Source: Geosiphon pyriformis (lineage: Eukaryota > Glomeromycota > Glomeromycetes > Archaeosporales > Geosiphonaceae). Taken from it: a stretch of 64,000 bases of DNA. The position numbers and the translations under genes were made by a program. The stretch is taken from the NCBI GenBank assembly GCA_016748015.1, contig JAAOMT010000699.1, forward strand, positions 1-64,000. Reading direction: 5' to 3'. The number at the start of each line of letters is the position of its first letter. The first letter of the stretch is position 1. The notes under the pieces were generated by a model, which was given only the letters and a program-made list of their open reading frames with translations, did no database searches and was not told where the DNA came from. This document shows, one piece after another, positions 1 through 64,000 of this stretch.

Positions 1-3000
1 ATGTAGGCTTGGGCCAAAAAACCCACAGCTTCCTCAAGTTCCTAAATCATTTTCGACTAATAATTAGTGAAAGTTCAAGATCTCTCAACGATTTTAACAA
101 ACCTCGGTGTAATCCAGAAGCACTTGTGCTGCATCATGAAAAAGTCTTTTCTCCCCCAGAAGTTCTGGAAAATATTCTTTGATTAGATAATTGGAGAAAA
201 TTTTGGAAGGCTAAGAAAACCAACCGGAAAGCTCAATGGCCAATTTATATAAATCTTCTTTGGAAAATTTAAGTTGTTGGGCAATGACTAAAGCATCGCG
301 CCATAGACAAGCTTTTTTGAAAGCTTCTAAAGCATCGACCGGCTTTTCCGCTAAAGCATACGCTAAGATTGAAATAAAATAAAATATTGTTTTATATTGA
401 AGGTTGCATTTGCAAGTATAAAAATGGCTTACCCAACCCAGCTTCTTGGAATTTTGAATCTTGAAAGAGATGGTCAGCATACATTGAAACCACGATCTTT
501 GATTCATAATTATGAGATGTTCAATATTTGCATCAAATATTTAAAGCTCAATTGGAAACTTGCAGAAATTTGACATGCCTTATGCTTTTCAGGATTTTTA
601 GAAAAAATTCTTAATGCTGCTTTATACAGTTGATGCTTTCGAATATACTCAAAACAAAAATCGAGGTGTTTGTCGTCTATAATAATCAAAAAATTTATTA
701 GGAATATGCAAAACTAAATGAATCTTTGATGGGTTTTTTTGTAAGAAATACCAGCCAAACTTAAATTTTTCAAGGCCTTCTCAAAGCGTTTTAGATAATC
801 ATCAATTTTGAAGCGCTGATAATACTTTTCGTGAGATTGAAGCTCCGTTAAGAACGGTAAGTATTCACGGGGATCCTTATAGAAAATAAGTTTGAATAGT
901 CTTGGATGTTTTCCTTTTAAGTTTGAGAATTCCATTCTTAATACCAACTCTTTGAGATTGCTGAGCGACCATGAGGACGAGGCTGAAATCATAGAGACCT
1001 AAAGCGACATCGTAAAGTTTTTCGGGGTCAATTAAAAACGTGGTGAATTTGAGAGCAGATTCAGCGAAATCATGATCTTGGGCTAATCAAAAATTGTATT
1101 TTAGTATATATAAAAAGAGGATTTGTTTGGGAAATTAAAAGTTAATAGGAGTTTTTATAATCAAGCTTTAACCTTTAAGCTGGATCAACAAATTTAAAGC
1201 AGCTTCCAAATCCGGGGGAGTTTTTTGTATGTAAGTGGTCAATATTGATTGTATATATCGTCGTTGATCAACCTCCTCCAGTACTACTCTAATCGTATCA
1301 CATATTATATTAACTTTTCCAGGTGAATTTAATGGTTCCCTGTTTAAATTATAGCTAAGTTTTAGTTCGGCTAAAACAAATAACTTTTATGGATGATTAT
1401 TTGAGTTGATATTACCTGATTTTATGTGAAGATAATCTGGAGAGTTGAGGGTACAGAGAATGGGTAACATCTTGGTTCCTAGTTTGAAATAAATTATCCG
1501 TAAATATCAATATAATTCTTGCTATTCACACTTTTAAAATGTCATTTTACCGTATATTGGACAGAAAAAGATTTAAGTATTCAACTTCTGAAACTTGAGC
1601 AACGAACTCTTGTATATGTTCCAAGAAAGATTCAGGAGCATGATCATATAAAATGTTGAAATCAAGCTTGTGTTTGCGACATATCATGAAAGCAGATCGA
1701 TATTCGAGTCTGTGAAGGATATCGTGCTATTAGCGATATGAATAAAAATCGATACATAAGTGAGGAAGATTACCTATCAATATATTGCCTTACAGCACCC
1801 AAAACAAAAGCTCGTGGATAAATGGTTTCCAGATTGCCTCTGGGCATCTAATTTAATGAAACTTTGGTTAAGCCGTTTTTCTATCAAGCATGGATTAAAT
1901 TTACACAATTTACTTGTAGAACAAGAGACACGTCAAAATGAGACGCAATAATTATTTTAGCTCCTCTTTCAACACGGCGTCTTGATTCATCAAAAGCTTC
2001 TACAATGGCTTCAGAAGGTTTAAATTCTGGAATTCCAAATCATTATGGTTAAAATTATTTAACACTAGAAATACAGATAAAGAATGATGGCTTTTACCAG
2101 AAAGTTCAAGATGAAGTGAGATGAACCTGACGTTTTGATTGGAGGTTGTGAAAACCAAAAAATCATTGTGGATAAAGAAGGATGTACAATCAGCGGCAAG
2201 TATTATGTCATTGGCATATAGTTTATTTCCCTTGCTAAGACCTATAAACAAAAGCTGAACAAAGCTGGATTAAAATTATAGCCGAATATTCAATGTGAAT
2301 AATTGAAAATGAAGAAATTATTCGACACGAACATTTGTTGAACCTTCATTCCCCAAGCTAGTAGAGGAGATATATTCACAACATTCGGGAAAGCGTATGA
2401 GAGGATTGGGTTCAATTTCGATACAATTTACTTGATCAATTCCTTGATCGAACAAGACTACATGATTGAAGTAAAAATTGTCGAAAAAAGTCAAAGATTT
2501 ATTAAATTAAATGCAGGAAATTGGCTAACCTTTATAAATTGACCCTTCAACAGATTCAATAAATACTTCAGAAAGATGAGTATGAGTAGAAAGTCTTAGA
2601 ATGGTGCCAGGCGTCGAGCATCGAATTTGAGAGTCAATTTTAGGAGCCCCATCCTCATCAAAATATAAAGTTATTTTGATTATGAAATCTTCACAAGATG
2701 GGGAAGATTCCAAGCATAGGACGGTTTTACGATTGATCCAGATGATTTGCCTTAAAGAAACAACGGTTTCTTGCCCCAAAGGTCTAACAATAAACAATTG
2801 GTAAGAGAAAAACTGATTGAAAAAATATTAGCCAAACTAACTTGAAGGTTCCCAATAATCTTGGAGGCTTCATTGGAAGCCCTTGGAACAAAGAACTCCA
2901 ATCAAAGAGTGATATTTCATTAGTTGCTAAGAGAACAGCAAAGTCATTTCCATGATTTTCCATGGAAAAGGATACATCTACAGCTGGACGATCAAGAGGA

Positions 3001-5013
3001 ATATCAAAGGCACACATTGGAGGAGGAATATTTATATATCGGAAAGGAGTGACTAGGAGTGATGCTAAAAAGGAAATTCAGTGTTATATTGAAAAAAGAT
3101 TGCCATTTTTCACGATAAAAAGGAAAAATAAATACATCCATCAATAACAGCGACAGTTGCAGCGTTCTCTTTTGATATTTTGTTTGCGGTTAAAGTATCC
3201 CACACGTAATCGTGACAGTAGTAACCGTCTGTTGGTAATCAAAAATAGATGAAAGCTTTTAACATTTGAAGAATGGAAATAGCTCTGGAAATAAAAAGTT
3301 CACCTTCAGTAATATAATGTAGGCGTAAAGGTATTTCATTATCCCAAAAGATAGATATGATGGATTTACTAAGCACTGGTAAGATTTCTTGCTTTAAATA
3401 CCAATGATAATTACTTATACTCCACAATTGAACTAGTGAAGAAAATGGTCAAATAGTTGGTGATTTTTCTAGAGTGTTAGATGATCAAACGAAAACCCAA
3501 AATACCGTGTACGACTTGCGAATTATATTCCTTCCTTCCCAATAACAAAGCCAATATAGAAGAATCACAATTCCATAGTAGATCAATTACCTAGGAATAT
3601 AAGTTAGAGGCAATATTGATATTTTAAAAAATCAAGAAGACAAATTCCTACCCTATGTTTCTCTTTTTCACGCAGAGTAAAATAACCATGTCTTAGACCA
3701 TTTTTTTCGAAAAAACATATATCATGCCTATGATGTAATTTCTGTGAAGAGGCGATTAGATTTCCGAATGGCCTGTAGAATTCAAAGTTCCAATATGGTA
3801 CTGATTAACTTTAAATGATGATTTTCGAATTATGAAGTTGTAAATTATTTCTCTAACCTAAAAGCAAGAGTATGTTCTAATTTGTCAAAAGGTTCACAGG
3901 TACTTTGCAAAACTCCTGCACGGTTATAAATCCGAATGACGCGATGACCTATGATTGTCAATTGAATAAATTAACATGTAAATATTAGGAAATCGATAAA
4001 AAGGGTTGATTTATTACCTCTCCCCGGATCAATTGTTGAACAAGTAAAAAAACTCCCGTCGCCACACCAGGATATACGAGGAAGTAAATCATCATCATCA
4101 GATATTGTGTAGTCCGAAATATCTAACTTCTTTTGTGAGGCAGCTTTCCCTTCTGATCCATGAAATTGGGTTTCTTTTCGACCCCATCCTATGCTGATGG
4201 AGGCCGCTAATGAAATTGAATGGGGAAAATTCTTATTGAATGTATTATAGTTGGCTATTTTTCTAGGCCTCAATTCTACCTTCACCAGGATCCTCAACAT
4301 TCAGCAGAAATTCAGTTAATACTTCAAATTCCTTTGTTATAATTAAAATTGTCTCTTTGCCTGCGAGTAAATGATCTTCGATTAAATTTCCGTATAGCAA
4401 TGAAATGATAGTGAGAAATTAATAAAATTATCAAACACTGAGATCTAGTACCAGTGACTAGAACTCCTAATTCTTCGTCAGGACTCCATTGCATACACTG
4501 GATCCCTGATTCAACGCTGCCGACAATTTCTGGCTAAACATTTAAAATGAAGCATCAGCACAAATAAAATCAGCCAAAAATTCAAATATTGAGAACTTTG
4601 ACGCACAAGTTCTTTATCTCCAAATGGTTCATTGTGTAAAAGTAGGATCACACCACTTTTAAAGACCATACAACATGCTTGAACTTCAGACAAACATTTT
4701 ATGCAAATAATGGCATCTTTGGTAAAATCAAACTGTTGATTTGATAAGGAAGCCACCAAATTCATTCTAATATTGGCATTCTAATATAATGAAAATTTAT
4801 TTTAAATTTTATGAACTTATCCAAAAAAACCGATTTAATATATACATTATAGTTGGAAATTCGGAACAAATTAATAGAGAGAGGATTGTTTGAAAAGGTT
4901 GAAAGCAAAAGCTCTTTAGTTTCGGAATTAAAGGTCATATTAGTTTGGCTAGGAAGAACTTTATATCCTTCCCATGGAACGTAACCTCTAGTTAAAAATC
5001 TTAAACTTTTCAT
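1..5013 (-). CDS. ELP1: Elongator complex protein 1 (ELP1/IKI3), C-terminus cut by left edge
   Basis: ELP1 is the scaffold of the Elongator acetyltransferase complex, which modifies wobble uridines of tRNAs in the cytoplasm. The start ATG (5011-5013) opens an N-terminus [10 protein letters not shown] typical of the family. WD40-type propeller segments follow in many short exons, for example [13 protein letters not shown] near 4190 and [16 protein letters not shown] near 4050. The C-terminal solenoid signature is clear: LYDVALG then [14 protein letters not shown] (about 860-1010), [15 protein letters not shown] (about 300-340), and [12 protein letters not shown] at the left edge. Introns are short, AT-rich and GT-AG, so the gene appears as many small open frames. 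The last exons lie outside the window. It is divergent from the CYRI gene, with 713 bp between start codons. Family assignment is firm from several independent motifs; individual exon limits were not all resolved. Confidence 0.93.
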
Positions 5014-5110
5014 TCTGATCAAGGAGAAAGTGTTGAAAAATTAGAAATTTGAAAAATCGAGAGATCCCATCTATAAAATAAGCGTGAAACTTGGAATCAC
5101 ATGATTTCTC

Positions 5111-5302
5111 CTAAAAGAAAGTTAGGAGGTAAAATCCCCCCTTAAATGTTCTGGGGTATATATGAAATAAACCACTAATAATCCCAACTCCAAGTTGCCA
5201 GGCTGTGCAACAGACACAAATGGCCATGTGGGTGATAATTCCCGATAACGAGCCTTTTCGCGATTCTTTTTTGGCATATTTGTGCAACTTGGGGATTTCC
5301 AT
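5111..5302 (-). CDS. Small hypothetical ORF with one possible membrane segment (63 aa)
   Basis: An open frame of 63 codons lies just upstream of ELP1, on the same strand. It has a basic N-terminus (MEIPKLHKYAKKESRKGS) and then a hydrophobic stretch of about 25 residues containing CVCCTAWQLGVGIISGLF. I do not recognise it. The ELP1-proximal DNA (about 5110-5130, minus strand) holds CTAAC followed by a pyrimidine run and TTTTAG, which looks like a branch point and acceptor. The stretch could therefore be a 5'-UTR intron or leader of ELP1 instead of a gene. Composition is less AT-rich than nearby intergenic DNA. Confidence 0.25.
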   Translation of the reverse strand: MEIPKLHKYAKKESRKGSLSGIITHMAICVCCTAWQLGVGIISGLFHIYPRTFKGGFYLLTFF

Positions 5303-5726
5303 AGCTTAACACCAAAAAATTACCTCTCTTTAACCAAAAGCATACAATCTCCTTGGCCGTTACCCTTTCCTCGCTCTCTTCTAATCTTTCCTTCTATCTC
5401 ACTCTAATCTGGCATTCCTCTTATCCGTCCCACGATCTGTTTCCTCATAATCTCCAGGAATTAAAGTTGGGTGGTACGTTAACTACCTTCTTGGCCCTCT
5501 TTCATCCGAAACCTTCTTTTCCTTCACCCTAATCAAGAAACCACCAAAACCGCTTCCTGAAACTTATAGCACCTGGTAGTGTTATTTGGTCGGCTTTCCT
5601 ACCCCTTATAGCCAACGAATCAGGCCAAAAGAAACTTCTCATTCGACCGAACTACGCCTTTTTAACCTTTCTTGTTGTTAAATAAAGCAACATACCCGCC
5701 ACAAAGTCATCCTATAAACCGTAATA
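5303..5726. promoter_or_regulatory. Divergent promoter region between ELP1 and CYRI
   Basis: This stretch separates two genes transcribed away from each other. It is pyrimidine-rich on the plus strand (many CTT/TCC runs at 5320-5560) and clearly less AT-rich than repeat DNA. No recognisable consensus element was identified. Calling it a shared promoter is inference from position. Confidence 0.35.
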
Positions 5727-7336
5727 ATGGGCTTGGTACTTTCACATTTGGGCAAAGGGAGTGGTGACGCAATGGTGCCAGATTTGAATCTTGACCTGGA
5801 AAGTAAGTTATTTACTTTTTCGCTACAATATTCCCTTAATGCACTTTCAAATGTACTAAGTAGAAGTTTTCTCTAGAATCAAGCCTTAAATTTTCAATGC
5901 AAGTCAATTAATATTTTTGTTCCTCCGACCACATTTTTAGACTAAATTTTATTTTGTTTCTATTATTTTGAAAATCATAATCAACACATTTTTATGTTCT
6001 TTTATTAATTCTTTATTCAAGACGCCACACCAACACAGGCTGAACTAGGTCTATACGGTCACGTTTCTACTCTCCTTCGGCCTACTGATGCTCTTCTTGA
6101 TTCCTTGAAACGATATGAAGGTTGTGGAGAACTTATTCGAAAAGCAATATCCAATCCAACACCTGATAACGAAGAAGAGGCTTGGCAAGCTGTTCAACCT
6201 GCTGTTGCAAAACTAAAACGTTACTTTGAATATTCAGCCTCATTGGGTGAATAATGTACTTTTATTTGGTTTTGATAAAAATATTTCGATATTAATCTTC
6301 GAATTCAATAGAGGATGCTTTACCTGAACTCCTGAAAGCGCTTTGCGAGGGTAATGTCCGACAGAACATTGAACAATACCAAGCTCTTACGAAATTATTA
6401 GCAGATATATTGGATTTTGCGTTTGAATTTGATTATTTGAAGGTTTGCTCTTTATAAAATTTTTTTAAAACTTACATTGTTTAACAAAAAAATAAAAATT
6501 TTAGAATCATTATCTGCTTTTATAGATGAAAACCCCTTCAATTCAAAATGACTTCTCATATTATCGTCGAACACTAAGCCGGGGAAAACTCGCAAATGAA
6601 GTAAGCGATTTTTAAATAATTGTTCTTGCTATCAATTGGAATTTTTCTAAATTCGCAATTCTTTTACTTAAATAGACAGACCTGAAAACTGCTATGATTG
6701 AAGATGAGTTGGCCAACAGAATTGCTTTATTTTATGCATATCCAACACCTATGCTAAAAACTGTAACCGATGTGACTGCATTATTTGTTGCCAAGGTAAA
6801 AATTTATGAATTTTATTAAATTAGAAATTATTAATTTTTCAATTCAAATTTATTATAATAGAATAATCTAGGTAGAAGTGTATCGGAATGTTTAGCAGGA
6901 TTGGCAGCGGCATGTTACCATTCCGTAACAAAGAAGAGGTTATAATACGATTTTTGTTTCGCTACATATTATTAGTCAATTTTAATAGCTAATGTTACTT
7001 TGTTTTGTTGTTACAGAACTCAACGATCTGAAATGATCGCCTTTTGTCTACGAGTGATGGTTGTATCCATTATTTTATATGATCATATTGACCCTCAGGG
7101 AGCATTTAATAAGCAATCCCCTATCAATGTAAGTTAACTCGAAGAATTAATTTCAATTACAATTTTGAATAAATTTTCTAAATATTTTTTTTTAGATAAA
7201 GTCTTCAGTCAAGGCAATTCAAGCTCATGGAACGACTGAATACTCGAACCTGATGTCTGCTCTACGTTTCAATACAAAACATCTAAATGATGACTCGACA
7301 CCAAAGAATATAAAGCAGCTTTTGAGTAGTCATTGA
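5727..7336 (+). CDS. CYRI/FAM49 family protein (CYFIP-related Rac1 interactor)
   Basis: CYRI proteins carry the DUF1394 fold shared with CYFIP, bind active Rac1 and antagonise SCAR/WAVE-driven Arp2/3 actin assembly at the plasma membrane. The start ATG at 5727 gives MGLVLSHLG, with Gly2 as a candidate N-myristoylation site as in animal CYRI. Exon 1 is 5727-5802, exon 2 is 6022-6246 and exon 3 starts at 6312; further short introns interrupt the gene up to the TGA at 7334-7336. Spliced segments match the family throughout: LLRPTDALLDSLKRYEGCG, QNDFSYYRRTLSRGKL (with the paired arginines needed for Rac1 binding in animal CYRI-B), RIALFYAYPTPMLKTV and the C-terminal YSNLMSALRFNTKHLND. The predicted length is about 320 aa, normal for the family. 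Assignment is confident; function in this fungus is inferred. Confidence 0.93.
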
Positions 7337-8936
7337 AACAACATCAGGCTAGAGTTCCAAAAAGACGTTCAATAACCTTTCATTTATTTTTTACATTTTT
7401 TCGTACCCTATTAGTTTTGCTTCGAGTCTTTTACTTATCTTTTGACATCGCCTTTTTTTCGCCTTACGGTCTGAACTTATCTTTGGCCTACTAATTATTG
7501 ATGAGGTGTCGTACTGGAGGACGAAAGGAGTGGGCTGGCCTACTTGCTTAGCTCTTCCACTCCCCTTTTAATGTTATTTATTGTGGGCAAGCTTTATGTC
7601 ACGCAGTTGGTTGGCGAACCAGATTCTCCAAAAGTATTTTATATGTGATTGAGGATTTTGTATGCGACATTTATGTACTTCAAACCTCTCATTCACATAC
7701 AAGTAATTATGCTTTGGAAATGTAGATATCTATACAGAAATCGTTATTCATATCTTCAATTCAAGGGGGAATGTCTGCACAATGGAACAAACAACTTCTC
7801 TATAAATTTGATTTGATTTGATTTGTATGAGTAGTTGTAAAAGTAAAACTTATAATTTTGTTTTATGTTATTAAATGATATCTGTTCACTATTCTTCATT
7901 AGAATGAAGCCAATTGATCAATTTTCAACTGATGTTTATTTTCATGTAACACCAATCTTGGTTTTACATACTGAACATATAAGATGTGTTGTAATTATTA
8001 TTTTCAAAATTAGTTTATTATTTAATAAAATTATAACTAATTAATAAATAAACCAAAATAACTTAATTGTTTTAAATTAAAGACAATTTTAATGTTTGAA
8101 TTATTATTATGTAGCATTTTTAATATTTTAAATTTAGTTGTTATGTAATTTTTTAATTAAGTTTTTTTATATTTTTACAATTAACAACCAATATTTTTTT
8201 TCCGTATATAATTAAAAACAATTATGTAAACTTTATAATCTTATTAATAATTAATCTTCTAAATTTTAACACAAATTTTATAATTTAAATTATATAAAGC
8301 TGCTTTATAATTTTATTTTATAATACTTTTAATTAAAAACTTAATTATATTAACATAAATTTTTTTTAAAAAAATTTTTAATTAAAATTATTATTTATTA
8401 AACTAATAAGTACATTTTCAAAAAATTAAAATACAAGTTAACTAAAAAACTTAATTAATAAAAATTTAAATTTAAATAAATTAATAATTAATTTATTTAC
8501 TATTAAAAAACAATTAAAATTTAAAATAAATTTTAATCTGAATTTTAATAAAGTTTTTTTTTAAAATTATACAAAAATTTAAATTTTATTTTATTGTTAA
8601 AAATTTAATAAAATTTTTGTTTATATTATTTTTAATTTTAAAAAAAAAATTTACAAAATTAATAAGTACTCTTATTAAATTAAAATTATTGATAAAAAAA
8701 CAAATAAATTATTAATTCAACTTATAATTAATATATATATATATAAATTTAATATAAGTAAAGTTATTTTTATATACATTAATAATATTTGTATTAAACT
8801 AATATAAAATATTAAAAACCAACATATATAATAAATAATTTTTTTTTATTAATATTTAATAAGTAAAGTCCAATTGCTATCTAATATATAAAACCAAACT
8901 AAATGACTTAAACTAAATACAGTTTACACTTTTATT
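7337..8936. other. 3' flank of CYRI grading into AT-rich desert
   Basis: The first 500 bp are ordinary intergenic or 3'-UTR sequence with a short TTTGA tandem at about 7805-7825. From about 7990 the DNA becomes nearly pure A+T with homopolymer tracts and stops in every frame. I see no gene. Confidence 0.6.
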
Positions 8937-8940
8937 ACAT

Positions 8941-9769
8941 TGTTACGGGATGGTTTTCTTGTTATATTTAATTGCTGATATCCCGCTTTAATTGCAATCA
9001 GTCTTTCGTGAGTTCCTCAATTCTATTTGTGTGATAATGTCACTTGTTACACTGAAGGCTTTCTTTTACTGTTGCAATGTAAGTTATTCTTTAATTCTTG
9101 ATTGTTGTGTGTGTTTATGTACTCCTTCTCAGAGGCTGAACTGAAATCTACCCACTGTCTGGGGTCTTCTCTGAGGCTATCCTTGCAATTGCCTGATGTG
9201 TTTCTCTAATCTAGAAACACAGAATGTTAATAGTCTTTAGCGCTTTTCTAATTCTCACAATAAAGCTTTTATCAATTAGTAACAACGTGAATAATCTTGA
9301 TCAAGGATTATTCTTCCAAGGGATTCAGTTGATGAATGATAGTTTCATTCAATAAATAATACAAGTAAGTTTCTTAATACTTTGGGTTGTGATAGTTCCG
9401 TTTTAAATATTTTTTTTCATTTCTTTTTGATTTTTAAAGGTTTCTTGGGATATTTAATTTGAAAGTATGATTTGATAAGTTATGATTTTTATTACTTGAT
9501 TAATTCTTTCCCAATATTAAAACTACTGTATATATACATGTTTGTAGTTCTACGAGAAAATACTTTCTTTTTGATATTTCAACTTGGTGCTTGCTGCTAT
9601 CACCAATTGGTGTTGGCTGCTATTGTGAACTGGTGCTTGCCACTATCGCGAGATGGTGTTTGCTACTATGTTAATCATTATCTTTCTAAGATTATTACTG
9701 TGCTATATTATGATTGAATAGTTTGTATTATTTTTATGATTCTTTTTGCTAAATTCTTAAACCATAACA
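8941..9769. mobile_element. Solo LTR of an LTR retrotransposon (829 bp), orientation unknown
   Basis: The segment begins TGTTACGG and ends CCATAACA, an inverted terminal repeat with one mismatch, and has the TG...CA limits of an LTR. It is flanked by ACAT on both sides (8937-8940 and 9770-9773), consistent with a 4-bp target-site duplication. It is markedly more GC-rich than the surrounding desert. No primer-binding site or coding region adjoins it, so it is probably a solo LTR left by recombination. The single terminal mismatch (CGG versus CCA) fits a CpG transition. An open frame at 9472-9717 falls inside and is not considered a gene. Confidence 0.65.
9584..9674 (+). repeat. Tandem repeat inside the LTR, about 4 x 23 bp
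   Basis: Four diverged units of about 23 bp share the core TTGGTGCTTGCTGCTAT. Variants include TTGGTGTTGGCTGCTAT, TGGTGCTTGCCACTAT and TGGTGTTTGCTACTAT. They are head to tail within the solo LTR, where such arrays often sit in the U3 region. Confidence 0.75.
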
Positions 9770-9773
9770 ACAT

Positions 9774-10860
9774 GTAATTAACCACTTAGGTCAGACAAAG
9801 CAACATTAAATATTTATATTAATATATATATTATCACTCAAACCAGAAAAAAAAAACATAATTTGCATTAATAAAACTAATCACAAAAAATTCTATTATA
9901 CTAAGCAACTGAATTATATTATTTAATAGTATAGACACCATATTACAAAACAAATTTAAAACCAAATTATTATCTTTGACTAATTCAGCTTTTTCTATAT
10001 TTAATCTATATTTGAATCTTATGAATTATACTTTAGTATAATGCAATTCTATCAGATGTTTTACATATTTAACAATAGTAAAAGCAACTTTTGCTCTTTT
10101 ATCAAAAACTGTAATAATCTCTGCATGCCAATCTTTTAACACAAATTTTTTGTAAATTACTATATATAAACTAATATTCAAAGAACACAAAAAAAGAAAG
10201 ACAGCAAATATCTATTAATAAAATTTACTGTTTAGAAATTTCTGCCAAAATATTTTTCCAAACATTATTATTTTTAGCATAAGTAAAAACATAGTTAGAT
10301 AATTTTATTTCATCATACAGCAAATACAGCATACTAGAATATGTCTTATTATATAACTTCTTTTTAACTATTATTGGTAGCTTTTTATGTACAATTTTAT
10401 TAAATACATATGTTAATTGGCAAATTTTCTATTAGTAAATTCAAAAAGCATATGCAAGTTAAAATGCCAAACTCTTATAATAGCCAGTCAATTTATTTTC
10501 CTAATTAGTACACTTAGAATTATATTATAATCAGAGCTGGTTTTCTATTAAGCATAACAAATAAATCTGTATAAATTATGAACAAAATAACAAATATTGT
10601 CAAACACAGCTATTTTTTTAACCATTATAAACTATTTTTAAACTTTAATCAGCAAAAAAAAAAGAATATAAACAGTCTTATTTGTTATTATATTAGCTTT
10701 AATATTGTTTAAAATACCTGTATTACTTTTAATTTTTATTTATTTAACAAAAAAATCTTTATTTTTAATTAGATTAGGAACATGTTTTCTCTTTATTTAA
10801 TACTAATTACAAAAGTCTGGTGCAATAAACAAAATTTCAGATATATATGTATTAATAGCA
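9774..10860. other. AT-rich desert, probable downstream part of a decayed minus-strand LINE
   Basis: No gene is visible. The minus strand contains scattered short stretches that could continue the LINE relic to the right, but similarity is too weak to call. Confidence 0.4.
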
Positions 10861-12290
10861 ACTTGATTATTTAGATACAAAACTATTATACAAGAAGATA
10901 AAATACATTCTAAAAACAGAGCAACAGCTTATAATTCAGCTATTGTAGAAAACAAAAGCTTATGTACTTTAATATTATTATTTACATTTACAGCTAAAAA
11001 GTAGACAGTCACTTTACTAGTAATCTTAGTAAAACCAATGTATTTTAAAAATTTATTTATGTAGATCTTAATAGAACCAAACCAAATCTTAAACAATTCT
11101 TTCTGCATATTAAAAAACTTTTTAGATTTTAAAATATCTAAACCAAGTAACTTATTAACATTTACAGAATTAACTACTAAAGAATCCTTATTACTTAAAA
11201 ATTTTAATGTTAGCTTAAACCAATAAGACACAAAGTCTCTAGAATTCAATTTTTTTTATCAATAAAACATTTTTTAGTTCATTACAATTCCTTTTTTATT
11301 TAGAAATTTGTTAGCAAATGCAACTTCAAACCACTTTAAAAAAAAACAAAACTATAATACAAAAATTTTTCCAAAATATTTGACATTAAAAATCTGTTAG
11401 AACCATAAAATACATTGGGTAAATTGTTTACTAAAGATAAATTATTATTCAAAAAATACTTTACTGTCTTAGCCAAAAAATTGTTTACTAGATTAACATA
11501 TAACTTAACAGAAAACTGCAAAAAATTTGAAGAAAACTATCTCAAAATCTTTAAATTCAAGAATTTATATTTAAACAAATGCTTAAAAATACCCAATATA
11601 TTAAGAAAAACAATTAATAAAGCCATTTTTTTTTTAAATTACATTTGCTTAAAAAGCTTTAAACTATACAAAAATAGATAATGTAAAGTCTTATTAAGAA
11701 AGTCTTATAGCAAATCAGTCTTGGTTTTAAGATTTTTTTGATTATTATATTTTATTTACAACACATATTTAATAAAACAAAACTAAACTGTAATTAATAG
11801 TTAACTATAAACTGCAAAACAGCCAATATCAGATAAAAAAACTGCTTATTTGTAATTATTTTTTTCAATATTATATTAGAAAAAAACCTGATATTTGTAT
11901 AAGTCTGGGCTATATTAAACTAAAAATTATCTAAATATTTGTATAAATTACTATTTTTAACAATTGAAATTAGCAAATCACTAATTATTAATGAAGCAGT
12001 TTTAATATTTTGGTTAATAGAAATAGCCACTGTTTTTTTATTATTAATTAAAATATTATTAATATTAAAAAACTTATTAGCAATATTTAAAATATATTGT
12101 GTAAAATTTTGGCTATTCCCAATCCAAATTGTGTTATCAACAAAGACACTAGCAGCAAAACATAAAGTTTTTTCTCTAATAGCCTTAATTCTGCCAATTT
12201 TGACCACAAATTTAGTATTAACTTGGTATTTACATAAGTGTTTATGTCTTTTAACTTTACACAAAAGTGGATCATAGAAAATTCTTTAGA
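10860..12290 (-). pseudogene. Highly decayed LINE ORF2 relic (reverse transcriptase to RNase H)
   Basis: Minus-strand translation shows the same LINE family as the copy at 20440-27340, eroded to extreme A+T. From 12280 down it reads KRHKHLCKYQVNTKFV, then FVDNTIWIGNSQNFTQYILN and FFNINNILINNKKTVAI, which align with FVNDTIWVGSSQSTTQHILN and FFDINNISINNNKTVAI of the full copy. Around 10929-11249 the RNase H entry remains (SYWFKLTLKFL and KLLFSTIAEL, matching PAWFELSIRFL and STLTELMAIAL). Many glycine, arginine and aspartate codons have drifted to AT-rich ones. It is non-functional. Confidence 0.8.
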
Positions 12291-13946
12291 AAAAAGGAAA
12301 AAAAATCTTATTTTAATCTAATTTATTATGTATACTAGTTTTCAGATAATATTACTTTATTAAATTATAAGCCTTATATATATTTTACAAAACTAATCAA
12401 AGCTTTTTATTTTTCTCTAATGTATTTTTAACAACTTATTTAATAACAAAAATAAGAGACTAAATTGAGGTACTTTTTAATACCAAAAAATTATTATTAC
12501 AAAAAACATTGAATTTACTATATGCTAAAAATATTCAATTAGAAAGAATTTTTTTAGGTGTTTTAATCAATACAATAGACTAAATATTCATTAAAAATAC
12601 TATTTTATTCATAAGATTTAAGAATCATTAAAACTTATACTCTTTTTCAAGAAACTAAAATTATGTTCAAAGTTAAACACAAATTTAACAATTTCAAAAA
12701 ACATTTTAACACTCTATTATTACAATGTTTTCACAGTTTATTTGGAATTTCTAATAATTCAATAGTCTTGCCATCTGATAAATTATCAATCACTAAAACT
12801 AAATTTTCATATTAATTTTTTTTATCATATCAAAAAAGGTACTATCATCTACATAATTCAAAAATATATATTGACAAGATCAATATTTAAATATTCTTGA
12901 AAATACTGACTATTTTCTCATCTATTCTTTTATAATTTTATTAACTCTAAGCTTTATTTTATTAAACTTTACTGTTAATTTATTTCTAACTACCAAGTAA
13001 TCTAAAACAAACAAAAAAATAAATAAATAAACTATTTTATTAGTAAAAACATTAATAATTTTATTATTTGCAATATTTAAGCTTAAATTAAATAACAAAA
13101 ATTTTTTTAACAAAAATAATATTCAATAATAATTATAAAAATTTAACAATATTAATTTAAATTTAAAAACACATATATTTAAGACTATTTAACTATTAAA
13201 ATAAATTATAATTATATTAAATATTAAAATATATTTAAAAATCAAAATAATAATTTGTAATTAATAATATTAATTCACAAATTTACATATTTATATTCAA
13301 ATTTAAATTGTTAAAAAAAGCTAAAATATTACTAATAATATTAAAAAAATTCAAATTTATTAAAAATTTATTTATAAAAATATTAATAATATTCAAATTT
13401 GCTTTTTTTAAACATTTTTTAATTACAAAAAATTGTTTAAAATGTAAATATTTTAATAATAAAAACTTAAAACTATAATTAAATTAGTCTTATAAAAGTT
13501 ACTAATTTGAAAATAATTTATAATAACTTTAAATTAATAAAATATAAAACTCTTTAGATTTAAATTTTTTCAATAATAAAATATTTTTTAATTAAAAATA
13601 TGGTCATATTTATTTATAAGTTAATTACCAAAAACCATACCAAATTTTTTTAAAGAATAAATTATATCATAATATAATAAAACTTTTAAAATATCTAATA
13701 TTAGCTAAACAAAACAACTATAATTATTATATATTAACATAATAATAAATATTATTGTAAAATAATTTATTATATATAATTTATAAATTGTTAAAAAATA
13801 AAAATAAAGAATATATATATTTATATATTTATTAAGTTAATATTTTTATTGATCAACTAGCAGATAATTACAACAGATAACGTGACCGTTGAAATAGCAC
13901 AAGATTAAAATTGAGGAAGTAGAAAAAACGACCATCTAAATCAATC
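12291..13946. other. AT-rich desert without recognisable genes
   Basis: The left part (to about 12850) probably continues the upstream portion of the minus-strand LINE relic. From 13100 the sequence is almost pure A+T. The last 80 bp before the NDUFS1 start (from about 13850) return to normal composition and must hold its promoter. Confidence 0.5.
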
Positions 13947-16383
13947 ATGTTTCGGTTAATCGCACATTTGAGCCATTTCAGAAAATTGTCTTTACGCTCT
14001 GGTATATTCAGAGGGAATCTCCATTTGTGTTGATGAATTCTTGAAAAAATGCTATCTTAACACAATAATTTATTTGCTGACTTGAAATAAACTCAAAAAG
14101 TACGTGCATTTAGCGCCACAGCTCTGAGATTAAACGAGGTTGAGGTTTTCGTTGATGGGCGTTCAGTCAAGATTGAACAAGGAAGTGCAGTGATTCAAGC
14201 TTGTGAACAAGCTGGAGTGACAATACCACGTTTCTGTTATCATGAGGTATCCTTTAGATTTTTACTGAAAAGCCTGAAAGGGAACGAAAATACTTCAACT
14301 CTCAAACCTAGTTTCCTAAATCTAGCGTTTATCTATCGCCGGTAATTGCCGAATGTGTTTAGTGGAATTAGAAAGATCCCCTAAGCCGATTGCCTCTTGT
14401 TCAATGCCAGTTATGCCAGGCATGAAAATTAAGACTGATACTCCACTTGTGAAAAAAGCTCGTGAAGGGGTAATGGAGTTTTTATTGGCGAATCATCCAT
14501 TGGATTGTCCTATATGTGATCAGGGAGGAGAATGTGACTTACAAGATCAAGCGGTTCGATATGGTAGTGATCGTGGAAGATTCCACGAAGTAGCCGGCAA
14601 ACGTGCTGTAGAAGATAAAGATTTTGGGCCTTTAGTAAAAACGACCATGACAAGATGCATTCATTGTACAAGGTGTGTTCGATTTGCAACTGAAGTTGCT
14701 GGAGCCCCTGAATTAGGGACAAGTGGCCGAGGTAATGATATGCAGATAAGCACATATATTGAAAAAACACTTGATTCAGAAATGTCAGCCAATATTATTG
14801 ATTTATGCCCCGTTGGAGCGTTGACAGCAAAGCCTTATGCATTTTCCTATCGTCCTTGGGAGTTAAAAAGAACAGAATCTATTGATATCTTGGATGCCAT
14901 TGGGAGTAATATTCGAGTTGATTCCCGCGGTGTAGAAGTTATGCGTATTTTACCAAGAATAAATGATGATATCAATGAGGAATGGATTTCAGATAAAACC
15001 AGATTTGCATTTGATGGGTTAAAGAGACAACGTCTCACTACACCCTTAATCCGTCAAGGTGATAAGTTCCTACCAGCCACATGGGAAGAAGCTTTGCATA
15101 AGGTCGCTAAAGAAATTAAGAATGTAAAGGGTCCCGAAGCCAAGGCTATAGCTGGGCAGTTGGTTGATGTTGAAAGCCTTGTTGCTTTAAAAGATTTGTT
15201 TAATCGAATCGGATCTGACAATTTTTCCATCGATACACCCAACGGTTCCAAATTGCCAGCTCATGGTGTTGATTTTAGATCAAATTACTTGTTAAATAGC
15301 ACAATAGCGGGGGTCGAAGAAGCTGATGTACTTTTACTAGTCGGCACAAATCCACGTCATGAAGCACCAATTCTGAATACTAGAATTAGAAAAAGTTATC
15401 TTCATAATGGATTAGATATTGGTCTTATTGGTTTCTCAGCTGATACAACATATGAATATGAACATATTGGAACTAATAGCCAAGCACTTGAACTTTTATT
15501 ACAAGGATCACACTCATTCAACAAAAAACTCAAAGAAGCCAAACATCCTTTGATAATAATTGGGAGTGGAGTTTCAGAACATCCTGATGCAGAATTTGTG
15601 TATTCAGCTGTGGCTCGATTGATTGAAAAATATCAGGACAAATTCTTTCAAGATAGTTGGCAAGGATATGGTGTATTGCAAAGAAGTGCAAGTCGTGTTT
15701 CTATATATGATATCGGATTTATCCCGTCGGAACATTCACTTGATATTCGGCCAAAATTTATTTATCTGTTAGGTGCAGATGAGATAAATCCTGAAGATAT
15801 CCCTAAAGATACATTCGTTGTATATCAAGGGCATCATGGTGACATAGGGGCAAATTATGCAGATGTAATATTACCTGGTGCCGCTTATACTGAAAAGAAT
15901 GTCACATATGTAAACACTGAAGGCCGAGCTCAGACAACCCGGGCCGCAGTTCCTCCTCCAGGTGCTGCACGCGAAGACTGGAAGGCAAGTTAATTATTTC
16001 TTTTCGCAGCTACAATTTTTCAATATTTCAAGTAGTAGATCTAAATGTGAAAATTTTAATTCTAGATAATTCGTGCTCTATCCGAAGTTGCTGATGTGAA
16101 GCTCCCTTATGACGACTTAACCACTTTAAGAGAACGTCTCGAAGACATTGCCCCACATCTGACCCGTCATGATATATTGGAAATCACTACGAAACCAGAA
16201 ATTGGTCTAACCCAACTTAAAAATCAATGGGGAACAAAGCAATCATCTGGTGTCAATTTCAATCCAGTAGTACAAGATTTTTATATGACTGATAGCATTT
16301 CCAGAGCAAGTCAGACCATGGCAAAATGTTCGGCCGCTTTTACTCGAAAAACTTCATACAACCAAGAAACATTGCATATATAA
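13947..16383 (+). CDS. NADH:ubiquinone oxidoreductase 75-kDa subunit (NDUFS1 homologue)
   Basis: This is the iron-sulfur subunit of mitochondrial complex I that carries clusters N1b, N4 and N5 in the matrix arm. Four exons are inferred: 13947-14001, 14101-14246, 14326-15984 and 16066-16383, giving 725 aa, normal for the family. The N-terminus [18 protein letters not shown] is a basic, Arg-rich presequence. Cluster ligands are visible as [28 protein letters not shown] and [10 protein letters not shown], followed by [17 protein letters not shown] and the molybdopterin-oxidoreductase-like domain. The C-terminus [21 protein letters not shown] is typical. Intron 3 (15985-16065) has a GC-AG boundary (AAG|GCAAGT...CTAG); no frame-preserving GT donor was found. 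The gene is isolated between AT-rich repeats but looks intact. Confidence 0.96.
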
Positions 16384-16724
16384 AATTTCAAGGAAGCAAA
16401 GATGATAATTCAGTTTGTTATTTATTGAAAGATGGCAATGGTGCAACCCATTTTTGTAAAATAATTCAAAATTTGAATAAGATTAAAATTTCGGTATTGG
16501 TGTTTCTAAAACCAGTTTGATAAAATAATGGGAAATGGCTTAGTAATCGACGTTGTATTTTTTATGCAGTCTTTTTGCTTGTTTTCAAATTTTAAGTACT
16601 AATATTCAAGATTTTTTATTTAATAATAAACTCGCAATTATTTTATATAGATTTTACAATAAGATTTTATTTTTATTACTTAAATGAATTGTGTTCTTTT
16701 TTTATTTATTAACATAGAACATGT
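16384..16724. other. 3' flank of NDUFS1
   Basis: AT-rich intergenic sequence with poly(A)-signal-like AATAAA variants. No gene seen. Confidence 0.5.
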
Positions 16725-16737
16725 ACATATTTAAAAT
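16725..16737 (+). repeat. Target-site duplication, left copy, of the ORF1-only element
   Basis: ACATATTTAAAAT is repeated exactly at 18915-18927, immediately after the poly(A) tail of the element. This is the mark of target-primed reverse transcription. Confidence 0.75.
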
Positions 16738-16763
16738 AAAATACTCTTTGTCTCCTTAATTTT

Positions 16764-18780
16764 ATGACCACGACCAGAGCAAAGAATAAAAAAGCTGCAC
16801 CTGATATCTTTCCTAAGATATCTAATAAGATTTCAACCAGAAGAGCTCTCTCTGTTGTAGAAGCAACTAGGCAGAACGTTTTAGAAGCCTTCTCTTTACC
16901 CAGTGATCGTGAAAAGCTGTCTTTGGTAGCTACTAAAGCAATTTCCTCATCTTTGGCTGGTTTTTTACCAGTCAAAAAGACACACTTGGGTTAGTTCTAG
17001 TGTTGTCTCTATTCCAACTAAGAGCCCAAAAGTTTTTAATAATAGACCAGTTAACAAGCTGGTCTTCTCCTCTATAGCTTTTACATCTGGTGTTGCTAGC
17101 ACTTTTTCTTCAAAAAAAATGGTCAAAAAGACCAGAAGTTCAGAAAAGTGGAAGCAATTACTTGCCTCTGCTATTGTTACACCAAGATCAACCACTGGCT
17201 GTGTTGCCAAATGTGGTGTCTTCTAACAGATCTTTACCAGTTTTGAAAGCAAAACAATCTCTTTTTGTTGGGTCACCTGTTCTTAAGAACTGGACTGATT
17301 AAATGAAAACTAAATCCAGTTTCTGGTGCTACTTTTGGTGGTGCCTGGGAAACTATTTCTAGTCATCAAAGATTTGCTGGGTGGGTGGTCTTTACTCTGG
17401 TGCTTGGTGCTACTTTCAAGATCAAATTGGCTTATGTTTCAGTCTGTGCATGGTTTTTTGGGTGTGAAGTCAGTTGTAAAAGACAATGTAAAGCTCTTCT
17501 GTATGGAGTTTGCTTTCCAAATCTCTTTGGATGCTGTATTTTTGGTGGAGCTTACAAGTTCTGTTTACTTTGCCACTCTTAAAATTGCTAAGTCTTTGGT
17601 GGTTTCTGAGTTTGGTTCCTCTTCTATTGTTGTTGCATTGTATGATGTGCCTTTAAGTATATCTGCTGCTGATATTAAGACAGCTTTTAGTGTTTTTGGT
17701 GTAGTTGCTCATGTTGTGCTGAAGTCTGTTGGCATTTAACAATATGTGGTGGTTTATTTTAAGAAATTGGACTCTGCTGTGGCTGTTCTAAATCATTGGT
17801 CAGTTTTGGTGGGCAAAAATAGTGTTAAAATTCTTCCTTTGGTGAATCAAAATGAGACTATTCTGTTTCAAGATAGATTTAAGGCCAAATTGGTCAATTT
17901 TTCTTCTGGTTGCACTGCCTTTGAGATTAGTAATATGATTTCTCAGGTTGGTAGTTGGACATGTTTTATTCTTTAGTCTTCTGATTCTGGTCATTGCTTT
18001 CACTTTGCTTTGGTTATATTTGGCTTCCAAGCTGATTTGGACTTTGCTGTTGTCAAAACTGGTACACTAAGAAAGTGCTGTATCTGGTGGGAAATTCCTG
18101 GTTGTCAGCATTGTTTTTGGTGTCAAGAGTTAGGCCATCTGGCTACTGATTGTAAGGTTTTTTCACCTTCCTCTCCTAAGTCTCCTAAGGTATTTGCACT
18201 ACACTTTATTGGTTCTACATCTTATGCCAAAGCTTCTGCACCTTTGAGCTCCTCTGAATTTCCACCTCTGTTATTTCTTATCTTTTCTCCAATTGTTGTT
18301 AGTAATCCTTTGGTGCTGTCTTGGTTGTCTTCTTTAGAATCTGATTTAACTAAGCTTTCTGCTTTGGTTGAGTCTATTGTTAAACCAGTTGGTTCTATAA
18401 TCAAATTGTTTGAACAATTTATTAATAGAAATTTGGTCTTAAGCAGCAATCTTGGCCTTAAAGTCAATAAAGTTATGATACATATGGGTGTCTTTAGTAA
18501 AGTTGTTGGTAAGTTGAGAAAGAAAGTGGTTTTTTTAAAAAAGAAATGCTGTATGGAAGACGTTGATATGTCTGGTGATTTAGAGTTTCTGCTTATTGTA
18601 AATAATGATGTGTTTTCTAATTTGTTGTCCCTTTGGGAGCATAAGTCTGTTGATATTAAAACTAATCTCTTTAAAACTGCCGAGTGGCTAGTTGGATTGG
18701 TTTTTTGCAGTGCAACTCTGTTTTCTGTTATTCAAAAAATGTTATCTTTGGATAAGTTTTCTTTTATAGCATTAATGTAG
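16764..18780 (+). pseudogene. LINE ORF1-type protein with RRM-like and CCHC zinc knuckle segments (broken)
   Basis: The reading begins MTTTRAKNKKAAPDIFPKIS and runs with frameshifts and stops to a TAG at 18778-18780. An RRM-like stretch lies at about 17630-17740 (VVALYDVPLSISAADIKTAF then FGVVAHVVLKSVGI). An intact zinc knuckle CX2CX4HX4C (CFWCQELGHLATDC) is at about 18110-18155. The C-terminal part (about 18310-18780) contains ALVESIVKPVGSIIKLFEQF and looks helical. ORF1 proteins of LINEs bind RNA and chaperone it. The protein differs clearly from ORF1 of the element at 20440, so it belongs to another lineage sharing the 3' tail. Now non-coding. Confidence 0.75.
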
Positions 18781-18914
18781 TGTGTTTTTGACTGGTCTGA
18801 GTGGCTGATTACATATAGAAAGTACATCATTAGCACCTAGTTTAGATCACTTAGTTTGATGTATTGTACTAGATAGCTTTTGGGCCTCGCTTATTAAAAC
18901 TCAATAAAAAAAAA
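18781..18914 (+). repeat. LINE-family 3' tail (copy C) with poly(A)
   Basis: It contains GACTGGTCTGAGTGGCTGAT and CACCTAGTTTAGATCA, followed by AATAAAAAAAAAA. It aligns over its whole length with the tails at 27209-27340, 43819-43950 and 35876-36010. Confidence 0.85.
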
Positions 18915-18927
18915 ACATATTTAAAAT

Positions 18928-20425
18928 GAATAAAAATATTACATATAACTGGTCATCTAAACAAGTTTAAGACTATTTTACATTAATGCATTTTTTTTAA
19001 TTTATATTATTATACAAATTAGACCTATAAAGTCAATTTTTTTTTCCCAATACATAATAACTGTAATTTTATTTACAAACAATATTTTTATTGTTTTAGT
19101 CAAAATATTTACCATATTTTTTACATGGTTTATTATTACAAAAACTTATATTATTAATTTTTTAATCTTATTAATACAAGTTATAAATAAAATATAAACT
19201 AAGTTTTTTATAACAGTTTTATTTTATTAATGTGCTAAATGTTAATAATTTTACTCTTTTTATAAAGCTATTAACAAATTTTATAAGAATATTTATTACC
19301 AAACTAAATTAAACTTTAAATTTAAATTTTTAAAAATTATTTTTTAATTTTATGATTAAGTATAAAAAAATTCAAAACAGTATAATTACTTAACCAATTA
19401 TTTAAGCATATAACAACAAATTAATCAATTAATTTAAAACAACATATTTTAATATTTAAACTTCAAAAAAATTATTTTAAAAAGCAAAAAAAATAACTTA
19501 ATAATTTAAAACCAAAATAATTAAAATTTTAATATTTATAATAGTATTTACAATTTAAAGTTTTTATTATATCTGGTTTTTTTTGGGTATTGGTTTTAAT
19601 TACTATTATATTAAAAGTTTTTTAATCTTAAAAATTAAATAATTAAAAAATAAAACAGATTTAGTTAAAAATTTAACAAACAATTTGATTTAAAAAATAA
19701 TAATTTTTTTTAATTAAAAAATTTAATATTGTTTTTTTATTATAAAACAGTAAATTTTAAAATTATTAAAAAGTTCTTAAAATGTAAATTTATATAAAAT
19801 AACTTTACATTATTTTTAAAATCTACTTTAAAATCAACAAAATTAAATAATAATTAAAATACAATTTTTAAAAACATTAAAACAAAAATTATTTTTAACA
19901 ATTAATAATAATTTTTTAATAATAATAATATTAAAAAAATATTGTTTTAATTATTATATTATTAATTTGATTTTTTAAGTAAATAATACTATTAAATAAA
20001 ACAATAAAATAGTACTATTTTTCTTATATAAATATAAAGTAGCTTTTAACTATTAAAAAAATATTTTTTTGTTTTAAAATAAAAGTTTTTTTTATTTATA
20101 ATATTTTTTAAGCAATAATTAAAGGCAATTTTAATATTGTTATTATTATTACAGTATGAATTATAATACTTTATTTTGGTTATAAATAATAGTTTTTTTA
20201 TTTTAAACAATATAATAATAGTAATAATATATTTATTAATTATAAAAATAAGACAAATTATATTTAAACACATGTGTTTTTTTATTGTTTAATAAATAAA
20301 ATTTAATTATTATTTAGTATATAAAAACAAATTAAGTATTTTTAATTAGACTTAAAAATATATTACGAGATTTGGAATCAATCATTATCATCAAAATATA
20401 ATCAATATACAACTATTTAATTGAA
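18928..20425. other. AT-rich desert without genes
   Basis: Nearly pure A+T with many TAA triplets. The open frame at 20046-20273 (minus) is low-complexity Asn/Ile/Lys sequence and is not supported as a gene. Confidence 0.6.
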
Positions 20426-20439
20426 AAATTTAAACATAT
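20426..20439 (+). repeat. Target-site duplication, left copy, of the full-length LINE
   Basis: AAATTTAAACATAT recurs exactly at 27341-27354, directly after the poly(A) of the LINE. A perfect 14-bp match at the expected position supports insertion by target-primed reverse transcription, although both copies are AT-rich. Confidence 0.7.
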
Positions 20440-20594
20440 TTAATATTAATTTATTATATATTTTTTATTTTTTCTCTCGTCAATCCCCTGACCATAGCGA
20501 GAGCAAGAAGTAAATTGATAGAATAGCTTTCTTTTTTTCCTTTTTCCCCCTTCATCTTAAAGTTATTTCTCTCAATACATCCCTTTTTGTTAAT

Positions 20595-22519
20595 ATGGAA
20601 CCGACAGGCTCTTATGCTAGTAGTTCAGGTGGGTTTGGGGACCTGTTCTGGTGTTAAATCTAAACGCTTGGCGAGTGCTCACTCACGTGGTGCATCCTAC
20701 AAGAAACCTAAAAAGCCTGTTGCTGTCGGCAGTATGATTAATACGTCTGCTGGCCCTTTCAGCTTGGAAGATTTGGGTGAAGCTGGTGCCAAACCTGCAG
20801 TGTCTTGGGGTAGCAATGTCGGTAATATAGCAAGCAGTATGAATGGTCTTTCGGATGCGGAAAATATGACAAACTTGGTTACTGAAGAAACAAGCTATGC
20901 GGAATCTGGTAAGGACGATAATATGGATGAAGCCACGCCAAAGAAAACATGCACCAGGATGTATGCTTTGGGCAATCCAATGAAGCAACCCCTTTTCGAC
21001 AATGTGAGTGATGACAATAGTGCGCTAGAGCTCCCTCCTTGTTTGCTTAGTGATTCCAATCAATTTCGTGTCACGTGCTCCAGAGAAACAAAGCTTTGAT
21101 TCAACAAAATTTTTTGCTCTTGATATTGAACTTTCTGTCGTTCCTGGCAAAACCAATAATGATAAATTGATCAGTTTGAAAAAAAATTTTTATCACATTG
21201 ATGAATTTGGGGGAGTCTCAACTCCCTCAAAATTCTCAGGGATCATCAAATCCTCCTTTACATCTGAAATTAGTTTGAATAAGACTAGGAAAATGGCAAT
21301 TGGTAAGAAAATTTTAGTCAATGATAATCTAAGAAAAATGGGTGTCCATTCAGATTGGGAAGTGATAGTCAAGAAGATCCCAGTGAATCTTCCCAGATTG
21401 GCAGTAAAGTCAGTCTTTTCCAAATTTGGCAAGATTGTTTCAATCAAAATACAGCTGGTTGGTCTCTGGCAAAAGATCCTGGTTGAATTTGAGTCATCTA
21501 AAGTAGCTAGTCTGGTTGCTTCCAAATGGTCAGTCCTCATGGGAAAAGATTCGGTGCATGTGGCTTTGGCAGTTAGTGATAAACAAATGTGGGTATCAAG
21601 AGATCAGCATCGGGCTTTGCTTTATACTCTTTCGGTTGGCACCAATGCTCATGATCTTTCCAGTTTGATGGAATCATATGGTGGGAAGACTTGTTTCATT
21701 GGCTATAATCCTAATTTATATGTTCGTGATAGATGTGCTGTAATTTGTTTTGGTGATAAGGTGTCCAAGTTGGCTGCTATTGGTACTGTTCCAGTTTTCA
21801 AGGGTGTGAGTTTGCATTGGGCTGGTCTTTCTTTGGCCAGTTGTACTCATTGTAAAGAATTTGGTTATGTTACGGTCAACTGTTCCTTAGGTAAGTATTC
21901 TGGTGTTTGTGGGAAGAGAGTGGTCTCTGAGCAAGATCAGATTCGTCTAGCTGGGATATATAAGAAAAAGTTGGCTCCTATTGCTCGTCCAGTCTCATTT
22001 GGTGGTAAAACATGGGCCCAAGTTGCTGGTGGCTCTTTTTCTCGTGTGATTCCCTCTGGTTTGGTTGGTGCTGGTTTGCATTCTGGTTTGGTTTCTTCTT
22101 CAATGATGACTGACTCTTCTACTGTTTCTCATTTGAATAACTGGCTGGCAATTTTAGAGTGCTCTTTAGAGCTTTTGACTGACCGCGTTTCTGGCATTTT
22201 GGTTCAACTGGAATCCATTGATTTGGTTCCTGTGGCAACCCCATCTCTGAGCCTTCTTCCTGCTGTTTCTGAGACTTTGACTTCTAATGTGAATTCTGAT
22301 ATGATTATGGATATTGCTTTGGTTTTGTCTGGTACTCTTTCATCTGTTGTTTATAATACTGTTGTTGAGCTCAGCTCTAGTAGTTCCAAAGTCTTCACTG
22401 CCAAAGTGGGTGGTTTGGAAACAAAATTGATTGCTTTAGAGGCCTTGGTTGGTTCAGTTTTAGATAAGTTAAATATTCTGTGCTTCTGGTTCAGGTTTGT
22501 CAGTTCCTCTGTCTTTTTA
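20595..22519 (+). pseudogene. LINE ORF1 (gag-like RNA-binding protein), frameshifted
   Basis: The ancestral start is probably the ATG at 20595 (METGSY-type start after correction for an early frameshift). The frame used at 20587-21099 covers GASYKKPKKPVAVGSMIN and an acidic region with YAESGKDDNMDEATP. A second frameshift at about 21050-21099 moves to the frame of the rest. Then come an RRM-like segment (VIVKKIPVNLPRLAVKSVFS, then GKIVSIKIQLVGLWQKILV at about 21360-21490), a degenerate zinc knuckle CTHCKEFGYVTVNC in which the His of CX2CX4HX4C is Tyr (about 21842-21883), and a C-terminal helical region. No stop separates ORF1 from ORF2 in this copy. Confidence 0.75.
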
Positions 22520-25500
22520 ATGACTCACTTAATTTGGAAAATTGCTGTGTGTAATGTCAGAGGTATGAACAATTGTATAAAGCAGGCAGACATTATATGT
22601 TGGCACAAGGATATAAACAATCTGGTCTCCATTGTTATTGAAACAAAGTTAAGAGGCATGGTTTGTCCGTGGATTGCCGATAAGTTCGATGGTGTTCATG
22701 TTTTTACTTCTGGTCTGGATTCTGGTCACATGGATTCTGGTGTTGCAATAATTATGAACTCTTCTTTAGCGAGGCACGTGTGCAAGATTTTGGAGATACC
22801 TGATCGGCTGTTGTTGTTAAGGCTGCTTTTTGGGAATAAACTTTCTGTGTCTATTCTGGGGTTGTATACTGGTGTGTTTTCAGTGGTTCGGGTTTCTCAG
22901 GCTAGTGATATTAATTCTCTTGTTGTCAAAGCTATGAATGAGACTTCTTTTGTTATTCTTGGTGGTGATTTTAATAAAGATGGGTCTCATAAATGTGCCA
23001 GTTTCAGAAAGTGTTTTGATTTGGGCCTGATCAACTCTCTAAGTGGAAGTGTTTTTGTGAAGTCTCCAACATGGTGCAATTCTTGTGGTGTTACCAAGAC
23101 AATTGATTACGTGTTGGTTTCCATTAGTTTAGTTAATGCAATCATAGATCGTAGTGTGATAGGTGTTGAGGATTTTTTTGATACTGATCATAAGGCTGTT
23201 TCCGTTTCTGTGGGTTTGGGTGGCTTGCTTGACCCTCAGCTAAATTTGATGCACAAGCAGGCTAATAAAGATCATTGGAAATTCAATTTTGGAGATGCTG
23301 GCGAAAAAGGGTAGAACAATTTTAAGAATGCTACATTGGCCAATAGCCTAATGTGCTCGAGTGATTTTGCTGCTTCTGTGGAATCTTCAGATTTGGATGC
23401 TATGTGGAACATTGTGCACAAAATAATGACTCTTTCAATGGTTGGGACATTTAAGAAGAAATGGTTTAAGGGTTATGATGAGGTTTTTACCAAGGGTTCT
23501 TCTAGGTTTCACAAGCTTGAGCTGCTGGTATCCAAGCTGGTTAAGGCATTTCATTTGTTGTCTAGTGTGGAATTTGCGTCATTGTTGAATACATAAGAGA
23601 GGCTCGACATCAATGGTGCTTCAGTAGTTAAGTTTTTGTTTCTTTTGGGTTCCAATTTTAACATAATTTACTCAGCTCTGGCTAAGGCAAGGAAGTCTTA
23701 CCATTCTGCTAAGTTGCTAGAATCCAGATGTGCTGAGGAATTCCATATTAGGGCAGCTATTGATAGGAGGATAGAAAGTTTTGAATCAGACAAAGGTCAC
23801 ACCATCAGGAGTGGTTTGGAGCGTTTCTTTTGCAAAGTGGTTCTGGATCATCTGGTTGTGGGTAATGAGTTAATTTTGGAGCCCAGCTTAGTCAAGGCTA
23901 GGGTGGATGGGATCATGGAAGGCTGGACCAAGAAGCACAAAGTGGTGCCTGATATCTCTAATAATTGGTCTTGCCAATACAAGCCTTTGGAGTATGTTTT
24001 CGATGGTGCCTTTTCTGGTGTAATGTGTCCCATTGGTTTCAATGAGTTGTTCAGTGTGGTTTCTAGTCTGTCTGAAGACAAGGCTGCTGGTCTCTTTGGG
24101 ATTTCGAACAAGCTCTGGAAACACTGTGACAAGTCAATTTTGGATATGCTTTTGGTGCTTTTAAATTCTTGCTTGATTCATGAATCAGTGCTTAGTGCTT
24201 GGAAGAAAGCTTGGGTCTTAATAATTCCTAAGCCATATGAGTAGGAAGGGGTTCTTACAAACACCTGACCTATTGCCTTGATTGAAACTGCCTGCAAGAT
24301 TTTTTTCAAGATTCTTTCAGATAAGATCTTGTTGGCTTGTAGTACTTTTAATGTTCTACGTGGGGACAATTTTTCGGTTTTAAAGGGCATGACAACTCAG
24401 TCTCCCATTTTCGCCATTGGTTCAGTTATTAAGGATGCTTTGGAGAAAAATTGTAAGCTCTGGTTGGTCTTATAGAACATGCAGAAAGCTTATGATTCTG
24501 TTGGATGGGAACACCTTTGGGACAGTTTGGTTAGAATAAAAATGTGCAGCAGATTCATTAGGTTTTTTGGCAGCATCCACAGTGGTCGCGTTAACAGAGT
24601 TATGACAGATTTTGGTTTGACGGATGAGTACAAGGTGTATGATGGCTTGGACCAAGAGGAGGTGTTCTCACCACTCTTTTGGGGCATATTTTATGATCTC
24701 TTTTTGTGTAAAGTTAAGAGACAGACAGATGGGTGTGGTTATAGAGTGAATTCTCATTTTATTTCTGGATGTGGTCATACTGAGTTTCGAGCTAGTGTAT
24801 TTTCATTTTTTGCAGTGAGTGCCTTTGTTAATGATACTATATGGGTTGGCAGCAGTCAAAGTACTACACAGCACATTCTTAATGTTGCTAGTGAATTTTT
24901 CGATATTAATAACATCTCAATTAATAATAATAAGACTGTTGCCATCCCCATCAATTGTGATGGTATGGCTTCCTCTTTGTTGATCAGTGGGTTACCTATT
25001 TCTGTTGTCAAGAAGGGGGAATCGCATTGCTATTTGGGGATCTATTTGTCAACTGAGGGTCTTTCGAAGCCTAGCTTGGCTAAGGCACATTTTGATGTCC
25101 AGTTTTTTTCTAATTTGGTTCTAAAAGAGGCAGTATCTAATAAGCAGTTTTCATATTTGGTTGTGGCGGTCTTCTTTTCTATCGTTAAATATAGAACACA
25201 GTTCAGCTATATTCCTATTAATGTTTGTAGGAAGTGAGACACTTTGATTCATAAGGGCTTGAGATCTAAATCTGGTTTGCCACATGATTTCCTTAATGAT
25301 GTGATTCATCACCCCTCTCTGTATGGTTTGAAGACTTTTGAACAGGTTCAGGCTGAGAGTAAATTGGCTTTGGTTGTTTCTTTCGTGAACTCTGTTGGAA
25401 TTTTGGGGTGTCTATTTTCTCACTGGTCACATGATCTACAGGTTCTCTGCTGGCGTCTGCTACATCCTCTACAGTATCCAGTTCATGTCAAGGTCAATCC

Positions 25501-27208
25501 TCTAAATAATTTTCTGGCAGGTGTGGTGCATATTTTCTCTGGGTGTGATTTGTCATTGGGTGGCTCTCTGGTTAGTGCTTTTCATCAGCAGGGTAGAACC
25601 TCTATGTTCTTTGTTCTTGGTGAATCATGTTATGTCAAGAGTGTCTCTTTACTTTAGCATTATGGGATAGCTTTCGTAAATCAGCTGTGGGACTGAAATG
25701 GAGCTGTTTTCAAATGGAAGACCTTCAAATGGTGGAAGTGGTTGGACCCACGTGGTCTGGTTCCTGCCTGGTTTGAGCTGTCCATTCGTTTTCTTGAAGG
25801 TGTGTCTTCTTCTCTTGTCTGTTCCATGCTTTTGGCTAGTTGCGACTTTTCGGATGTTCTTCAGTCTCGTGAGTTTGGCATCATTAGTGCCAGTTTGTTT
25901 GATTCCGATGTTGGTCGTCTTTCTGTTTATACAAATGGATCTCTAAGTAATTTAGGGACTGTTGATATGAAAACTGGAACTGCTGTTTTCTTTGAGAACA
26001 TTGATATGGGTTTGGGTGTAGAAGTATCTGGTTTGATGTCTTCTACCTTGACAGAACTGATGGCCATTGCTCTGGCACTCGAGTGCATCCCTTCTTCTTA
26101 CTCAGGCAACTTGTTCTTAGACAGTCAGACTGCTTTGGATGCTTGCAAGTTGGAGATGGAATTGGTTTGCCCAGATTTTAGGAATTAGTGTTGGATTGAA
26201 CACTGTCATATTGTGAATATCATTCATCGTAAAAATTTAAGAGTTAATTGGTGTAAGGTCAAAGAACACTCAGGGGTTTCAGGCAATGAACAGGCTGATA
26301 AGTTGGCAAGGACTACAGCTCTCTCTGGTTGGCATCTGCCCCATTTTGTCAATGAATGCTATCTAAGGGGTGGTGGTGCAGCTATTTCTGGTAATTCTAG
26401 GCATTTTGTTTGAGATGTTTTTTGGTCTGTTCATTATGTGCATTGGGAAGTCAGTTGTGGCATTGGGGTGGTGACAAATAGTCTGCGTACAGATATTGAT
26501 TGGTTTAGGTTGTCGCTGGTTTGGGATCCAGATTCTCACATGGCTGCTGGTTTTACTAGCAAGCAGACTGCTGGTCTCTGGACTTACTTTATGAAGGCAT
26601 TGCACCATCAGCTCCCGGTCGTCATGTGTAAGCGGCTTTATGATAAGTGCTACCCTAGTGTGGTGTATTTGTTCTGCAGTGATGTTGAGGTCTCTGACCA
26701 TGCTTTTTCTTGTTTATTTGATGCCAATAGTTGTGTTCAGTTGTTGGATGCTTATGTGGCAGTTTGAGGTGTGCACTCCGGTCTGGCTCATTCTTCTTCA
26801 GGTGTTTCGCAGCTGCTGTTTACTTGTGTGTCTAACATTTCAGTTAGTACTGCTCTGTACAAAGATTTTGTTTTCAAGGATTGGTTTTGTGAATCTGTTT
26901 CTGTCTTTAAGGATTTCAGAATAGCAAGTCAAAACATTGTGGCCTTTGTGTGTGAGTTCAACTTGGCTTTCTGGGAAGACATTTGGTTGGTTCACACCAA
27001 GCACCATGTATTTATGGAAAAAAATGGGCTTATTCTGTGCGATGGATCTGCTCCTGTTCCAATTTTTGGGCTTTTTTTAGGGCTGTCATCTGGCATAACC
27101 CGGTTGCTGGGTGTTGCTGAGGCAATTGGTGTTGGTTTCAGGTTTCATAAGTCTTGTTTGTTTTTTTTAGACATAGGGGGTGAGGTCTCTGTTTATATAG
27201 ATGCTTAG
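22520..27208 (+). pseudogene. LINE ORF2 (APE endonuclease, reverse transcriptase, RNase H), 11 nonsense codons
   Basis: ORF2 starts at ATG 22520 and stays in one frame for 1,563 codons to the TAG at 27206-27208. The endonuclease opens with WKIAVCNVRGMNN and has SIVIETKLRG and LGGDFNKDG (about 22540-23200). The RT region includes PIALIETACKIF, FNVLRGDNFSVL, KAYDSVGWEHLW, EEVFSPLFWGIFYD and the catalytic motif AFVNDTIWVG. RNase H has SVYTNGSLSN, TELMAIALALE, LFLDSQTALDA and SGVSGNEQADKLA. Internal stops start at 23312, 23594, 24242, 24266, 24473, 25235, 25655, 25694, 26186, 26411 and 26765. The second Asp of the RT core motif region and the first Asp of RNase H read as Asn. Not functional. Confidence 0.9.
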
Positions 27209-27340
27209 TGTTGTTTTGATTGGTCCGAGTGGCTGGTTACATGTAGATAATGCATGATTCACACCTAGTTTAGATCATTTGTATGATGTATTGCACTAGG
27301 CAGTGTTTGGACTTTGCTTGTTAAATGTTAATAAAAAAAA
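27209..27340 (+). repeat. LINE-family 3' tail (copy A) with poly(A)
   Basis: This least-decayed tail reads TTGATTGGTCCGAGTGGCTG, then CACACCTAGTTTAGATCA and GCACTAGGCAGTG, and ends AATAAAAAAAAAA. It is probably the RNA region recognised by the element's reverse transcriptase, as for other LINEs; that role is inferred. Confidence 0.85.
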
Positions 27341-27374
27341 AAATTTAAACATATATAATTATTAAAACAATAAA

Positions 27375-29172
27375 AATAAATTGATAGAACTCACAACATA
27401 GATCTTTCAAATCAAATTTTATAACTCTCAAAACAACTATTTGACACAATTCAACAATCTACTACTCAAATAGAAATTACTATTAACAAAAAAGAGATAC
27501 AATATAAAGATAGAAACAGAAAAGAGGTGGATAAAAATTCAACTAAAACTAAACAATCCTATCCTTATAAATAACTTTCCATCCTGGTAATTGGTGCTCT
27601 ATACAACAATCAAGAAAAAAAGAGGATAAAAAAAAAGAAAGAGATATGTTTTAAACAAAGCTTGACACAATTAAAAAGAAAAAGAAAGTAACAGAAATAA
27701 ATATGTGTTAAACAAAACTCAAAAAAATTAAAGAAGCTTTTAGTAGACAAATATTGGAACCAGTAACAGAAAAATGAACAATAGAAAACTTCAAAGTATG
27801 AAAGAAAAAACTACTATTAGTCTACTGGTTCTATAAGATTGGTAAACAACTAAAATTAAGTACACTATACAAAAACCTCAACTATTAAACATTTAATAAA
27901 ACAGTTCTTAAACAAGTAGAAGAATTCATAAGAAGAAGCAACTTAATACTAAATTATAAAGCAATATACTGCTTATATTCAGTATTCAAATACTGTTTAA
28001 CCATACTACTAAACAGCTTGTTAACAATTATTACAATTAACAACATAGAATGAATAACAAATACACAGTTTAAAAGCCTACAAAAAGCAATATTTAACAC
28101 AACAATTAAATACTACACAGAAAATACAACTATTACAAATATATATGATTTTGTAAAAGCTTAATTCTAAAAAGAAAAGGATAATATTATCCAAATAAAA
28201 AAACCAATTCAAAGTTATGAAAAAAACATGACCAAACATGTGTTAACATAAAATAATACAAAATAATACAAAAGAACACAAAATAACATGTAATAATTTA
28301 GAATAACATAATACAAGATTTGATAACATATTATAACACAAAATAACTAATTAAAATATAAAATAACTAGTAATAATATAGAAAAACAAGGCAATCACAA
28401 AAATAGTAAAACAATAGTTAGCAAGAATAAAATAAAAAAAACAATCCTGTAAAACCAAAAAGAATATATAAAAATGAATAATTATAAAAATTAGAAGAAC
28501 AGCAAAACAAGAATTAATTTTCTCTTTTTCTTATAATTATTTTACAAAAAAATAAAAAGACTTATTTGAAAACCTAAAATCCTTAATATATAGTCATCAA
28601 TTATCCTAAGCTGAAATTAAACTAATCTTTGTTTCATACTTTTGTTTTAAAACAGATGCTTTTAGCATAAATACTTTAAATTTTTAACAATCTAAACCAA
28701 TTGCTTTTGATCATGGCAATTAATAATACTAATTTATTTTCATTTATTTTTTATTTTTTTTATTTTTTTTTATTTTATTTTCTCTTGTGAAGTGGCAACA
28801 TAGAAAAATCAACTGTCTAAGAATAGATTTTGTGATAGCCTGGTAAAAAAAAAAAGCTTCTCTTAAGTTTGAATATTAACATTATTTTGGTAACTTATCA
28901 GAAGGATAAAAAGACACTGCCAGATCCTAATAATTGCACTTGTTAGCTTAAAAAAAATAGTTTACATTTACATATAAGAAGTTGTAACACCACAAAACAT
29001 CTTTCTGTGCCTTATAATCAAAGAATTTTATGGATAAATACACAATCTAGAAAAACCTTCAGAGACTGATAACCAGAACCAGCCATACCACAAAACCAAT
29101 TAAAAAGCTTTTATTACTCAAATTAGAGCACTAAACATTACCATCATACCCCCAAGTTTACTCATAACAATG
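27375..29172 (+). repeat. Inverted repeat, left arm (about 1.8 kb)
   Basis: This arm is an imperfect reverse complement of 29288-31092. Matching anchors include TTTGACACAATTCAACAATC (about 27451) against GATTGTTGAATTGTGTCAAA on the right, AATTGCTTTTGATCATGGCA (about 28700) against TGCCATGATCAAGAGCAATT (about 29747), and GATAGCCTGGTAAAA against TTTTACCAGGCTATT. The middle has short AATAACA-type tandem motifs (28240-28400). No intact gene is seen; short Lys/Glu-rich stretches resemble the minus-strand peptide at 30762-30986 of the other arm. Confidence 0.85.
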
Positions 29173-29287
29173 TATTCTTATTGACATAGCTAAACTGAAT
29201 TCTATACACAATAATTGGCTGGAGAACTACTGAAACCAAATAAGAAAACTGCTTATTTAATATGACCTTGTGTAAAATCATTATTAC
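29173..29287. other. Spacer at the centre of the inverted repeat
   Basis: About 115 bp without clear self-complementarity separates the arms. Limits are estimated by eye. It could be the junction of two head-to-head element copies. Confidence 0.5.
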
Positions 29288-31092
29288 AAGTAAACTTAGT
29301 AGGGTAGAGAGATGATAATTTTTGGTGCTCTCAATTATTGGTAAGGTGTATTTTACATAATTCTGGTGGCTTAATCTTGATTATCAGTCTCTAAAAGTCT
29401 TATTTTACTGATTGTGAATTTACCTATTGAGTTTTTTGGTTATAAGGCACAGAGTTTTGGTTCTTGCTGATTGCAATTTCTTATAAAAGTGAGCTTTTTT
29501 CTTTGAGCTAACGAGTACAGTCATTAAGGTTTGACATTGTCTTTTCATCTTTCTAGTAAGCTATCAAGATAATGTTAATATCCAAAAACCTAGAAAGAGC
29601 TTTTTTCTTTTACCAGGCTATTACAAAGTCTATTTTCAGATAGTCAATTTTACTATGTTGTTATTTCACAAAAGAAAAATAAAGAAAATAAAAGAAAATA
29701 AAAGAAAAAAAAGAAAATAAAAGAAAAGATAAATTAGTATCATCAATTGCCATGATCAAGAGCAATTGGTCTAAATTGTTAATAGTTTGAGATGGTTATG
29801 CTAAGAGCATCTGTTCTGAAATAAAGATATAAAACAATGATTAATTCATGTAAATTCTACAAAGTTTGAAAACATGAATTTGTGATTCTGATTTCTTAAT
29901 AATTGATTTATTTTAGAAGATGAATATGGAATATAAATGATGAAAGAGTATGGATATTTGATTCTTGTTTAGTGGTTTGTATCTATCTGTCTGCTGTTTC
30001 TACCTTTTACAACTACTTGCTTTTATACATTTTTTTGGTTTTATAGAATTGCTTTTGATTGTTTCATTATTGCTAACTATTGCTTTGTTATTTCTGTTAT
30101 TGCTTTGTTCTTCTATGTTATTACTAGTTATCCTATGTTATAATACATTATTTAGTGTTATTATGTATTATTATGTATTATTTCATGTTGTAATATATTA
30201 TCCTACACTATTCTAAGTTATAATGCATTATTCAACATTATTACACACTATTCTGTGTTATGTTACATTCTGGTTACATTTCTTTATAACTTCAGATCAG
30301 TTTTTTTATTCGGGTAATATTATTCTTCTCTTTTTAGAATTAAGCTTCTGTAAAATTATATGTATTTGTTCCTATGTTTTCATTTATATAATATTTAATG
30401 GTTGTGTTGAGTATTGTTTTTTGTAGGTCTTCAAACTGTCAATTGGTAATTTGTTCTATGTTGTTAACTGTTATTGTCTTTATAGATCTATACAACAGTA
30501 TATTTGAATGATATTGGAAAGTGGTATATAATTAGTATGCTGCTTTGTAATATAAGGTCAGGTTGTTTCTTTCTACAAATTTTTCTACTTGTTGCATTGT
30601 TTCTTTGTTGAAAGTTTTCTGGTTGAAGTCTCTATATGGTGTCTTTAAGTCTAATTGTTTACCTATTTTATAGAACCAATAAGCTAAAAGAAGTCTTTTT
30701 TTCTATTTCTTTGCGTTGTCTGGTGTTTATTCTTCTGTTTTGGGAAGATCAATCTCACAAGCTAAAGCTTCTTTAATTTCTTCAAGCTTGGAAACCAAGT
30801 ATCTTCTTTTATAAATTTTTTTTCATTTCTCCACTCTTTCTTCAAGCTCTGCTCAAGATGATTTAATTTCTTTTTGTAAAATTTTTTTCTTGGGTGGGAT
30901 GTAAAAATAAGAATGGTTAGTTCTAATTGAATTTGCACCCATTCCTTTCTTGCTTCTATCTTTATAATGTATTTTTTCTCTATCAATTGTTACTTCTATT
31001 TAAGCAAAAGATTGTTGAATTGTGTCAAATAGTTGTTTTAAAAGTTGTAGAATTTGATCTAACAAGTTCATATTGAAAGTTCTATCATTTCT
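29288..31092 (-). repeat. Inverted repeat, right arm (about 1.8 kb), joined to gypsy relic
   Basis: It is the counterpart of 27375-29172. On the minus strand 30762-30986 encodes a broken Lys/Glu-rich peptide including ARKEWVQIQLE and KKFIKEDTWFPSLKKLKKL, downstream of the gypsy integrase. The arm therefore looks like the 3' part of the retrotransposon beyond pol. An AT-rich short tandem block with TTATGTATTA units lies at 30120-30260. Confidence 0.8.
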
Positions 31093-33245
31093 TGCTGTTT
31101 TTTGAATGGTATATATATTTGAATTTTCTAATTTAATTTGCTGCACATTGTTTGATGATGATGATTGGTTCCAGATCTTGTGGTATATCTTCTGATCTGA
31201 TTAATAAAATTTGTATTCCTAGCTGAGGTACTGATAATGATAATTCCTGTTTTGCATGATAAATTTTTAACTGATTTCCATGTGCTACTTTCTTTAAAAT
31301 CCTGTTTTTCAATCATAATTTGTAAACTCTATTTCCTAAAGCTTTGTGTATGTGAAATGGACTATCCTACTTTGGGTCAAACTTTCCACTCCACTGTTTC
31401 TTAGCTTTTGTATGATATAATAATACTTGGTCTCCAATTTTGAATTCCATTGGTTGTTCTGGTAGATGGTTATTATGTTTTTTTTTTGTTGTTCTTGAGC
31501 ATAACTAATATTGTCAGCTGCTGTTTTTTAATTGTCTTCTAATGTTTCCATTAGCTAGTATATTTTTTGGTATAAGGTAACTTCAAAAATTTTTTTATTG
31601 TTTGTTTCTGTTAAGTATGATGGTATCACTTATTCAATTGGTAATGTAGTTTTTTTCTATAGACTAATTCAAATGGTGTAAACAGAGTTGTATTTTGTTT
31701 CAATGTTCAGTATGCAAAGAGTACAGAAGGTATAAATAAGTTTTATTCTTGTTTGTTTTTATAACTTATTTTTGCTAGTGTTTTACACAGTGTTTGGTTA
31801 AATTGTTCTACCAATCTGTTTGTTTGTAAGTGATATGATAACAATAAAGACCATTTTATTCCAAACCATTGACTTAATTTGGTTAACATATTATTTACAA
31901 AATATGTTCCTTGATCAGATAGCAGTTCTTTTGGGCATTTATGTTTACAAATTAGTTCTTGGTGTATAAACTCAGCTACTGTTTTCATGTCTACTACTTG
32001 GATAGCTCTGGCTTTTGGCCATTTTGTCAAATAGTCTATGGCTACAGCAATATAATAATTTTCTTTGGATGTTATGGAGAAAAGACCAACCAAATCGATT
32101 TCAATTCTATCAAATAGATTTCTGACTGGAATAGATCAAAGTGGTTTCATTGTTCTGGCTCCTTCTCTTTACTAGCATGAGTCACAATTGAGCACATATT
32201 AGAAAATGTCTTTGTATATCATTGGCCAATAGTATAAATTTAGGGTTCTTTCAAGAGTAGCATCTTTGTTAAAGTGTTCTATGGTTGGATCAGAATGCAT
32301 ATTATGTAATATAATTTTCTTTTCATTGTTTTTGATAATTCATTGTGGGGTGGAACAGTTTTGGCATTCTCATCAATATAGTTGATTGTCTTGAATAAAA
32401 TAATTTTGGGTTTGTTTTCATATAGTACTTTGTTTCTGTTGAGATAATATCTCCTTGAAATGTAGTGTTGATAGGTGCTAATATAGTCATTGATAAGTGA
32501 GTGTGTCTATGGGTCTGGGATTAGGTTTGTGGCATCTTCAACAAACTGTTGGCATTAGTGTTTTTGGATCTTTTCTTGTAATGGATCTTAAGTGAGAATT
32601 GTTGCAAATAAATATTTTATCTTGCATATTTTCCTTCTAGTTGTGGGTTATTGAGTAACTAGATGAGTCTCTTATGATCTGTATATAGATTAAAATGGTT
32701 GACTGAGGTAGTGTTTCTATATTTGTACTGTTTAATAGATGGCAAGACATTTTAAATTCATTGCACTGTAAATTTTTTCAGCTGAACTTGTGTTATAACT
32801 AGCATATGTAATTGGATGTTCCCTGTTGTCTGGTCTTATTTACAACAAAATGGCTCCTAGTGCATTTTTCAAAGCATCTGTAGTGACAATAAAATGTTTA
32901 GTAAAATTGGGATAGATTAATATTGGGGATATAATCAGTCACTGCTTGAGATAGTCAAAGGCTTTTTGTTGATCTTTTTTCCATGTATTTGGACAACAAG
33001 TGGTAAAGAAGTTTTGTGATAGTTGAAAACTCTTTGATAAATCAGCAGTAATATCTTGCCAATCCTAAAAATCCTTATAACTCTTGGAAGTTAATTGGGG
33101 CTGGAAAATCTTTAACTTTTTGGACCTTGTCCAAGTTGGGTTTGACTCCGTTTTTGCTGATCACATGTCCTAAGAATTTCAACTCAGTTTTCCCAAAGAA
33201 ACATTTCTTGGGATTGAGTTTTAATCCAGCATTTTGAAGACATTG
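31093..33245 (-). pseudogene. Ty3/gypsy retrotransposon pol relic (RT thumb, RNase H, integrase)
   Basis: Reading the minus strand from 33245 gives KLNPKKCFFGKTELKFLGH, VISKNGVKPNLDKVQKVKDF and a broken GFLGLARYYC, the end of a gypsy reverse transcriptase and its connection to RNase H. Next come HPITYASYNTSSAEKIYSA, typical of gypsy RNase H, and then the integrase core at 31743-32093 with VAIDYLTKWPKARAI, ELLSDQGTYFVN and YHLQTNRLVEQFNQTL. These hold the D and E of the DDE triad (D in AIDYLTKW, D in SDQGT, E in VEQFNQ). Stops and frameshifts interrupt it. It is truncated abruptly at about 33245, inside the RT. Confidence 0.88.
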
Positions 33246-33872
33246 TTACAGATGATTATTTGGGTCTCAAGTCAAATAACAAACCTGTAACTTAATGCTC
33301 AATTGATATATTAATGTTAGTAATTTTTGAAGATGTGGTTTCTAAAAGTTTTGGTTGAGTTTTTTGTATAATGAACAGAAATTTAATTGATAGTTTTATC
33401 CGTAGCTTTCCAAAACTGCAGTTTCATCAATTTCTTTTTCAATGTAATGGTCAGTAATTCTCTTGGTAAGATATTCTCAATTCTAAGTATCTATTCTTAT
33501 TCCTGGGTTTTTTACCAATGTTATATCCTGATGTTAGTATCTTCACATGTAATTCTTTTTAATCAAGTTAACAAAACAACAAAGAAAATAAAGCAAAAAA
33601 ATAAAAATAAAATAAAAAATAAGCCAAGGCAATTTGCATGTTAGTATTCCATCAATAGTCATAATTAAGAGTTATTGTTCCAGTATGATTAAGTATTAGC
33701 AACTATTAACATGAAGTGTTGATAATAGAAAGTGAATTGAGATAGTAAATAATTATTTATTGATATTTGTGATGTGAAAGGTCACTTAAATTAAAACTAA
33801 ACTGGAAGGTCTGTTTTTTTTTCTTTTAATACTACTACTATATATACATAATTGATGTTCTATAAGATCACT
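33246..33872. other. AT-rich sequence without recognisable genes
   Basis: It starts at the truncated end of the gypsy relic and contains an A-rich block at 33570-33620. I see no coding signal. Confidence 0.5.
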
Positions 33873-34022
33873 CACATTCCCAAGTGATGTGCTATGATTT
33901 TTTGAGCAATACTCATATTGCTAAGCAATATGCTATGATTTTTGATCTTGCTCCACATTGCTGAGCAATGTGCTGTGATTTCTGACATTGGTTCACATTA
34001 CTAAGCAATGTGCTTATATGCT
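33873..34022 (+). repeat. Tandem array of 40-bp units, each with a 9-bp palindrome
   Basis: Units start at 33873, 33914, 33954 and 33994 (periods 41, 40, 40). Each opens with CACATTGCT-N-AGCAATGTG or a close variant, followed by CTATGATTTTTGA. Unit 2 reads CATATTGCTAAGCAATATG, in which both arms have changed together so that pairing is kept. Confidence 0.85.
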
Positions 34023-34189
34023 AACTACTATTCTCTTATTGGTCTACTATTTTCTATATCTGTTTTTTTTATGAGTAACACCACACATACTGAGTCTTTT
34101 TTGATTAGAAATAATTATTTAGAAGCTAATAATTCAGCTTAATTTAATTTGGTAAATTCCATCAGTTTTTTGTCATATACTAATTAATT

Positions 34190-34941
34190 GAATTTTAATC
34201 AACTTAATTTTACCAAATTCAGATATTGCAGTAACAATTATTTTTTTAGGTGTATTTATGGGAATTTTTTTGATTACTATAACTCAATCTGAACATATTT
34301 TTTGTTTTTTGAGATTGGTATTTATAATAATTCTCTTTTCTCTAGCCAATAACATGGCTTTTTTCATGCTTTTCTTTAAAGTAAACATCAATTAGATGAT
34401 TTTTTCAAATTTTAAAAAAGTAGTGGTCTTCCAAAACTATTAATAGAAGAAAAAAATTTTCTAATGAGTTAAGTCTTCACCATTGCTGATTTTTTTTTAT
34501 AGCTAAAAGATTAATGTTCAATGTGAAGAATTTTTTAACTGCCACTTCAATCTGATTTTTGACTATCTTTGGATCAATCCATCTTTTGTTAAGAGAGATA
34601 GGTATGCAAAAAGAGAAAGAGACCTCATCTTTATCATTTATATCAAAGACTAGAGAATCAATCATAATACTAGTATTGATTTTTTTCGCTTTAGGTGTAT
34701 TCATCTTAGAATTTGACTGAACTTCATTCTTACTACTAGTATTATTATTAGTATTCATGTCTGCAAATTGGTCAGCAACTCTTTCTGAACTTTTAAAACT
34801 TAAATCTGCTTTATTATTAAAATGCTTGATATTGTCAAGTAACAATTTTTGCTTTTGAGCCAAGCTTTTATTAACAAAACCTGAAGCTGTGACTCTGGCC
34901 ACCTTTTTTTTAGCACCAAAACCATTCATAATGGCAGTCAA
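34190..34941 (-). pseudogene. LINE ORF1 relic of a second lineage
   Basis: The minus strand from 34941 reads MTAIMNGFGAKKKVARVTAS, then KSLAQKQKLLLDNIKHFNNK and KKINTSIMIDSLVFDINDKD, up to RWIDPKIVKNQIEVAVKKFF, open for 154 codons. Past a stop it continues in broken frames to an RRM-like segment (VIVIKKIPINTPKKIIVTAI, then EFGKIKLIKIQLI) that aligns with the ORF1 RRM region at about 21360-21450. It is a 5' LINE fragment without ORF2. Confidence 0.65.
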
Positions 34942-35875
34942 TTTAACAACAAATGGGTTTGGTATTTGAGAAATAGTGAAAATACAACAATAAAAACAAA
35001 AAAACTTCTTTCAAAATTCTGAACTCTTTTTTGGAAATTTGAGATAAAAAAAAAAGTTTAGTATTTAAAACTTAAAAAAAAAATGTATAAAAAAAATAAT
35101 TAACTGCTTATTATAAAGCTATAAAAAAAAAATTGGCTTAGTATAAAATTAATATTTTTTTCAATTTATAGAAAGCTATATATATAATTAAATTACATAA
35201 AATTTATATACTATATTAAGATTATTTTAAGTACATTAATTATTTATATATATTAAATTAATCAATTTAATTATAAGTTTACTCAGTATATTATTTTTTT
35301 AGGAACTAATAATTTAAATAATTAGATTTAAAACTATAATTATATATTATTAATATTAATTGTAATTATAATTAATACAATTAAATATAAATCAATTAAT
35401 TATATTTTTTGGTAATTATTTTTGAATAATAATTGCAAATCTGAAATGTTAAATTGCATAAATATAAGTGTATAAAAATTTTGGAATATAATAAAGCCTG
35501 TTATTATCAGATTATATATATTAATTTTTAATTTTTATTGGTATTTTTTAATTTGTCAAGATTTTTTTGTATTCAATTTAGTTAAATATTAAGCTAATTG
35601 CTAATCTTTTATTTTTTATTTGTTAACTGATTTTATTAATTAAATGTAATAATATAGACTTTTTTTACATAATTTTAATAGTAATTTTTATAGTATGTAT
35701 TATAATTTTTATATTAAAAAACTGTAAAAATTTTTGGTAATAATATTAATCTGTTTCTGTTAAATTTAATGTAACTACAATTGCTATATAGTTGAATAAT
35801 TTTGTTAAAAATAATAGTATACTAATTGCTATTATATATAAGATGTTTTTTAGAATAGATTTTTTTTTATAATTT
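34942..35875. other. AT-rich desert
   Basis: Almost pure A+T. It may be the eroded body of the LINE copy whose tail follows at 35876, but no protein similarity survives. Confidence 0.5.
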
Positions 35876-36010
35876 TAATATAATATTGCTTTAATTGGTT
35901 TGAATAACTGGTTATATATAGAAAATACATAATTTATGTTTAGTTTAAATTACTTAATTTAATATATTATATTAAGTTATATTTAAGTTTTACTTATTAA
36001 AATAAAATAA
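35876..36010 (+). repeat. LINE-family 3' tail (copy D), most decayed
   Basis: It reads TTAATTGGTTTGAATAACTG and then GTTTAGTTTAAATTA, which match copy A at nearly every position if C has become T and G has become A. It ends in an A-rich stretch with AAATA units. Confidence 0.75.
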
Positions 36011-36625
36011 AATAAAAATATTAATTAATAATAATATTAATTAATTAAAAATACATAATTTGTTTTGTTTTTTAATAAGCAATAATTAATTAAAAATAAT
36101 TATATTAAATAATATGGTTAAATATTAATTTATATTTATTTTAATAAATATAAATTAATACTAATATTTAAAATAAAAAAATATTATTGTTTACAGTTAA
36201 ATTAAAACTAATTAATTTTATTGGAATTAATAAACCAAACTGATAAAAACTTGTTAAAATAAAAGCTTTGATGCAAACTTATTATTAAAAAGTTTAAAAC
36301 TTTTTTTAATAATAAAAACAACAATGTTTTATTTAATTATCTTTAATATTTAGAAAACTTTTTTAGTTGTTATTTTTTAATTATATTAGGAAAAATGGTA
36401 ATTAATAATTTGGAAATAATATTTTATTATTAATTAGCAAAATTTAAAATTAATAAATAGGTTTATATTAATCAAAAATAAAACAATATTTTTAATATAA
36501 ATGTTTTCTAGAATATTCTGATTTATCAAATTCTATTATTCTTTTTTGTTCAATTTCGAACTCGTCTTCTTACAGAAGTCCAGTCCCTAATTTTTTTTCC
36601 GCCGTCTTTTATTATAATTTTAATC
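36011..36625. other. AT-rich desert plus Msp1 promoter
   Basis: A+T sequence up to about 36520. The last 100 bp before the ATG at 36626 have normal composition (CTCGTCTTCTTACAGAAGTC) and must contain the promoter and leader. Confidence 0.5.
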
Positions 36626-38476
36626 ATGGCCCCTCCATCTACCAAGAAGTACGTTGCAGATGGTAAGCAGTAGAGCCTTTAATAATTTTGCCGTCAACGC
36701 AAAAAATTCACTTATTTTCCCTCTAGTTGTTCTATTCGCTATATCTCAGGTGGCACTCTATTTTGCCGTTAAATTCATACTCGGTTCTCTTGATCCAATG
36801 AAAGATAAAAAAAAAGAAGCGAAAGCTAAAAGCAATGAAGTCTTGGGGAAATTAGGGGTAAATTACTTTTTTTCAATTTCTTGAAATGACAACTTAACAT
36901 TTTTTTCTGGTAGATCAAAGATATGAAGTTAAACGAGTATGAAGAAATAATTTTATCCGAGGTTATATTTGCAGAGGACATTTCAGTAGATTTCAAACGT
37001 AATTATTGGGAATCTCTTGTTTCCATGTTGCATCAAATCAATCCCACTTTTAATGAGCGATAATTTTTTTTTCTCTCCCAAATCTTAAATTTAAGAGGTT
37101 GGAGGTATGAAAGCTCTTATTTTAAGTTTATGTGATCAAAGTCTAAAGGCAATTCTAAATTTTGTTTTCTTTATTTGACAAGGTCTTGATTCTATAATTC
37201 AAAATCTTCGGGAATCGGTTATATATCCATTAAGTTATCCCCAACTGTTTAAATCCACTTCTGGTTTACTTGGTGTACCTAAAGGAGTTTTGCTGTATGG
37301 ACCTCCAGGTCAGTATTTTAACTTTATAACTTCTCGCGTAAATTTGCTGTTATTGAATCAACTGACATTTTAATCAAAAAATTTCTCAGGTTGTGGAAAA
37401 ACCATGTTGGCGAAAGCACTTGCTCGTGAATCTGGAGCAACATTCATTAACCTTCATGTTTCTACTCTCACCGATAAATGGTTTGGTGAATCCAATAAGC
37501 TCGTTGCGGGCGTATTTTCAGTTGCCAAAAAGTTACAGCCATGCATTATTTTCATTGATGAGATTGACGCTTTCCTACGCGAAAGAAGAAGCAGTGATCA
37601 CGAGGTTACTGGAATGATGAAGGCCGAATTCATGAGGCGAGTATCTTATAAACTTCAATTCGAGTTAATATTATTATAGATGCAAACGATTCCCATTTAT
37701 TTATATTTATAGCTTATGGGATGGACTTACCACCGATGAAAATACTCGAATTGTTGTAAGTACAATTTTTCTACAATATTTTTACTTTAGTAACAACATA
37801 TAACTCCTCCTGAGATTTGGGCTTTTTATTCTATTAGGTTTTAGGAGCGACCAATAGGCCTAATGATATTGGTAGCTATTTTAATCAATATATTGTTTCA
37901 GCTATAAATTTTTTTATCGTATCTTGGCGGTCATCAATCTTTTAAATAGATTACGCAATTCTCCGTCGAATGCCAAAACGATTCGCAGTACGACTTCCGG
38001 ATGAAGAACAGAGGAAAAATATATTAGAAATAGTGAGTTGATAATGCTTGGAGATATTTCCTGACTCATGTTAACTTATATACTTACTATCAGATGCTTA
38101 ACGATCAAAGTTTGGATCCCGAATTCGATTACGACCAACTCGTAGCAAAAACTGCCAATTTCTCTGGAAGTGATTTGAAAGAGGCCTGTCGGAATGCTGC
38201 AATGATACCTGTTCGTGAATATATGCGTAGTCATGCAGCACCGGATGGTGAATTAAATAACATAGATCCAGAGGTAAAATATTTTACTTTGAGCTTTTTC
38301 CTAGGTAAAATCAATTTGAGATATAAATGTGCACCACACACACGTCACAGAGCCTAAAAATCCGGCCGATAAGTATGAAGGATTTTTTTGTGCAAGACAC
38401 GGTTATCTCGTCAAATTCAACTGCCCCCGCACCTGCGGGTAATGAAGAGATATTAGAGCAAGAACAATTAGATTGA
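36626..38476 (+). CDS. Msp1/ATAD1-type AAA ATPase of the mitochondrial outer membrane
   Basis: Msp1 extracts mislocalised tail-anchored proteins from the mitochondrial outer membrane and peroxisomes. The first exon gives [12 protein letters not shown]. After an intron, a membrane segment [19 protein letters not shown] anchors the N-terminus. The AAA domain follows across short exons: VLLYGPPG plus [16 protein letters not shown] (Walker A, about 37290-37440), [18 protein letters not shown] (Walker B, about 37540), [10 protein letters not shown] (sensor 1, about 37840), [20 protein letters not shown] (arginine finger region, about 37950) and [21 protein letters not shown] (sensor 2). The end is read as [12 protein letters not shown] to [10 protein letters not shown] with TGA at 38474-38476. 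Domain order and overall size suit the family. Confidence 0.93.
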
Positions 38477-38878
38477 CCAATTGAATGGATTGAATATTTT
38501 ATTGATGGGGAAGATTAAAGAAGAAATGTACTTTATTATCTAAGTTGACGAAATACTTAGCGGTAAGTGTTTTCCCTCAATTACAGCTAATCCTTGTATT
38601 TTATTTTAGAATTGAATATTGAGAGGATAAAACCGAGTTGGTCAGATTGTTTTCTAGCGATAGAAATTTCTCAAACTATTTTTATTCGTGCTTGAATTTT
38701 TTGAAAATCTAACAAGAAATTGAAAAAAAGATTGAAAAAGCGAAAGGATCATATACTCGATTAGGTATTATTTATTCCTCCCTGATATACAAAACTTTTT
38801 TTTATAATATTCTTGGTTATTTACTTCTTTGCCATGATCATGATATGAACACTTTCCTTTAGATTCTATGGGTAAAAC

Positions 38879-40202
38879 CTAAATAAATTCCAATTTAGCA
38901 CCAGCATTCATAGTACTCAATTTAATATTTCCACTGCCAGGACGCGCAAGGCCCTTGGTTCCAGTTTTAACACTACGACTAAAGTTATCAAATTTTACAT
39001 CGTTCAATTCACTAACACTTGTCGGACCCCAAGAGGTCTCGAGTTGAAATCGTCCCGCATACACTTTTGACTAAGGAGAAAGAATTATTAATGATGGAAC
39101 ACGAATTGAAGATATAAATGAAGATGTTAAAAATTTACCAAAGTTAAAGCCACCGCCCCGTTAGTAGAACCTAATCTAGCATCAATATTTTCGTTTTCTT
39201 TCAAATGGCCTTGAATATTAATCGATCCGTTGGTTGTTTCAGCAAGAAAATTGGTAGAAAATCGATAGAAGCCTTTGATGCTACCATTAACACTTTTAAG
39301 TTCAATATTTGATAGTTGAGATGACGATGTGATACTGGAATCGATACCGCCGTTAGAAGTCTCTGCAATAAAATTTGCCAATGGTTGATATGTCCCAGTA
39401 ATACTCCCATTGGTAGATTGCAAAATAACATTTGTAGACTTCAGAAGCTATTGATATGAATTCGAACAAATATTAAATTTTCAATTATGTATTACATCTA
39501 ACCCAATAAAAACGCCATTTTAAAACAGAGATAATAACCCTTGAATCAATACTCCCATTTGTAGTTTGAATGTTATATCGATCAAAGAACAAAGTAGGCA
39601 AGGCAAGTGCTTCAACGCTTGTATTTGTAGCAACAACGGTAAAGCTCTCAAGACTTTTGAGACTGTGTGGAAAAATCACTTCGGTTTCATGTTTGACCTT
39701 GGCATAGTGTATAGGGCCCTACGTCACGAACAGCAGGATTAGAATTTTTATTTTTGGGAAATAAAAAGTATGTCAGATAAAATTTAGTTTTTACTTCGAT
39801 TAAGAGGGTCAATTGGTTCTCGGAATATGTAGGCGTGATTTTAACTTTGATGTGGTCGTCTGTGACATAGATTTTATTTATTATTTGGCAAAGAGTTGTG
39901 TCCGGATTGTTCGCTCGTAACAAAGTGATTGTGCCATGCTATTCAAACATAAAACATCCAATTTTTAGAAACCACTCTTTTAAATGCTTTATGATATACT
40001 CAAAACTATCGAGATGACATTCAGACAGACACCGGGTTCGCTTCTGTTGGAATCACCATACCAAATGTCCTGTAACTTTGATAGATATATTGTTATATTT
40101 TTCCGGGTCAAATTCAATTTTGTCATTTTCTACGTCCATGTGTTTGAGTTCACACATTCCTACACCTTTGACAAGATTCTTAACGTTCTGAATAAAACTC
40201 AT
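38879..40202 (-). CDS. Adhesin-like repeat protein (DUF4097-type beta-helix), multi-exon
   Basis: A probable start is ATG 40202-40200 (MSFIQNVKNLVKGVGMCELK). The exon leading to SIKVTGHL is joined to HGTITLLRANNPDTTLCQII across an intron. Later exons contain a recurring motif: TTNGSIDSRV, QSTNGSITGTYQPL, ETSNGGIDSSI, KSVNGSIKGFY, ETTNGSINIQGHL and LGSTNGAVALTL. Each (S/T)xNGxI unit probably forms one rung of a beta-helix, as in DUF4097 / putative auto-transporter-adhesin head domains, best known from bacteria. The last exon (38879-39064) reads MYAGRFQLETSWGPTSVSEL to NAGAKLEFI. No signal peptide or membrane segment was seen. It is convergent with Msp1, 400 bp away. Cellular function is unknown. 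Confidence 0.72.
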
Positions 40203-40460
40203 AACAAAAGCTTACAATAACAGGTTAATTATGGAATTTTTAAAAGCAACACTTGATACTTATCCTTTGGATTTTTATAGTTTTACTGGGAAATTTCTAT
40301 TTTTGTAGCAGGGATAGCGTCATATTGGCGAATTTTGTAGAATGATATCAATGATGATGTCATTTGTAATTATTACTAATAATATAACGCTTTTGATTGT
40401 AATTATTTCGTCATCATATTTTTTACCATTCAATGTTTTAAATAGAATAATTAATTACAA
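40203..40460. other. Upstream flank of the adhesin-like gene
   Basis: AT-rich intergenic DNA; must contain the promoter of the minus-strand gene. No motif recognised. Confidence 0.35.
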
Positions 40461-40697
40461 AAAAAGTGTGGTCAGATAGGATGGGAGAACGGATTGTGTC
40501 TTTGACACGAGTCCGGGAGCCGGGTCTCTGCCAAGTGAATTTACTTTTTTCAGGACATCTGAGTTTTTTGCTATGGTAAGAGAACAAGTGGCTGGAATTA
40601 CTTCTTGTGCATAGTGTTGCCTTGATCAGCTCGGGTAGCTGGTTGCGTCTATTATAGCGACAGGACTTACTGTGTGGTGCAAAAATAAAAATAAATT
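40461..40697 (+). mobile_element. Candidate SINE with Pol III-like boxes and LINE-type tail
   Basis: A GC-rich unit of about 235 bp stands out from its flanks. TGGTCAGATAGG (40469-40480) resembles a tRNA A box and GACACGAGTCC (40504-40514) a B box, spaced a little closer than in tRNAs. Its 3' part, TTGATCAGCTCGGGTAGCTG (about 40620-40640), matches the core of the LINE 3' tail (TTGATTGGTCCGAGTGGCTG). It ends in an A-rich AAAAATAAAAATAAA tail. No clear target-site duplication was found. Confidence 0.45.
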
Positions 40698-40704
40698 AAC
40701 AATT

Positions 40705-41190
40705 CATTGCTGTAAGTTTAATGTTCTTCATGGGGACAATTTCTCTGTTTTGAATTCAATTATCTGTTTTTGCTGTGGGATCCATTATGGAGGATATTTT
40801 GAAGAAAAACCATAAATTGTGGCTAGTTTTGCAAAATATGTGATTCAGTAAATTAACATCGATTAAAGAATAGTTTGTTGAAAATCAAAATGTGTGGCCA
40901 TTTTATCAAGTTTTTTGGAAGCATTTACAATGGTCAAATTAACAGATTTTGGGCTTTTGAATGAATATGATGTGCATAATAAGTTAGATCAAAATGAGAT
41001 TTTTTCTTTATTGCTTTAAAGAATTTTTTATGATTTTTTTTTATGTGAAATAAAAAGACATGAGCATTTGTGTGGTTATTAAATTAATATCAAGTTTGTA
41101 GCCAAGTTTAATAAGATAAAAAACCAAACTGAATTGATTTTTTTTTAACAATTAGTGTTTTTGTAAATAACACAATTTGAATTAGAAGCT
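40705..41190 (+). pseudogene. LINE reverse transcriptase relic
   Basis: Broken frames read FNVLHGDNFSVL, then KLWLVLQ-like sequence, FIKFFGSIYNGQ-like sequence, LTDFGLLNEYDVHNKLDQNE and RIFYDFFLCEIKRHEHLCGY. These align in order with 24340-24760 of the full LINE. Many stops and small deletions are present. It lies directly after the SINE-like unit, which may have inserted into it. Confidence 0.8.
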
Positions 41191-41517
41191 TCGGAGTATC
41201 TTCCCATCCTTCTCTTTTTACGCTGAGCAATCAATTTTTCTCTCGTATAATGGACACACAACTGTATAATTCTCACTACAATCCAATATGTATCTCTCCC
41301 ATTCTCATCGTATACATCACTCGCAAAATATGACGATTATAACACCCTTGAAGAAATGGTTCGAGAATCCAATCTGGACTAAAATTGAATCCAGTTATTC
41401 TAGAGTATAAAGTTATTAAATCAAATAGGTCTAAATCCTTAAATTCGATATAATCACATAATCTCGAAAAACACTATAAATTACTTAATAGTTAAATATG
41501 GTCTATACAGATAAATG

Positions 41518-41878
41518 CCAGTAATTCGTAATGGAGAAACACCATCTGATTGGAAAACTATAGAAACAATAATCACCTGATTGATAGTATGAAACGGTAC
41601 ATTGTTGCTAGAAAGATGAAATATTTATGGGAAGGTGATCTTGGTCATGGTGTTGAAGTGAATATAGCAATATGTTATAGCTGTGATTAATTTGTTTATG
41701 TCGATAAAAGAGTAGGATATGAATTATATCACAATTATAAGATAGAGGAACATTGGCATACAAATTGTACCGGAAATAGATATTGTGATGTAAGTTTCAA
41801 AGAGTATATGGCGCTTAAACAAAAACCAGAAGCCGAACAAACTTCATTTTTAAATTACACACACATACATACTTTATA
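41518..41878 (+). pseudogene. Pseudogene of an unrecognised Cys/His-containing protein
   Basis: The reading begins MPVIRNGETPSDWKTIETI, shifts frame near 41570 and continues MKRYIVARKMKYLWEGDLGH, ICYSCD, stop, FVYVDKRVGYELYHNYKIEE, HWHTNCTGNRYCDV. The internal TAA (at about 41690) sits where Gln is plausible, a single C-to-T change. The spacing CxxC...HxxC suggests a small zinc-binding domain. I do not recognise the family. Codon choice is closer to host genes than to the LINEs. Confidence 0.5.
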
Positions 41879-42025
41879 AAATCTTTATTTCATGTTCTCT
41901 ATATAAGGTGCTGATAGAGTTTCATTTGTGAGGTAATTATTATTGCATTACTCTATTTTTTTCTTGCTCGTTTAGACTGTTTCACTGGCTGAATTACTTG
42001 CAAAAAGAAATTGGGCTATACGATC

Positions 42026-42283
42026 TTAAATTAGTAGTTTCCATTTTGTTGCTGCCAAGGTAGCAAATTGTATCCATCGATTAACAATTGGTGATTCAGG
42101 AGCACCAGATTTCAGCATTATCGCTATATAATGATTATTGTTAACAAAAGCCATTGCAAGAGCTTTATTTCGGTTCAATGGGTGATGATGCAGAAGGAAG
42201 GTAAGATTTGTTTGTAGTGAGAAAAAGTGTAGTGGTCTTTGGTAGGTGTTTGCTATAACATCTCCTATCAGTGGCATTCTCAT
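42026..42283 (-). pseudogene. Fragment resembling the OTU-like end of a MULE-type transposase protein
   Basis: An 85-codon open frame includes GDVIANTYQRPLHFFS, NLTFLLHHHPLNRNKALAM and FVNNNHYIAIMLKSGAPESP, then NRWIQFATLAATKW. The NHYIAIMLK...PP/SP pattern resembles OTU-like cysteine-protease segments fused to MULE-family transposases. It has no complete domain and no upstream transposase, so it is likely a fragment. An unrelated host gene fragment is also possible. Confidence 0.4.
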
Positions 42284-42798
42284 CCAGTATTTAAACGTGC
42301 ACCCAAGAAATCTCTCTCATAATCACTTCATAATCATCATTGACTAGAAATAATGATTGGTAGAATTGCTTCCTTTTATTTAATTCTTTCCACAATTCTT
42401 TTTTTACTTTTGGTTATTTGCTTTCATTCCTTCCTAAACACAATTGTCATCGTCATTCACATTTATTATCTCTTTTATATATTTATTTCTTTTTTTTGAA
42501 TAATAAAATAAAATAAAATTTTTGTAATTGAAAAAATATTAAAAATATTGATAAATTATATATAAAATAATAAATAGTAATAATTTAGTTTTTTTATTAA
42601 TAATAAAATTTTTAATGAATTAATAACTTTTTAAAAGTCATAAAATTTTATTATTCAGTTTAATATTAATAAAACCATTATATAATTAATTAATATAATT
42701 ATTAAAAGCAATAATTTAATTGTAATTATAAATAAAATATTTGTTTTAAATATGTTGTTTAAAAATTACAAATTTAATTAAAAGTTTTATTATTAAAC
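42284..42798. other. AT-rich desert
   Basis: Low-complexity A+T sequence; no gene seen. Confidence 0.5.
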
Positions 42799-42811
42799 AT
42801 AAAAAAATGTT

Positions 42812-43950
42812 TGTCTGAATTTTCAGAATTGGTGGTGAGTTAAACACTAACACATTACAAAGATTATTCATAGTAAAAATTTACATGTTAAATAGCACAA
42901 GGTGAAGAGTTACTCAAGAGTTCTGGACAATAAACAAGCTGATGTTCTTACTAATACTGCATTTGTCTCTAATTGGTATCTCTCTCTCTGTAAAAAAAAG
43001 TGTTACATTTTGGTGGACAGTAGTGTGGTTTCTGGTAATTTTAGACATTTTGTTTGTAAGATTTTTTGGTCTGTTTACCATGCATATTGGAAAGTTGGTT
43101 CTGGTTTTAAAGTCCTGTCTAATAGTTTACTCTTAGATATTGACTAGATTAGTTCATTTTCAGTGTGGCATCTTAACTTACACATGGCTGCTGGTTTCAT
43201 TAGTAAACTCTCTGCTAATGTTTGCACTTATTTTATGAAGACTTTATATCATCAGCTGCTCATTGCTATTTAAAAGCATTTATATGACAAATGCTATTTT
43301 AGTGTATTATATTTGTACTGTGATAATATTGAAGTTTCAAACCATGTTTTTTTTTGTGTAATTAATGAATCTATTTATCACTAATTATTAGAGGTTTATA
43401 TGGCTACATGAAAGAAACTTTTTGGTGTTTTTTGTTCTACTTTATGTGTATTTCAGCTGTTATTGTTATGTGCTTCTAATGTTGCAATATGTATGGCTTT
43501 TTATAAAGGCTTTATTTTTAATGGTTGGTGTCAAGAGGCTGTTTTCATCCTTAAGGATTCCAAGATTGCTAGTAGTATGGTTATGAACTTTGTGTAAGAT
43601 TTCTGTTTAGCTTTTAGAAATAAAATTTGGTTGGTCTATACTAAATATTAAGTTTTTATGAAAAAGAATGAGCTGATCCCACATAATGGTTTAGCTTCTA
43701 TTTCAGTTTTTGAAATGTTTTTGGTGCTTTCTTCTGGTATGGTTAAATTGCTCAGTATTATTGAGGCATTCAGTATTTATTTTGGAATGCATAAGTTTTT
43801 TAGTTTGTATAGACACATAGTGTTGTTCTGATCAGCTTGAATGGCTGGTCACGTGTGGAAAAGCATGATTCATACCTAGTTTAGATCATTTATATGATGT
43901 ATTGTACTAGGCAGTATTTAGACCTTACTCATAAAACTAATAAAAAATAA
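42812..43950 (+). mobile_element. 5'-truncated LINE copy (RNase H end, C-terminus and 3' tail) with TSD
   Basis: The insert starts inside ORF2 (TTTCAGAATTGGTGGTGAG, matching the start of the RNase H C-terminal half at about 26177) and runs to a tail and A-rich end. It is flanked by ATAAAAAAATGTT at 42799-42811 and 43951-43963, a perfect 13-bp duplication. Readable peptides include RSLILHMAAGFISKLSANV-type and FWSVYHAYWKVGSGFKVLSN sequence, aligning with 26420-26560 of the full copy. 5' truncation is the common outcome of target-primed reverse transcription. Confidence 0.8.
43819..43950 (+). repeat. LINE-family 3' tail (copy B)
   Basis: It reads GATCAGCTTGAATGGCTG, CATACCTAGTTTAGATCA and TACTAGGCAGTA, intermediate in decay between copy A and copy D. 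Confidence 0.85.
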
Positions 43951-43963
43951 ATAAAAAAATGTT

Positions 43964-44288
43964 AAAAAAAAGTTTTATATTGCAATTAATTCTTTTGGTT
44001 AATTAAGATTTTAATAATTTAATTAAAAAATGTGGTATTAAACTGGATTATTTAAGTTTTAAAAAAACAACACATATAATTTTTGAATATAGTTTTTGGT
44101 TTGACTGGTTAGTATAAAATATGTTAACATATATTCATTTTTTTAGTTATTAAGAATTCTTTATAAAGCAAAAAATTGATTGGCTGTAGATCCCAAGTAT
44201 AAATTAATTCAAAGTTCTCACTAATTTGTCACTTCTTTTTTTTTTTGTGATTCTTTTATAGGTCTTTGACGAATCCATCCATTTAAAT
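43964..44288. promoter_or_regulatory. AT-rich flank and promoter of the uL1 gene
   Basis: The distal part is repeat-like A+T. A pyrimidine-rich stretch (CACTTCTTTTTTTTTTTTG, about 44229-44250) lies 40-60 bp before the ATG, a common arrangement in fungal ribosomal protein promoters. No specific factor site is recognised. Confidence 0.35.
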
Positions 44289-45206
44289 ATGAGGTAAATT
44301 CTTGATCTTCTTTTCAATAAGTATTTTACAAGGTCAGTAACATGGACAAATTCTTAACAGCAAAGTTCAAGTACCAGCCGTGAGAGAGTCTATCAGAACT
44401 GTTTTGACTGAATCAGCAGCTAAACATCGTAAGTTTAGAGAAACAGTTGAACTGCAAATTGGCTTAAAAAACTATGATCCTCAACGAGACAAGCGGTTCA
44501 GTGGGACCGTAAAGTAAGTTTGTTTGATTTTTGACTAAAAATTTTTCAAGGTGCAATTAAAAAATTAAAAAACCATCATCTTTTGTGGAAATTTACAAAT
44601 ATCCGAATTCTTAATAATTTAGCGGGTTTTTCTATATTATTTTTCAGACTTCCCAATCTTCCTCGGCCCAAAATGTCTGTCGCTGTCTTAGGGGACGCTC
44701 ATGACTGTGATCGTGCCAAAGAAGCTGGGCTTGAATTTATGTCTGTGGAAGATCTAAAGAAGCTTAATAAGAATAAAAAACTTATTAAAAAGCTGGCCAA
44801 AAAATACGATGCATTTTTGGCATCTGAATCGTTGATTAAGCAGATTCCCAGGCTCTTGGGTCCTGGTTTGCACAAAGGTACTGTGATGGGAATTTCTGAT
44901 TTCTTTCTTCGAATCATAGCTTTAATTAGATTTTACCATCCAGCCGGTAAATTCCCCACACCGATCACTCATAATGATGACCTGAATGCCAAGGCCGATG
45001 AAATTCGATCCACTATCAAATTTCAACTGAAAAAAGTATTGTGTCTTGACGTGGCAGTTGGACATGTTGAAATGAGTGAGGATGAATTGGTTGCTAATAT
45101 CATGTTGAGTATCAATTTCTTGGTCTCATTGCTCAAAAAAAATTGGCAAAATGTCAAGTGTTTGTATATCAAGTCTACTATGGGCAAGTCAGAGCGCCTT
45201 TACTAA
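44289..45206 (+). CDS. 60S ribosomal protein uL1 (L10a / L1)
   Basis: uL1 forms the L1 stalk of the large ribosomal subunit at the tRNA exit site. Four exons are inferred: 44289-44293 (ATGAG only), 44361-44513, 44648-44877 and 44944-45206, giving 216 aa, the normal length. Spliced sequence reads [78 protein letters not shown] and the C-terminus [18 protein letters not shown]. The first intron falls within codon 2, typical of ribosomal protein genes. All splice sites fit GT-AG and preserve frame. Confidence 0.97.
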
Positions 45207-45613
45207 GTTTGGTTGCCTTTGAGAAAAAAAATTAGTAGTTTTACTCAACGCAAAGATCATTTACATAGCCTTAAAGCCAGAAGTTTCTCATTTCCCTGCT
45301 CACAAAAGATATATTACCAAATTTATCAACATTTTAAATTACAGAAACAATGAGCGATATCTATTGGGAGCTAAAACTTGCTCACCCTGGATGGATACAG
45401 TAATAAATTTCTGAATCGAGACTTGAAAATTTTCATATTACATATAATTTAAATGAAAATAACTGATATTAAACTAGGAAAAATTAAAATTTCGAAAGCT
45501 TTGCAGCCATCCTTCGATTCAGCATATTAATCATACACTTGAGTTTTGAATTTATCATTTTTTGTCTTGAAAAAGTTTTACGGACCGTAAAAAATAGATA
45601 ATTGCTGGAAATT
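45207..45613. other. Convergent intergenic region between uL1 and KMO
   Basis: 3' flanks of both genes. No coding evidence; open frames here are short and lack similarity. Confidence 0.4.
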
Positions 45614-47578
<1,965 letters not shown>

Positions 47579-47843
47579 AATATAGGAAAAATTAGTTGTC
47601 AATGTGGATAAATATGGGAATTTTGAGAGCTTAAGCCACTTCCTGGAGAAATAAGTTGGATAAAAATTTTACTATTTCCATCCTTGGTTAGAGGTTATTC
47701 AAAATCTTTTGAACAAAGTGCGACTAATTATTTTTCTCATTGGCAATTTCTTCGGCCTTGAAAACCCTTCTTTAAATTTTTTTTTCTGTTACAAAGTGGC
47801 AACTAACATAGCCAAAACAGTTCTGCGTTCTTCGCGAAGCAGC
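47579..47843. promoter_or_regulatory. Divergent promoter region between KMO and WRN-like exonuclease
   Basis: About 265 bp separate the chosen start codons of two genes transcribed in opposite directions. No consensus box identified; a shared promoter is inferred from layout. Confidence 0.4.
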
Positions 47844-49752
47844 ATGCAAGGCACCTCATGGAATTCATCTAAACAAAAGATAATTTCCCAAGCAGCGTCG
47901 ATACAGTTTCCGACAATTCTTAAAACCAGCTCATCACGAAAGTACAAGAACGATCTTTCCCTAATTCAAAATCTAACTTTGTCACAAATTCCAAGAATTC
48001 AAGAAAACCCGCCGGTCTTTCAGCTTGCTACCAATACAATCAGTAATAATGTTAAAATAAGGAGTCTTATTTATGAATTCAAATGGAGCTTTCGTTAACT
48101 AGAACTCTATTTGTCTCTTGATACGCTTCTCGAATAGTCGATCAATGCTTTGATGTTATTATCCAGGCTCCCTCATGGCCGTTCGAATATGTAGGCTTCG
48201 ACACTGAGACCACTATATTTCGGCCTAATAACCCTCGAATGGTCTCAATGATACAAATAGCGACACGTGAATTATGCCTTATTTTTCAGGTTTACCGAGT
48301 TAGCGAAGGAGATAAAAAAAAGTTTCCATGTGCATTAGCCGATTTCCTCAATAATCCTGCAATTCTGAAAGTTGGGGTTAATGCTAGTGGGGACGCGGAT
48401 TGGTTGAAAGAATCCTATGGTATCACATGCAGAGGTATCGTTAACCTTGAGGATATTGCGAAAAAGAAAGGGATTCAAGCAAAGTCACTCTCTGAACTGA
48501 CATTGATGTTTGCTGATCCCGGATTGGTTCTGGAAAAAACAAAAAGCAAATTACGAAAATGGAATTTCGATGCTTTCACACTGGACAAAAAATTAGTTCA
48601 ATACGCAGCAGCAGATGCATTCGCTGGTTTCCAAATATATTCCAATATGTTGGAAGGTAAAAGAAATCCCGATTACAAGACATGGGCTCAAAGATTTCCT
48701 ATGACAAGGGAAGATGAGGAAGAGGAAATATACACGTTAATTTCAAAAAATCACAAAAAAGATAAGGTGATTTGTTTAGAAGATTAATTGTAAAATTCTT
48801 GAGTTCTTTTGATTTTTGATTATATTTTGACAAATATTATTTTACAAATTAGCCGATTGAAATAGAAAAATTGATAAATTTCCTTCAATTCGGTTATGGT
48901 CGTTGGGGAAAGACAATACCAAATGCTGAGATTCGCCGTAAAGAAGCGATCACGACAATATTAAAATATATTTCTCAAAATCGCATTATCCATGTTCAAT
49001 CAACTGAAATTCAAAAGAAAAATGACGATATGGAAAATGAATCAATCAAATTTGATGAGAACACCAAACAATTCCCACCAAGAATGTGCATCAAGCTGCC
49101 TGGTATCTCATTGGAAACTTTAATCGCTTCCAAGAATGCTATTTCTTTCTTCGAGCAAAAAGGACTATCGGAAGAAAATCGGTCGTTTTTGAAGGAAATA
49201 ATGAAATTTATGGAAAAGCCAATGCGTCGCAAAAACCTGGTACAAAATTACAAAAACAGTGGTGCCAAACAATATAGTGGCAAAGATGATGTATTTATTG
49301 GTAAAAAGCTTGAGCAGTTGCTGGCAAAAGGTGCGTTTATCTCTACTCAAAATGATAAAGGAACAATTCAATTTAATCCAGTCTGGGAGAAGATGCTCGA
49401 ACAGTCTTATAACGATGGCCAGGTTCCACAAAAAGGTGAAATTGAAATATTAGAGGATCAATTAAAAGCTCTCCAGCAACAATTGTTAAAATATGATCAA
49501 GACATAAGTCGGTTGCTCGCAGAGACCGACTCAAAACGAGCTTCTCGCGTTGATTGTCACAATGAATTGAATCAATTGCAAGAAAAATTAAATCAATTAC
49601 GCATAGCTTCCCAAAAACTCTCACCCTCTAGTAATAAAGTACTCAATATCGATCAGCATGGCCGAACTAACAATACACCGATTAGCTATAATAACCTAAT
49701 CGTCGAAGGCAGTAATTTACGTACTACATATTTTTCCTCAAATTCCCTCTGA
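47844..49752 (+). CDS. WRN-like 3'-5' exonuclease (DEDDy) with a C-terminal extension, 592 aa
   Basis: The exons 47844-48093, 48138-48766 and 48853-49752 join in frame. The start is the first ATG (MQGTSWNSSKQK) after non-ATG open sequence. The exonuclease domain (about residues 95-285) has FEYVGFDTETTIF (motif I, D and E), VGVNASGDADWLKESYG (motif II, D) and LVQYAAADAFAGFQIY (motif III, YxxxD), so all four acidic residues and the Tyr are kept. NLEDIAKKKGIQAKSLSEL sits between motifs II and III as in WRN. The last 300 residues hold no helicase motifs. They include LINFLQFGYGRWGKTIPNAE, a basic segment and a coiled coil (about 49430-49620, ILEDQLKALQQQLLKYDQ). The role is probably DNA repair; the C-terminal part is unrecognised. 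Confidence 0.9.
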
Positions 49753-49956
49753 TTGTTATTTGTTTTTGGCAAGTACTCAATTTTTTTAATAATTAAGTTT
49801 AGACTTTAAATTTTCTAGTTTACGAAAACATAACTTTTGAAGATAATTATTGATGTACTAAAATATTTTAAATTTTTGAAAGTTTGTGATTAAACACTTA
49901 AAAATTCTTTAAATTCACTTCAGTTACTATGAATTTCAACTAAGAGCTGTGTAGGC

Positions 49957-52066
49957 CTATTTTCTACGTTGAAGTTTCGCCAAAGTCTGATTAATACGCT
50001 TATAAGCGGTCGGTAATTTCGTTGTCTATTAAAATTGATTGCAACGCTATGAATAGGTATTATGATCGGAAAACCTAAGAAAACAAATGTAAATACCCCT
50101 TTAGATTTTCCACTGAAAACAATTGGGTTTTTGATGATGGGAACAACTTCGACATCACGAGCAATGATTTGAGGTCTACGAGCATGCATTCGAGATACAG
50201 AGGCTTCTGCCTTTTGCTGCAGCTCGATTTCACTATAAAATATCAAAAATATCAAAATATTAACCATTTAGAAGAAAAACTAGTTATATCAAAAGTTGAC
50301 TTACTGCATAAGAGCATTAGGATCATATCTGGCCCTATTGAGAACATTTAATGAGGTATTGATTAATTTATCATAAATTATAAGACTTGGATTATGCAAA
50401 CCTATATTCCTCAGGATCATATTCTATAGTCTTCATAGGTCTGTTCCTATAGTCTGCTGACTTGTTGAGTATCATCCGAGCCCATTTATTGTGTAGCTCT
50501 TCCGCTTGACGACGAATCCTTTCGGAAAGACGCGGGCATATGACGTAAAATCGCACTACTTTACCAATATGGCTAATTCGCAATTGATCAAGAGTTGCAG
50601 GTAGCTTTGAAAAAAGGTTTTTAATTTTTCTTGATTAATTGTCGTTAAGATTAAAATTTATACAATTGATAGGTGAAGAATTACGCGATCCAATGCAGAG
50701 AGCATTGATTCCTGTATTTCAACGGGAGGTAAAGAACGGTCGGGAAGAGGTTCCATCCACGCTCTAATAGCTTCCATAATATTGTTTTCTAAAAGCGTCT
50801 CACTTAAATAGCTCCTAAAAGCAAATATACATTAATATGCTTCTTTAAAGTACCAAAAACACAGAAAAATGCCCGATTACTTGGTGAGGACAGTATTGGC
50901 ACTTTCAAGAAATTCCATTTTCGAAAAAGCGGGTTGCTTTGCTTTGGACCTGTCAATATCTTGGTCAGCACATTGTATCATTTTAGCATAAAGTCTAGCT
51001 GCTAACTCATCGTTGTATTGGTCAAGGTCCTAAAAAAAAACTATTTATCTTTAAGCAGGTAAATGAATACATTATTGAAAATGTAACTAAGCTAGAACTC
51101 ACAATATCCTTTCTCTTTCTCTTGCGTGATGAGCTAGTCTTTAATATCTCGTCAAAATGTTGATCAACCATTCGTCTAATGGCTGGCAAAGAGGTGAAAA
51201 TACGTATTAAATGTATAATGAGCCCTTAAAAAATTCTGATGATTTTCTAATGAGGAAAATTAACATATTAGTTCGTAAATACACACATTCCAGTGGTGTC
51301 ATTTCCTTAGACTTTGATGTTTCTTTTTCTTCATCCTCATCTTCTTCATTCTCCTGACGAGATTTTGCAGGCGATCTTTTACTTTTCATTCTTTTCCCGC
51401 TTCTAAGTGACATAAATATTAATCTTTGATATAAGATAGCATGCTAGGGTAATAAATTGAATTATGGCTAACCTGCGCTTTAATTGCTTTTCGCTTTGTA
51501 ATTCCTCTGCTTCTTGCTCTTTGCCTTTTTCGTTGGTCTCTTCGTCTGAATCAACTACATATTTGTCGGATATTTCATTGTTGATGGTCTTCCTCTTTTT
51601 AAATTTAGGCAAGGCGGGAGTCTTTGGAGGTTTCAAGTGCTCCTCTTCGGTATAATTATCGTATTTATCTTCGATTGGCTTCTTAGATTTGGATTTAACC
51701 GGAGGTTTCTTGGATTTTTGCTTTGTATCATCTTCAAGAGCAATTATTGTTTAGTGAGGATAAACTTTGCTTACCAAATAGAAAAAAAGTCAATTGATCA
51801 CCTTCATCGCTGAAGTCAACGTTTTCTAGATCTGAAAGATCATCGTCGTCACTAGCCCCAAATACTTCTTTATATTGTTCCGGATCTATTTGTTCGTCTT
51901 GTTCTGCCTGTTAAGAACAGTTACAATTGAGGAATCAACCATAATGTCTCAAGAAATAATACAAAATTAAGAGAAATTCATTGACCATTTTTTCAATTAT
52001 GGTGTCTTCACTACCATCCGACATAGTGAAAGAGGACACCGAATCAGAACGTAATTTATTTGCCAT
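49957..52066 (-). CDS. IWS1: SPN1/IWS1 transcription elongation factor
   Basis: IWS1 (Spn1) binds Spt6 and RNA polymerase II during elongation and histone handling. The start ATG is 52066-52064 (MANKLRSDSVSSFTMSDGSE). The N-terminal half is acidic and Lys-rich, apparently disordered (DDDDLSDLENVDFSDEG, KKPPVKSKSKKP). The conserved TFIIS N-terminal-like domain lies at about 50390-51010: DLDQYNDELAARLYAKMIQC, then MEAIRAWMEPLPDRSLPPVE, IQESMLSALDRLPATLDQLR and HIGKVVRFYVICPRLSERIR, ending HNKWARMILN. The C-terminus, after a last intron, is read as TTKLPTAYKRINQTLAKLQR with TAG at 49959-49957. It is convergent with the exonuclease gene, 204 bp apart. Exon joins in the N-terminal half are approximate. 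Confidence 0.92.
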
Positions 52067-53640
52067 TTAAAAAGCTTCCAAGTTTTAAAAAGGGGTTGCT
52101 AAGCGAAAAAGAATTTCAAAGTTTTGTACTATGCTTTTGTGAGAGCCAGTTCAAGATTTGAATATAAAGAACAATTATCCAAGTTTCAAATAATTTCTCA
52201 TTTTTGCCTAGTTTGTATATTATACAAATTGTCAGGTTGAAACAAAAATTGTGAAAAATAAATAATTTAGAATAAAAAACTAAAAAATATATTATTATTA
52301 TTAACCCTCGAAAATAAGAAACTTTTAGTTTTAGAAAAAAAGTTATAAAATAATGATTATTTATTATTTATCAATATTAAAAAATATATATATCATTTTA
52401 TTATTATTATTAATTATTAATTCGTTAAAAGGCATCTGAAGTAATAAAATAAGAATTTCTTTTTCGGGTCATATACGGTATATAAATTATAAATAATTTT
52501 TTTTTTAAGTATAAACTTTTGAAAAAAAAATTGTTTTAATTTATAAACTATTATTTAAAACTTAACAAAACAAAAAAAAATAACAATGAAAAAATTGAGT
52601 TATAATTTTAATAAAATTAAACATTTAGTTTATATTACAAAAACAATTTTCAATTAAAAAATATATAATTAAATTAAAAACTGAAACTTATTATCATTTT
52701 CTGTTAAATATAATATAGTTTTTTGTTGTTTACATGTATATTCTATATATATATATATATTATAATAAATATAAATTATGTACTTTTATAGATATAATTA
52801 ACTACTTGAACCAAATAAACATGTATATTCTATATATATATATTTATAAATATAAATTATGTACTTTTATAGATATAATTAACTACTTGAATAATTAACA
52901 ATATTTATTAATATAAATATTACCAAAACCAAGTTTTAAACTTGGGTTTTAAATAAAATAATTAATTAACAACTTGGATATATGAAACAAGATTAATTTA
53001 TGATAATTGCGTTGTACGAAAATTATTATTTTGTGTTGAGCAAATAAAAAAATTAATTAAAATTTGATTTAAAAATCATTAGAAAAATATTTTTTAATTT
53101 TTATTATCAATTAAAATACATTATTATTTACATTTTAACATTAATTATTTAATTATTATTTAGCCAATTAATAAATTAATTTATAAATGCAATTTAAATA
53201 ATTTTTTAAAATTTTCAATACTGTTCAAACAAAAATTTTTCAAACCTATTTTTTTTTGTTTAATTACTAAATAGTTAATATTTAATATGTAATTTTTTTA
53301 CTTTGTTTTAAAATGATATTTTTTAATTTTAATTACAAAACTTTATTAATACAAGGTTTATTTATATTATTTATATAAATATATAAATATATTTTAATAT
53401 TACTGAAAAAAACATTATGATAACTTTTGTTTATTACTATTTGAATATTTTAAAGCTTCATTAAGCTAAAAATTTTTGTTGTTAATATTGGTAATATTTT
53501 TTGTAATATTTTTTTGTTTAAAAAATGTCAAAAAAATAATTAAAAAAAAACCCCTTAATATAAGATTATTATATTATTTATTATAATAATTACAGAATAT
53601 AATTAATTATTAAAATTTAATAAACAATATGTTTTAATTT
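52067..53640. other. AT-rich desert upstream of IWS1
   Basis: After about 150 bp of promoter-like sequence next to IWS1 the DNA is nearly pure A+T. Apart from the tandem duplication at 52732-52898 no structure or gene is recognisable. Confidence 0.5.
52732..52898 (+). repeat. Tandem duplication, 87-bp period, 1.9 copies
   Basis: Copy 1 starts at 52732 and copy 2 at 52819, both with ACATGTATATTCTATATATA. They share GTACTTTTATAGATATAATT and ACTACTTGAA. The copies differ mainly in the length of the (TA)n run, so the event is recent relative to the surrounding decay. Confidence 0.9.
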
Positions 53641-53659
53641 ATTATATATCATACATTAG

Positions 53660-53995
53660 ATATAGATCACGCAACAAACTACACATCAACAAATTTCCTA
53701 TTTGTTACCGTATCTAACTGAAAACCTATCAATACTAGCCACCCTCTGTAGTGAATTATGGAACACCCATAGTGCACAAGTGATCCAGCCAAATGCACCA
53801 TTTTATTAACATATATCGGAACATCTTAGCCTTTAATTTTATATCTTACCACTTCCTTAATGTTGGCATAGTATTTTGTTCTCAAAATCCAAATCCTTTC
53901 ACGATTCAAAGAAACAAAATATTTAACCAAGTGTATAATTTTTCATTGCCAGATTTATCAGCACCAGGCCCATTTTCAGGACATCCATGATTCCA
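53660..53995. other. Non-AT-rich island of unknown origin
   Basis: About 330 bp with normal composition sit within the desert. The open frame at 53793-53990 (plus) is unrecognised. On the minus strand it may be the eroded interior of a small LTR element whose primer-binding-like site is at 54146-54166. No firm call. Confidence 0.3.
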
Positions 53996-54145
53996 AATAT
54001 AACATACACAGAAAATTATTTGTAAATAGCTTATTGAAAAAAAAACTCAACCAAAAAAGTTTATTTTTTTTCATATTTAAAAAAGTGGTTTTAAGCAAAG
54101 TTATTATAATTATTTGTTTTATGATTATTATTTTATTTTTAATGA

Positions 54146-54166
54146 GGAATCGAGTCCCTGATACCA
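54146..54166 (-). other. tRNA 3'-end complement, possible LTR-retrotransposon primer-binding site
   Basis: The minus strand reads TGGTATCAGGGACTCG followed by ATTCC, directly after AAATCACA. TGG plus the complement of a tRNA acceptor and T arm, placed right after a CA end, is the classic LTR|PBS junction. On the plus strand the same bases look like a T-arm (TCGAGTCC) ending in CCA. The putative LTR to the right would be under 90 bp before the RabGGTase start, so any element must be tiny or truncated. Confidence 0.35.
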
Positions 54167-54247
54167 TGTGATTTTTCTATGCCAATGGCATGTAAATCTT
54201 GTATCTTGTGACTGTTGATTATATATGCACTATTTTCAAAAATTACA

Positions 54248-55760
54248 ATGTTCTTTAAAATGACCGAGTTCTCAAAACCAAAAGAACTTTTGTTTGACCT
54301 ACACGTCAAGTATATTCAGTCTTTGGACACTGTACGAATTATTCGCATTTCGATGTCCAAAGAAAAGTTTGAATGATATACCATAACTTTTTACAGAAAC
54401 GAGATGATTTGGAATACTGGCTTACAGAACACTTGCGGCTAAGTGGTGTTTATTGGGGCTTGACTGCATTAGATTTATTAAACAATTTAACCGTTTTAGA
54501 GAAAGAGGACATAGTCAAATATGTGGTCTCTTGTCAGCATGACAATGGTAGTTTTAACTTTACTTTACCTTTGAGCATTTTACATGTAATTATTTATACT
54601 TCTGATTTAAAATCAAATTCAAATCAAAAGCATTTATTTTATGTTTGATATCAGGGGGTTTTGGTGGCCATCTAAGACATGATCCTCACATATTATATAC
54701 GCTTTATGCTGTTCAAATTCTTTTGATCGAGGATGCTCTTGATTCAGTGAATGTAGAAAAAATTGTAGAATGCAAGTGAACATTAACTTCCTCACCACTG
54801 TCTCATCAAAAGAAATTAATGACTTGTTAAAAAATATGTTCTAATTCAAATTTAGATGTTTCATCACTTCAGGATCGTGTCACTGGTGCATTTTCGGGTG
54901 ATGAATGGGGTGAAATAGACACGCGATTTTCTTACTCTGCGTTGTCTTGTCTTTCTTTATTGAAGCGCTTAGACGCTATAGATGTGCCGAAAGCTATTGA
55001 ATTTATCATTAGCTGCAAAAATTTTGATGGAGGATTTGGTAGCACTCCAGGGGCCGAATCTCATGCAGGACAAAGTTAGTTTGAAAGACCATATTTACCA
55101 TCGGAATTAACTAAATCTAGAAGTTGATTCTATGTTTGTGTAATAGTTTTCTGTTGCGTTGCAGCCCTCGCGATTGTAAATTCCTTACATTTGGTGAACG
55201 CTGATCTTCTTGGTTGGTGGTTGTGTGAAAGACAATTGAAGAGTGGTGGATTGAATGGACGCCCTGAAAAACTCGAGGATGTAAGCCTCATTAATATTTC
55301 CTTTATTTCACAAGGCTGTCTCAATCAATCTTTTTTTGTGATAGGTATGCTATTCCTGGTGGGTCTTATCCTCTCTTAGTATTCTAGGGCGTTTACATTG
55401 GATTGATAAAGAAAAATTAATAGATTTTGTTTTGGCTGCACAGGTAAAATCCTAAAAATGATGAATATCTCAATAATATCGCCTAACTTTTGGTTAAAAA
55501 ATGCAATTAAAAGGATCCTGAGACAGGAGGAATTGCTGATCGACCAGGTGACATGGTCGACGTTTTCCACACTTTATTCGGGATTGCAGGTTCAGCCTTA
55601 TTTTTCTACACTAAATTTCCAAAAATTTATCTAATGCTCCATCAATGTGATAGGTTTGTCAATAGTTGGTTATTCAGGATTAAAGCCAATTGATCCAGTC
55701 TATTGCTTACCAAAACATGTGGTCCAAAGAATTGGATTGGCAGAACGTTACCATGTTTGA
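54248..55760 (+). CDS. Rab geranylgeranyltransferase beta subunit (BET2 / RABGGTB)
   Basis: This subunit holds the active site of geranylgeranyltransferase II, which prenylates Rab GTPases for vesicle traffic. ATG 54248 (or 54260 in the same frame) begins [19 protein letters not shown] and VKYIQSLDT. Next are [29 protein letters not shown] joined to [20 protein letters not shown], then [55 protein letters not shown] and [20 protein letters not shown]. The Zn ligands are visible as D and C in LEDVCYSWW and H in [14 protein letters not shown]-like repeats of the alpha-alpha barrel are present. The end LAERYHV-TGA is at 55758-55760. About six short GT-AG introns; length about 330 aa, normal. Confidence 0.95.
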
Positions 55761-55970
55761 TAATTTATGATTAAATGGTTGATAAATTTGTAGATTAATA
55801 AATGACTAAAATTTATTGCCAATTCATGAAAAAAAACTCTTTTCTTCTATTGCAATAGAAAATAGAAAGCTTCAATTGATTATTTTTCTACTAGAGAACG
55901 ATTTGTGGTACATGATATAACATGCAAGCTATTGACAATTTCCAATTTGAGTACCTAAAAATAAAAGGCT
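55761..55970. other. Convergent 3' intergenic region between BET2-like and eL15 genes
   Basis: 210 bp without coding evidence, containing terminators or poly(A) sites for both genes by position only. Confidence 0.4.
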
Positions 55971-57047
55971 CTAACGGTAACGACGAAGAGAGAGGGTATT
56001 CCGACGAAGCCAGGAAGCGTATCGACCCCCACCCTTCGTTTTATTGTACAGGTGACCTTTTCCAATACCACGACTCTTCTTGCCAATACTCGTAAGACCA
56101 CGAGCCTCTCGATGCTTATGTTTAGAGGTGGCGATCCAATTGATCCTAGGATCGCGCCGAATGGCTTTATGATTAGGATCGACAAGAATAACCTCATAGT
56201 ACTTGTATGTCGAATCCTATTGATGTATTAAAACGACAAATACTATTGGTTATTTTGTCATTGATATAAGGTGGTTTTGCTTTATAATGAAATACCTGGT
56301 TAACCCAATAAGAGTTCAATACACGCAAGTTTGCACATTTACGGCCTACACGTTCTTCAGCAGTTGATTTAAGAGAACGTTGATATTTGAGTTGATTTAC
56401 ACCCTGATTGACGGGTTTACCATAAGTGGCACCCTTAGGTACTGGTCGTTTACGCCCACCACGACGAACACGGATACGATAAATTACAAATCCTTGCTTG
56501 GCCTATTTATCAAAAAGAAGCCATCATAAAAACAAGTAAGAGGTGCGATACGATTGATTTTTTTGAAAACGAACCTTATAACCAAGTCGACGAGCTTTAT
56601 CAGGACGAGAAGGACGTGATGCTCGATGGATAACATTTAATTGTCTACATTTCACATTTCATAGTAAAAAGAGGAAACCAAAAATTTCCCAGCCCGGATA
56701 TGGGGAGTGAGTAGTTTTCGTGTACATATTGGTTCATTGGCAAATGAAATCTTTTTGTTCCATCTTTGCGGTTTTTAAACCAAGATTTTAGGACAAAAGC
56801 GGATTTCACGCCTAATACACAGTATTCGCCATCATGCATCTCTTCCAGTAAGGAACGAGTGCCGAGGTTGAACACACTACCTGTACTCCCAGCATCTCAC
56901 ACGAAGCAAAAAGCGAAGGACATCAGATTGCTTCTTCTTGTATAATTCTTCGAGATATTTATAAGCTATAAAGAAAGGAAAAAAATTATATCAACTATGC
57001 TAATGGATTGGAGGTTAATAATTATCAAATTATCGCTTACCACCCAT
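55971..57047 (-). CDS. 60S ribosomal protein eL15
   Basis: eL15 is a core large-subunit protein. The start ATG is 57047-57045, and exon 1 is only ATGGGTG, spliced to give [20 protein letters not shown]. Next exons read [80 protein letters not shown] and [20 protein letters not shown]. The last exon contains [40 protein letters not shown] and ends [14 protein letters not shown] with TAG at 55973-55971. Total is about 204 aa as usual. One intron (56645-56880, 236 bp) is much longer than the others and splits the codon after WEY. The start lies 313 bp from the APC5 start in the divergent direction. Confidence 0.97.
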
Positions 57048-57359
57048 GGCTACTCGAACTCAAGGAGGATTAAAAATTAGACAAAAAAGTACTTGTTAGT
57101 TAAGCGGATGTAAAAGTATCATTTGTGCTATAACTTTTTATTTTTGTACCAACCTTTTCAAAGTGAAGCGATGGAATCTATAAGGAATGAAGACAAAATT
57201 AATTTGTAAAATTTTTTTTTAGACCAGCCATCACTAACAGCTGACTAGGCTGGTGGCTTTATTATCATGGCTGAAGCACGTTAAAATCCAAAATTTTTGC
57301 CGCACAACTAAAATTTAGAGTATATGAATAATTTGTCTTTCACTTCAGTAAACTTTAAA
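57048..57359. promoter_or_regulatory. Divergent promoter region between eL15 and APC5
   Basis: About 310 bp (276 bp if the upstream APC5 ATG at 57324 is used) between start codons. TATTTTTGTACC and pyrimidine runs are present but no consensus is recognised. Confidence 0.35.
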
Positions 57360-60300
57360 ATGTCTACAAATCAAGTCGAAACGGGTGCTTTTATTGGAAA
57401 GACTACTACATTAACACCACACAAGATTTCCCTTTTGGGTTTGGTGCGGTATTATTGTGAGTCAAAGAGAGACGAAGTTGATGAGGAGATTTTGTTCTTT
57501 CTCATTGACAAAATCTCCGTGAGTCAAAGTCTTTTTGATGAACCTTGACTTTACCAAAAGCCAGCGTTCAACTTACTAGCCAATCAAACTGCCGGTAAAT
57601 CTTGCTCAGTAGAATGAGCATCGTTTTCCTGAACCTACTCTGCCCGAATTATGCGAAGAATTGATCAAAGAGATACCACACGAAGGGATATTTATCAAAG
57701 ATAATTTATTGAAAGATGTACATTCGGCTTTTTTTGTCAATCTCTTCCTGTTCTTTTTTCATATTAATCAATCTAAGCTCACCAACCGTCCCTTAGTTAG
57801 GGGTAACCTTGTGTTCGCCACATGATCTGATTGATTATATGAAAGGGAACAATTTTTTACTCTATGTATTGAATTATCTTATTTTCATTTCACGTTCATT
57901 TGTGTTTTCTTTTACAGAAGCGAAAAGGATGATCGCACCATCAAATCATATGGATGTAAGTGAATGAGCATGCTAATTTTTTAATAAAGAAAACCTAAAG
58001 CTTAAAATATGGGAATTTTGTTTACTAGGCAAGCTCAAAATATTTGGTAAGGCTTTCTTCTGGGGACTTTCGCCACAAACACGTATTCTTGTTAGTTAAA
58101 TTTCGAATTTACCCGGGTTCCACAACAAGAATTTACTCCATATACCTTTCAAGACAATCAATAATAATGAATCCTTGAGCTATCTTTATATAATCAAAAA
58201 AAATTATGTCTCAAAATCATATTTTGCAATTAATTTGTTTTTCAACAGAATAAATACAGCCTTTTGGGAATATTTGTTCGTCGCTGTCATCTAGAGGCCA
58301 ATAAACTTTCTTTCAACGAACTTGGCAGACTATGGCAGGCATTCTCTGAATACAAATCTTCTACTGAAGTACCTCAGCTTGCACCCGAAGATTCGCTCTT
58401 ATCGGGAATAATAGAAAAATACCATAAACATAAACAAGGTTTTCCCTTTCTGTCATTGTCCCAATTTAAAAAATTCAAATTTAAGCTAATTTGATATCTG
58501 TACATTATCAGTCGTTATTGCGAAATCTGATGCTGAGAATTTTGCTCTATATGTAATTAATCAACTTCGTAGTAAGTCGATCTTCAATTATATGTATTTT
58601 TTTCGAGAATATAAAGAGTTAAAAGATTCATTGTAAACTGACATAGAATATGGGGGAGTACTGACCTCAGAGCTTGAAAATAAAATTCGTGAAATTCATA
58701 AAAAATTACCCGAGATTTCTACAGTATACTACATTGAGTGAGTCTAAAGCATTGATTTTTTCTTTTAATTTCCCATTTGCTCATGCTTTTTATCTATCTT
58801 GGTAGCTACGTAAATTGCATGCAATCTGGTGAATATGAAGGGGCATTGAGGAGCTTTTACAAGTTTTCTAATTTTTGCCCTCCAGATGAACAAAATAGGT
58901 AAAAAGGAATACAATAGAATTGATGACTATATTTGATTAGCATTTTTTCAATATTAAATTTCTAGTTATTTTAACTCCTGCAAGAACTTGGTACCAGCAT
59001 GTTCTTTTGAATCTAGTTGTGTTGCACGCAAAATTCAACCATAAACAGCAAGCGTTATTGGTGCGGTTTTTACTCTTTGTGGGAATTTTCACCATGATCT
59101 GAATTATAGTATCTATAAACTTCCTAACTTATTAGGCTATTGCCGAGGCGATACACATGGCACGCGAAAATAATGATCAAGAATGTCTACGGTTTGCCCT
59201 AAGGTAAAAATAAATAAATTCAACCATTGCAATTCCATTCCAACATTTACATTCCCCTTCAAAAAGTTGGCTTTATCGTCTCAAATCGAGCTATTCAATT
59301 GGAACAATACGTATCGGTGCATCAGAACAGCAAATGCTCGATTCGTTAATTAACAAAGCCAAGGATTCAAGTTCATATTCTTTGCAATCACTTGGGGAAC
59401 TTGGAAATGCACAACGCTTACTGCAACAAGTAAGGTATTAATAAATGTAATATTATCTCATTGCCAATCAAACTAATAAATTATCATTCTAGGGTGAATC
59501 ACCAATTCTTGTTTATGAGTCTTTGCTTCGAAGCTCCGCTTTAAATTTAAAAGGCACTAGAGGGTCCAAGAGTCCCTCAAAAGGTGTTTATAGTCAAGAA
59601 AAATTACTCAATGCGAGCATATATGAGACTTATGGTATATCAATTTATTTATTGGACGTTTGATTAAAAGAAAGTATAATTCATTTCAGAGTCTTTTTCG
59701 TTGTGAAAATAGGACTTTCGGGCCTATCCACGTTATATGCGTCTCAAGTGATACATGATTCGGAAAGTAATCTCGAGGATGCCATGACAGCTTATTGCCA
59801 ACTTGCGGATCGTGTATGTTATAATCACATTTTTGTTTTTTCTAATTTGATGACTTTGGATTACAGCTTATTATTATACTCATAAAAAATGATAGCATAT
59901 CTCTTTTGGAAATTATGAAGAAGCAATTAAATTGCTTATAGACTGCAAAGAAAGGTTCTTAGGAATTCGCACCGCTGCTGCTTTATGGGTTGCCTGTATG
60001 GGAAAAATCTTACATCAGAGAAGTGTAGAAAGGTAACACTTGTTTTTTTTATTAATGTTGAACTTCAAGCTTAAACATTTTGTAACCAAGACATTTGAAT
60101 TCAGAGGGGAATGGACAAATATTGAACTACTCGAAACGCAACTTCGTGCCGTCTGTCAAGATGATGAGATAATGCTTGCTGATTTCAACTTTCACCGTGC
60201 ATTGGCTTTGAGCAAGTCGGATCGTGAGGATGAAGTAAGTCAATGGGTTTTATTTCATATGTTAAAGCCATTTTAGTTGCTTATTTCATCTGGCTTATAC

Positions 60301-61487
60301 TTTTTATAGGCCGTAAACACACTCCATCAACTAATAGAAGACAGCTCCCGTTCCCGTTCTCCGAATCAAATGCTCGTGGCTAATTATTTAATAAAACTTG
60401 CTCAAATTAGAATTGTACGTATTTTTTTTAATGAAGAAAGCTTACTGAATTTATTCATTATAAGTTAAGGAGTAGCCTTAATTTATTACTCGACTTTCTA
60501 CTTTCTTTTTTTGCAACATGTTAAAAGGAAAGTGATGACCCTACATCTGCCCTTCCTTTTGTTCTGAGTTCCTTATGCCTCAGTGAAAGATTCAATTATC
60601 AAAGTAGCTATTTTCTAGCAAAGATACGATTGGCCCAGATCTTGCTACATTTCAATCTGGCCAGAAAGGCGACAAACATGATTGAGAATTTATTACCAGT
60701 GGTATGTTTCCTCCTTTTAACTGATTTTATAGATCTGTTCCTATTTTTCTCATGAGTAATTATTTTATCAAACAGGTTCTTTCTGAACATTCCTTATATC
60801 TACAATCTATCGCACAATTTGCCTATGCGCAGTGCATGATAGCTTGTCTCAGTGAGAGTGAAAAAGGTGCTTTCAGAAAATACTGTTTTTGTATATCTTT
60901 TCCCGCTATAATTTTCTTCAATAAAAAGTTGCTCCTCTATATTCATGTAGAAAATAGTAATTCATCTATTCGCTACACAGATATAATAACCCCTCTCGAA
61001 AAGGCTTTGATAGGTATATCAGATCCGTCATGTGATAATTCAAAAGATGGTAATAGTACTCAAACGATGATAATTTTTAGGTTTTCGAAAACTCGAATCC
61101 ACTTCCGAGATACTTGTAATCTTGCAATTACAGGCATATATATACAACTTACTTGAATGGTCCATTCATCGCAATAAGGCAGCTAAAGAATATCGACGGT
61201 TAATCACAGAGTTAGAAAAGAATCAGCGTAAACAACCTGAATGGGGAATGTACTATTATGTTCGGGATATTGCTCCGAAACTCAATGATAATGAGGTGGA
61301 TGTTGATGACGTAATTAATGCCGCGGAAAAGATTGTGATTGAAGAGAGTCCAGGCAGCGCTAACGGCCGTGATATAGATATGGATATCGATATGAGTCTT
61401 ATCGAGAACAGCTTTACTAATGGTGATAATATGGATATTAGTATGTCTGTTGCTCATTCCCTAGAGGAATTTGACCGATATTTTTAA
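57360..61487 (+). CDS. Anaphase-promoting complex subunit 5 (APC5/ANAPC5)
   Basis: APC5 is a TPR-containing scaffold subunit of the APC/C ubiquitin ligase, which drives mitotic exit in the nucleus. Start ATG 57360 gives MSTNQVETGAFIGKTTTLTP, with an in-frame ATG at 57324 as alternative. Then TPHKISLLGLVRYYCESKRD matches the family N-terminus. Later exons read LLGIFVRRCHLEANKLSFNE, LPEISTVYYI, YVNCMQSGEYEGALRSFYKF, AIAEAIHMARENNDQECLRF and ALSWLYRLKSSYSIGTI, the region typical of APC5 TPRs. The C-terminus contains SIAQFAYAQCMIACLSESEK, LLEWSIHRNKAAKEYRRLI and an acidic tail with IDMDIDMSLIE, ending at TAA 61485-61487. There are many introns and several very short exons (57900-58080), so the exact protein is uncertain there. 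Confidence 0.85.
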
Positions 61488-61542
61488 TTGGAGTGTATTA
61501 TCACTTGTTGATAATATCATAGATTTCCAGCTCTTTTGGTGG

Positions 61543-61560
61543 TTTTTTTTTTTTTTTTTT
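61543..61560 (+). repeat. T18 homopolymer
   Basis: An uninterrupted run of 18 T residues between APC5 and the thioredoxin reductase gene. It could act as a poly(dT) promoter element for the latter, about 80 bp upstream of its first ATG. Confidence 0.6.
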
Positions 61561-61637
61561 GCGGAACCACCTAAGAACTGGTACATCTTAATTACCTGTT
61601 GTGTCATTCCACCTATATATAAAAGCTTTTAAGTTTC

Positions 61638-62932
61638 ATGCTTTCGCCCTCGAAAGTTTCTGGCGAGCCTGCCTTTAGATTATTAAATAATATTACAAAT
61701 TATACCGGGAAATTATTATCGCTCAATTATTTTTGCTTGAAGAAAGTTGGATCAAGAGGAATATTAATTGGCAGGAGATTAGAACTACGACGAATCTTGC
61801 CGGGACCACCGTTGCTGTTTAAACGAGTACATAAAAGTAAGATGCACTCAAAAGTTGTTGTTATTGGGTCTGGGCCCGCTGGGCACACCGCTGCGCTCTA
61901 TTTGTCCCGCGCTACTTTAGAGCCAGTCTTGTATGAAGGATTCTTGGCAAACGGGTTCGCTGCTGGTGGTCAGGTAAAGGTTGCTTTAAACTTAATCAAA
62001 ATTTCTTGCAACTTTCTGATTATTTTCTTATTGTACTAAAAAAAGCTTACCACAACTACCGATGTGGAAAACTACCCGGGCTTCCCGGAATCTATCCGCG
62101 GCTCAGAGCTGATGGCAAGATTCCGAGAACAGAGTATACGTTTTGGTACAAAGATCTATACTGAGACAGTTTCAAAGGTTGATCTATCCTCTAGGCCTTT
62201 TAAATATTGGACGGAAGATGGAGATAATAATACGGCCGATTCGATAATAATTGCTACTGGAGCTGCAGCCAAAAGGTTGAATTTACCAGGCGAGGAATCC
62301 TATTGGCAGAAGGGCATATCTGCGTGTGCTGTTTGTGATGGCAAGGAAACATTAATCTTTTTTAAGTTATCGGGTTGTTAAATAGTCTCAAAAATTACTT
62401 CTCTCCAGGTGCCGTACCGATTTTTCACAAAAAACCTTTGGCAGTAATTGGTGGGGGCGACTCTGCTGCCGAAGAAGCAATGTTTCTAACAAAATACGGT
62501 TCACACGTTTATGTTATTGTACGTCGTGAAAAACTTCGCGCCTCCAAAGTCATGGCAAATCGCTTGCTCTCGAATTTAAAAATTACAGTTATTTGGAATC
62601 ACATTCCGATTGAGGCTAAAGGTGATGGCAATTTATTAAAATTATTGATATTAAAAAACACCCAGACTGGGGAAGAAAAAGAATTGGCCGTCAATGGATT
62701 ATTCTATGCAATTGGCCATGTCCCAGCCACAAAATTGGTGGAGGGACAGTTGGAATTGGATGAAGACAAATATATAATCACTCAACCCGATAGCACTGTC
62801 ACCAGCGTTTCGGGTGTGTTTGCCGCTGGTGATGTTAAAGACAAAAAGTATCGACAGGCGATCACAAGTGCTGGCTCTGGCTGCATGGCTGCTCTAGAAT
62901 GTGAACGGTGGTTGAGTGAGCATTTTGAATGA
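61638..62932 (+). CDS. Thioredoxin reductase (low-molecular-weight type) with N-terminal extension
   Basis: This flavoenzyme passes electrons from NADPH to thioredoxin. Exons 61638-61973, 62046-62340 and 62409-62932 join to 384 aa. The FAD motif [20 protein letters not shown] starts near residue 71. The redox pair is C206 and C209 in SACAVCDG. The NADPH motif [14 protein letters not shown] is at about 221-234, followed by [12 protein letters not shown], and [20 protein letters not shown] near the C-terminus. Residues 1-68, before the internal [11 protein letters not shown] start (Met69), are rich in Arg/Lys/Leu with few acids and look like a mitochondrial presequence. Intron 2 (62341-62408) is GC-AG (GATG|GCAAGG...CCAG); no GT donor keeps the frame. 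Fungal enzymes are usually about 320 aa, matching the short form. Confidence 0.95.
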
Positions 62933-63632
62933 TCAATATCTCTTTAATGTTCGATTGTGCAAAAGGAACTTGCGCATCATTTTATTTAAATATACGAGTC
63001 ATATTCAATTGTGTCAAAATATTTAATCGAAACTTTGCAATTAGCCGAAGAAATAAAAATGCTCGATCTCGGATATCATATATTTATCATGCGAATAAAG
63101 TGCTTTTATTTTTAGGTAAAGATGTTTTAACCAAGACATATCAGGTAAACAAATCTAATCATCAATCTAATCAGCTAATTTCGCTCTTCCATAAGGATAC
63201 TCGTATTATATAATACGAAAGGTGGTTACTATACTCAAAGGACATTTGCTTCACGGTCAAAATTTTCAAATGCTGAAAAATTAATTTTTACTTTTTATCC
63301 GTGTAATAAGTAGTGACGGCAGATCATATTATTATAGCGCCGCAAGAATTATTCTAAAAATTTTGTACAGATAGATGAAGCTAAAGCTCACCTTTTTAAT
63401 ATAGATATCAAATATTATAATACTCATTTCTAAAATTAAAATCCAAAAGAAATGATACAATTCAATAATAATTTAGACATTATCGCCAATTGAAAATCTA
63501 AGCTTGAAATAGATGAGATAGTCTTTGAAAAGAGTGAGATACGTTCAGAGTAAAAGGTTTGATTTTGAATTAAAGAAAGTATAAATAAAAAGTTCGCCAA
63601 GTTTTGAGCTTTCCCGCTTTGTTCTAAATGGT
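62933..63632. other. Convergent intergenic region
   Basis: 3' flank of thioredoxin reductase and of the transporter gene. The open frame 62929-63213 overlaps the reductase stop region, has no similarity I recognise and is not called. AT content rises to the right. Confidence 0.4.
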
Positions 63633-64000
63633 TTAACGTCCTAGTGGTGGTGTTTCTCGCGGGGTCTGATTTTGAGCCTGTTCGCTCAATTCAATTTTCC
63701 TAAAAATACAATGAATTGTTCAATGTCAATATTAGTATCGATCAATCAATCAATCATGTGCATTAATGTAAAATTCTCAATTATGTGCTAGTAAATTAAA
63801 TAATACTTACGCATACCAAGCACCTAAAATTTATCAGGGCCAAGGAATTTTAATATTAGTTAAAAATAATTGATAACTGCAATAAAATTATCAGATTAAA
63901 GAACTTACCTCCACATAATGTTAAAAATATTCCTACCCCATTCGTTGGGGTAATAGTGAGATTAAATATGACCACTGCCAGAATAATTGACAATACTTGT
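63633..64000 (-). CDS. C-terminus of an SLC35/TPT-type nucleotide-sugar or triose-phosphate transporter (partial)
   Basis: Only the last exons are in the window. From the right edge the minus strand reads QVLSIILAVVIFNLTITPTN and GVGIFLTLCG, then after an intron GAWYA, then KIELSEQAQNQTPRETPPLG and R-stop (TTA at 63633-63635). A final membrane helix with xTPxNxxGxxxTLCGxxxYxK is the pattern of the C-terminus of TPT/SLC35 transporters, which move nucleotide sugars or phosphorylated sugars across Golgi, ER or plastid membranes. The hydrophilic tail lacks an obvious sorting signal. Substrate cannot be told from this part. Confidence 0.65.

Follow-up and report, generated by a model that had tools for sequence, protein, structure and literature searches.

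Transposons in this genome decay mainly through C-to-T changes on both strands, and the changes are near-neutral in effect. The decay is aimed at transposons, so far as one gene family can tell: it is found in several transposon sets and is absent from that gene-family control, which bears out the reading of an earlier note on this DNA that the C-to-T damage is directed. A small majority of the changes are at non-CpG sites (1,581 of 2,954 in LINE-2 and 1,115 of 2,029 in clade A of LINE-1, the family of the copy described below), so CpG methylation alone is insufficient, and this non-CpG part is the unusual finding. We lean towards gradual deamination of transposon cytosines as the probable cause, acting on methylated CpG and on non-CpG sites with a preceding pyrimidine.

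The LINE and its reading frame

Within the window, the whole stretch of 64,000 nucleotides that was analysed, is a full-length LINE of which at least 31 distinct other ORF2 copies are present in the genome. Its parts are the following.

20424–20439, no strand: left target-site duplication, AAAAATTTAAACATAT, a 16-base exact match to 27339–27354
20440–27338, + strand: non-LTR retrotransposon (LINE), full-length, about 6.9 kb, bounded by both duplications
20587–22519, + strand: ORF1 region, broken in the window copy, from alignment with L001–L005
22520–27208, + strand: ORF2, frameshift-free, interrupted by 11 in-frame nonsense codons, from frame count, copy alignments and an RVT_1 match
27209–27338, + strand: 3′ UTR, then the beginning of the poly(A) tail
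27339–27354, no strand: right target-site duplication

The A run in the left duplication may overlap the LINE poly(A). Low-complexity matches of 10–13 bases were all that L001–L005 gave in the target-site-duplication search. The RVT_1 match, located in 24479–25237, is sub-threshold (E 4.5e-5, 23.7 bits; Pfam cut-off 29.6).

All ten segment start positions listed in the earlier note lie in one frame across the 4,689 bases of ORF2, as it had claimed, with 12 stops in this frame against 72 and 156 in the alternative frames. Eleven of the 12 are internal (five TAG, five TGA and one TAA) and the last is the terminal TAG. For every internal stop there are sister copies with CAG, CAA, CGA, CGG or TGG, codons that would be the source of the nonsense codons, in agreement with the proposal that every stop was reachable by a transition; codons of other kinds also occur at these sites, TGT at 25235 (two copies) and AAG at 25655 (one copy). 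The stops are not common to the family, each being found in 0 to 10 of 22–23 other copies and never in all, so the sharing of stops that would have told against the earlier note is absent.

The absence of indels holds for ORF2 of the window copy and not for the whole element, whose ORF1 is broken by an 8-base deletion at 21065 and one added base at 22484, both private to this copy among the six aligned. Internal gaps are absent from 12 of the 24 aligned ORF2 sequences and number one to three in the remaining 12, and the five copies closest to the window (9.7–10.9% divergence) differ from it by 0, 0, 1, 0 and 0 gaps across 4.7 kb, the sole gap being a 1-base indel. Because paralogues of a kinase gene family, compared over about 1 kb, gain 2–9 gap openings in every pair, the scarcity of indels in the window ORF2 is more than chance. 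Stops are present in all 24 aligned sequences. Observed stops number 6–12 against context-model means of 13.4–15.9 (sd 3.2–3.3), and nonsense singletons number 9 against 13.7 predicted; owing to this shortfall, some changes may be inherited from still functional elements.

Cytosine transitions in transposons and in a gene family

Compared with its five closest copies, at about 10% divergence, the window LINE shows 445–492 transitions and 12–20 transversions per copy, so that transitions dominate, but the earlier description of the damage as purely of transition type is slightly too strong. Among 21 copies, singleton transitions affect 432 of 886 clean C/G sites and 71 of 2,171 A/T sites, and singleton transversions affect 44 of 3,057 sites. 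Left out of these counts are L020–L022, which are too divergent and were tallied separately, and poorly covered sites, like those lacking a clear majority, were omitted from singleton and per-site rates. For the 206 of the 432 singletons with near-fixed neighbours, missense and silent changes stand at 132:65, versus 128:63 expected, and C-to-T changes in the window copy are evenly spread over the three codon positions (109, 122 and 121). Between inferred clade ancestors, when the element was active, the transition/transversion ratio is 2.6–4.8 with an excess at the third position. Copies 15% diverged from each other still show the decay (653–695 transitions, 28–37 transversions).

Both strands are changed in each of the 21 copies, with a slight bias in which the rate per C exceeds that per G in every copy, by about 3% to 58% (0.173 and 0.146 in the window copy). 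In clade A, about 39% of inferred CpG cytosines have changed per copy.

Three further transposon sets were compared. The per-site rates in 16 LINE-2 copies are 0.183 at CpG, 0.063 at non-CpG cytosines, 0.0013 for A/T-to-G/C changes and 0.0008 for transversions, excluding L040 and L041, which form an outlying subfamily with 48 and 42 transversions; C-to-T loads form a continuum of 74–282 per copy, and a grading from 74 to 311 is also recorded between LINE-2 copies. LINE-3 shows 61–117 transitions versus 2–16 transversions in the 25 closest of 66 pairs. The foldback family, with a transition/transversion ratio of 11.7 across 36 pairs, does acquire indels (7.8 gap openings per pair); its element in the window lacks any ORF of at least 130 aa, and the family is probably not a retroelement.

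Serving as the gene control are ten kinase paralogues from the same genome (5.3–10.9% divergence), a single family under selection, compared together with non-coding flanks. Their transition/transversion ratio is 0.74 across 45 pairs, and their C-to-T rates are 0.018 at CpG versus 0.021 at non-CpG sites. It is this absence of a transition excess at equal divergence that points to decay directed at transposons. A 1.6-kb region of the window, tried as a multi-copy gene control, gave one match only, itself.

With polarity taken from the column majority, the non-CpG rate exceeds the reverse transition 49-fold in LINE-2, 16-fold in clade A, 6.1-fold in all 21 LINE-1 copies, 8.3-fold in the foldback family, 4.8-fold in LINE-3 and 3.5-fold in the kinases. 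The low ratios may reflect saturated or mixed-subfamily sites that are wrongly polarised. The transversion rate of LINE-3 (0.014) equals that of the kinase paralogues (0.015).

Sequence context, tempo and possible causes

CpG is the context with the highest rate, and its observed/expected ratio is 0.27 in ORF2 versus 0.72 for the window DNA outside the LINE. In LINE-2 the CpG:non-CpG hazard ratio is 2.8–5.5:1 and both components rise together (rho 0.93, 16 copies), with 58–184 non-CpG and 44–128 CpG changes per copy; CpG changes outnumber the others in 4 of the 16. A pyrimidine before the non-CpG cytosine is preferred 1.5–1.9-fold. No CpA bias is seen, the non-CpG rates with 3′ A, C and T being 0.089, 0.101 and 0.078 in LINE-1 and 0.054, 0.076 and 0.062 in LINE-2. 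At CpG there is no preference for a 5′ T in clade A (TCG 0.369, ACG 0.424, CCG 0.408, GCG 0.362).

The LINE-2 loads are compatible with gradual accumulation, and a burst is not needed. Across the 16 copies, C-to-T changes proportional to transversions fit (p 0.54) and constant transversions do not (p 0.005), although the rank correlation of the two counts is non-significant (rho 0.44, p 0.09); for the 12 least mutated copies, constant (p 0.93) and proportional (p 0.41) transversions both fit, so that a burst may still have played a part. Twelve further 3′-end loci include two truncated copies (607 and 945 bp of the element), both heavily loaded. The shorter, in L064, has 67 changes at 472 sites, the highest load among 30 copies. 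The table of truncated copies excludes L066, L068 and L069 (about 78–79% identity).

Clustering of changes is slight. An initial signal of strand runs (z to −3.5), which we attribute to a simulation treating C and G within a CpG as if they were independent, is mostly gone without CpG sites (z −2.4 to 1.9, 37 copies). Tandem CC-to-TT changes of the ultraviolet type show no clear excess (42 versus 45.5, 79 versus 78.4 and 71 versus 60.1), and patchiness reaches p ≤ 0.05 in just 2 of 32 copies (L035, 0.005; L026, 0.05), with clade B outside the test.

In the reading that we favour, LINE and other transposon copies would lose function after insertion mainly via C-to-T deamination on both strands. 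A DNMT1-type enzyme would keep transposon CpG methylated, DIM-2-like or RID/Masc1-like enzymes would methylate non-CpG cytosines at lower occupancy, and the methylcytosines would turn into T by deamination that is inefficiently repaired. Of the two causes named in the earlier note, 5-methylcytosine deamination fits the CpG part, with its faster change and CpG depletion, but does not cover changes beyond CpG, and RIP proper gains no support from context, indices, strand runs or patches. By the generally known thresholds the RIP indices of the window ORF2 are negative (TpA/ApT 0.71, (CpA+TpG)/(ApC+GpT) 1.46).

A more far-reaching idea, which we advance tentatively, is that a slow relative of RIP lacking the CpA preference exists beyond the Ascomycota, by which an early-diverging, mostly symbiotic fungal lineage may mark and destroy transposon cytosines in all contexts (CpG and pyrimidine-C) via RID/DIM-2-type enzymes. 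Composition screens would miss such a defence, because the elements begin at about 48% G+C and decay amid other window DNA of about 30%.

Rather doubtful is a combination of CpG methylation with poor repair, in which uracil arising from unmethylated C in transposon heterochromatin would go unrepaired; non-CpG sites would then change as fast as the chemistry dictates, and CpG sites, being methylated, a few times faster. 5-Methylcytosine deaminates two- to four-fold faster than C, close to the hazard ratio in LINE-2; non-CpG methylation is not needed, and both the slight patchiness and strand clustering and the clock-compatible loads agree with it. By itself, however, it does not predict the preceding pyrimidine, and, relevant only within the same clade, LC-MS measurements in R. 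irregularis give more 5-methylcytosine than the mCG fraction stated for it (32.5–49.5% of cytosines methylated, PMC8298701; mCG sites stated as 13.8% of genomic cytosine, PMC8647823). The deamination of methylated CpG and methylated non-CpG sites that we favour predicts that non-CpG sites in transposons are methylated roughly one quarter as much as CpG, which would help account for this difference.

Strict RIP, with a RID-type enzyme scanning paired repeats premeiotically and mutating them in bursts, is unlikely. Repeats do show C-to-T changes on both strands while paralogues of the one gene family tested are spared, constant transversions, as in a burst, suit the 12 LINE-2 copies with the fewest changes, and the genome has a BAH-less C5-methyltransferase (L042) and DIM-2-like genes. 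RID is reported in AMF (PMC8298701). The preferred contexts are nevertheless CpG and then YpC, not CpA, the indices are negative, strand runs, tandem changes and patchiness are near chance, and the LINE-2 loads are continuous, with decay continuing in copies 15% diverged.

An APOBEC-type deaminase editing the retrotransposon, for example as cDNA, would suit the 5′ T or C at non-CpG sites, but is very improbable: cDNA editing would yield mainly plus-strand G-to-A changes, whereas both strands are changed with a slight bias the opposite way in 21 of 21 copies, and the transition excess extends to the foldback family. Hardly more credible is an assembly error in which long reads miscall modified C as T. 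Methylated cytosines can bias nanopore basecalls, yet the fraction of CpG cytosines changed per clade A copy and the graded LINE-2 loads speak against it, as do supported clades, polarity from an outgroup and the few LINE indels, which such reads would add. Ordinary neutral decay, or a frame kept by purifying selection, could appeal to the conserved frame and the somewhat low number of stops but merits next to no weight, given stops in every aligned sequence, a missense:silent ratio at the no-selection expectation, a transition excess in a foldback element without a long ORF, and gap-rich gene paralogues with a ratio of 0.74.

Known systems and methyltransferase genes

RIP in Neurospora and other Pezizomycotina (RID/DIM-2) resembles the decay described here in its both-strand C-to-T changes in repeats, its nonsense codons and the methyltransferase types that appear to be present, and differs in its CpA context, the changes here favouring CpG and YpC, with negative indices and no tracts or strand runs. 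CpG-biased C-to-T change is shared with the RIP-like hypermutation of the Basidiomycota (Rhizoctonia solani AG8 and Microbotryum, in the latter in transposons). R. solani is described as having mutated genes too, unlike the kinase genes spared here, and many non-CpG changes (CpG:CpH 0.3–0.4 in Table 2; PMC4014442). The hypermutation reported for Microbotryum favours TpCpG (PMC5381629), whereas the LINE copies have no such T preference.

Methyl-CpG decay of silenced transposons is familiar from mammals and plants. As there, CpG is lost from the transposon and not from the surrounding window DNA; unlike there, non-CpG cytosines decay too, with a hazard roughly one quarter that of CpG.

RIP-like signatures were confined to ascomycetes in a screen of 1,239 genomes reported in 2025 (PMC12543289), and Gigaspora margarita, an arbuscular mycorrhizal fungus, is described as lacking RIP (PMC7082362, PMC8647823). 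In the present genome an exact match to the AML2 primer site is absent, which does not speak against AMF, since rDNA may be missing from the assembly. If the present genome belongs to the arbuscular mycorrhizal group, copy alignment reveals a strong C-to-T process in transposons that is invisible to composition indices. Dependence of the decay on sex becomes testable, which bears on ancient asexuality. In R. irregularis, CpG methylation of transposons is described as generally high (PMC8647823).

The genome has DNMT1-like, DIM-2-like and BAH-less C5-methyltransferase genes. The last, L042, matches PF00145, and the scan of four segments gave no BAH match; it is a candidate RID, and matches DNMT1 and DNMT2 chains more closely than 9bap/9baq. 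A second PF00145 match lies at C318:820713.

A single-frame LINE and its relatives

The window carries a LINE of the family referred to here as LINE-1.

~20440–27338, + strand: LINE (non-LTR), flanked on both sides by 16-base target-site duplications
22520–27208, + strand: ORF2 of this LINE, a single frame of 4,689 bases

ORF2 is uninterrupted by frameshifts and contains 11 internal stops in addition to its terminal TAG. An earlier note had reported this frame, broken only by transition-type stops, and had attributed it to directed cytosine deamination, either repeat-induced point mutation (RIP) or decay of 5-methylcytosine; the observation is correct, and stronger than its reader could know. 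Searching the genome (124.7 Mb, 406 contigs) for LINE-1 ORF2 gave at least 34 other matches, merged to at least 31 distinct copies, a lower bound because scoring covered 32 of 3,917 candidates; of the 31, 23 were retrieved for comparison. The five nearest copies are 9.7–10.9% divergent from the window ORF2, with 445–492 transitions, 12–20 transversions and 0, 0, 1, 0 and 0 gaps, and 12 of the 24 aligned ORF2 sequences lack internal gaps. Freedom from indels is limited to ORF2 in the window copy: in ORF1, 8 bases are deleted at 21065 and an extra base stands at 22484, both changes private to this copy among six aligned. The extra base brings the end of ORF1 into the frame of ORF2; in other copies the two frames differ.

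Internal stops occur in every one of the 24 aligned sequences (6–21 per ORF2) and, among 21 LINE-1 copies, fall at 67 different codons. Shared stops, named in the earlier note as evidence against its reading, were not found: no stop of the window copy is common to all other copies. The inferred ancestral state has no stops in LINE-1 clades A and C, and one in clade B. Stops so scattered, with none common to all others, suggest that each copy was inactivated separately and that the source element had an open frame. LINE-1 stops (6–12) are fewer than a context model predicts (means 13.4–15.9, s.d. 3.2–3.3), possibly because functional source elements had passed some of the changes on.

Over its initial ~600 bases (20440–21100) the window element differs by 32–41% from copies L002, L004 and L005 and by 10–12% from L001 and L003, although ORF2 is ~90% alike across all five, which marks a swapped 5′ module. 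The 3′ end of a related LINE lies ~8.4 kb upstream (18778–18915; 78–83% like the window LINE tail, families D5 and D9), and an open reading frame at 14353–15993 corresponds to the mitochondrial complex I 75-kDa subunit (NDUFS1/NuoG-like).

Directed C>T decay in transposons

Within its six-member clade the window copy has 114 private changes. The outgroup majority is consistent with 103 of them, made up of 92 C>T/G>A, 5 T>C/A>G and 6 transversions. Among 21 copies, singleton transitions occupy 432 of 886 otherwise invariant C/G sites and 71 of 2,171 such A/T sites, and singleton transversions 44 of 3,057 sites. Both strands are affected (0.173 per C and 0.146 per G in the window copy). The per-site rate on coding-strand C exceeds that on G in 21 of 21 LINE-1 copies, by ~3% (L005) to 58% (L011). 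For the 206 singletons with near-fixed neighbours, effects look neutral: missense changes number 132 (128 expected), silent ones 65 (63) and nonsense ones 9 (14). Comparison of inferred clade ancestors, which covers the time when the element was active, gives a different picture, with transition/transversion ratios of 2.6, 3.9 and 4.8 and third codon positions in excess.

The same direction is seen in a second LINE family, LINE-2 (17 of 39 other listed copies plus L024; 40 of 3,374 candidates scored), where 16 copies carry 74–282 C>T/G>A changes versus 1–13 transversions each, and two outliers 298–311 versus 42–48. L024 (G000:C238) remains open over 1,133 codons or more of the retrieved piece despite 74 C>T/G>A changes. 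LINE-3, a third set sampled as 12 loci picked among the genome's reverse-transcriptase matches, shows 61–117 transitions and 2–16 transversions in the closest 25 of 66 pairs. A further family was sampled as the window copy and eight others.

27470–30950: long foldback element, arms ~70–80% complementary, lacking any ORF that reaches 130 aa in the window

This element has many partial genomic copies (~79–86% identity), also with a transition excess; in the sampled family the transition/transversion ratio is 11.7 and there are 7.8 gap openings per pair, so the family does gain indels.

As gene control served ten kinase paralogues, a query and its nine best matches (45 pairs, 5.3–10.9% divergence), representing one gene family, under selection; tyrosine-kinase-like matches in the genome number at least 146 (from 144 scored of 597 candidates). 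The paralogues show 1,358 transitions and 1,838 transversions, 2–9 gap openings per pair, and no CpG or pyrimidine effect. Under majority polarity, the non-CpG rate exceeds the reverse transition 49-fold in LINE-2, 16-fold in clade A, 8.3-fold in the foldback family, 6.1-fold in all LINE-1 copies and 4.8-fold in LINE-3, versus 3.5-fold in the kinases. The low ratios probably reflect sites already changed in most copies, and LINE-3, which has the same transversion rate as the kinases, is probably a mixture of subfamilies. The cause is directed C>T decay, which the transposons show and the one gene family examined does not.

Sequence context and tempo

CpG cytosines are the most affected in clade A, at 0.39 per site per copy under deamination polarity and 0.29 under majority polarity; under the former, TCA and TCC reach ~0.16–0.17 per site, and ACA, GCA, ACT and GCT ~0.05–0.06. 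A pyrimidine before non-CpG C is favoured 1.5–1.9-fold in the transposon sets and 1.0-fold in kinases; no preference for T before CpG was seen in clade A.

In LINE-2, CpG and non-CpG hazards climb in step (rho 0.93, ratio 2.8–5.5). With CpG sites set aside, the strand runs of 37 copies stay close to chance (z −2.4 to 1.9). Tandem changes are not clearly in excess, just 2 of 32 copies are patchy at p ≤ 0.05, and even copies 15% apart from each other differ by 653–695 transitions versus 28–37 transversions. Together these speak for a gradual process affecting CpG and non-CpG sites, rather than tract-wise mutation. Over the 16 LINE-2 copies, C>T proportional to transversions fits (chi-square 13.8, p 0.54; 34 C>T per transversion) and constant transversions are rejected (p 0.005); by rank the two correlate weakly (rho 0.44, p 0.09), and both models fit the 12 least mutated copies. 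Repeated weak RIP is a less probable alternative. The composition indices proposed in the earlier note, TpA/ApT and (CpA+TpG)/(ApC+GpT), are negative for RIP in the window ORF2 by the customary thresholds (0.71 and 1.46).

Possible methylation and candidate methyltransferases

The earlier attribution holds for directed C>T damage in transposons; RIP finds no echo in composition. Methylated transposons should show the CpG part. The non-CpG part has a context of its own and is unusual; either methylation or repair would explain it. Among the literature titles and abstract openings listed, none reports C>T decay of transposons in arbuscular mycorrhizal fungi (AMF).

The genome has ten matches to the methylase domain PF00145, and the loci below were assigned exon by exon. 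L043 resembles PDB 9bap/9baq, annotated 'DNA (cytosine-5-)-methyltransferase' and presumably Neurospora DIM-2, and has a BAH match; L046 is similar to it by eye. L045 and L047 contain the motif PPCQPYT, which we take to be DNMT2-like. L044 matches DNMT1 and BAH. L042 has a methylase domain but gave no match to BAH over four scanned segments, and is the RID/Masc1 candidate. Together with the size of the genome, its low G+C and its tyrosine-kinase-like matches, this set of methyltransferases is compatible with Glomeromycotina, but the AML2 site has no exact match in the genome.

According to PMC8647823, G. margarita yielded no RIP signatures, and R. irregularis transposons have high CpG methylation. 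RIP-like k-mer signatures are reported as unique to ascomycetes in a study whose main text lacks the word 'Rhizophagus' (PMC12543289). PMC8298701 gives 32.5–49.5% methylated cytosine in R. irregularis by LC-MS, and states that AMF possess DNMT1, DNMT2, DNMT5, DIM-2 and RID.
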